Source: Alphaproteobacteria bacterium (GTDB taxonomy: Bacteria > Pseudomonadota > Alphaproteobacteria > Elsterales > Elsteraceae). Taken from it: 38,727 bases of DNA. Each line of letters opens with the position of its first letter. The first letter of the stretch is position 1. The position numbers were made by a program, and so were the translations under genes. The stretch lies in contig RDXE01000062.1 in NCBI GenBank assembly GCA_004292755.1, positions 1-38,727 of the forward strand, written 5' to 3'. The notes below the pieces were generated by a model. That model had not been told where the DNA came from. It saw only the letters and a list, made by a program, of their open reading frames with translations, and searched no databases. Below, one piece after another: positions 1 through 38,727 of this stretch.

Positions 1-516
1 ACGCGCGTGCCTGTGCTCGCCACCGCAGTCGAGCGGGTGGGAGAGGGGGAGGGGGCTGTGCCAGTGACCAGCCTCCGCGTGACGATTTCGACGGGTGGGG
101 GACCAGTGGCGGTGGAGGAGGTGGTGGTGCGCACCCTCCATCTGCGCTGGCCGCTACCACCCCTCGGTCGGGTGCAGGGGGTACAAGCGGCGGCAGTTGC
201 GGCTTGGAATCTGCCGCCTGCCTCAGCCGAGCTGTGGTTGGCAGACTGGAACCTCACGCCCTGGTCGCCGCGCTTTCGGGCAATCATCGCGGGTCTTGGT
301 CTCGATCAGCCAGTGCTGGTTGGCCCCACGTGGCGGGCATTTGACGGAGTGCCTGAGCCGCTGTCCTGGGCAGTGGGAGTCCCGATTGACCAGATCCTGA
401 GTTGTGGTGGCGTGCGCATCGGGTCACTACGCATTGGTCCCTCCCTCGGGTCAGACCACCGGCCTGTGCTGGCGGAGGTGGTGGCCGCACCGGGGCGCCG
501 GTGCCGCACGCAGTGA
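1..516 (+). CDS. Endonuclease/exonuclease/phosphatase family protein, C-terminal part
   Basis: The reading frame is open to the left edge, so only the last 171 codons are present. The fragment carries the C-terminal signature of the EEP (DNase I-like) phosphohydrolase fold: an ADWN segment (D82-N84 of the visible fragment), PIDQIL with D130, and GSDHRPV with D152-H153, which in this family supply metal-binding and catalytic Asp, Asn and His residues. Such proteins hydrolyse phosphodiester or phosphomonoester bonds in nucleic acids, lipids or sugars, and the substrate cannot be told from this part. The gene ends 82 bp from the groEL stop and converges on it. Family call is good; exact function unknown. 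Confidence 0.75.
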   Translation, partial: TRVPVLATAVERVGEGEGAVPVTSLRVTISTGGGPVAVEEVVVRTLHLRWPLPPLGRVQGVQAAAVAAWNLPPASAELWLADWNLTPWSPRFRAIIAGLGLDQPVLVGPTWRAFDGVPEPLSWAVGVPIDQILSCGGVRIGSLRIGPSLGSDHRPVLAEVVAAPGRRCRTQ

Positions 517-543
517 CGAAGCCTGTAGACGTCCCCATGCGAA

Positions 544-567
544 ACGGGCCGCCCGAAGGCGGCCCGT
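544..567 (-). terminator. Intrinsic terminator of groESL
   Basis: A perfect 10-bp GC-rich stem (544-553 pairs with 558-567) has a 4-nt loop that reads TTCG on the minus strand, the very stable UUCG tetraloop. It is followed on the minus strand by TTTCG. It lies 31 bp beyond the groEL stop, where the end of the groESL transcript is expected. The stem is symmetrical, so it may also stop transcripts of the converging gene on the left. Confidence 0.8.
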
Positions 568-597
568 CCGTCGTCCATGGTGGCTGTTCGATTGGAC

Positions 598-2256
<1,659 letters not shown>

Positions 2257-2285
2257 TCACATGGGGTGTGGGTAGAAGTGGCGCC

Positions 2286-2600
2286 TTAGGCGGCCTTCTT
2301 CTTGGAGGCGGTGACATCGATGATCCCCATGATGTCCGACTCCTTCATGATGATGTATTCCACACCGTCGATCTTCACTTCGGTGCCAGACCACTTGCCG
2401 AACAGGATGCGGTCGCCGGCCTTCACTTCCAGCGGATGCACCTTGCCGTCCTCGGACCGCGCGCCTGCGCCGACGGCGATCACTTCGCCTTCCATCGGCT
2501 TTTCCTTTGCGGTATCCGGGATAATGATCCCGCCCGCGGTCTTCGCTTCCCCTTCCAACCGCTTCACCAGAACGCGGTCGTGTAGCGGACGAAAATTCAT
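2286..2600 (-). CDS. groES: Co-chaperonin GroES (Hsp10)
   Basis: The 104-residue product begins [15 protein letters not shown], the standard GroES N-terminus, and contains the mobile loop region ([20 protein letters not shown]) and the [13 protein letters not shown]-terminal segment. GroES caps GroEL rings during folding. The start at 2600 is chosen because a strong ribosome site (AAGGAGGA) sits 5 nt upstream and the protein then begins as in the family. A longer frame exists but adds nine residues ahead of this site. It is the first gene of the groESL operon, controlled by the promoter and operators at 2652-2745. Confidence 0.98.
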
Positions 2601-2651
2601 GGCGTCCTCCTTCAGTCTTACCAGCACCTCAGAAGCCGGGGGAGCTGCGTG

Positions 2652-2678
2652 TTAGCACTCTCCCCCCGTGAGTGCTGC
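2652..2678 (-). promoter_or_regulatory. CIRCE operator, promoter-proximal copy (HrcA site)
   Basis: TTAGCACTC, nine bases, then GAGTGCTGC on the plus strand: one half matches the CIRCE consensus perfectly and the other differs in its last two bases. It begins 52 bp upstream of the groES start and covers the predicted transcription start, the classic position for HrcA repression. Confidence 0.9.
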
Positions 2679-2682
2679 CGAG

Positions 2683-2711
2683 AGGTAGGGCGCGGCGGCA
2701 AAACTTTCAAG
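2683..2711 (-). promoter_or_regulatory. Heat-shock (sigma-32 type) promoter of groESL
   Basis: On the minus strand CTTGAAA (2711-2705) is followed after 14 nt by CCCTACCT (2690-2683). This is close to the sigma-32 consensus CTTGAAA and CCCCATNT with normal spacing. The predicted start of transcription, about 6-7 nt downstream, falls inside the proximal CIRCE element. Confidence 0.75.
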
Positions 2712-2718
2712 GGCTTTG

Positions 2719-2745
2719 GCAGCACTCACCGCAGGAGAGTGCTAA
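2719..2745 (-). promoter_or_regulatory. Second, distal CIRCE operator
   Basis: GCAGCACTC, nine bases, GAGTGCTAA on the plus strand. The right half is perfect and the left half has two changes, the mirror image of the proximal copy. It lies just upstream of the -35 element, so the groESL promoter sits between two HrcA sites 67 bp apart. It is also 98 bp upstream of usg on the other strand and could influence that gene. Confidence 0.85.
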
Positions 2746-2842
2746 TACATTGAGATTACACAATTTTTTCTTGAGGGTCTATGAACCGTCAGGCATCCTG
2801 AGCGTGGACTTGCACTTGTCACTGTACCGTCAGGGGGATGAC

Positions 2843-3103
2843 ATGACCATGCTCGACCGGCAACTCCAGGGGTGGCGCCTCACCACTGCAGAGATTCTCT
2901 ATCGCCTGCCAGACCACCCAAAACTGCTGCAAAGCTACATCTGGCAGGAGCTTGACCTAGCCCCACGCTACCCGGCCCTCACGCGATTTCTCGAGTTTTG
3001 GGAACGCAGCCTAGACGGACGCCTCCACTCCGTGCGCGTCGCACAGAGCGGCATCGTCGCCCCGGCACGGGTCGGTGCTGGTGTGGAGTTCCGTCTGAAC
3101 TGA
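2843..3103 (+). CDS. usg: Usg family protein
   Basis: The 86-residue product contains the highly conserved Usg core: LTTAEILYRLPDHPKLLQS, then WQELDLAPRYP, LTRFLEFW and LHSVRVA. Usg proteins are small, probably cytosolic proteins found almost only in alphaproteobacteria, and no biochemical role is established. The start at 2843 follows an AGGGGG ribosome site 5 nt upstream; the frame continues further upstream but that part resembles nothing and overlaps the groESL operators. The gene is divergent from groES and followed 124 bp later by ctaA. Family assignment is firm, function is not known. Confidence 0.9.
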   Translation: MTMLDRQLQGWRLTTAEILYRLPDHPKLLQSYIWQELDLAPRYPALTRFLEFWERSLDGRLHSVRVAQSGIVAPARVGAGVEFRLN

Positions 3104-3227
3104 GCCGTCACGGGGCGGCAGCCGCTCGCGCGATTTGGTCGCAGGCAGGCAGTTTGACGCAACGGGTGGAACACGCCACCTCTTGCCGACACCTCCTGCC
3201 GTGACCCGCGAGACTGCCGAGACACCG

Positions 3228-4331
3228 ATGACAGCTGCTGCCCCGACCCTCACCACTGCTGCGCCGTCGATCTCCAATCGGGCGGAGGCTGCGCGCGTCG
3301 CTGTCGCGACTTGGCTGTTCGCCGTCGCAGGCCTTGTGTTCGCCATGGTGGTCATCGGCGGGATCACTCGGTTGACAGAAAGTGGCCTGTCGATTGTCCG
3401 CTGGGAGCCAATCTCCGGCGTGCTGCCGCCCTTGACGGAGGCAGACTGGCAGCGACTGCTGGAATTGTATCGCGAGAGTCCGCAGTATCGCCAAGTCAAT
3501 CGCGGCATGACCATTGAGGAATTCAAAACCATATTCTGGTGGGAGTATATCCACCGGGTGTGGGGGCGGCTGATCGGCATTGCATTCTTGGTGCCGTATC
3601 TGTGGTTTCTTGCGACAGGGCGGATTCAACGCCAGTGGCGCTTGCCGCTGTTTGGCTTGTTCGTGCTGGGCGGTCTGCAGGGGGCGATTGGCTGGTGGAT
3701 GGTGGCCTCGGGCCTGCGCGATGTGCCCTGGGTCAGCCCTTATCGCCTAACAACGCATCTGGGCTTGGCCCTCGTGATTTTTGCCTGCCTGCTGTGGGTT
3801 GGGCTGTCGCATCTGCGCGAAGCTGGGCGCTGGGGCACCGCCGCGGCCTCGCCCGGTGTGCGCTGGGCCGCGCGTTGGCTGTGGGTGCCGGTCGCAGTCA
3901 CCATTCTATCGGGCGGCTTCGTCGCGGGCCTGGATGCCGGGCTGATCTACAATGAGTTTCCGTGGATGGGCGATGGCTTGGTGCCGCCGGACTATCGCAA
4001 TCCGGCGCTGGGGCTGATCGCCAACGCGTTGGAGCACCATCCGGCCGTGCAGTTCCATCACCGGGTGCTGGCAATCTCCACCGTGGTGCTGGCCCTGGCC
4101 TTTGCCTGGACGGCCCAACGCAGCAGCGATGGCGTGCTGCGCGGTCTTGGCCTGCTGGTGGCAGCGGCCGCCTTGATGCAGATGACCCTTGGCATCGCGA
4201 CCTTGCTGGCCCACGTGCCGGTGTCCCTGGGCGCGGCGCACCAGGGTGGGGCAGTGGTCGTGCTGGCCGCGGTGATGGTCGCCTGGCACCGGGTGTCTGG
4301 TCAGGCGGCTGCGCGGCCCCGCACGGCCTAG
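3228..4331 (+). CDS. ctaA: Heme A synthase, COX15/CtaA type 2
   Basis: This integral membrane protein (367 residues from the chosen start) converts heme O to heme A for aa3-type cytochrome oxidase. It has the paired transmembrane segments and heme-binding histidines of the family: GGITRLTESGLSI after the first helix, EYIHRVWGRLIG, RLTTHLGLAL, the second half with AGLDAGLIYNEFPWMG and HHRVLAIS, and a late AAHQGGA. The long loop after the first helix is typical of alphaproteobacterial and mitochondrial type-2 enzymes. ATG 3228 is preferred over GTG 3201, but neither has a clear ribosome site. The stop overlaps the stop of the converging DUF1330 gene in the four bases CTAG. Confidence 0.95.
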   Translation: MTAAAPTLTTAAPSISNRAEAARVAVATWLFAVAGLVFAMVVIGGITRLTESGLSIVRWEPISGVLPPLTEADWQRLLELYRESPQYRQVNRGMTIEEFKTIFWWEYIHRVWGRLIGIAFLVPYLWFLATGRIQRQWRLPLFGLFVLGGLQGAIGWWMVASGLRDVPWVSPYRLTTHLGLALVIFACLLWVGLSHLREAGRWGTAAASPGVRWAARWLWVPVAVTILSGGFVAGLDAGLIYNEFPWMGDGLVPPDYRNPALGLIANALEHHPAVQFHHRVLAISTVVLALAFAWTAQRSSDGVLRGLGLLVAAAALMQMTLGIATLLAHVPVSLGAAHQGGAVVVLAAVMVAWHRVSGQAAARPRTA

Positions 4332-4624
4332 GCCGTGGGCAGCCCTTCCACGAACACGACCCGGCCAACGGAGTTGGCGAGACGCACCGCCAAAGCCTCC
4401 TGATAGGCAGGGGAGGCGTACCACGCCTCCAACGTCGCCATGTCCTTGAACTCCAACACCACGATGCGCCCTGGTTCGGGAGCCCCCTCCTTTAGCACCG
4501 CGGTGCCCCCGCGCACGCGGAAGGTGCCGCCGAAGGCCTCGACGGTGGCGGGCACCAATCGGCGATACTCTTCATAGGCCTCGGGATTGGTGACCGTGAG
4601 CTCAGCGATGGCGTAGGCGGGCAT
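4328..4624 (-). CDS. DUF1330 domain protein
   Basis: The 98-residue product covers exactly one DUF1330 domain, a small dimeric alpha/beta-barrel (ferredoxin-like) fold. It shows the family pattern: an N-terminal YAIAELTVTNPEAYEEYRR, a central GGTFRVRGG, then RIVVLEFKDMATLEAWYASPAYQE. No enzymatic role is established for the family. It is encoded 3 bp downstream of hicB on the same strand, so it may be cotranscribed with the hicAB pair, and its stop codon overlaps the ctaA stop. Confidence 0.9.
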   Translation of the reverse strand: MPAYAIAELTVTNPEAYEEYRRLVPATVEAFGGTFRVRGGTAVLKEGAPEPGRIVVLEFKDMATLEAWYASPAYQEALAVRLANSVGRVVFVEGLPTA

Positions 4625-4627
4625 TGG

Positions 4628-5020
4628 TCAACGCTCCAGCAGACGGCGGGCACCTTCGGCCAGGAAGCCAGACCGGGTGGTACCCCGTTCGGCTGCGGCG
4701 GCGTCGATGTCGGCCAGCAGGTTCTTGTCGAGGGTGATGTTAACCCGAACCGCTGGCGCCTTGCCTGGTCGGGCAATCACCAGACCAACGGCAACTCCCT
4801 CGGCCCGGGCTTGATCCAGCAGGCGATCCAGTGCAACGGGCGTTGGATGCCGTTCACCCGCCTGGGTGAACCCATCCAGATGCAGGGCAAGGGCATCTTC
4901 GGCGAGGCGCAGCGCCTCCGCTGCATCGTCGCCAACGGCAATGCAGCCGGGCAAGTCGGGGAAGCTGACCGTGATGGACCCGTCTGGGCCAGGGTGCAGC
5001 AGCGCGGGAAAGGGCGTCAT
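4628..5020 (-). CDS. hicB: HicB-like antitoxin
   Basis: The 130-residue product has the two-part HicB layout. The N-terminal half is a degraded RNase H-like HicB domain (PDGSITVSFPDLPGCIAVGD, then AEDALALHLDGF). The C-terminal part is a ribbon-helix-helix DNA-binding segment (VRVNITLDKNLLADIDAAA, followed by RSGFLAEGARRLL). HicB neutralises HicA and represses the operon. The start at 5020 is the family start; a GGAG ribosome site overlaps the end of hicA, so translation is probably coupled. It follows hicA by 5 bp, the usual toxin-first order. Confidence 0.88.
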   Translation of the reverse strand: MTPFPALLHPGPDGSITVSFPDLPGCIAVGDDAAEALRLAEDALALHLDGFTQAGERHPTPVALDRLLDQARAEGVAVGLVIARPGKAPAVRVNITLDKNLLADIDAAAAERGTTRSGFLAEGARRLLER

Positions 5021-5025
5021 GGTGG

Positions 5026-5223
5026 CTACTCCGCCCGCAAGGTGATCCCGGCGATGGCAGCCACCTGCTGGGCCAAGCCTTCCGGAATGCTGCATTTGTA
5101 GCTTGGTAGCGTGAGCCGCTGTGGCCGCTCAGGATGGCGCCACAAGGTGAAATCTTCCCGTTTCAAGGCGGGCTCCCAGCCCTCCGCCTCAAGGGTCTTG
5201 ATCAACCGCCGGACTTTGGCCAC
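5026..5223 (-). CDS. hicA: HicA-like toxin, active site altered
   Basis: The 65-residue product matches the small dsRBD-like HicA mRNA interferase in length, in the opening (VRRLIKTLEAEGW) and in the later HP segment and final helix. It sits just upstream of hicB. In active HicA proteins the loop after the first strand reads GSH, with the histidine catalytic; here those positions are E23-D24-F25, so the catalytic histidine is absent by alignment. It may be inactive and kept for its antitoxin-partner role, or be decaying. GTG 5223 is preferred because GGGGAGG lies 9 nt upstream; ATG 5241 would add six residues. Confidence 0.75.
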   Translation of the reverse strand: MAKVRRLIKTLEAEGWEPALKREDFTLWRHPERPQRLTLPSYKCSIPEGLAQQVAAIAGITLRAE

Positions 5224-5313
5224 GACCCACCGCCTCCCCATCTGCCGCGCGCGTGGCCGTCAGGGTGACCGCGCGCGCCGACAAAGGCAAGCCGGGCGCC
5301 ATCGCCCGCGTGG

Positions 5314-5922
5314 CTAAAGGACCAGAAATCGCACCAGCGTCGAGCGAATGCCGCGATCCAGTTCGGAATTCATGTCTTGGCCCATGGCCTCGACCATCTC
5401 GAACCACACCCGTTCGCGCCCGGCCAGGCTGATCGTCTCCGCCACTGTCCGAGAGCGCTCACTTCGGGACGTCACGACACCATCGCGCAAGCCGCGGGCA
5501 TTGCGGATTTCAAGATCGACGTCCAGCACGGCGTCGTAGCGATGGCTCTGATCGGTCGTGAACAGGCCACGCACGCCCTGGGTGCGCTCCAACGCTGTTT
5601 CGCGGATGGAGGCTTCTTTGACCACGAGGCGCAACGTGTGCTCGCCGCCACTGGCGACCACCCGGTCGCGCAGCCAGCGGGCGGCTGCCTCGGCTGGTGG
5701 AACGGGGGCGCGATGCTCCACGAACGGCGGCGCCATGGTCTGCTGGAACACATTGGCGGCTTCAGCGCTGCTGACGCGAAAGCGGTATTGCGGCTGGTTG
5801 CGAAAGCCGATCTCGGCAAACCGTGGTGTAACGGGTGGGGGTGTGGTGCAGCCGGTGATCGTCCAAGCGATGGCGGCAGTTGGCAGCGACAGCAATAGGC
5901 GGCGGTCCATTGTGCGGCTCAT
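5314..5922 (-). CDS. Putative lipoprotein of unknown function
   Basis: The 202-residue product starts with a short positive stretch (MSRTMDRR), a hydrophobic segment and an ITGC lipobox with C25, so it should be exported and lipid-anchored in the envelope. The mature part has no motif that I recognise. It has charged, moderately conserved-looking stretches such as YRFRVSSAEAANVFQQT and RTVAETISLAGRERVWFEM, and predicted alternating strands and helices. A GGGAG lies 10 nt before the start. The reading frame is intact and codon use is host-like. It stands alone, 90 bp from hicA, and overlaps nothing. Function not assigned. Confidence 0.8.
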   Translation of the reverse strand: MSRTMDRRLLLSLPTAAIAWTITGCTTPPPVTPRFAEIGFRNQPQYRFRVSSAEAANVFQQTMAPPFVEHRAPVPPAEAAARWLRDRVVASGGEHTLRLVVKEASIRETALERTQGVRGLFTTDQSHRYDAVLDVDLEIRNARGLRDGVVTSRSERSRTVAETISLAGRERVWFEMVEAMGQDMNSELDRGIRSTLVRFLVL

Positions 5923-5985
5923 GGCTCAACATCTCCCAGCGGCGAGCGTGATCCTGGTAGCGGAATGCGGCAGGAGAGTGAAGGC

Positions 5986-6633
5986 TTAGCCAAGCACCCG
6001 CGACAGGAAGGCCTCTGCTGCGGCGAGGCCGCGATCATCGATGCTATGGCCAACTCCCGGACAGGTAACGCAGCCAACCTCCACGCCGACGCGCTTCAAA
6101 GTGCCTTCGGCCTTCGCCATCGCGCCGAAGGGCACGATGCCATCATCGGTGCCGTGGATCAGCAGCACCGGCGGCCGGGCGGTAACGTCAGCATCGAAGC
6201 TGGGTGTCTCCATCAGCGCACCCGAAAACCCAATCACGCCGCCGATGGCCTGCGGGCGGCGCAAGGCCACCTGCAGGGACATCATCGTGCCCTGGCTGAA
6301 CCCCAGCAGCACCAACCGCTCTGGTGGTAAGCCACGCTTGGCCAGTTCCTCATCCAGGAACTGGTTCACCACGGGTGATGCCGCCGCCGCGGCCGGCGCC
6401 ATCACCTCCATCCTGCGGTCTTGCAGGCTGAACCATTGGAACCCCATCGGCGCCATATCGCATGGCTCGTGCGCGTCGGGGGCCAGGAACTCGGCCCCCG
6501 GTGCCGCATCCTCCAGATAGGGGGCAAGACCCATCAAGTCGGCCCCATTGGCGCCAAGGCCATGCAGCATCACCACCAACGCATCGGGGGTGCCGCCGCG
6601 GGCGGGACGGCGGCTCATCACCGAACGGATCAT
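5986..6633 (-). CDS. Phospholipase/carboxylesterase family serine hydrolase
   Basis: The 215-residue product is a small alpha/beta hydrolase of the carboxylesterase/phospholipase (YpfH, human APT1) family. It shows the oxyanion loop MLHGLGANGADLMG, the nucleophile elbow GFSQGTM with the catalytic Ser, the acid in HGTDDGIVPF and the last His in PGVGHSID. No signal peptide is seen, so it acts in the cytosol on ester substrates that cannot be named. The start at 6633 has AGGAGA 7 nt upstream and forms an ATGA overlap with the stop of the preceding glycosylase gene, so the two are translationally coupled. Confidence 0.93.
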   Translation of the reverse strand: MIRSVMSRRPARGGTPDALVVMLHGLGANGADLMGLAPYLEDAAPGAEFLAPDAHEPCDMAPMGFQWFSLQDRRMEVMAPAAAAASPVVNQFLDEELAKRGLPPERLVLLGFSQGTMMSLQVALRRPQAIGGVIGFSGALMETPSFDADVTARPPVLLIHGTDDGIVPFGAMAKAEGTLKRVGVEVGCVTCPGVGHSIDDRGLAAAEAFLSRVLG

Positions 6634-7286
6634 GCACTGTCTCCTGAAACGGCGCTGGTACCAGCGCGCCCGGTCTGGTGGTGGTAGAGGTGCCACATCA
6701 AGTGCGCGGCTGCACCGCGCCATGGTGACCAGCCATCGGCAATGGCGCGCGCGGCCTTGCCTTTTGGGCGCTCGGACATGCCATGGACATGGGCGGCAGC
6801 AGCTTGCAGCGCCAGATCATCGGCAGGCCAGACATCGGCGCGACCGAGAGCAAACAGCAGGTAGATCTCAGCCGTCCATCGCCCGATGCCAGGGGCTTGG
6901 ATCAGCATGGTGATCGCGTCGTCATCGGACAGTGATGGCAACGCCTCCAGCACCAATGCACCGTCCAGCACCAACTGAGCGAGGCCGCGCAGGTAGCGCT
7001 GCTTGGCACGGCTGAGGCCGCCCGCCACCAACTCCGCCTCGGTCGCGTTGGCAAGTGCGGCGGGCGTCGGTGTGCCAATAACCGTGCGCAGCCGCGCTTT
7101 GATCGCCTTCGCCGCGTGCGTGGAGACTTGCTGACCGATGATCACGTCGACCAGGGTTTCAAATCCCTCCGGCCAGCGCCGCATCGGTGGTGGGCCGGTC
7201 TGGATCAGGACAGCGGCAAGGCGGCTGTCTGCGGCACCAAGCGCTGCGAGGTCTGCCTCAAACCGACCGGGGTCAAACAAGGACAT
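6630..7286 (-). CDS. DNA-3-methyladenine glycosylase II (AlkA-like)
   Basis: The 218-residue product belongs to the HhH-GPD superfamily and should excise alkylated bases from DNA. It has ETLVDVIIGQQVSTHAAKA at residues 43-61, the helix-hairpin-helix APGIGRWTAE (131-140) and the catalytic-Asp segment DVWPADDLAL (D156/D157). It is shorter than E. coli AlkA because it lacks the N-terminal domain, as do many alphaproteobacterial members. The start has AGGA 7 nt upstream. It is the first gene of a coupled pair with the esterase downstream. A Tag-type glycosylase lies at the right edge of the window, so both 3-methyladenine repair families are present. Confidence 0.93.
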   Translation of the reverse strand: MSLFDPGRFEADLAALGAADSRLAAVLIQTGPPPMRRWPEGFETLVDVIIGQQVSTHAAKAIKARLRTVIGTPTPAALANATEAELVAGGLSRAKQRYLRGLAQLVLDGALVLEALPSLSDDDAITMLIQAPGIGRWTAEIYLLFALGRADVWPADDLALQAAAAHVHGMSERPKGKAARAIADGWSPWRGAAAHLMWHLYHHQTGRAGTSAVSGDSA

Positions 7287-7342
7287 TCCGCTGTCCTAGC
7301 GCAAAGTGCAGCCGCGAGGGAACACTTGGTCTTGGATTGGCG

Positions 7343-8065
7343 CTACGCCATGACGAAGCGCAGGTCAATGCTGTCACGCCGCTTGGTCATACCCTCAGCG
7401 ATGTGAGTGCGATGGATGGTGGTGCCGTAGAACATCAAAGCATCGCCCGGCGCCAGCACCGGGCGAACGAGGGCGGAGGCGTAAGCCGTGGTGACATGCT
7501 CTGTCGCGATCTGGACGCCGGATTTGCCGTAAATGTTGGTGTCCGCTGCGATGGTTGGCTCTAGCCCAGGCAGACGTTGGGCAACCACTTCAAGCCCTGG
7601 CGCGTCGTCCCCAGCGTCAACCAGTGGAATCCAGACATTGATCAGCGGCTTGCCCAGGATGCGCTGATCCTGGTGGAACGGGAGCTTGTAGGCCGTGCCC
7701 TCTTCCACATCATCGGGTTCAACCCGCCGCCAGAACGACCAATGGGCAACGGTCACGGGCGCCCCAAGCGCCATGGCTGCCAGATCACGCACTGGCTCGG
7801 CCAGCCAGCGGCGTGCGGGCACGTCCGCCACGGAGAGGTGGTCGATGATCATCGCATGCGCGTTGAGCTGAGCGCGATCAAACTCGGACAGAGCGTCGAA
7901 ACCGCCGGTGCCTGCCCAGGCATAAGCACGGTCTGCAGTCTCGGCGAGACGCTGAATGTCGGTGGCAGGAAACACGCGGCGGAGCAGAACGACGCCGTGC
8001 TGGCGCAGCAGGCGCCACGCTTGCTCGATCGGCTGCACGGTCACATCACAGTCAAAGGCACCCAT
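7343..8065 (-). CDS. Phytanoyl-CoA dioxygenase family (PhyH) protein
   Basis: The 240-residue product is an Fe(II)/2-oxoglutarate-dependent oxygenase of the PhyH family. The HxD metal pair is H131-D133 (PFHQDQ), the distal histidine lies in THIAEGMTKRR near residue 221, and the 2-oxoglutarate-binding Arg is probably in the following RRDSIDLRF. The N-terminal HGVVLLRRVF segment is also typical. Members hydroxylate varied small molecules, and the substrate here is unknown. ATG 8065 is used because homology begins just after it; a TTG at 8101 would add 12 residues. It is flanked by same-strand genes but no clear pathway links them. Confidence 0.88.
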   Translation of the reverse strand: MGAFDCDVTVQPIEQAWRLLRQHGVVLLRRVFPATDIQRLAETADRAYAWAGTGGFDALSEFDRAQLNAHAMIIDHLSVADVPARRWLAEPVRDLAAMALGAPVTVAHWSFWRRVEPDDVEEGTAYKLPFHQDQRILGKPLINVWIPLVDAGDDAPGLEVVAQRLPGLEPTIAADTNIYGKSGVQIATEHVTTAYASALVRPVLAPGDALMFYGTTIHRTHIAEGMTKRRDSIDLRFVMA

Positions 8066-8115
8066 GCCAGGGATCCGCAGGGTTGACGCGCTGCGGCCCA
8101 ACGCCGACCGAGAGC

Positions 8116-8742
8116 CTAGCCACGCCCCCAGGTGCGGACGGGACCGGTATCCAGGTGGAGGTGGCTGGACCGGTAGAGGCCAACGCCGCCGCGCTTCATT
8201 GAGATCGCAACGCGACCGACGCGACCGAGGTTGTGGCCCGGCAGACGGATGTCAACCGCCTTGCCTTCCAAGTGGCGGGAATCCCGGCTGGCGCGGCGGG
8301 TCCGCGGCACACCGGCGCGGTAGCCGGAGATCAGATGAACCGGCTCGTTCCAGCCGATCTCGGCAGCTAGATCGCGGATGAAATCGAACACGCCTGGATC
8401 AATAGAGTGTAGGCGCTGGCCGCGCGCGCGATCACGCATGAACCATGTCAGACGGTCCATCGCATCGGGGAGATAGTCGCCATCGCGCCAATACTCGCCA
8501 ATGAAGCTTTCGCCGGAGGTCGGATGATACAAGGCAATGCTGCGGCTGCCGGTGAGCGGGCTGGCAGGTGCAACGGACGGAGCCGCAACCACCGGGGCAG
8601 ACGGTGTGGCTGGTGCGAGAGAGGAAGACGGCACCGGCGAGAAGGTTTCCATATCGCCGTACACAGACGCGACTGCAGGGGTGGTGCCGATCAATGCTGC
8701 GGCTGTGCCGCCGAGCATGCGCAAAAAGCCACGTCGATCCAT
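8116..8742 (-). CDS. Tat-exported murein endopeptidase, DUF882/M15 (MepK/YcbK-like)
   Basis: The 208-residue product starts MDRRGFLRMLGG, a twin-arginine signal with a cleavage site near AVA, followed by a Pro/Ala/Ser-rich linker (residues 37-62) and a DUF882 peptidase domain. Zinc ligands are visible in SRHLEGKAVDIRL (H157, D164) and SSHLHLDTG (H194, H196). E. coli MepK, the closest characterised relative, is a Tat-exported zinc enzyme that cleaves peptidoglycan cross-links. The start at 8742 is set by the Tat motif and an AGGGAGA site upstream. It is followed 50 bp later by the PhyH-like gene. Confidence 0.92.
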   Translation of the reverse strand: MDRRGFLRMLGGTAAALIGTTPAVASVYGDMETFSPVPSSSLAPATPSAPVVAAPSVAPASPLTGSRSIALYHPTSGESFIGEYWRDGDYLPDAMDRLTWFMRDRARGQRLHSIDPGVFDFIRDLAAEIGWNEPVHLISGYRAGVPRTRRASRDSRHLEGKAVDIRLPGHNLGRVGRVAISMKRGGVGLYRSSHLHLDTGPVRTWGRG

Positions 8743-9021
8743 CGCATCTATCTCCCTGACGAGCACCGGCAGTACCGGTACGACCTTCCTTTCTGTGCCG
8801 ACTGGTGTTGACCCCAGCCTAGTACGGGATCAGTGCCTGAAATGTCAGACACCCTGCCTAATCCCGCGGCGAATGCAAAGGTGCTTAGCCGATAATGCAT
8901 AGCGCGCAAAGGAAAAGATTTTCTTGACTGTGTCGTTATCGTTGTGGCAGAGGCGCAAAGATGACAGAGAATGGAGTTCCATTCCCTCCGTCAGACGCAT
9001 AAATGCCGGGGTTTCAGGTGG

Positions 9022-9927
9022 TTAGAGCGTCCACTCAGCCACGGAGTATCCCTGCAAAAACAACAGTCCAGTCAAATCGCCATGGTCAATACGCGCGGCT
9101 GCTGCCGCAGCGACCACGGGTTTCGCGTGATACGCAACACCCAAACCCGCTGCCTGGATCATCGCAAGGTCATTGGCACCATCCCCAACGGCCATGGTTT
9201 CGACAGCAGGGATGCCATGTTGGGCGGCCAACGATTGAAGCGTCTCCAGTTTCGACTCCCGTCCGAATACGGGCTCGCCCACCTTCCCGGTCAGCCGCCC
9301 GTCGGCCTCCAGCAGGGTGTTGGCGCGGTCCAGGGTAAAGCCCACCCAGTCGCGGACAATCGCAGAAAAATAGGTGAAGCCACCCGTGGCCAACGCGGTG
9401 ACGGCGCCATGGGCGCGCATGGTGCGCACCAGTGCCTTCGCGCCGGGCATCAGGCGCATGCCTGCTGCTGTGGTGAGCAGCGCGCCGGTGTCCAGGCCAG
9501 CCAACATGCCGACCCGCTCCCGCAATGCACCAGCGAAGTCCAGCTCCCCCCGCATGGACCGGGTGGTGATTGCCGCTACGGCCTCACCAACCCCGGCGAT
9601 GACGGCCAACTCGTCCAAGGTTTCGCCTTGGAGAATGGTTGAATCCATATCTGCGACCAACAGCCGCTTGCGCCGACCCGCAACTGCCACGACGGCGTGA
9701 TCAATGGGGCGACCCAGCACCTCCGGGCTCAGGCTGACGCGCGCTGCGGTGGCAACAACTGCGGCATCCCCCGTGAACGGCAGGTCCACCGCCTCACCCG
9801 GTGACAGCCAGACGGGCGCGCCGACACTGGCGCCAGTCTGGGCGATCAGGTTGACTGCCGCTGACACCAAGGCAGCATCGAGGGGCGGATGGGTGGGTGG
9901 GGCGATCAGGACGAGGACATGGGTCAT
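9022..9927 (-). CDS. serB: Phosphoserine phosphatase SerB
   Basis: The 301-residue product catalyses the last step of serine synthesis, phosphoserine to serine. The C-terminal HAD domain holds VADMDSTILQGE (nucleophile D93, acid D95), TGGFTYF, the Lys in GRESKLETL and VGDGANDLAMI (D249, D253). The first 80 residues form the ACT-like N-terminal domain seen in proteobacterial SerB. It is divergent from miaA with a short shared upstream region, a gene pair common in alphaproteobacteria. The 279 bp beyond its 3' end hold no gene; only a weak hairpin (8969-8984) is seen there. Confidence 0.97.
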   Translation of the reverse strand: MTHVLVLIAPPTHPPLDAALVSAAVNLIAQTGASVGAPVWLSPGEAVDLPFTGDAAVVATAARVSLSPEVLGRPIDHAVVAVAGRRKRLLVADMDSTILQGETLDELAVIAGVGEAVAAITTRSMRGELDFAGALRERVGMLAGLDTGALLTTAAGMRLMPGAKALVRTMRAHGAVTALATGGFTYFSAIVRDWVGFTLDRANTLLEADGRLTGKVGEPVFGRESKLETLQSLAAQHGIPAVETMAVGDGANDLAMIQAAGLGVAYHAKPVVAAAAAARIDHGDLTGLLFLQGYSVAEWTL

Positions 9928-9978
9928 GGCCGGGCGTCTATGCCGGGCGAGCGCCCCGCTGTCCAGGGTGGTGATGGC

Positions 9979-10911
9979 GTGGTGCAGCCACAGCGGGTGA
10001 TCCCAGCGTTGATCGGGCCAACCGCGTCCGGCAAGTCAGCCCTGGCCCTGGCCTGGGCCGCGCGCACGGGCGGGACAATCCTGAATGTGGATGCCATGCA
10101 GCTCTATCGCGACCTGCGCATCGTGACTGCGCGTCCCGATCAGCAGGAGGAGGCGCAGGCCCCCCATCGCCTCTATGGTGTTCTGGATGGCCGCGAAACA
10201 GCGACGGCTGCCCGGTATCGCGCGCTGGCGACGGCCACGCTGGCGGAGACTGCAGGTCCAGTCCTGTTGGTTGGCGGCACGGGTCTGTACCTGCGGGCCT
10301 TGATGCAGGGGCTCAGCGCCATTCCCACCATCGATCCAGCCCTGCGTGCTGAGGCCGAAGCCCTGCGTGACCGGTTGGGGCCGGAGGGGTTTCATCAAGC
10401 TGTCGCCCGCTTCGATCCGGCCCTTGCAGCCCGCCGCCCGATCGGGGACCGCCAACGCTTGGTCCGCGGGTGGGAGGTGTATCACGGGACCGGTCGCAGC
10501 TTGACTGACTGGCAGTGCGAGCCGCCGGATGGGCCACCGCCGGGCGTCGAGATTCGACCCGTGGTGATCGATCCACCGCGTCCCTGGCTCTATGACCGCA
10601 TTGATCGCCGCTTCCACGCCATGGTCGCGGCTGGGGCTGTGGAGGAGGTCCGTGCGGTCGAGCACCTGCCGGTCGATGCGCCGTTGCGCAAAGCCGTGGG
10701 CGTGCCGGAACTCTTGGGCGTCCTGGCAGGGGTCTGGTCATTGGAGGCAGGGATCGCCAAAGCGCAGCAAGCGAGCCGCCACTATGCCAAACGCCAAACC
10801 ACGTGGTGTCGGACCCAGCTGGCTCAGGCACCGCGTGTTTTTGCGCAAGATTATTGCGCACAATGCGACGAAATGTTTGCGATTCTTGACGGACTCCCAT
10901 TGACCCGGTGA
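9979..10911 (+). CDS. miaA: tRNA dimethylallyltransferase MiaA
   Basis: The enzyme adds an isopentenyl group to A37 of tRNAs that read codons starting with U. Visible motifs are the P-loop GPTASGKS (residues 13-20 from this start), NVDAMQLYRDL with the catalytic Asp, the VGGTGLYLRAL segment, RRPIGDRQRLVR, and the C-terminal SRHYAKRQTTW motif. GTG 9979 is chosen because the protein then begins just before the P-loop, as relatives do, with AGGGTGG 7 nt upstream. An in-frame ATG at 9940 would add 13 residues and has no ribosome site. It is divergent from serB and followed by ilvB on the same strand. Confidence 0.96.
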   Translation: MVQPQRVIPALIGPTASGKSALALAWAARTGGTILNVDAMQLYRDLRIVTARPDQQEEAQAPHRLYGVLDGRETATAARYRALATATLAETAGPVLLVGGTGLYLRALMQGLSAIPTIDPALRAEAEALRDRLGPEGFHQAVARFDPALAARRPIGDRQRLVRGWEVYHGTGRSLTDWQCEPPDGPPPGVEIRPVVIDPPRPWLYDRIDRRFHAMVAAGAVEEVRAVEHLPVDAPLRKAVGVPELLGVLAGVWSLEAGIAKAQQASRHYAKRQTTWCRTQLAQAPRVFAQDYCAQCDEMFAILDGLPLTR

Positions 10912-10978
10912 GGCGTGATGCCTAGGGTGGCCGTCCCGCGCGCGGCATAACCTCCGCCGCGCGATGACCTTCTTATCG

Positions 10979-10996
10979 CCTACAGCGTCCTGTAGG
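10979..10996 (+). promoter_or_regulatory. Hairpin at the ilvB ribosome site
   Basis: CCTACAG and CTGTAGG pair as a perfect 7-bp stem around the loop CGTC. The right arm overlaps the AGGA (10994-10997) that could serve the ATG at 11002. In the RNA it could hide that ribosome site; as DNA it could be an operator. No leader peptide with Ile, Leu or Val codons is seen in this short gap. Confidence 0.45.
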
Positions 10997-11013
10997 ATGT
11001 GATGGAGCCGATG

Positions 11014-12810
11014 ATGACCGCAGTGATCGCCCCCGAGGCCCCGGCCACCAGCGCCACCCGCACCATGACGGGTGCGGAAATGGTAATGCAGGCGCTGAAG
11101 GATCAGGGGGTTGAGGTTATTTTCGGCTATCCGGGAGGGGCGGTCCTTCCAATTTATGACGCGCTGTTCAAGCAGAACTTCGTACGCCACATCCTGGTAC
11201 GCCACGAGCAAGCAGCGGTGCATGCAGCCGAAGGCTATGCCCGTTCGACCGGCAAGGTGGGTGTGGTGCTGGTCACCTCCGGCCCTGGTGCTACCAATGC
11301 CGTGACGGGGTTGACCGACGCGTTGATGGATTCGATCCCACTGGTTTGCTTGACTGGGCAGGTTCCAACGCACCTGATCGGCAATGATGCGTTTCAGGAG
11401 TGCGACACCACGGGCATCACCCGTCCCTGCACCAAGCATAACTATCTGGTGAAGCGGATTGAGGATCTGCCGCGCGTGCTGCATGAGGCGTTCACCGTTG
11501 CCTCCTCCGGGCGCCCAGGTCCCGTGGTGATCGACCTGCCGAAGGATATTCAGTTCGCAACGGGACCGTATGAGAGCCTGGTGGGCCGCGCGCACCCAAC
11601 CTACCGCCCGCGCCTGGATGCCGAGGATGCGCTGATCGATCAGGCGCTGGACCATTTGGTGCGGGCCGAGCGCCCGATCATCTATGGCGGCGGCGGCATC
11701 ATCAATGCTGGTCCCGAGGCATCGGAGGCCTTGAAGGAGTTCGTTCGGCTGACTGGCTTCCCCTGCACCTTGACCCTGATGGGTCTGGGCGCTTACCCAG
11801 CCAGCGACAAGCAATTCCTCGGCATGTTGGGGATGCATGGCACCTATGAGGCCAACCTCGCCATGCATCACTGCGACGTCATGCTGAATGTTGGCGCGCG
11901 CTTTGATGATCGGGTAACCGGCAAGCTCACGGCGTTCTCGCCGAACTCCACCAAAATTCATGTCGATATCGATCCGTCCTCGATCAACAAAAATGTGCGC
12001 GTCGATCTGCCGATCATCGGCGACGCGGGACGGGTGTTGCGCCGGATGGTGGCGCGCTGGCGGGAGCGGGGTTTGTCCGCTCGCACGGACGCGCTGCCCT
12101 TGTGGTGGGGTCAAATCGAAGAATGGCGTCGGCGCGACTGTCTGTCTTATCGGCGGTCTGACAGCATCATCAAGCCGCAATACGCGATTCAGCGTCTGTT
12201 TGAAAAGACGAAGGACCGCAACGTGTTCATCACCACGGAAGTGGGTCAGCACCAGATGTGGGCGGCTCAGTTCTTCGGCTTTGACAAGCCAAATCGGTGG
12301 ATGACCTCCGGCGGTTTGGGGACCATGGGTTATGGTCTGCCAGCAGCAATGGGTACCCAGATTGCCCACCCCGGTGCCACCGTGATCGACATCGCGGGTG
12401 AGGCATCGATCCTGATGAACATTCAGGAGCTATCAACGCTTGTGCAGTACCGCCTGCCGGTCAAGGTGTTCATCTTGAACAACCGCTGGATGGGCATGGT
12501 CCGCCAGTGGCAGGAGCTTCTGCATGGCAGCCGCTATTCGGAAAGCTATTCCGAGGCACTGCCTGACTTCATCAAGCTGGCGGACGCCTTCGGCGCGACG
12601 GGCTTGCGGGCGACCAACCCGGCGGAGCTGGAAACCGTGATCGACACCATGCTGGCCACCGATGGCCCCGTGGTGTGCGACATTGCGGTGGATGAAAAGG
12701 AAAACTGCTTCCCGATGATCCCGTCGGGTGCTGGGCACCACGAGATGCTGCTGGGGCCGGAGGACAAGGCCGATCCCGTTGCGACCGAGGAAGGCATGGT
12801 CCTGGTCTAA
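11014..12810 (+). CDS. ilvB: Acetolactate synthase, large (catalytic) subunit
   Basis: The 598-residue product makes acetolactate or acetohydroxybutyrate from pyruvate, with thiamine diphosphate and FAD, at the start of the valine, leucine and isoleucine pathways. It has IFGYPGGAVLPIYDAL, the catalytic Glu in RHEQAAVHAAEGYAR (E65 from this start), the central FAD domain with MGLGAYP and GARFDDRVTGK, and the C-terminal AGEASILMN segment. This is the alphaproteobacterial variant of the usual GDGS thiamine-binding motif. Start choice is open: ATG 11014 has GGAG 6 nt upstream, while ATG 11002 and 11011 are alternatives. ilvN and ilvC follow. Confidence 0.97.
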   Translation: MTAVIAPEAPATSATRTMTGAEMVMQALKDQGVEVIFGYPGGAVLPIYDALFKQNFVRHILVRHEQAAVHAAEGYARSTGKVGVVLVTSGPGATNAVTGLTDALMDSIPLVCLTGQVPTHLIGNDAFQECDTTGITRPCTKHNYLVKRIEDLPRVLHEAFTVASSGRPGPVVIDLPKDIQFATGPYESLVGRAHPTYRPRLDAEDALIDQALDHLVRAERPIIYGGGGIINAGPEASEALKEFVRLTGFPCTLTLMGLGAYPASDKQFLGMLGMHGTYEANLAMHHCDVMLNVGARFDDRVTGKLTAFSPNSTKIHVDIDPSSINKNVRVDLPIIGDAGRVLRRMVARWRERGLSARTDALPLWWGQIEEWRRRDCLSYRRSDSIIKPQYAIQRLFEKTKDRNVFITTEVGQHQMWAAQFFGFDKPNRWMTSGGLGTMGYGLPAAMGTQIAHPGATVIDIAGEASILMNIQELSTLVQYRLPVKVFILNNRWMGMVRQWQELLHGSRYSESYSEALPDFIKLADAFGATGLRATNPAELETVIDTMLATDGPVVCDIAVDEKENCFPMIPSGAGHHEMLLGPEDKADPVATEEGMVLV

Positions 12811-12825
12811 CGGATCATCCCCCCC

Positions 12826-12851
12826 GCCTGCTGACCCCGCCTGCTGACCCC
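12826..12851 (+). repeat. Perfect tandem repeat, 2 x 13 bp
   Basis: GCCTGCTGACCCC occurs twice in direct succession in the 88-bp gap between ilvB and ilvN. It probably arose by slippage. No role is evident. Confidence 0.9.
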
Positions 12852-12898
12852 GGCGTGTTCGCCCCGGTTCCGGGCTTCGGTATTGGAGAGTTGCTGTC

Positions 12899-14615
<1,717 letters not shown>

Positions 14616-14627
14616 GCACCGGCGGTC

Positions 14628-14651
14628 GGGGCGGAGGGCAGCCTCCGCCCC
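14628..14651 (+). terminator. Terminator-like hairpin after ilvC
   Basis: A perfect 10-bp stem GGGGCGGAGG/CCTCCGCCCC has the loop GCAG. It is followed by ATCGCTGTCTT, a weak T-run. It sits 12 bp after the ilvC stop and probably ends the ilv transcript. Confidence 0.65.
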
Positions 14652-14745
14652 ATCGCTGTCTTGAGCGGGTGGAAGGGCTGGCTGCGGCGCGACGTTGGAA
14701 GCCCTGGCCTCAAACCCCACCCGCGCGTAGGCTGCCGCTCCTGTG

Positions 14746-16827
14746 ATGCAGCGCATTGGGTCAATCCTGGCAGGTTTGAGTCTTTGGATGTTGGCGTGCC
14801 TCCTGATCGGTGGGGCGGCCAGCGCCAATCCCGTGCGCACGCCCCATGTCACCGCGACCCTGGAGGCCGAGGTGGCAACGGTGGTGCCGGGGCAGCCGTT
14901 CCGCGCCGGTTTGCGGCTGGAGATGAAGCCCGGCTGGCACACCTATTGGCAGAACCCCGGCGATAGTGGCCTTGCCACGGAGATTGAGTGGCTGCTGCCG
15001 CCCGGCGTGACCGCGGGTGCAATCCAATGGCCCGCACCGCACCGCTATCCGTTCGGTCCGCTGGTCAACCACGGCTATAGCGGCGAGGTGCTGCTGCCGG
15101 TTTCCATCACTGTGCCCAGCACTGGCCTTGGGGCGCGCGTGCGCCTCCAGGCAGAGGCGCGCTGGCTGGTGTGTGAGCAAATCTGCGTGCCGGAAGAGGC
15201 GACGCTGGTGCTAGACCTGCCGGTTGGCCCCATCGCCTATGCAGCGCTGCCCGAGACCATGGCGCGGTTTGCCGCCGCCGATGCCGCCCAGCCGCGCCCC
15301 AACCCGTGGGCTGTGACGGCCGAGCGTGCGGGCGACCGGCTGCGGGTGGTGCTGGCGGCAGGTCTGGCCCCTGGTCCAACGCCAGAGGGGCATCTGTTCG
15401 CCCTTGACCCCCAACGCCTGCAGCATGCAGCCCCCCAGCGGGTGCTGCGGCAAGCCGATGGCGCACTGGTGGTGGAGGTGCGCCTCGCGACCCAAGACCC
15501 GAGCCCGTTTGAGGCCGTGCTGGCGCTGACCCAAGCCAATGGGGGAGAGGTGCGGCGCGACGCCCTGGCGCTGACTGTACCGGTTCCACTGGTCACCAGC
15601 GGTGGCGGGGAGGGTGTTGGCTTGGCTCTCGCCCTGCTGCTCGCGCTGGCGGGCGGGGTGATCTTGAATTTGATGCCGTGCGTGTTCCCGGTGCTGTCGA
15701 TCAAGGCGCTGGGTCTGGCGGCGCACAGTGCCGACCGGGCTTCCGCGCGTCGTCATGGTCTGGCCTATGCAGCAGGTGTTGCCCTGACCTTTGCACTGCT
15801 GGGTGGGCTGCTGGGTGCCATCCAGGCTGCGGGTGGGGCGATTGGCTGGGGGTTCCAGTTCCAATCACCGCTGTTTGTGCTGGTGATGGCCTGGGTGATG
15901 GTGGCCGTTGGCTTCAGCCTGCTTGGCTGGCTGGAGGTGGGTGGCCGGATTGCGGGCGTCGGGCAGTCCTGGACCCAGCGTCAGGGCCTGCTGGGCTCAG
16001 CTGCGACGGGTGCCCTCGCTGTGGTGGTTGCTACCCCCTGCACGGCGCCATTCATGGGGGCAGCGCTTGGCTGGGGATTGGCTCAGCCCTGGCCCGTGGC
16101 GATGCTGGTGCTGCAAGCCCTAGGGCTTGGCCTCTCGCTGCCCTATCTGGTGATCAGTGCGGTGCCCGGTGCCCTTCGTCTGCTGCCGCGGCCCGGTGTG
16201 TGGATGGTGCAGGTGAAGCAAGCGCTGGCATTTCCGATGTTCGCCAGCGCGGTGTGGTTGATCTGGGTATTGGCGCGCCAGACTGGTGCTGATGGTGTGC
16301 TGGCGGCGTTGATTGGCGTGGTCGCACTCGGCTGGCTCAGCTGGGTTCGCGTGGCTGGCACTGGCGACCGGCGCTGGCTCGCCCTGGTGGCGGTGCTGCC
16401 AGGCCTCACCGGGCTGGCGATCGCCCTGTGGATGACGGCGCAGCCCACGGCCCCGCACGCGGCAGCCTCCCCCAGCCACACCCGCACCCCTTGGTCCGAC
16501 GCCGCCGTTGCCAGCGCCCAGGCCGAGGGCCGGGTGGTGTTCGTCAACGCCACGGCCGACTGGTGCATCACCTGCCTCGTCAACGAACGCGGCGCGCTCG
16601 CCGCCCCAGCCGTGACCGATGCCTTCACCCGCAGCGGTGTGGTGACCCTCACGGCCGACTGGACCCGCCCCGATTCGACGATAACCGCCCTGCTGCGCCG
16701 CCATGACAGGGCCGGTGTGCCGCTGTACCTGCTGTATCCCCCACATCCGGGCGCCACACCGGAGGTGTTGCCGCAAGTGCTGACTCCAGGCACCTTACTG
16801 GAGGCTCTTGCGCGGGTGCGGGGGTAG
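14746..16827 (+). CDS. DsbD/ScsB-family protein-disulfide reductase
   Basis: The 693-residue product has the three-part DsbD layout for carrying electrons across the inner membrane to periplasmic disulfides. After a signal peptide (residues 1-28) comes a large periplasmic domain with C143 and C147 (CEQIC). From about residue 285 there is a membrane domain with the two redox cysteines in LMPCVFP (C312) and ATPCTAPF (C432). The C-terminal thioredoxin domain has W606-C607-I-T-C610. The large N-terminal domain and size resemble ScsB rather than E. coli DsbD. ATG 14746 directly follows an in-frame GTG; no clear ribosome site. The defence module begins 46 bp after its stop. Confidence 0.92.
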   Translation: MQRIGSILAGLSLWMLACLLIGGAASANPVRTPHVTATLEAEVATVVPGQPFRAGLRLEMKPGWHTYWQNPGDSGLATEIEWLLPPGVTAGAIQWPAPHRYPFGPLVNHGYSGEVLLPVSITVPSTGLGARVRLQAEARWLVCEQICVPEEATLVLDLPVGPIAYAALPETMARFAAADAAQPRPNPWAVTAERAGDRLRVVLAAGLAPGPTPEGHLFALDPQRLQHAAPQRVLRQADGALVVEVRLATQDPSPFEAVLALTQANGGEVRRDALALTVPVPLVTSGGGEGVGLALALLLALAGGVILNLMPCVFPVLSIKALGLAAHSADRASARRHGLAYAAGVALTFALLGGLLGAIQAAGGAIGWGFQFQSPLFVLVMAWVMVAVGFSLLGWLEVGGRIAGVGQSWTQRQGLLGSAATGALAVVVATPCTAPFMGAALGWGLAQPWPVAMLVLQALGLGLSLPYLVISAVPGALRLLPRPGVWMVQVKQALAFPMFASAVWLIWVLARQTGADGVLAALIGVVALGWLSWVRVAGTGDRRWLALVAVLPGLTGLAIALWMTAQPTAPHAAASPSHTRTPWSDAAVASAQAEGRVVFVNATADWCITCLVNERGALAAPAVTDAFTRSGVVTLTADWTRPDSTITALLRRHDRAGVPLYLLYPPHPGATPEVLPQVLTPGTLLEALARVRG

Positions 16828-16873
16828 GGGGATTTGCCAGCATCTCCGTAAAGAAAAATGGGGTAGGTACGGA

Positions 16874-18244
16874 ATGTACGTCAGAAGTTTGATCCTTGAA
16901 AACTATAAATGCTTCGATATTGAAGCCATTAGTTTCAGCGTCCCTAAAAGAAATACCAATGATGCGTCAGTCAATAATTACACTTTGATCGTGGGAGATA
17001 ATAGATCTGGAAAGAGTGCAATCCTAAAAGCCATTGCATTCAATGCAATATGTCCAATACTTTCTGGGAGTGGATTTCGTCCGGTATTTCTCTCAAGGAA
17101 CAAGGCTGTCAAATCTTCCGAAAGAGTTGACAGTGACATGTTAGTAGGGGCAGTCAAAGGAACCTACCTTCTTTCAGAAAGTGAGTTAGATATTGAATTT
17201 GCGCAGAGACAAGCTTTTGTGAAGCACATTCAAAAAGTGGTTGATGTGAAATTCGATCCGGCGAAAATTCCCTCTATGTTAGGCTTTGCAGTAGATTTTC
17301 AACGTATCGTAACGTCAAGTCAAGAAAAATTGAACTATTTTATCGTTAATCCTTTCGAACAAATTACCTTCTTTGAAGACGTAATCTCAAAAATTGGAGT
17401 CAAAGACTTCTTTGAGAACTTCCGATATGAAGAGCATCTGGCGAATTCTGTGCTATTTGGAGAGTTCTCTCCTTATTGCTTCGTTGCTGGATACCACCCC
17501 AGCCGCAGAATTGAGCTTGCAGAGTGGAATGCAGCAGCGATGAACCGCCAACGAGGAATTCGGTACCAACGGGTGGCGGGGTTATTTGAGGAACAGGTCT
17601 CCTTGCGTCCGCTCACCGGTTGGTTCCAAACCCTTTCCAAACAGCGGCAGCAGGAAGTAGAGCACTTGTTGGCATCCCTTTTGGGGGGCAAGCCGATCAG
17701 ATTAACGGAAGCGCCGCAACGGGACATCTATGTGGATTTGGGCGACGGCCCCCTTCCGTTCAGTGTTCTGTCCGATGGCTATCGCGCCTTCCTTGCCTGG
17801 ACGACGGATTTGATTGGGCAGATGTGTGATGTGATCCCGGACACCATGGCCTTGACCGACATGACCGGCATTGTCCTGATCGATGAGATTGATGCCCACC
17901 TGCACCCGAAGTGGCAGCGCCGGGTGGTTCAGGATGTAACGCGCACATTCCCGAATTTGCAGTTCATCGCCACCACACACTCTCCCCTGGTGGCGGGCAC
18001 TGTTCACCCGGAGAATGTGCTGGTCACCGAACTACAAGACGATGGCACCGCCACCGTTCGCCGCGGCACCGAGGCCCTGATTGGGCGCAGTGCCAATGAA
18101 ATCTTGCTCAGCAGTTACTTTGGCTTGGACTCCACACGCTCTGGCCCGGTGGCGGAGGAGATCACCAAACTGCTGCGCCAAGCGACGGACGGCGATCAGG
18201 ATGCCGCCTTGAAGGCCATGCGCCTGCTGGCTGGTCGTGAGTAA
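16874..18244 (+). CDS. Septu PtuA-like ABC-type ATPase
   Basis: The 456-residue product is an SMC/RecF-like ATPase. It has Walker A GDNRSGKS (41-48), an ABC signature in VLSDGYRAF (L299-G302), Walker B VLIDEIDAHLHP (D337, E338) and a switch His in ATTHSPL (H369). A large helical insert fills the middle. With an HNH nuclease encoded 6 bp downstream it matches the PtuA-PtuB pair of Septu anti-phage defence, where the ATPase is thought to control the nuclease. ATG 16874 begins the conserved MYVRSLILENYKCF strand. Base composition changes inside the gene: about 40% GC to roughly 17,500, then near 60%. Related ATPase-HNH modules cannot be excluded. Confidence 0.85.
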   Translation: MYVRSLILENYKCFDIEAISFSVPKRNTNDASVNNYTLIVGDNRSGKSAILKAIAFNAICPILSGSGFRPVFLSRNKAVKSSERVDSDMLVGAVKGTYLLSESELDIEFAQRQAFVKHIQKVVDVKFDPAKIPSMLGFAVDFQRIVTSSQEKLNYFIVNPFEQITFFEDVISKIGVKDFFENFRYEEHLANSVLFGEFSPYCFVAGYHPSRRIELAEWNAAAMNRQRGIRYQRVAGLFEEQVSLRPLTGWFQTLSKQRQQEVEHLLASLLGGKPIRLTEAPQRDIYVDLGDGPLPFSVLSDGYRAFLAWTTDLIGQMCDVIPDTMALTDMTGIVLIDEIDAHLHPKWQRRVVQDVTRTFPNLQFIATTHSPLVAGTVHPENVLVTELQDDGTATVRRGTEALIGRSANEILLSSYFGLDSTRSGPVAEEITKLLRQATDGDQDAALKAMRLLAGRE

Positions 18245-18250
18245 ACCAGC

Positions 18251-19042
18251 ATGCGTGCCCTCAAGTGCTCCCGCGTTGAGGTGGAAGCCAAGATCAACGC
18301 TGCGGTTCCAACTTGGCTGAACCGCGCTGCGAACCAGACCAGAGCGAACCTTGCTGATGGTAGGATCATTTCAGATAGCCCGGACTGGTCGAAGATCAAG
18401 GCTATCCTGCTTGAGGAGCAGCATGGTCTGTGCGCGTATTGTGAAACGAAGCTCTCGCTTGAACAGTCAGAAATTGATCATTTCAGACCAAAAAAAGGGA
18501 AAGAGACATCAAGGAGTGACTATCAAAACTACAACAACAGCGCAGGTTATTACTGGCTGAGCCATGATATTGGAAACTATTGCGTATCTTGCCATGACTG
18601 TAATTCTATACACAAGAAAACGAAGTTCCCAATACGGGGAAACAGGGCCCCGGTAGGGACGGTGCCAGAACTCATGGGAAGCGAAGAGCCAGCACTAATC
18701 AATCCACTCTGGGATTGGGAGGACGATCCAGCGGCCTACATATCCTTCTTCGGCCCAACTATTCACAGTCAAGGCAGTGGCAATCATAAACAACGGGCTC
18801 AGATTATCGTCGATCTGTTCGCACTGGACAAAAGAGAGGATTTAATTGACCAGCGGATGGTTCAAATCTCCTTCTGGTACTGGGAGTTAAGGGCGAACCC
18901 AGCATCGCGTCCACGACCGGGGTCGGAGCACATAAGCTGCGTCAGCGCATTCCTGGCTCTTTGGCAGTCCAACCGCGCTCAGGCCGAAATGATCGGGGAC
19001 TTGGCCTACCAGTATGTTCGCAACCAGAACGTTGCCGAGTGA
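18251..19042 (+). CDS. Septu PtuB-like HNH endonuclease
   Basis: The 263-residue product carries an HNH nuclease core: a zinc pair CAYC (C61, C64), the His of the first motif in SEIDHFRPKKG (H77), then CVSCHDCNSIHKKTKF with a second zinc pair (C114, C117) and N118. This is the arrangement of PtuB-type nucleases, which cut DNA or tRNA in Septu and retron-associated systems. It starts 6 bp after the ATPase gene and ends 4 bp before the converging kinase stop. GC is about 57% at both ends and below 50% in the middle (about 18,350-18,900). The target cannot be told from sequence. Confidence 0.85.
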   Translation: MRALKCSRVEVEAKINAAVPTWLNRAANQTRANLADGRIISDSPDWSKIKAILLEEQHGLCAYCETKLSLEQSEIDHFRPKKGKETSRSDYQNYNNSAGYYWLSHDIGNYCVSCHDCNSIHKKTKFPIRGNRAPVGTVPELMGSEEPALINPLWDWEDDPAAYISFFGPTIHSQGSGNHKQRAQIIVDLFALDKREDLIDQRMVQISFWYWELRANPASRPRPGSEHISCVSAFLALWQSNRAQAEMIGDLAYQYVRNQNVAE

Positions 19043-19046
19043 TGCC

Positions 19047-20510
19047 TCACCGCGCCGCCGTCCAAGCAGGCAGTGGCGTTGCGAGCACGGCTGACAGCGC
19101 GGACAGCGCATCCTCAGCCACCCGATAGCGGCTGACCAGCGCCTCAGCGTCTGCGCGCCGGGTGGGGTCGGGGAGGATGCGCTCGGCCACGGTCACCATG
19201 GCGTGCTGGGCGGCTGCCAAATCGCCATGGGTGCCAAGGGCGACGCTTGCGGCAATCGCGGCACCGGCGAGGCCGGGTTCAGGGGTGGCGACGCGTTCAA
19301 CGGGGCGGCCCAGCACATCGGCCTTGATCGCGGTCCAATGTTCACTGCTGGCACCACCACCGCCGAAGCGCACGGCCTCTACTGATTGGCCGCGGGCGGC
19401 TTCGGCGCGGTCGAGAACCAGGCGGTTCAGGCAGGCGATGCCCTCCAGCACGGCCCAGGCGATGTCAGGTGCGCCATGACGGCGATTGAGGCCCAGGAAA
19501 CTCCCCCGCCGGGTGCTGTCCCAGAACGGTACCCGTGCGCCGGTCAGGTGCGGCAGGAACAACACCGGGCTGGGGTCACGGGCACCGGCCAACAGCCCAT
19601 CCAGGATTGGGCCAACAGGGCCGCGCTTGCCCAGCAAATCGAGCAACCACACCAAACAGTCGGCGCCGGCCTGCATCGGCCCGCCCAGATGCCAGAGGCC
19701 GTGGGCCCAATCCAGCGAGAGCAAGCCATCGGCTGCGAGCGGTTGGTCGCTCACCACGCCCAACACCTCGGTGGTGCCCGACAGGCTGTAGCACCCACCC
19801 GCGCGCATCGCACCCAAGCCCAATGCTGCGGCCCAGGTGTCGGTTGCCATGCGGATCACGGGCACGCCTGCCAAGCGCCCCAATGCCCCTGGCAGCCCCG
19901 CACGCACGGGGGCCAGCACCTCCACCGGATTGCCCAGTGGCGGCAGCAGATCGGGCAAACCGGCGGCGGCCGCCAAGTCCCTGGTCATGCTCAAGCGACT
20001 GAGCGAGACGGTGTCCGAGGCAACCACACCGGTCAGCCGGGCATTCAACCAATCCTTGGGATCGACCACAGCGACTGTTGCCGCCAGGGCCTCGGGCTCT
20101 CGGTCCGCCAGCCACCACAGCCGAGCCAGCGGGTGGAAGGCATTCAGGCCCGCACGCTCAGGGTGATCCACCGGCAGCCGCGCCAGAAGACCGGCCAAGG
20201 TGGCATCCGCCCGGCTGTCGTGCCACAGCAGGGCTGAGCGCACGGGTTGCCCATCGGCCCCCACCAGCACCTGGCTGCGGGTGATCCCGGTGATCGCGAT
20301 TGCAGCAGCCTCCTCGGGATCGAGTGCTTCGACTGCGGCGAGCATGGCTGCCCACCATTGCCGGGGGGAGGTTTCAGCTGTGCCATCGGCATCCAACCGA
20401 TGGGTGAGGGGAATGCTGACCAACGCCCCCAAGCGCCCGCTGCGATCGACCATGCCCGCGCGCAGCGAGCTGCCACCGATATCGACGGTCAGAATGCCAG
20501 CGTCGCTCAT
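19047..20510 (-). CDS. FGGY-family carbohydrate kinase
   Basis: The 487-residue product is an FGGY sugar kinase. The N-terminal phosphate-1 motif is LTVDIGGSSLRAG, the substrate region is LLWHDSRADATLAG, the ATP-domain motifs are YSLSGTTEVLG and FGGGGASSEHW, and the C-terminus has GLAGAAIAASVALG. Family members phosphorylate xylulose, gluconate, ribulose, glycerol and related sugars; the substrate here is not readable. The ATG at 20510 overlaps the stop of the RraA-like gene (ATGA), so the two are coupled, and myo-inositol oxygenase lies upstream. A substrate derived from glucuronate, such as a ketopentose, is an inference from context. Confidence 0.9.
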   Translation of the reverse strand: MSDAGILTVDIGGSSLRAGMVDRSGRLGALVSIPLTHRLDADGTAETSPRQWWAAMLAAVEALDPEEAAAIAITGITRSQVLVGADGQPVRSALLWHDSRADATLAGLLARLPVDHPERAGLNAFHPLARLWWLADREPEALAATVAVVDPKDWLNARLTGVVASDTVSLSRLSMTRDLAAAAGLPDLLPPLGNPVEVLAPVRAGLPGALGRLAGVPVIRMATDTWAAALGLGAMRAGGCYSLSGTTEVLGVVSDQPLAADGLLSLDWAHGLWHLGGPMQAGADCLVWLLDLLGKRGPVGPILDGLLAGARDPSPVLFLPHLTGARVPFWDSTRRGSFLGLNRRHGAPDIAWAVLEGIACLNRLVLDRAEAARGQSVEAVRFGGGGASSEHWTAIKADVLGRPVERVATPEPGLAGAAIAASVALGTHGDLAAAQHAMVTVAERILPDPTRRADAEALVSRYRVAEDALSALSAVLATPLPAWTAAR

Positions 20511-21244
20511 AAGCCTGAGCCTCCAGCCCGCAAGGATTCCTCCCGCCACGCCTCATAGCGCGCCTTGGTTTCGGCATTGGGTGGGTAGAGACCGGGCAGC
20601 GGCACGCCGCGCTCCACCTCCTGCATCAACCACCCTTCCAGCCGCTCATTCTCGACACCGGCCTCGGCCACGGCCTCAACCAGCGCCTGGGGAATCAGCA
20701 CGGCGCCATCGGCGTCAACCACCACCACGTCGTTCGGCTTCACGCACACGCCACCGCAGCCAATGGTCTCCTGCCAATTGACAAAGGTGAGGGAGGCGAC
20801 CGACGGCGGAGCGGCGGCACCCTGACACCAGACGGGCAGCCCTGTGCCCAGCACACCGGCCATGTCGCGCATCGCACCATCGGTGACCAGAGCGGCGACA
20901 CCGCGCTTGACCATGCGGGCCGACAGGATGTCCCCAAAAATACCAGCGTCGGTCACCCCCATCGCATCGGCCACCACCACCACGCCGGGCGCCATGGCTT
21001 CAATGGCGGCGCGGGTAGAGATCGGGTGCGACCAGCTTTCTGGCGTCGCTAAGTCTTCCCGAGCCGGGACAAAGCGCAAGGTGAAGGCGCGGCCAACAAT
21101 GCGGCCCTGATCCGGGCGGATCGGCTTGGTCCCCCGCATCCACACTGACCGCAGCCCCTTCTTCAACAGAATGGTGGTGATGCTGGCAGTGGTAATGCCT
21201 TCCAGGGCCTTGCGCACGTCATCAGCGAGGGGGAGCACATCCAT
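20507..21244 (-). CDS. RraA-like family protein (possible aldolase/decarboxylase)
   Basis: The 245-residue product belongs to the RraA/HMG-CHA aldolase superfamily, with VVVADAMGVTDAGIFGDILS and the metal/substrate motif TDGAMRDM, where R and D are the key residues. Members include inhibitors of RNase E and metal-dependent pyruvate aldolases or oxaloacetate decarboxylases that act in sugar-acid and aromatic breakdown. The C-terminal extension (about residues 205-245) is longer than in E. coli RraA. Its place between myo-inositol oxygenase and a sugar kinase favours a metabolic role over RNase control, but this is inference. Confidence 0.85.
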   Translation of the reverse strand: MDVLPLADDVRKALEGITTASITTILLKKGLRSVWMRGTKPIRPDQGRIVGRAFTLRFVPAREDLATPESWSHPISTRAAIEAMAPGVVVVADAMGVTDAGIFGDILSARMVKRGVAALVTDGAMRDMAGVLGTGLPVWCQGAAAPPSVASLTFVNWQETIGCGGVCVKPNDVVVVDADGAVLIPQALVEAVAEAGVENERLEGWLMQEVERGVPLPGLYPPNAETKARYEAWREESLRAGGSGL

Positions 21245-21291
21245 CTTTGGTCTTTCTCAGCGGACTTGAGGGGAAACGAGCAGGTGGCTGG

Positions 21292-22077
21292 CTACCAGTC
21301 CAGCGTGTCGGGGAGGAACTCCGCCACCAAGTCCTGATAGTACGGCTTCAACTTGGTCCAATCGGGCGCCACCGGCGACTTGGTGTAAAGATCATAGGCG
21401 TTGAACCGGCGAACCTGATCCAGCAGGCGCTGGTCGGCGGGGCGCAACAGGTGGTGATAGGCCCCCTCGCGATGGATCGGATAGCAGGAGTGATAGCGGA
21501 TCATCGCCAACCCCTCCATCGGCAAGTAGGGGCGCACGACGTGGTAGAGATACTCGTCATGACCCCACGACATCTCCAACGCTTCCAGGCCGCAGCCGGG
21601 CTGATAAATGCCGTTCGGGCTCTGCAGCAGGGGATCATCCCGATCCGGGTTGGCGTCCAGAAACTCCCGATAGACGATGCTATCGGCCCAGGCGCAGCCA
21701 ACAGGATAGGTATCGCCGACCACCGCCCATTGCGGTTCGCCAAACAGGCACAGCACCTTGCCCAGATCGTGGATGAACCCGGTCAGTTGAAACCAGCGCT
21801 CACCCCCATCGGCGCGGATCGCCTCAGCAGTTTGCAGCGCGTGGACAATCTGCGACTGGTCCAGATCCGGGTCGCTGTCATCAACCAATTGGTCCAGATA
21901 CTCAACAGCCTGCCACACCCCCATGCGCCGGTGGGTCAGCCCGCCATACTCCGCCTGTTTCTGGCGCGCGAAGGCGAGGGTCTGTTTGGCGTGATGCTCG
22001 CGATAGAACGCCTGAACTGAGGCGCGTGCCTCGGCCGCATAGTCGCGAAAGCCAGTGGTGTCGGCGGCAAGGGCCAT
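21292..22077 (-). CDS. myo-Inositol oxygenase (MIOX)
   Basis: The 261-residue product matches animal and plant MIOX from end to end, with very close segments such as [27 protein letters not shown] and [15 protein letters not shown] is a diiron HD-domain oxygenase that splits myo-inositol to D-glucuronate using O2. All six iron ligands are present by alignment: H79, H103, D104, H173, H196, D229; the substrate-binding Lys is K107. It has no signal peptide. It starts 51 bp after the EamA gene and lies 47 bp before the RraA-like gene, all on one strand. This enzyme is common in eukaryotes and patchy in bacteria. Confidence 0.96.
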
Positions 22078-22128
22078 GTCAGTGATCCCGGACTTGTCCG
22101 CTGAGCGTCCGACTGGCCGGGCAGAAAA

Positions 22129-23004
22129 TCAACCCCGAAGGCGGCTGCCGACCACCACTGCCACCAGCACCGCCAGCATACCCAACACTTGGGCTGGGGC
22201 AATCGCTTCCCCCAGCACGATGGCGGCTAGGGCTAGGCTGGCAACGGGCAGCACAGCTGTCGCCAGCGCTGCCTCCGCTCCCGAGAGGCGGGCGGCGCCA
22301 GCATACCAGAACACGAAGCCGAGCAGCGTTGGCACCGCTGCGTACCAGACGACGCTCAGCAAGGCCGCGTCACTAACCGGGGTGAGCCATGCTTGCTCCC
22401 ACAGCGCGCCGGGTACGGACAAGAGCAGGCCAAGCCCTGTCATCAGGGCAGATTGCACGACCGGGGGGATTGGCGCCCGCAACCGCTTGTTCAGCAGCAG
22501 AAACGCCGCCTCGGCGGCAACGGCGCTGAGGATCAACCCATTGCCAAGCAGCGCATCCGCGGAAAGCGTCACCCCCTCCCCCGCCGTGACAAGGCCAACG
22601 CCGACCAGCGCCAAACCAATCGCCAGCACTTGCGCCCGCTGTGGCCGCTCGCCCAGCGCGATCCAGGCGAGTAAAGCGACCATCGCCGTCAAACTGCCGG
22701 AGATCACACCAGCCGTTGCAGCACTGGTAAGGCGCGTGCCGAGGATCACCAGCACCATGTAGCCAACGCTGCCCAGTGCCGCCTGCACGGTCAGCAACAG
22801 CCAGGAGGCGCGGTCCAGCCGGGGCAGCCGGTGGCCAACGACGGCCATCCACACCGCGAACACGGGCAGCGCCAAACTGAAGCGCAGCACGGCTGCAGTA
22901 AAGGGGGGCAGCCCCTGCCCAATCAGTTTGGCTGCGATGACGATGGTTGCGACTGTGACCATCGCCAAGCCGCAGAACACAAACCCAAGACCGCGCGAAC
23001 CCAT
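22129..23004 (-). CDS. EamA/DMT-family transporter
   Basis: The 291-residue, very hydrophobic product has about ten transmembrane helices in two EamA repeats (first ending near LLAWIALGERPQR, second near LAAIVLGEAIAP). DMT transporters usually export amino acids, sugars or metabolites across the inner membrane; the substrate is not readable. A strong GAGGAGGAG ribosome site precedes the start. It follows an AraC-type regulator by 76 bp, a common pairing, and is 51 bp upstream of MIOX, so it may be in the same transcript. Whether it serves inositol use is unknown. Confidence 0.92.
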   Translation of the reverse strand: MGSRGLGFVFCGLAMVTVATIVIAAKLIGQGLPPFTAAVLRFSLALPVFAVWMAVVGHRLPRLDRASWLLLTVQAALGSVGYMVLVILGTRLTSAATAGVISGSLTAMVALLAWIALGERPQRAQVLAIGLALVGVGLVTAGEGVTLSADALLGNGLILSAVAAEAAFLLLNKRLRAPIPPVVQSALMTGLGLLLSVPGALWEQAWLTPVSDAALLSVVWYAAVPTLLGFVFWYAGAARLSGAEAALATAVLPVASLALAAIVLGEAIAPAQVLGMLAVLVAVVVGSRLRG

Positions 23005-23080
23005 ACCCCATCTCCTCCTCTGGTGCGGGGAGACGGTGGGATGATCCGCGCATCGGGGTCTTGAACAGAGGTGCGCGATC

Positions 23081-23884
23081 TTACGCCAGGGCTGCCGCCC
23101 AGGCGCCTGGGGTGGCGCCGGTGACGCGCACGAAGGCTCGGGTCATGTGGCTTTGGTCGGCAAAGCCGGCGGCAACTGCCGCCTCCGCCAGGGGGGTGGC
23201 GGCGCGGATCAAGGCTTGGGCGCGCTGCACCCGCAAGGTTTGGCGCAAGCTGTGCGGGCTCTGACCCGTTGCCCGGCGCACCCCGCGCAGCAGCTGAAAC
23301 CGGCTGAGCCCGACCAGGGCGGCCAAGTCGCTCAAGCTGTGCTCGCTGGCGGGATCATCCTGCAGACACTCCAGCACGCGCCGCACCGCAGGCGGTGGCT
23401 GGCGGATCGGCTGTCCCGTGGTGTGCCGCGCCAAAAGGTGGGCAAACACAGTCAGTACAGCTTCCTCGCGCGCCCAGCTGTCAGCGTTTGCCTGAGTCGC
23501 GGCGTGGTAGGCGCGAGCGACGGCGCTGGCCAGGGGTGTATCCTGGATCACCGGGCGGGTGATCGCCACAAGGTCCCCCCTGGCAATGCCCGCCTCGTGC
23601 GCAGCTGTGCTGAACAAGCCGGGCGTGAGATACAGCATCCGCCAGCCGCGCGGCCCGTCGATCGGCGCGCCGTCATGCACTTCGCCAGGGTTGACGGTGA
23701 TCACATCCCCCGCCAGTGCCTCCACGGGCCCCCGACCAGAGGCGGAGCGTTGTCCGCCCCGTCCAATCACGCCGATGCCAAAGCCATCGTGGCTGTGGCG
23801 GTCAAACGACAAGTCCGTCCACGCCGCGGTGGCGCTGACACCCGCGACAAAACTTCGCCGCACCTGCACCCGCACCGTTGCCAT
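23081..23884 (-). CDS. AraC-family transcriptional regulator
   Basis: The 267-residue product has an N-terminal cupin-type ligand domain (SFDRHSHDGFGIGVI and GDVITVNPGEVHDG) and a C-terminal double helix-turn-helix with SLSDLAALVGLSRFQLLRGV and EAAVAAGFADQSHMTRAF. It should bind a small effector and control nearby genes, most simply the EamA transporter directly downstream and perhaps the MIOX operon. The start at 23884 is taken because the conserved part begins there; 12 more codons are open upstream. Codon use is host-like. Confidence 0.92.
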   Translation of the reverse strand: MATVRVQVRRSFVAGVSATAAWTDLSFDRHSHDGFGIGVIGRGGQRSASGRGPVEALAGDVITVNPGEVHDGAPIDGPRGWRMLYLTPGLFSTAAHEAGIARGDLVAITRPVIQDTPLASAVARAYHAATQANADSWAREEAVLTVFAHLLARHTTGQPIRQPPPAVRRVLECLQDDPASEHSLSDLAALVGLSRFQLLRGVRRATGQSPHSLRQTLRVQRAQALIRAATPLAEAAVAAGFADQSHMTRAFVRVTGATPGAWAAALA

Positions 23885-24012
23885 GGCGCAGTCGATAGCA
23901 CATCGGCACCCACTCAGCACCCAGCCAAGGGCGCACAGGACGACAAGACAACTCTGTCTTGCACCCTCCTTCTGCGCCGCTTGGCGAGGTGATCCAGGTT
24001 GGCCGCGAGCGG

Positions 24013-24735
24013 CTACCGCGCCAACCGACCGCCCCCATCAATGTCGAGGATGGCGCCGGTCAGATAGGGATTGGTGAGGGTGAGGAGGATAGCAGCAGCG
24101 AGGTCGCCCGGCTGGCCAATTCGGCGCGCCGGGAGGCGGCTGGCAGCGCTGGTGAACATCGCCTCCCGGTCTGGGGCTGGCATCCAGTCATAGGCTTCGG
24201 TTGCCACCAAACCCGGAGAGACGCTGTTGACCCGGCGGGGTGCCAACTCAACCGCCAGGGTTTGCCCCATGGCATGAACCCCGGCATTGATGGCCGCCAG
24301 TGCGGCTGTGCCCGGCATCGCCATCCGGCCCGCTGCACCACCGACCAGAGTGATCGCGCCATCGGTCGCCATCTGCGGCAAGCCCAGGCGCACCATCGTC
24401 CAGTACCCGACCAGCTTGTTGTCGAGCGCCGCGCGCAGCTTGACGGCGTCGATCTCGCCAATCGCTCCCCAGGCGACGGCGCTTGAGGCTGTGAGCACCA
24501 AATGATCAAAGCGGCCAACCTGATGATAGAACCGCTGGACACTGGCCTCATCGCTGAAATCCACCGGGGCAGCGCTGGCGCTCTGGCCCAGTTGGGCAAC
24601 GGCGTCATCCAGGCGGGCCTGCGTGCGACCAGCAATCACGGCATGACCCTGTGCTGCAATCACGCAAGCGGCGACCGCGGCGCCGATTCCGCTGGCGCCG
24701 CCAACGATGATGACACGACGGTTGGCGAGGCTCAT
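24013..24735 (-). CDS. SDR-fold protein with atypical active site
   Basis: The 240-residue product has the short-chain dehydrogenase Rossmann fold: cofactor loop GGASGIG (12-18), AGRTQARL with R37 suggesting NADP(H), and the late PGLVATEAY segment. The usual catalytic Ser-Tyr-Lys set is missing. Where YxxxK should stand it reads LAAIN (L146, N150), and the Ser position reads GG (132-133). The tetrad Asn may be N106. I recall a divergent SDR subgroup with a similar AAxN segment, so this may be a subfamily trait rather than decay. The start overlaps the stop of the reductase gene upstream (ATGA). Confidence 0.85.
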   Translation of the reverse strand: MSLANRRVIIVGGASGIGAAVAACVIAAQGHAVIAGRTQARLDDAVAQLGQSASAAPVDFSDEASVQRFYHQVGRFDHLVLTASSAVAWGAIGEIDAVKLRAALDNKLVGYWTMVRLGLPQMATDGAITLVGGAAGRMAMPGTAALAAINAGVHAMGQTLAVELAPRRVNSVSPGLVATEAYDWMPAPDREAMFTSAASRLPARRIGQPGDLAAAILLTLTNPYLTGAILDIDGGGRLAR

Positions 24736-25379
24736 GGCTGGCCTCCTGCTGCGCGCACGGCTGCAAAGGCCCACGCCCGACCAAGACCGCGAACCAGGGC
24801 TTGGTTGATCCACACCATCGCGAAATGCTCCAGATGGCGGGCCTGCACGATGCCCCCGGCATCCAGCCCCTCGAAGCCAAGGTCGCCAACCAGACGCAGG
24901 GCAACTGCCCGCGCGGCGTCGTCATCGCCCGCCACGAACATCACCGGCGGCACTGGCAGATCGCGCGCCCGGTGCATCATTTCAAACCCCACCTGGTTCA
25001 TCGCCTTCACCACCCGGGCCGTGGGGATCAGGGCTGCCACCCGCTCACCACCCGACACGCCGTCTGGCTGATCGATGCCGAGGCGACCATTGGCAACGGT
25101 GACAGGGTTGGTGCAGTCCAGCAGCACCTTGCCGTGGAGCGCCCCGAGTGAGTTGGCCGTCTCTGCCACGGCACCCCATGGCACGGTCAGGGCAATCACA
25201 TCGCCAGCGGCGGCGGCCTCGGCGATGGTCATCACAGCGCAGCCGAGCGCTGCGGCTTTGAGTTGGGTGTCGGCCTGCTCTGGACTGCGGGAGCCCAGGA
25301 TCACCTCATGCCCAGCGGCGCGCCACCCTTCGGCCAGTGCAGTTCCAACCGGACCCGCGCCAATCACGGCTATCTTCAT
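24732..25379 (-). CDS. NADPH-dependent F420 reductase-like NAD(P)-binding protein
   Basis: The 215-residue product begins MKIAVIGAGPVGTALAEGW, a dinucleotide-binding fold, followed by LGSRSPEQ, DVIALTVPWGAVAE and LLDCTNPV, the signature of the NADP oxidoreductase/F420-dependent family. In bacteria without F420 such proteins are predicted NADP-dependent reductases of unknown substrate. ATG 25379 is placed by the Rossmann strand. It is translationally coupled to the SDR-like gene and divergent from a LysR regulator 73 bp away, which is likely its controller. Confidence 0.88.
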   Translation of the reverse strand: MKIAVIGAGPVGTALAEGWRAAGHEVILGSRSPEQADTQLKAAALGCAVMTIAEAAAAGDVIALTVPWGAVAETANSLGALHGKVLLDCTNPVTVANGRLGIDQPDGVSGGERVAALIPTARVVKAMNQVGFEMMHRARDLPVPPVMFVAGDDDAARAVALRLVGDLGFEGLDAGGIVQARHLEHFAMVWINQALVRGLGRAWAFAAVRAAGGQP

Positions 25380-25452
25380 TCTCAGTCTCCCATGGGCATT
25401 GCCCTGGGGTTGGATAGCGGGTAGGTCATTTTGACGAAAGCGAACTCGGTTC

Positions 25453-26373
25453 ATGTCAGAATTCAGAAATCTTGAATTGAGACGCCTCGACCTGATGGTG
25501 CTCCTGGTGTTTCTGGGATTGCTGCGTCAGCGCAAGGCAGCGTTGGTGGCCGAGCAGCTGGGGGTAACGCCATCCACCATCAGCCATGCGCTGCAGCGGT
25601 TGCGCGATGTGTTTGGCGATCCACTGTTCCTGCGCCGTCCCCATGGTTTGGAGCCGACCGACGTTGCCCTGCAGCTGGAGGCACCGGTGCGCGCGGCTGT
25701 TGAGGCGTTGGACAGCGCGCTTGCAGGGCCGCAAGCATTTGACCCCGCCCGCAGCACCGCCACCCTCACCCTGACTGGCTATGATGGTGAATTGGCCACG
25801 CTGGTGCCGGGCCTTGCCAAGCGCCTACTCACCGTCGCTCCCGGCATGCGCTTGATCGCGCGGGCGTTGGGGCGCGCTCAGGCCCTGGCAGCGCTTGATG
25901 ATGGCAGTGTTGATCTGGCCCTTGGCGTGTTCCCGCACCTCGGTCGGGATAACATCGCCGATCCCTTGCTCCGCGATGGCTTTGCTGTGGTGCTGCGGGC
26001 CGACGATCCCCGCGCGACCGACACACTCACCCTGGAGGGCTACTTGGCCGCCCGCCACCTCGTGGTGTCGCCGGGCGGTGATTTGCAGGGGTTGGTGGAT
26101 GACCTGCTGGCGGCGCGCGGCCTCAGCCGCCAAGTTGTGATCGCCGCGCCCTTGTTTCTACCGGCGCTTGCCATGGTGGCCGAGACAGGTGTGATCGCGA
26201 CCGTGCCCAGCCGGATCGCCCGCCGCTTTGCCCCTGCGTTCGGCCTAGTGGTGCAGGACGCCCCGCTGCCCATCCACACGTTCGAGATTACAGCCGCCCG
26301 CCACCGCCGCAACGCTCGCAACCCGATGCTCGAATGGGTGGTGACCGAACTGCAGACCATCGGCGCGGCCTAA
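25453..26373 (+). CDS. LysR-family transcriptional regulator
   Basis: The 306-residue product has an N-terminal winged helix-turn-helix (residues about 10-68, with LVAEQLGVTPSTISHALQRL and FGDPLFLRR) and a LysR-type effector-binding domain of the NodD-like subgroup. It is divergent from the reductase-SDR pair, the standard layout for a LysR regulator and its target. The 73-bp shared region probably holds its operator, though no clear T-N11-A palindrome is picked out. The effector is unknown. Confidence 0.93.
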   Translation: MSEFRNLELRRLDLMVLLVFLGLLRQRKAALVAEQLGVTPSTISHALQRLRDVFGDPLFLRRPHGLEPTDVALQLEAPVRAAVEALDSALAGPQAFDPARSTATLTLTGYDGELATLVPGLAKRLLTVAPGMRLIARALGRAQALAALDDGSVDLALGVFPHLGRDNIADPLLRDGFAVVLRADDPRATDTLTLEGYLAARHLVVSPGGDLQGLVDDLLAARGLSRQVVIAAPLFLPALAMVAETGVIATVPSRIARRFAPAFGLVVQDAPLPIHTFEITAARHRRNARNPMLEWVVTELQTIGAA

Positions 26374-26442
26374 CGGTCATCACTCCGCCACGCTGTGATT
26401 CGCGCAATCGGCAGCGATAAGAGGCAGACAGGGAGCGGGGAG

Positions 26443-26519
<77 letters not shown>

Positions 26520-26551
26520 GTCGTCGGCATGGTTAGCACGCCCAACCGCGC

Positions 26552-26568
26552 CCGCCAAGCCGCTTGAT
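26552..26568. repeat. 17-bp direct repeat, left copy (putative attachment/target-site repeat)
   Basis: CCGCCAAGCCGCTTGAT is identical, and in the same orientation, at 32003-32019. The two copies bracket the low-GC block with the giant helicase-nuclease gene. This copy lies between tRNA-Arg and the stop of that gene. Confidence 0.8.
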
Positions 26569-26607
26569 AACCGGTCCAGGCTGACCGCGAGATTGCTTTT
26601 CTGAGGC

Positions 26608-29600
26608 TCAACCGTCCGCGCGGTCTATCACTTGAGCTAGCCGGTAGCGGACTTTGCCCTTTGGCAGGGTCACAGTGAAGCACTCGCCCTCCAAACGATC
26701 CTCTAGCTGGCTTCCCAGCGGCGTATGTAACCCCAACAATCCAGCATTTAGATCATGACGTCCACGAACTAACCTCATCCGTCTTTCCTTTGTGGGGTCC
26801 TCGTCTTCATACAGGACGATCTCGGTACCTTCTCGCGCTGAAAGTCGGGCTTGTCCGTCACTCGGGTCATCAACTTGATCGACCAAAATCTGATCAGTAT
26901 CGTCTGCGCTGTATTGATCAAGAGCTTCCTGCTTGCACAGCTGAGCGATTTTGTCATGAAGACATGAAGCTATATCCGGATCGCTCGAACTGGGTAGCTC
27001 CTTTGTCCTGGCATTATTAATGGCTTCAGTACATGCAGCGATCAGCCGAGTACGCTCTCGCGTCGGATCGGAGTACCAGTCACTTGACCAAATTCGATGA
27101 AATGACCAGCCGTTGGCCTCCAGCCGTTCCTGGCGAAGGCGGTCAGCTTCTCGGCGGGAGGCGGAGCGGTGCCACCGTTCACCGTCGCATTCGACTGCCA
27201 GTACATAGGCTCCCGCGTGAGTGGGGTGCCGGATGGCAATATCAATGCGGGCGCCAACACTGCCAACTTGCCAATCAAACGGGATATCTGCTGCGTCAAG
27301 TGCGATACCTACAGCCTCTTCAAAGCCGCTCTCTGGTCCGCGTCCCACAGCATTGGCGCCACCATAAGCGCCTCCACTCTCCACATATTGGAGAAACCGC
27401 TTCAAGATCACTCTACCCTCGCGCGGTCCACTATCTTGGGCGGCAGAAGGGCGATCTGAGATCTGCTCTGGGCGCAGGGATGACACCACCAGCATTTGAT
27501 CCCGAGCTCGTGTGATCATCACATTGAGGTGTCGATAACCTCCCGACTTGCTGATCGCGCCGAAAAACTGTAGCACACGACCATTCGGATTAGGACCATA
27601 GGTCATCGAGAGTATCACAACATCTCTTTCGTCTCCCTGTATGTTTTCCAAGTTTTTGATCAGAAACGGCTCTTTGCGAACATCCTCAGCCCATTGAATA
27701 TAATCTGACAAAGCTGTATTCCGGCCTTTGTAAGACCTTAAACGATCCTCAATCAGATCAGCTTGCTTTCCATTCATTGCGACGACTGCTAGAGTGCGAC
27801 GGCTAGTATCCTCTTTTGACATTTCTCCTTCAGCAATTCGAGCAACAAGCTCAACCACAGTTAGGGCCTCAGGAACATTCTGCTGATTCAAATATCTTGG
27901 ATTAGGAACCGAGATCATCCGGACACCGCGGCTACAGTGTGCACCCGAAGCCGAAGCGAATATTAGTAATTCATTGTCGTACACTTTCTCATTCGAAAAT
28001 CGAATCAAGCTTTCGTGACGGGATCGATAGTGCCATAGCAATCTCCGGGTTGGATATCTCCCCTGCGCAGCCACAAGAATACTGTCAACATCAATAGTAT
28101 TTGCTTGAGTATCGTCCTCACTAGCGTCCAAATGATCATCATCCAGACGCTGAAACAGACTTGTTGGGGGAAGTTGATGTGGATCACCGACGACGACAAA
28201 CTGATCAGCTCGTGCTAAGGCACCCAATCCTTCTTGCAGCGTCAACTGAGATGCTTCATCAATGATCAACAGATCAAATCTTTGCCCATCAGGTTCTAAG
28301 AACTGAGCGACAGCGAGTGGAGACATCATAAAACAAGGGAACAGGTCGGTCAAAGCTTTACGAGCACGCCGCATAATCGTCCGGATAGGCATTCTTGTCT
28401 TCTTGGCTTTAGTCAATGTTTCCAGCAGAATACGATCTGTCATCTCTGCCAGTTTAGCAGTTTCTGTACCCTCCTGAGCTATGTTTTGACTCAAGAGTGC
28501 CACAATGCGCGCAATAGTTTCCTCACGGACATCAAGATCAGCTTTTGTAAATTCGGCTCGTAGTGCCGTAGCTGTTGAGCCAGAGAACTGCGCGATTGCA
28601 GGTCGACTTAGCACAGCTTCAGCGATGGGGCGCCACCGCGCCAGCCGATCCAGGTCCCAGAGTTGGGATGCGGAGGCAACGCCACTGTCGAGAAGGCGCA
28701 GCAGCGGCGCACGTCCGGCGTCGCGTAAGGTCGCTCGAAGTGACTCTAAGTCCAGCCAGGGCAACAATGCTGAGGTTGACCCAATCTCCCCAAGATGACG
28801 CGCAATCTCGAATAGTGCACGCGAAGGCGGGGCAAAACCCACGGAACCAAAATCAACATAAGCATCAACTTCGCGCTTGCAGGCAAGATACTGAGTAAGG
28901 GCATTGGTCAAATCCTGGTAGTGCTTTGGTAAATCCTGGAATAGCATTGTGCCTTCTTCTTGATCAAGTATATGAATGATCCGTTGACGGAGCGCTAGGG
29001 GAAGCTCTTCAATACAGTACCGAACGGCTAATGCACCATTGGCGCGGACCCACCACCCATCCCAGTCACCAAGTCCTGGATTTTGATCGCACCAACCGGC
29101 ACTCCGCAACCGATCCCGTGCTGTCGCCAACTTAAGAACAACATGAATCTTCGCGCGACGGATCGCGAGCGGCATAGACGCATCGATACCAAGAGACTGG
29201 AGACCGCGGACAAAGGACTGAGCGCGCCGCTCCTCCATTGGATCGGGCTGAGGGATGCGCGCACTGCCCTTGTCGGGTAGCAATCCTAAACGGTCAACAA
29301 CCGCTACCCTCTGCGCAAGTTGGTCTGCGAGTGTGTGTAATACCTCTAACCCATCTCCATCAGCACGAACTGCAACCTTAAGGAACGCTGCTGGTAGCTT
29401 TGCCAAAGATTTTGCAAACAATAATTCATAGCTAAGAGATGGGCCGAAAATAACATCAGATTTCAGTATTTCTCGAATCAATGGTACTCTCCGAAGTCTG
29501 TCTGCTTGTTTCGCAAGATCACTGTGACGTTTCAGGCTGTCGATCAGCTGCCCAAGTGTCACTGCATCAGATGTAGCGAATCGTGTAATTTTGCGTCGCA

Positions 29601-31848
29601 GGTCGGTGGGTAAACGGGAGATTGTAAGCATTGGCGAGATGCGGTTCTCCGTCAATCTAGTTAGAGTATCGGCGTGCTTTATCGCTTGATCTCCGGGGAG
29701 TGCAAGCACGTCGCGGGAAAGTATTTGGCTGAGCGCCGATGTTGCCGTTAGGTGGGCATGAAGTTCAGCAGCATTGTGAGCAGCGTCAGCCAGAAGCTGC
29801 ATATCCAGTCCCGCGACCCAGGCAGGCGTGGTCCCGCTTGAACGTGGTGGCGGACGCAACCGATCAGGCGCCTGCCGCAGGTGGTCCACCGTCTGCAGAA
29901 CTATGTCTGTTGCTTTGGCAATTGCGGTCAACACCTCCTGAAGGTCAATCAAGGCCGCCTGTGCCTGTCTTGCCTCCTCCGGGGTGCGAGTACCACCCTC
30001 CAGCTGTTTGGCAATGTGTTGGATATCCTCGATTGGCTGGTCGATCCACCCTCGATTGCCGCCAATGGCGTCAGGATGAAGTGCCTCGCAGAGGGTCTCC
30101 ATGTCCTTCAGAAGCGTTGATCCGGGATCGCTGAGGACCTGTCTGCAGAGCGCCAAATCGGCACACTCCGGGATCGCCGAGACTGCAGCCAAGCGATCTT
30201 GGATAGTTTGTGCTTGATGTAATGTGATCGTCGAAACAGCGGGTGGTTGGGCAAGCCAATTTGCAGCTTGGTGAGCTGCGTTAGCAAGAGTAAGAGCTGC
30301 GTCCTCTAGACGACTCAGTCGTCCTTTTACCAATGCTTTTGGTATGTCTGGCCTCAAAGTCAAACCTTGGAGAGGGGACAGATCGCATGTCGACGCTTTT
30401 TCGATCGCCTCCGCCAGTTGCTTGTAGGTTCGTTCAATCTCTCCATCGGTCAGAGGGGAAGCTGCCGCCTCAATCGTCAGCCGTCGATCGGCCACTGAGC
30501 CAAGGCGAGCGCGAGCGGCCTCGGCGGCCCAGATGGCATCAAAGCCGCTGACACCTGCAGGCTCCACAGGCTCTGCCAGTGCGCGCGCAGGCAGTGCCAA
30601 AGATCGCCAAGCGTTATCGCGAGCAGGGCGACTGTCAGTTCGGGGGGCAAGTTGTGGGGTCAAGCGTAGACGTCGACGAACCCGATCAAGAAATCCAGAT
30701 CGCGTTGTCCCGGTACCGTGCAAATCCAGACAGAAGTCCCCAAGCCCAGCATCATGAAGCCGACGGCGAACAACATCCAGAGCTGCTTGCTTTTGAGATA
30801 CAAACAGAACGCGCTTATTGTCTGCAAGTGCTGCTGCAATTAAATTACAAATGGTTTGTGACTTGCCTGTGCCAGGCGGTCCTTCAATTACAAGGCTGTG
30901 TTTTTTGACAAGCGCTTCAACAAGGGCCGCATGTTGGGTGCCATCAGCGTCATATATCAGCGGTGGCAGCGGGTCTGGTTGCCCCGATGCTTCGAGCACT
31001 ATCGAATCATAGGGAATGTCCTCAGGTCTTGTAAACTTCTTAAACGGCCCTGCCAATACTCGTCGGACGTGGGGATTGCGTCGAACAGCTGGGTGCTGCA
31101 GATCACGGTGAAGTCGAAGGGCAGCAAAATTAAGGATTCCAATAGCAGCCCGACGGTGAAGTACAGCTCCAGGCAATTTTTGATCTGAAGCCTTCATCCA
31201 ATTGGTAATTCGATCAAGATAATCGTCGACAGATTCGTCCTCTTCAATTTCCGGAAGTTTTATCCGAAATTCGTCGTGGAGCTTTCTTCTTAATGTTGCA
31301 TTGTCTTCTGGAGCATCAAGTTTCGCCATCACATCATCCCGCAGGCTGATGGGAGTCGAAAGCAGGGGTGACCAGAGCGGACTGGCGTCCTCTTTGTTGG
31401 TGCTAGGGTCTCGCCATTCCAAAAAGCCAGTGACCAGCTTGATTACGTCAAGACCATTCTCTTGAGCGAAGGTGCGTCCGGCTTTTGCAATCTTGTGTAA
31501 CGACTCGTCCAGCAACCTCCGGTCCGTATCGGCGAAAACGCTACCGGATGCATGGGTTCCACCAACGGGATCGCGGGACACTGCAGCGACCTGTGATCCC
31601 GGCTGGGTACTAGGGTGAGGCGTGATGCGCAGCCCCTTTTTCGCAGCATCAGCGTCGGGGATCGAGTCAAGCAGCCAATCCAAAGATGGGAAGCCTGCCA
31701 GCCAGATGCGTCTTCCGGTTCCGCGCTCGAACTGAATCAGCGGACTACGGCGATCTGTCTGAAGAAGTTTTGCAGCCTGCGCTTCCAGTGCCGCATTTAA
31801 GACACTTTCATCAATGCCGTCTTCGTTGGGGGATGTGTCGGCCGACAT
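26608..31848 (-). CDS. Giant DUF4011-like/SF1 helicase-Vsr-like nuclease with GreA/GreB C-terminal domain
   Basis: The 1746-residue product has, in order, a DUF4011-like helicase-associated region (about 20-265), Walker A GPPGTGKS (323-330), an insert of some 870 mostly helical residues, Walker B IDEAS (D1197-S1200), GDPHQLPP (from 1221), HYRSRHESL (about 1276), GDERDVVILS (about 1402) and ITRARDQMLVVS. A Vsr/MTES_1575-type nuclease follows (D1536, E1553 and D1555 in AVECDGERWH). The last 73 residues (1674-1746) resemble the GreA/GreB C-terminal domain (TPLGSQLEDRLEGE, then VTLPKGKVRYRLAQVI). Helicase-Vsr fusions with DUF4011 are known single-gene antiviral systems. AGGA lies 6 nt before ATG 31848. 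GC is about 50%, unlike the host. The antiviral role is inferred. Confidence 0.88.
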   Translation of the reverse strand: MSADTSPNEDGIDESVLNAALEAQAAKLLQTDRRSPLIQFERGTGRRIWLAGFPSLDWLLDSIPDADAAKKGLRITPHPSTQPGSQVAAVSRDPVGGTHASGSVFADTDRRLLDESLHKIAKAGRTFAQENGLDVIKLVTGFLEWRDPSTNKEDASPLWSPLLSTPISLRDDVMAKLDAPEDNATLRRKLHDEFRIKLPEIEEDESVDDYLDRITNWMKASDQKLPGAVLHRRAAIGILNFAALRLHRDLQHPAVRRNPHVRRVLAGPFKKFTRPEDIPYDSIVLEASGQPDPLPPLIYDADGTQHAALVEALVKKHSLVIEGPPGTGKSQTICNLIAAALADNKRVLFVSQKQAALDVVRRRLHDAGLGDFCLDLHGTGTTRSGFLDRVRRRLRLTPQLAPRTDSRPARDNAWRSLALPARALAEPVEPAGVSGFDAIWAAEAARARLGSVADRRLTIEAAASPLTDGEIERTYKQLAEAIEKASTCDLSPLQGLTLRPDIPKALVKGRLSRLEDAALTLANAAHQAANWLAQPPAVSTITLHQAQTIQDRLAAVSAIPECADLALCRQVLSDPGSTLLKDMETLCEALHPDAIGGNRGWIDQPIEDIQHIAKQLEGGTRTPEEARQAQAALIDLQEVLTAIAKATDIVLQTVDHLRQAPDRLRPPPRSSGTTPAWVAGLDMQLLADAAHNAAELHAHLTATSALSQILSRDVLALPGDQAIKHADTLTRLTENRISPMLTISRLPTDLRRKITRFATSDAVTLGQLIDSLKRHSDLAKQADRLRRVPLIREILKSDVIFGPSLSYELLFAKSLAKLPAAFLKVAVRADGDGLEVLHTLADQLAQRVAVVDRLGLLPDKGSARIPQPDPMEERRAQSFVRGLQSLGIDASMPLAIRRAKIHVVLKLATARDRLRSAGWCDQNPGLGDWDGWWVRANGALAVRYCIEELPLALRQRIIHILDQEEGTMLFQDLPKHYQDLTNALTQYLACKREVDAYVDFGSVGFAPPSRALFEIARHLGEIGSTSALLPWLDLESLRATLRDAGRAPLLRLLDSGVASASQLWDLDRLARWRPIAEAVLSRPAIAQFSGSTATALRAEFTKADLDVREETIARIVALLSQNIAQEGTETAKLAEMTDRILLETLTKAKKTRMPIRTIMRRARKALTDLFPCFMMSPLAVAQFLEPDGQRFDLLIIDEASQLTLQEGLGALARADQFVVVGDPHQLPPTSLFQRLDDDHLDASEDDTQANTIDVDSILVAAQGRYPTRRLLWHYRSRHESLIRFSNEKVYDNELLIFASASGAHCSRGVRMISVPNPRYLNQQNVPEALTVVELVARIAEGEMSKEDTSRRTLAVVAMNGKQADLIEDRLRSYKGRNTALSDYIQWAEDVRKEPFLIKNLENIQGDERDVVILSMTYGPNPNGRVLQFFGAISKSGGYRHLNVMITRARDQMLVVSSLRPEQISDRPSAAQDSGPREGRVILKRFLQYVESGGAYGGANAVGRGPESGFEEAVGIALDAADIPFDWQVGSVGARIDIAIRHPTHAGAYVLAVECDGERWHRSASRREADRLRQERLEANGWSFHRIWSSDWYSDPTRERTRLIAACTEAINNARTKELPSSSDPDIASCLHDKIAQLCKQEALDQYSADDTDQILVDQVDDPSDGQARLSAREGTEIVLYEDEDPTKERRMRLVRGRHDLNAGLLGLHTPLGSQLEDRLEGECFTVTLPKGKVRYRLAQVIDRADG

Positions 31849-31968
31849 GACGTTCCTGATAGCGAGTGCCGTTTACGGGTGCAAGTTGCTTGGCCTCATA
31901 TGACCAGTTATTGGAGTTTATCCCTATGGTTAGGAGAACGGAATACGCTAGCAATGGTAGTAGAGCAA

Positions 31969-32007
31969 TCGGTAGATGCAATCTGAAAACCGAATGGCGG
32001 GTCCGCC
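31969..32007. other. Two adjacent hairpins at the right end of the cassette
   Basis: TCGGT-AGAT, loop GCA, ATCT, a GAAA bulge and ACCGA form one stem (31969-31993). GGCGG/CCGCC around GT forms another (31996-32007), whose right arm is the first five bases of the 17-bp repeat. They could be recombinase or replication signals, or the terminal structure of the element. No matching pair is seen at the left end. Confidence 0.4.
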
Positions 32008-32019
32008 AAGCCGCTTGAT
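32003..32019. repeat. 17-bp direct repeat, right copy
   Basis: Identical to 26552-26568. It lies 30 bp upstream of the alginate-lyase-like start codon, exactly where GC content returns to the host level. Confidence 0.8.
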
Positions 32020-32049
32020 CGCTGCGTGCGGGGGTGGTCCACTCTGCCC

Positions 32050-33441
32050 ATGCGCTGTGCGGTTTACCTGCTGATCTTGTTGGCGGCCAGCCCGGCCTTT
32101 GGGCGGGATGGGCTGTATCGGGGCACGCAAACCTGTGAAGCGGCTGGGTCGTCGCCGGGGTTCACCATCGAGTGGCGTGCCACAGTGCGCGATGGGCGGT
32201 TAGTGTCCGAGCGCGGGCAGCGGGATCAGGAGAATTGGGAGCGGGTCGAGGGTGTGGTTGGCCCGGACGGGCGGGTCACGCTCAACGGCGTGTATCGCTT
32301 CCAGGGCGAGCGGCCAATCCGCCTTGCGGGCCGTGTCTCTGCGGCGGGGCTGGAGGTGGCAGGCGAGCGGGGACCGCGCAGCTGTCGGGTGGTTGCAAGC
32401 AGCCCGCCCCCGGCCTCCGTTGCGCAGCCCTACCGCCTGCTGCCAGATGTTGCGGAGCAACGCCGGGCCTTTACCCGATCAGCGCGGACGGTCACCTGCG
32501 ATGCGCCCCCCGATCCGGTCTCGGACGTTGTGGTGGAGCCCTTCTATCGCAAGGATGACCCCACCCATTCGATCATTGATCCAGCGGCCCTGGAGCGGCG
32601 CAGGCAAGCGGCGATGCCGTTTGAGACCTATTCCCGTGGGCTGGCACGCATCGGTGATGCGGTCCTGGTGTCTGGTGCCCAGAACCCGGCCCTGGGTACC
32701 TGCTTGCTCGGCTGGCTGGATCACTGGGCGAGTGCCGGGGCGATGCTGGGTCGGGTGACTATGCAGGGTGGGTTTGAGCGCAAATGGACCCTTGCCACCA
32801 TCGCCCTCAATCTACCGCTGCTGACGCCCGACCAGCGAGCGAGTGCCGCAGGGCAGCGGGTGCTGGCTTGGGTGCGCGATCTCGGCTGGGCAGTCGCCCC
32901 AGCCTACACTGCCTCACGCTCCACTGCGGCGAACAACAATCACTTGAACTGGGCCGTGCTGGCGGTGCTGTCCGCTGGTCTGGCGACGGAGGACCCGGCC
33001 TTAGTCGACTGGGCTGTGGATCGGTTGGATCACGCGCTGTCGTTGATCGAACCCGATGGCAGCCTGCCGTTCGAGTTGGCGCGTGGTGCTAAAGCCGTCC
33101 ACTATCACGCCTTCGCCGTGGAGCCGACCGTGCTGGCGGTTGCCTTGCTGGCGGCCAATGGCCTGGACATGGCCGACGCCCACGGCGGCGCCTTGCATCG
33201 GTTGGTGCGCTTTGTGCGCGATGGCATGGCGGATCCAAGCCCCGTGGCGGCGCGGGTGGGGATGCCGCAAGACTTCTTCCACAGCCAGACCCCGCGCCCC
33301 AACCGCTATGGCTGGGCGGAGATTTACCTCGCGCGGTATCCCGATCCCGTGCTGGCCGCCCGACTGGCGGAGGTGCGCGGCGATGGGCTGGTGACTGTGT
33401 GGCTGGGTGGCTCCACCACGTGGCGTTACGGTAAACGCTGA
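32050..33441 (+). CDS. Exported AlgL-like alginate lyase family protein
   Basis: The 463-residue product starts with a signal peptide (MRCAVYLLILLAASPAFG) and has a PL5/AlgL-like alpha-barrel lyase domain in its second half. Catalytic residues of AlgL can be matched: N297-H298 in NNNHLNW, R345 and Y352 in LPFELARGAKAVHYH, with a Lys candidate in FYRKDDPTHS. AlgL cleaves alginate by beta-elimination in the periplasm. The N-terminal part (20-140) is extra and unrecognised. No alginate synthesis genes are nearby, so another uronate polymer is possible. Its upstream region now contains the cassette boundary. Its 3' end overlaps the converging GNAT gene by 16 bp. Confidence 0.82.
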   Translation: MRCAVYLLILLAASPAFGRDGLYRGTQTCEAAGSSPGFTIEWRATVRDGRLVSERGQRDQENWERVEGVVGPDGRVTLNGVYRFQGERPIRLAGRVSAAGLEVAGERGPRSCRVVASSPPPASVAQPYRLLPDVAEQRRAFTRSARTVTCDAPPDPVSDVVVEPFYRKDDPTHSIIDPAALERRRQAAMPFETYSRGLARIGDAVLVSGAQNPALGTCLLGWLDHWASAGAMLGRVTMQGGFERKWTLATIALNLPLLTPDQRASAAGQRVLAWVRDLGWAVAPAYTASRSTAANNNHLNWAVLAVLSAGLATEDPALVDWAVDRLDHALSLIEPDGSLPFELARGAKAVHYHAFAVEPTVLAVALLAANGLDMADAHGGALHRLVRFVRDGMADPSPVAARVGMPQDFFHSQTPRPNRYGWAEIYLARYPDPVLAARLAEVRGDGLVTVWLGGSTTWRYGKR

Positions 33442-33914
33442 GCCGTCAGGGCTGCGAACGGCGCATCTTGCAGGTAGAGGTTGAGGTAACGCTCCTCCAC
33501 AGCTCCCAACTGGCGATAGAATCGACGCGCGCGGCGATTGGCCGCGCGGGCGTACCAGGCGACCCAGGCGCCGCCCTCCGCGCGGGTGGCGTTGGCAACG
33601 GCCGCCATCAACTGCCGCCCAAGGCCAGCCCCGCGCCACGCCGGTGCCACCACCAACGCCTCCAGATGCACCCCCGTGGTTGCAGTGTCCAGATCATAGC
33701 CGGGGTAGAATAGCCCGACACCAACACTGACTCCCGCCGCTTCAGCCAGCACGGCGCGGGCGAAGCGGGTTAGCACGGCCTCCACACCTGCGGCGTCCAG
33801 GCGGGCGCTCAAGCCTTCTTCCTCAGCCAGCAGCGTCAGCAGGGCGGCGATGGTGGGCGCATCCGCTGGCGTGGCGCTGCGAAGGTGGGGGACGGGGGTA
33901 CCGTCACCGGCCAA
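33426..33914 (-). CDS. GNAT-family N-acetyltransferase
   Basis: The 162-residue product is a single GNAT domain. Acetyl-CoA-binding motif A is LVVAPAWRGAGLGRQLM, followed by the ARAANRRARRFYRQLGA helix. It should transfer an acetyl group to an amine of an unknown small molecule or protein. The start is a TTG at 33914, only 2 bp after the stop of the phosphatase gene, which suggests coupled translation; no ATG or GTG is available before the conserved part. The 3' end overlaps the converging alginate-lyase-like gene by 16 bp. Confidence 0.9.
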   Translation of the reverse strand: MAGDGTPVPHLRSATPADAPTIAALLTLLAEEEGLSARLDAAGVEAVLTRFARAVLAEAAGVSVGVGLFYPGYDLDTATTGVHLEALVVAPAWRGAGLGRQLMAAVANATRAEGGAWVAWYARAANRRARRFYRQLGAVEERYLNLYLQDAPFAALTAQRLP

Positions 33915-33916
33915 GG

Positions 33917-34690
33917 CTAGGCACCGCCCAGCGTGGCGACCACGGGCCCAATCAGGCGGGGGTCACCCGCTGCAATCACCCGCGGACCAGACGCCAGAGT
34001 GATCGGACGGCCCTGCCAGTCGGTCATCACGCCGCCCGCTGCGGCGAGAACCGCCGCGGGGGCACAATAGTCGTAGGGTTGGAGCGAGGCTTCGACCACA
34101 AGGTCATTCCACCCCGCGGCCGTCATCGCATAGCCGTAGCAGTCAGCGCCATACAGGGGGTGGCGCACGGCCTGGGCAAGGCGCTGGAAGCAGGTGGCAT
34201 CCTCGCCCTTGAACATATCGGGGGAGGTCGCATTCAGCAGCGCGCCTGCAAGGCTGTCGCACGCCCGCGTGCGCACAACGCTGCCGTTCAGCGTTGCCGG
34301 GCGGTCATCGGCGCCGACCCAACGCTCCGCCAAAGCCGGCATGTCGATCACCCCAACCACCGGCACGCCATCCTCGCAACAAGCGATCAGCGTGCCGAAC
34401 AGGGGTTTGCCAGTGATAAACGCCTTGGTGCCGTCGATGGGATCCAGCACCCAGACATAGCGCGCATCGGCGCGGACGGTGCCGTATTCTTCGCCCAGGA
34501 TGCCGTGATCGGGGACCATGGCCTCCAAGAGTGTGCGCATGGCGGCTTCGGCGCCACGATCGGCGATGGTGACTGGAGAGGCATCGCCCTTGGCTTCGAC
34601 CGCCAGAGCCGTTCGATAGTGCGCCAGAATGATCGGGCGTGCCACCTCAGCCAGATGGACCGCTAGGGCGACCAGCGCGGAGCGGTCCAT
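33917..34690 (-). CDS. Histidinol-phosphatase, inositol monophosphatase-like (HisN type)
   Basis: The 257-residue product belongs to the Li-sensitive inositol monophosphatase superfamily, with ILGEEYG (E67), VLDPIDGTKAFITG (D83, D86) and the late YDYCAPAAVLAAAGG that holds the third metal Asp. The FITGKPLFGTLI continuation is characteristic of the HisN group, which dephosphorylates histidinol phosphate in histidine synthesis. A general inositol-phosphate phosphatase remains possible. ATG 34690 is used; an in-frame GTG two codons earlier is the alternative. It is 16 bp downstream of the cytochrome gene, likely cotranscribed. Confidence 0.9.
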   Translation of the reverse strand: MDRSALVALAVHLAEVARPIILAHYRTALAVEAKGDASPVTIADRGAEAAMRTLLEAMVPDHGILGEEYGTVRADARYVWVLDPIDGTKAFITGKPLFGTLIACCEDGVPVVGVIDMPALAERWVGADDRPATLNGSVVRTRACDSLAGALLNATSPDMFKGEDATCFQRLAQAVRHPLYGADCYGYAMTAAGWNDLVVEASLQPYDYCAPAAVLAAAGGVMTDWQGRPITLASGPRVIAAGDPRLIGPVVATLGGA

Positions 34691-34706
34691 CGACACGTCG
34701 ATCAGC

Positions 34707-35252
34707 CTATGGCAGCGGCTTGGGTGTGTCGGCCAAGGTGCGCATCCAGGCGATCAGGTTCGCCCGCTCCTGCACCCGGCTGATGCCAGCGAACACCATC
34801 TTGGTGCCCGGCGCGTAGGCGCGCGGATTGGCGATGAACTTGTTCAGTTCTTCATAATCCCACGGATTGCCCTTCATGCCCGCAATCACTGGCGAGTAGG
34901 CAAAGCCCGGCGCATGGGCGTGGTCTGAGCCGATGATGTCCCACAGGTTCGGGCCAACGCGGTTCGCGCCGCCTTTTTCAAAGGTGTGGCAGGAGGTGCA
35001 GCGCCGCGCCACCACTTGCCCCGCCGCAACATCGGCCGAGGCGAGCAATGGACCCACCGGCTCCAGTGCCGCTTCGGCGGCTGGGGCAGCCGCGGCGGTT
35101 TCGGTTGCCTGCGCGGCACCCTCGACGCGAACCACGTTCTGGGCCAACGGCTTTGGCGTGACCATCTTTTCGCCAAGGATCATCGTCGACATGAACACGA
35201 TGCCAGCCAGTAGCACCGCGGCGAAGACCTTGTTCCACTCCATCATCGACAT
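34707..35252 (-). CDS. Membrane-anchored class I cytochrome c (CycM-like)
   Basis: The 181-residue product has an N-terminal transmembrane anchor (residues 7-27), an Ala/Glu/Pro-rich linker (44-70) and a mitochondrial-type cytochrome c domain. Heme attachment is C85-T-S-C88-H89, with the conserved GANRVGPNLWDIIG, and M152 in GTKMVFAGI is the likely sixth ligand. CycM-type proteins pass electrons from the bc1 complex to aa3 oxidase in alphaproteobacteria, which fits the presence of ctaA. AAGGAA lies 8 nt before ATG 35252. It is divergent from kdsB; this neighbourhood is common in the class. Confidence 0.94.
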   Translation of the reverse strand: MSMMEWNKVFAAVLLAGIVFMSTMILGEKMVTPKPLAQNVVRVEGAAQATETAAAAPAAEAALEPVGPLLASADVAAGQVVARRCTSCHTFEKGGANRVGPNLWDIIGSDHAHAPGFAYSPVIAGMKGNPWDYEELNKFIANPRAYAPGTKMVFAGISRVQERANLIAWMRTLADTPKPLP

Positions 35253-35400
35253 CAGGCACGTTCCTTGATGAGCAAGCGTCCACACACGGCGCCAAAAAGA
35301 CGGCTCCCAAACAGAGCGCGGCAACGCTAACGCTAGTCGCGACGCGTTCGCAACCCTGTCCCGACCATGCCTCCCGGCGTCGGCGCAATGGCCGCAGCCG

Positions 35401-35429
35401 TTGTGAGCACGCCACGGCGCCGATATAGT
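35401..35429 (+). promoter_or_regulatory. Candidate sigma-70 type promoter for kdsB operon
   Basis: TTGTGA (35401-35406), 17 bp, TATAGT (35424-35429). The -10 is close to consensus and the spacing is exact. Transcription would start near 35436, just ahead of the hairpin at 35440-35509. Confidence 0.45.
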
Positions 35430-35530
35430 CAGCACCCTTCGCTGGCGACAGCCTGCGCGCGGAGTCTGATCCGCGGCAGGGTGACGCAGGCGATCCATCG
35501 TCGCCAGCGTTCCGCCAGTGACGATATCGG
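35420..35530. other. Long imperfect palindrome (structured leader or small RNA candidate)
   Basis: Nested paired arms span 111 bp: CCGATAT/ATATCGG (35420-35426 with 35524-35530), GTCA/TGAC (35428-35431 with 35519-35522), CGCTGGCGAC/GTCGCCAGCG (35440-35449 with 35500-35509), GCCTGCG/CGCAGGC (35451-35457 with 35485-35491) and CGCGGA/TCCGCG (35458-35463 with 35470-35475). The internal loop between the second and third pairs is nearly symmetrical (8 and 9 nt). No known RNA family is recognised. Confidence 0.55.
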
Positions 35531-35574
35531 TTGTGAATTCTGTCAGCGCGTCTTGCTAGCGCATCTTGAGGCTC

Positions 35575-36318
35575 ATGAACCCCATTGTTGTTATTCCGGC
35601 GCGTCTTGCGTCTTCAAGGCTGCCGCGCAAACCGCTGGCCGACATTCACGGCGAGCCGATGGTGGTGCATGTCTGGCGCCGGGCACTGGCGGCAGCCGTT
35701 GGACCCGTGGTGGTGGCGTGCGGAGATGCGGAGATTGTCGCTGCGATTACGCAGGTGCGCGGCAACGCCGTGCTGACTGATCCCAACCTGCCGTCAGGCT
35801 CCGATCGTGTGATGGCGGCGATGCGGCAGTTGGACCCCGATGGGGATTTCGACGTCGTGGTCAATCTGCAGGGCGATTTCCCAACCATCGACCCCCAGGT
35901 GCTGCGCCAAGTGCTGACGCCCCTGGCCGATCCGGAGGTGGATATCGCCACGCTGGCCGTGGAGCTACACGATCCGCGCAGCATCGCCGACCCCAATGCG
36001 CCGAAAATCGCACTGGAGCGTCACGGCAACGGCAATGGCAGCACTGGACGGTGCCTGTACTTCTCCCGTTTACCACTGCACGCGGGCGACGGCAATGTGT
36101 ATGAGCATTTGGGCATATACGCCTTCCGACGCCGTGCCCTGGAGGCGTTCGTCGCTCTGCCGCAGGCAGGGCTGGAGCAAGTGGAGCGGTTGGAACAATT
36201 GCGGGCGCTGGCAGCAGGCATGCGCATCGACGCCACCATTGTTCACACCTTTCCATTGGGCGTGGACACGCCTGCCGACCTGGAAAAAGCCCGCACATTG
36301 ACGGTGCGACCGAATTGA
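35575..36318 (+). CDS. kdsB: 3-deoxy-manno-octulosonate cytidylyltransferase (CMP-KDO synthetase)
   Basis: The 247-residue product activates KDO with CTP for lipopolysaccharide core synthesis. It begins NPIVVIPARLASSRLPRKPLADI, the nucleotidyltransferase signature, and continues with LPSGSDRVMAAM, NLQGDFPTIDP and the C-terminal LGIYAFRRRALEAF and GVDTPADLEKAR. ATG 35575 gives the family N-terminus and has GAGG just upstream, though close (3 nt). It heads a tight plus-strand series with pheA, a DUF2817 peptidase gene and tag. Regulation may involve the structured leader upstream. Confidence 0.96.
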   Translation: MNPIVVIPARLASSRLPRKPLADIHGEPMVVHVWRRALAAAVGPVVVACGDAEIVAAITQVRGNAVLTDPNLPSGSDRVMAAMRQLDPDGDFDVVVNLQGDFPTIDPQVLRQVLTPLADPEVDIATLAVELHDPRSIADPNAPKIALERHGNGNGSTGRCLYFSRLPLHAGDGNVYEHLGIYAFRRRALEAFVALPQAGLEQVERLEQLRALAAGMRIDATIVHTFPLGVDTPADLEKARTLTVRPN

Positions 36319-36374
36319 GTGGGGCTGTGCGTCCCAAATGGCCTGCCTCTCTCTCTGTCAAGGAATCCAGCCTG

Positions 36375-37238
36375 ATGTCCGCCAATCTGGTTCGTTTGAT
36401 AGCCTTCCAGGGCGTTCCCGGAGCCTATTCCGATCTGGCCTGCCGCACGGTGTTTCCTGGTGTCTCCACCCTGCCGTGCCGCAGCTTTGAAGATGCGTTT
36501 GCCGCCGTGGCCGAGGGCAATGCCGATCTGGCGATGATCCCGATCGAGAACAGCCATGCCGGACGGGTGACTGACGTCCACTATCTGCTGCCCAGTTCCG
36601 GTCTGCACATCGTGGCGGAGCACTTCCACCCGGTGGATCACATGCTCCTGGCACCGAAGGGAGCCACACTGGCGGGCCTGAAGTCTGTGCGCAGCCACAT
36701 CCAGGGCTTGCAGCAGTGCCGTAAGATGATCCGCGAGCTGGGGCTGGAGCCCGTGGTCACCACCGACACCGCGGGCGCAGCCGCCGAAGTGGCGGCAGCA
36801 GGCGATCCAACCCAGGCCGCAATTTCCTCCAGCTTGGCGGGGGAGATTTATGGGCTCGATGTCATGCGCCGCAGCGTCCAGGACGCCAGCCACAACACCA
36901 CGCGGTTCGTGGTGCTGTCGCGGACACCGGATGTGCCGGACATAGATGATGGTCCGGCAATCACCACGCTGGTGTTTCGGGTGCGCAACGTGCCTGCCTC
37001 GCTCTACAAGGCGATGGGTGGGTTTGCGACCAATGGCATCAACCTGTCGAAGTTGGAGAGCTACATGGTTGGTGGCCGGTTCGTCGCCACGCAATTCTTT
37101 GTTGATGCCGACGGCCACCCGGATTCCCGCGCCATGCGCCTTGCGCTGGAGGAGCTGCGGTTCTTCACCAAGGAACTGAAGATTCTCGGCGTTTATCGGG
37201 CCAGCCCCTTCCGCGCAGACCAGGTGGCTGGCGAATGA
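36375..37238 (+). CDS. pheA: Prephenate dehydratase
   Basis: The 287-residue product converts prephenate to phenylpyruvate for phenylalanine synthesis. It is a stand-alone dehydratase without chorismate mutase: IAFQGVPGAYSDLA, MIPIENSHAGRVTDVHYLL, the catalytic-Thr motif NTTRFVVL, and a C-terminal ACT domain (LVFRVRNVPASLYKAMGGF, then NLSKLESYMVGG) that senses phenylalanine. AAGGAA lies 9 nt before ATG 36375. A TTG at 36315 that overlaps the kdsB stop is a weaker alternative. The stop overlaps the next start (ATGA). Confidence 0.97.
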   Translation: MSANLVRLIAFQGVPGAYSDLACRTVFPGVSTLPCRSFEDAFAAVAEGNADLAMIPIENSHAGRVTDVHYLLPSSGLHIVAEHFHPVDHMLLAPKGATLAGLKSVRSHIQGLQQCRKMIRELGLEPVVTTDTAGAAAEVAAAGDPTQAAISSSLAGEIYGLDVMRRSVQDASHNTTRFVVLSRTPDVPDIDDGPAITTLVFRVRNVPASLYKAMGGFATNGINLSKLESYMVGGRFVATQFFVDADGHPDSRAMRLALEELRFFTKELKILGVYRASPFRADQVAGE

Positions 37239-38272
37239 CCGACGCACGGTGGGTCAGCCACAGCTATGCCGAAGCGCGGGACCGCTTTCTGGCGGCTGCC
37301 TCGGGGTGGACCCACCGGGTATGGCCACATCCGCTGACTGGTCCCAGTGGGGAGGTGCTGGCCACCGACACCCTGCGCCTTGGCCCGATGACGGCGCGGC
37401 GCCTGCTGGTTCTGGTGTCTGGTACCCATGGGTTGGAGGGGCCGGTCGGCTCGGCCGTGCAGTTGGGGCTGGTGACCCGCGGCGTCACCCTGCCGCCCGA
37501 TCTCGCCGTGTTGATCGTCCACGCCATCAACCCCCACGGTTTCGCGTGGCGGCGCCGGATGACGGAAGATGGCGTGGATGCCAACCGCAACTTCGTCGAT
37601 TTCAGCGCACCGCTGCCAGACAACCCGCATTATCGCCAGCATCAAACCGCGATTGACCCCGACCATTGGCCCGATGTGCCGATGACGGCGCTCAGAATTG
37701 ATCCAGCGATCCCGACGGCTGCCCATGCCGGGCAGTACAGCCATCCCGGAGGCAGCTATTTCGGCGGGCACGGGCCGACCTGGACCAACCGCACCATGCG
37801 CGCGATCCTGGCGGCTGAGGGGGGAGTGGCCGAGACCATCGCGCTGTTAGACATGCACTCCGGCGCTGGCCCCTGGGCGGCCACCGAGTTGTTTGTGGCC
37901 GAACCCGGTGCCTCCACCTTTGCAGCCGAGTGGTTTCCCGGTGCGGAGCGCTTCACGATTGCCCGCAGCGCACGATTTGGCGACCCGACTGGGGTGCCTG
38001 GGCTGCTGCTGTCGTGCCTGCCAGAGATATTCCCCGACCGACGCACCCTGCCCATGCTGACGGAGTGTGGCACCTATCCTGGTGACATTCCGCTGTCCCT
38101 TGCCCGGCGAGAGGCCTATTGCGGGCGCAAGGGCCTGGCTGGGCATCCCAGGATGGCCCGATGGCTGTTGGAAGCGCAGGAGCTGTTCTGTCCGGCCGAT
38201 CCCTCCTGGCGGCGGTATGCGCTGGCGGGTGTGCTGGGGCGGATTGATCAGGCACTGGCGGCCTTGGCATGA
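37235..38272 (+). CDS. DUF2817 family M14-like metallopeptidase
   Basis: The 345-residue product is a zinc carboxypeptidase-fold protein of the DUF2817 group. Zinc and catalytic residues can be placed in VSGTHGLEG (H65, E68), DMHSGAG (H208) and LTECGTYPG (E277), with the substrate-binding VDANRNF between. There is no signal peptide, so it is cytosolic. The natural substrate of this family is not established; small peptides or N-acylated amino acids are possible. It is joined to pheA by a 4-bp ATGA overlap and to tag by another, so all three are probably translated from one message. Confidence 0.9.
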   Translation: MTDARWVSHSYAEARDRFLAAASGWTHRVWPHPLTGPSGEVLATDTLRLGPMTARRLLVLVSGTHGLEGPVGSAVQLGLVTRGVTLPPDLAVLIVHAINPHGFAWRRRMTEDGVDANRNFVDFSAPLPDNPHYRQHQTAIDPDHWPDVPMTALRIDPAIPTAAHAGQYSHPGGSYFGGHGPTWTNRTMRAILAAEGGVAETIALLDMHSGAGPWAATELFVAEPGASTFAAEWFPGAERFTIARSARFGDPTGVPGLLLSCLPEIFPDRRTLPMLTECGTYPGDIPLSLARREAYCGRKGLAGHPRMARWLLEAQELFCPADPSWRRYALAGVLGRIDQALAALA

Positions 38273-38727
38273 GCGGCTATTGCGCCTTCGCCCAAGGGCA
38301 TCCGGTCCATGGTCCCTACCACGACCATGAGTATGGCGTCCCCAGCGCCGATGAGACCGTGCTGTTTGAGCGGCTGTGCCTGGAAATCTTTCAGGCCGGA
38401 TTGTCCTGGGAATTGGTTCTGAAGCGCCGGAGCGGGATGCGCGAGGCGCTGGACGGATTCTCGGTCGACAGCGTGGCAGCCTATGATGCGGCCCGACTGG
38501 AGGCGCTGATGGCCGATAGCCGCGTGGTGCGCAATCGCCTGAAGCTGGCTGCCCTGGTGCACAATGCGCAGGTGATCCAGTCGCTGCGCTTCAAGCGGAC
38601 CTTCCGCTTCACAGGGGGCGAGATCACGGGTGAGTTTCTGTTGAGCCTTGGCTATCTGCCGGGCGCCCACGCGTCAGATTGTCCGGCCCCGGCCGCGAGG
38701 GTCGCCACGCCGTGGCGGACAGCCGAG
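38269..38727 (+). CDS. tag: DNA-3-methyladenine glycosylase I (Tag), cut by window edge
   Basis: 153 codons are visible and the frame is still open at the edge. The protein has the Tag pattern: zinc ligands C5 and H18 at the N-terminus, YHDHEYGVPSADETVLFERL, the catalytic Glu E39, GLSWELVLKRR (44-54) and the C-terminal GAHASDC, whose H and C complete the zinc site. Tag removes 3-methyladenine from DNA. As the second zinc pair is present, only a short tail is likely missing. Its ATG overlaps the stop of the DUF2817 gene. Confidence 0.94.
   Translation, partial: MSGYCAFAQGHPVHGPYHDHEYGVPSADETVLFERLCLEIFQAGLSWELVLKRRSGMREALDGFSVDSVAAYDAARLEALMADSRVVRNRLKLAALVHNAQVIQSLRFKRTFRFTGGEITGEFLLSLGYLPGAHASDCPAPAARVATPWRTAE

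What the first reader, a model, noticed from the sequence alone, without database searches (positions are those of the whole stretch)
26608..31848. Helicase-nuclease defence protein with a GreA/GreB-type C-terminal domain
The 1746-residue product combines a DUF4011-like region, an SF1 helicase and a Vsr/MTES_1575-like nuclease, an architecture known from antiviral proteins. Its last 73 residues (1674-1746) look like the C-terminal FKBP-like domain of GreA/GreB, which in Gre factors docks on RNA polymerase. The Gre N-terminal coiled coil is absent. A defence nuclease that docks on transcribing polymerase, phage or host, would be a new sensing or targeting mode. The fusion is seen; the docking role is inference.
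Basis: partly seen in the sequence, partly recalled or inferred. Interest (0 to 1): 0.78.

Follow-up and report, generated by a model that had tools for sequence, protein, structure and literature searches.

The report
Helicase-nuclease with Gre polymerase-binding tail
A horizontally acquired bacterial gene joins a DNA-unwinding and DNA-cutting protein of the kind used against viruses to the small domain with which Gre factors grip RNA polymerase; the same join recurs in about twenty relatives, so the enzyme probably works at polymerases that are transcribing DNA.

Summary
The gene (minus strand, 26608-31848, 1746 aa) encodes DUF4011, an SF1 helicase and an MTES_1575 nuclease, ending in a true GreA/GreB C-terminal domain (about 1674-1746). 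Support: Pfam (tail alone E 1.6e-6, above cut-off), best structural matches GreA, Gfh1, GreB and Rnk (Z 8.5-12.4; other FKBP folds up to 7.7), and a family profile whose best solved match is E. coli GreA (1.8e-7). The Gre coiled coil is absent.

The tail is not part of the nuclease: most relatives carry DUF3320, another domain or nothing there. About twenty further proteins carry it. Nearly all lie in one DUF3320-poor clade, mainly alphaproteobacterial; one, on a Microvirga plasmid, belongs to a separate helicase-nuclease lineage. The Gre [ST]PLGxAL segment is largely kept.

The gene looks like a one-gene insertion: GC 51-56% against about 65%, a 17-bp flanking repeat unique in the genome, beside tRNA-Arg, absent at the same site in a congener.

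Most likely the tail tethers the enzyme to the rim helices of RNA polymerase. Docking and antiviral action are inferred. A 2021 paper predicted Gre-C docking for unrelated TPR-PIN conflict proteins; I found no paper describing this fusion.

The parts
26608..31848 (-). Whole gene, 1746 aa, ATG start at 31848, stop at 26608-26610
   Evidence: no frameshift or internal stop
31333..31770 (-). DUF4011 region, residues 27-172
   Evidence: Pfam PF13195 1.5e-11
28234..30942 (-). First helicase part, residues 303-1205 with a long insertion; Walker A GPPGTGKS 323-330 (30859-30882), Walker B IIDEAS 1195-1200
   Evidence: Pfam AAA_11/AAA_30/AAA_19; motif positions
27478..28056 (-). Second RecA-like helicase part, residues 1265-1457, ITRAR motif at 1445-1449
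   Evidence: Pfam AAA_12 7.6e-13
27034..27324 (-). MTES_1575 / Vsr-like nuclease, residues 1509-1605; D1536 (in RIDIAI, from 1534), E1553, C1554, D1555, G1556 conserved
   Evidence: Pfam PF18741 2.2e-28; invariant columns
26830..26976 (-). Low-confidence, variable linker, residues about 1625-1673; no Gre coiled coil
   Evidence: AlphaFold pLDDT about 33-65 over this stretch; unalignable among homologues
26611..26829 (-). GreA/GreB C-terminal (FKBP-like) domain, residues 1674-1746; motif HTPLG at 1708-1712
26443..26519 (-). tRNA-Arg (CCG) directly beside the gene
   Evidence: ARAGORN; 79/79 identical in the congener
26547..26568 (+). Left copy of flanking direct repeat (17 bp exact, 26552-26568)
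31998..32019 (+). Right copy of flanking direct repeat (17 bp exact, 32003-32019)

Best explanation
The gene encodes a one-protein, horizontally spread defence enzyme of the DUF4011-helicase-nuclease (Hhe/ProA/PDC-S37-like) kind in which the usual C-terminal DUF3320 module is replaced by a Gre-C domain on a variable linker. SHOWN by sequence and model: the domains, the intact catalytic motifs, the missing coiled coil, the linker, the recurrent fusion, the insertion site. INFERRED: the Gre-C domain binds the beta-prime rim helices at the secondary channel of host RNA polymerase, as in GreA, GreB, Gfh1 and Rnk, but without a coiled coil to enter the channel it serves only as a tether. That places the helicase and nuclease beside transcribed DNA; the helicase loads on an exposed strand or on a structure typical of heavily transcribed, stalled or replicating invader DNA, and the nuclease cuts it. 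Self/non-self choice would lie in the helicase substrate, not in the tail, because host genes use the same polymerase. HX or DUF3320 in relatives would be alternative targeting or sensing modules.
For: Tail is Gre-C, not just any FKBP fold: Pfam; structure ranks GreA 12.4, Gfh1 11.8, GreB 9.2, Rnk 8.5 before SlyD 7.7, Foldseek in much the same order; profile versus solved structures best at E. coli GreA 1.8e-7 and also Rnk. Ten of ten tested tails hit PF01272, E 4e-5 to 2e-13. The Gre-specific [ST]PLGxAL loop-helix holds about half of the best conserved tail columns; in E. coli GreA the same stretch matters: S121P loses RNAP binding, S124L loses activity (PMC7527559). The tail is an independently folded domain on a low-confidence linker. 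All Gre tails of the DUF4011 family sit in one supported clade that nearly lacks DUF3320, and a Gre tail also occurs on a separate helicase-nuclease lineage. Defence setting: PADLOC PDC-S37 7e-240, Hhe 1e-163; Leisingera copy beside a GmrSD-type and a type IIG restriction gene; serine recombinases or a transposase beside three copies; one-gene insertion in the window.
Against: No binding or phage data exist. The window's own tail is the divergent member: Q1714 and C1723 replace residues that are Ala and Glu in nearly all other tails, and its branch is long, so docking may be weakened in this copy. The isolated GreA C-domain is not enough for specific RNAP binding; the coiled coil contributes (PMC7527559). 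Several members of the same clade have no tail (L084, L094, L112), so it is dispensable for some. Most neighbours are not known defence genes.
Confidence: 0.55

Rival explanations
1. Guard or decoy: the Gre-C domain is bait or sensor for phage proteins that attack the secondary channel or Gre/DksA-type factors; contact with such a protein, not polymerase docking, switches the helicase-nuclease on.
For: Swapping of C-terminal modules at one position (DUF3320, Gre, HX, none) looks like a variable sensor; the tail is divergent while the nuclease is conserved.
Against: A decoy need not keep the polymerase-contact segment better than the rest, yet that segment is among the best conserved. No phage partner is known.
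Confidence: 0.15
2. The Gre-C fold is a mere structural or dimerisation module or regulates the nuclease in cis; polymerase binding has been lost.
For: Tail identity between homologues is low (15-25% to the window copy); the window copy departs at Q1714 and C1723; FKBP-like domains often serve other ends.
Against: The model shows a low-confidence linker and no confident packing on the nuclease; Gre-specific motif kept; recruitment of the same domain by a second lineage.
Confidence: 0.2
3. The protein is not defence but housekeeping: a transcription-coupled helicase-nuclease acting at conflicts between transcription and replication, in the manner of HelD or Mfd.
For: HelD, an NTPase, also enters the RNAP secondary channel with a Gre-like arm (PMC7749165, abstract; weak structural match 6wvk).
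Against: Sporadic: about 5 of 289 sampled genomes of the class, on plasmids and near mobile-element genes, in a one-gene insertion lacking from the congener.
Confidence: 0.1

Closest known systems
Hhe (DUF4011 - helicase - Vsr-type nuclease antiphage protein; NF042953) and ProA (NF058533)
   Same: Same order of DUF4011, SF1 helicase and MTES_1575/Vsr-like nuclease; strong profile matches (743 and 785 bits)
   Different: Far below the curated cut-offs (2000 and 1500 bits); no DUF3320 (part of the usual Hhe-like architecture); Gre-C domain instead
PADLOC PDC-S37 (candidate defence protein)
   Same: Best profile, 7e-240; Gre-tailed relatives match at E 0
   Different: Match stops at profile position 1356-1382 of 1550, just after the nuclease, where linker and Gre tail begin
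TPR - GreA/B-C - PIN conflict systems (eLife 2021, PMC8195603)
   Same: GreA/B-C domain in a counter-invader protein, predicted to dock on polymerases transcribing viral DNA
   Different: RNase PIN effector and TPR core, variable N-terminal effectors; no helicase or MTES_1575 nuclease. Ours would cut DNA.
GreA, GreB, Gfh1, Rnk
   Same: C-terminal FKBP-like domain, sequence and fold
   Different: No N-terminal coiled coil with acidic tip, so no transcript cleavage expected
HelD
   Same: NTPase that engages the RNAP secondary channel (PMC7749165)
   Different: No nuclease; uses its own arms, not a Gre-C domain

Membership tests
GreA_GreB C-terminal domain (PF01272) | Profile score over the curated cut-off of 26.9 bits | tested here: met
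   28.5 bits for the tail alone, 27.8 in the six-frame genome search; 21.7 when scored in the whole protein
GreA_GreB C-terminal domain (PF01272) | Gre-type FKBP-like fold, closer to Gre than to other FKBPs | tested here: met
   Z 8.5-12.4 to Gre, Gfh1 and Rnk against at most 7.7 for SlyD and other FKBPs
GreA/GreB transcript cleavage factors | N-terminal coiled coil with acidic tip | tested here: not met
   Residues before the tail are the nuclease and a variable linker; no Gre N-terminal match in Pfam, model
Gre-C as RNAP-binding domain | Binds beta-prime rim helices | not testable with these tools
   Needs complex modelling or a binding assay; motif retention is only indirect
Hhe (NF042953) | Score over curated cut-off 2000 | tested here: not met
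   742.7 bits
Hhe-like architecture | C-terminal DUF3320 | tested here: not met
   No DUF3320 match in the window protein at E up to 10
ProA (NF058533) | Score over curated cut-off 1500 | tested here: not met
   785.5 bits
TPR - GreA/B-C - PIN conflict system | TPR and PIN domains beside GreA/B-C | tested here: not met
   Neither found by Pfam at E up to 10
Antiphage defence in general | Restricts phage when expressed | not testable with these tools
   No experiment; only architecture, context and mobility

The most novel reading that the evidence does not exclude
A transcription-coupled antiviral helicase-nuclease: the Gre-C tail clamps the enzyme to the rim helices of host RNA polymerase, so that invader DNA is found and degraded because and while it is being transcribed, with C-terminal modules (Gre, DUF3320, HX) swapped to choose the place of attack.
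Probability: 0.4. Interest if true: 0.82.

Novelty: new variant of a known kind. Interest (0 to 1): 0.6.

Why it matters
If true, a DNA-degrading immune enzyme would find its target through the host's own transcription machinery, a targeting mode that to my knowledge has not been shown for a single-protein DNA-cutting defence system. It gives a direct, cheap test: one conserved surface on RNA polymerase, one motif in the tail, and cultured strains that carry complete copies (Rhizobium leguminosarum Norway pRLN2 WP_105009419.1, Limimaricola pyoseonensis DSM 21424, Sneathiella litorea, Leisingera sp. ANG-Vp). It also suggests why Hhe-like proteins differ at their C-termini: the slot after the nuclease is a module socket.

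Tried and rejected
(1) That the tail is an ordinary part of the nuclease: rejected; DUF3320, HX or nothing stands at the same place in most homologues and the model shows two separate domains. (2) Chance match: rejected. (3) Recent capture of the host's own greA: not supported; the host GreA matches the tail only at E 0.135, 32% identity. (4) A strict single clade of all Gre-tailed rows: rejected as stated (p-AU 1.8e-19), but tail-less members lie inside; with these included and the window row added it is not rejected (p-AU 0.28), so one fusion with later losses is possible within the DUF4011 lineage. (5) The PF01272 survey over 385 genomes did not help, since fusions are swamped by normal Gre factors and the list is cut. 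(6) Literature: no held paper describes this fusion; the library lacks most subscription papers, so absence is weak evidence. (8) VIA-align was a second look at Foldseek's own matches only.

Full report
OBSERVATION. The frame 26608-31848 is intact and lies on the minus strand. Pfam finds DUF4011, two RecA-like helicase halves, an MTES_1575 nuclease and, at residues 1678-1740, GreA_GreB. The Gre match is modest inside the long protein (2e-4, 21.7 bits) and passes the curated cut-off when the tail is scored alone (1.6e-6, 28.5 bits) or in the six-frame search (27.8 bits). The genome's only other PF01272 place is a normal GreA. Catalytic motifs are in place: Walker A at 323, Walker B at 1195, ITRAR at 1445, nuclease RIDIAI at 1534 and ECDG at 1553.

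STRUCTURE. AlphaFold with 19 aligned tails gives mean pLDDT 81. The nearest solved structures are GreA, Gfh1, the N. europaea GreA/GreB protein, GreB and Rnk, well above the general FKBPs. The family profile against solved sequences also ranks E. coli GreA first and includes Rnk. A model of nuclease plus tail shows two confident domains joined by a low-confidence linker. The Gre coiled coil is absent, so transcript cleavage is not expected.

SURVEY. Searches of whole genomes, GTDB contigs, viral contigs and plasmids give about twenty distinct further proteins with the tail: four in the first sample of 289 genomes of the class (one a fragment, one with a stop before the tail), then Leisingera, Limimaricola, two Sneathiella, Boseongicola, Cohaesibacter, Micavibrio, Hyphomonadaceae and others, a Binatia and a Bacteroidetes MAG (binning not checked), a Gammaproteobacterium with a divergent copy, and Rhizobium leguminosarum plasmid pRLN2. 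Of 105 homologues in the tree 68 carry DUF3320, 16 Gre, 5 a helical domain here called HX, 16 none (one of the last is a duplicate of a Gre-tailed row cut by a stop, one is cut by a contig end). The sample was picked by closeness to Gre-tailed queries, so these are not natural frequencies. All Gre tails lie in one clade of 30 rows (SH-aLRT 100) with HX and tail-less rows and one row bearing HX plus DUF3320. One genome has nuclease, Gre and DUF3320 in a row (L149). A Microvirga ossetica plasmid protein with another N-terminus, no DUF4011 and a long separating branch also ends in a Gre domain; its sister L031, from the window's own bacterial family, ends in HX plus a DUF3320-like part. So Gre-C entered helicase-nuclease proteins at least twice, or was swapped between lineages.

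CONSERVATION. About half of the 18 best conserved tail columns fall in residues 1703-1723, the loop and helix with [ST]PLGxAL. In E. coli GreA this is about I120-L130 (numbering checked on a sequence written from memory); S121P abolishes RNAP binding and S124L activity (PMC7527559). The segment may also be kept for the fold, so this is indirect. The window copy keeps TPLG and the leucines but has Q1714 and C1723 where others have Ala and Glu, so it is the least typical member.

LOCATION. The gene has 51-56% GC between flanks of mostly 65-68%, ends 89 bases from tRNA-Arg(CCG) and is bracketed by a 17-bp exact repeat that occurs nowhere else in the genome. In the same-genus genome G001 the identical tRNA is followed within about 0.7 kb by the alginate lyase homologue, and no family member is found in that genome, which is 88% complete. 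This is the footprint of a one-gene insertion; the repeat is on the 5' side of the tRNA, so it is not a standard tRNA 3'-end attachment site. Sneathiella litorea carries its copy near a tRNA-Arg(CCG) too, and two others lie near tRNA-Gly and tRNA-Ser. The Leisingera copy stands beside restriction genes; serine recombinases or a transposase stand beside three copies.

MECHANISM. In Gre factors the globular C-terminal domain rests on the beta-prime rim helices outside the secondary channel (PMC7527559). A protein with this domain but no coiled coil should be tethered without touching the active site. The likely role is targeting: keep a helicase-nuclease where DNA is being transcribed. Because host genes share the polymerase, discrimination must come from elsewhere, most simply from the DNA structure that the helicase accepts. 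These steps are inferred.

NOVELTY. The idea that GreA/B-C domains guide counter-invader proteins to polymerase was published for TPR-PIN proteins (PMC8195603). The fusion to helicase-DNase proteins, its clade-wide distribution and the module swapping with DUF3320 were not found in any held paper. I file it as a new variant of a known kind.

Noticed in passing
L033:13787-13792 (also L090) and L037:9245-9250: Two homologues from different genomes have a stop (TAG, TGA) at the same conserved Trp codon of WSTDW, just after the nuclease; in the first the Gre tail downstream stays open and conserved in frame. Assembly error, pseudogene or readthrough was not settled.
   Followed up: partly
L062, L097, L108, L121, L124, L007 C-termini; L008 and L031 with DUF3320: An unnamed helical domain (LLRxxMIDALL..RP..DEFRxxIPxxLR..T) replaces or precedes DUF3320 at the same place.
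   Followed up: partly
L149:1465-2730: Nuclease, Gre-C and DUF3320 in one polypeptide, so the two modules are not exclusive.
   Followed up: partly
L028, L035, L082 (genome G072): A further stretch of about 170 residues follows the Gre domain in this homologue.
   Followed up: no
L144:2894-7846 (Microvirga ossetica plasmid): A second helicase-MTES_1575 lineage without DUF4011 that also ends in Gre-C; no gene is annotated there.
   Followed up: partly
L094:227-958: A free-standing Gre-type factor lies about 2 kb upstream of a tail-less member of the same clade.
   Followed up: no
window 32026-33441 and L142: Alginate lyase gene beside the insertion; the congener has two tandem copies there.
   Followed up: no
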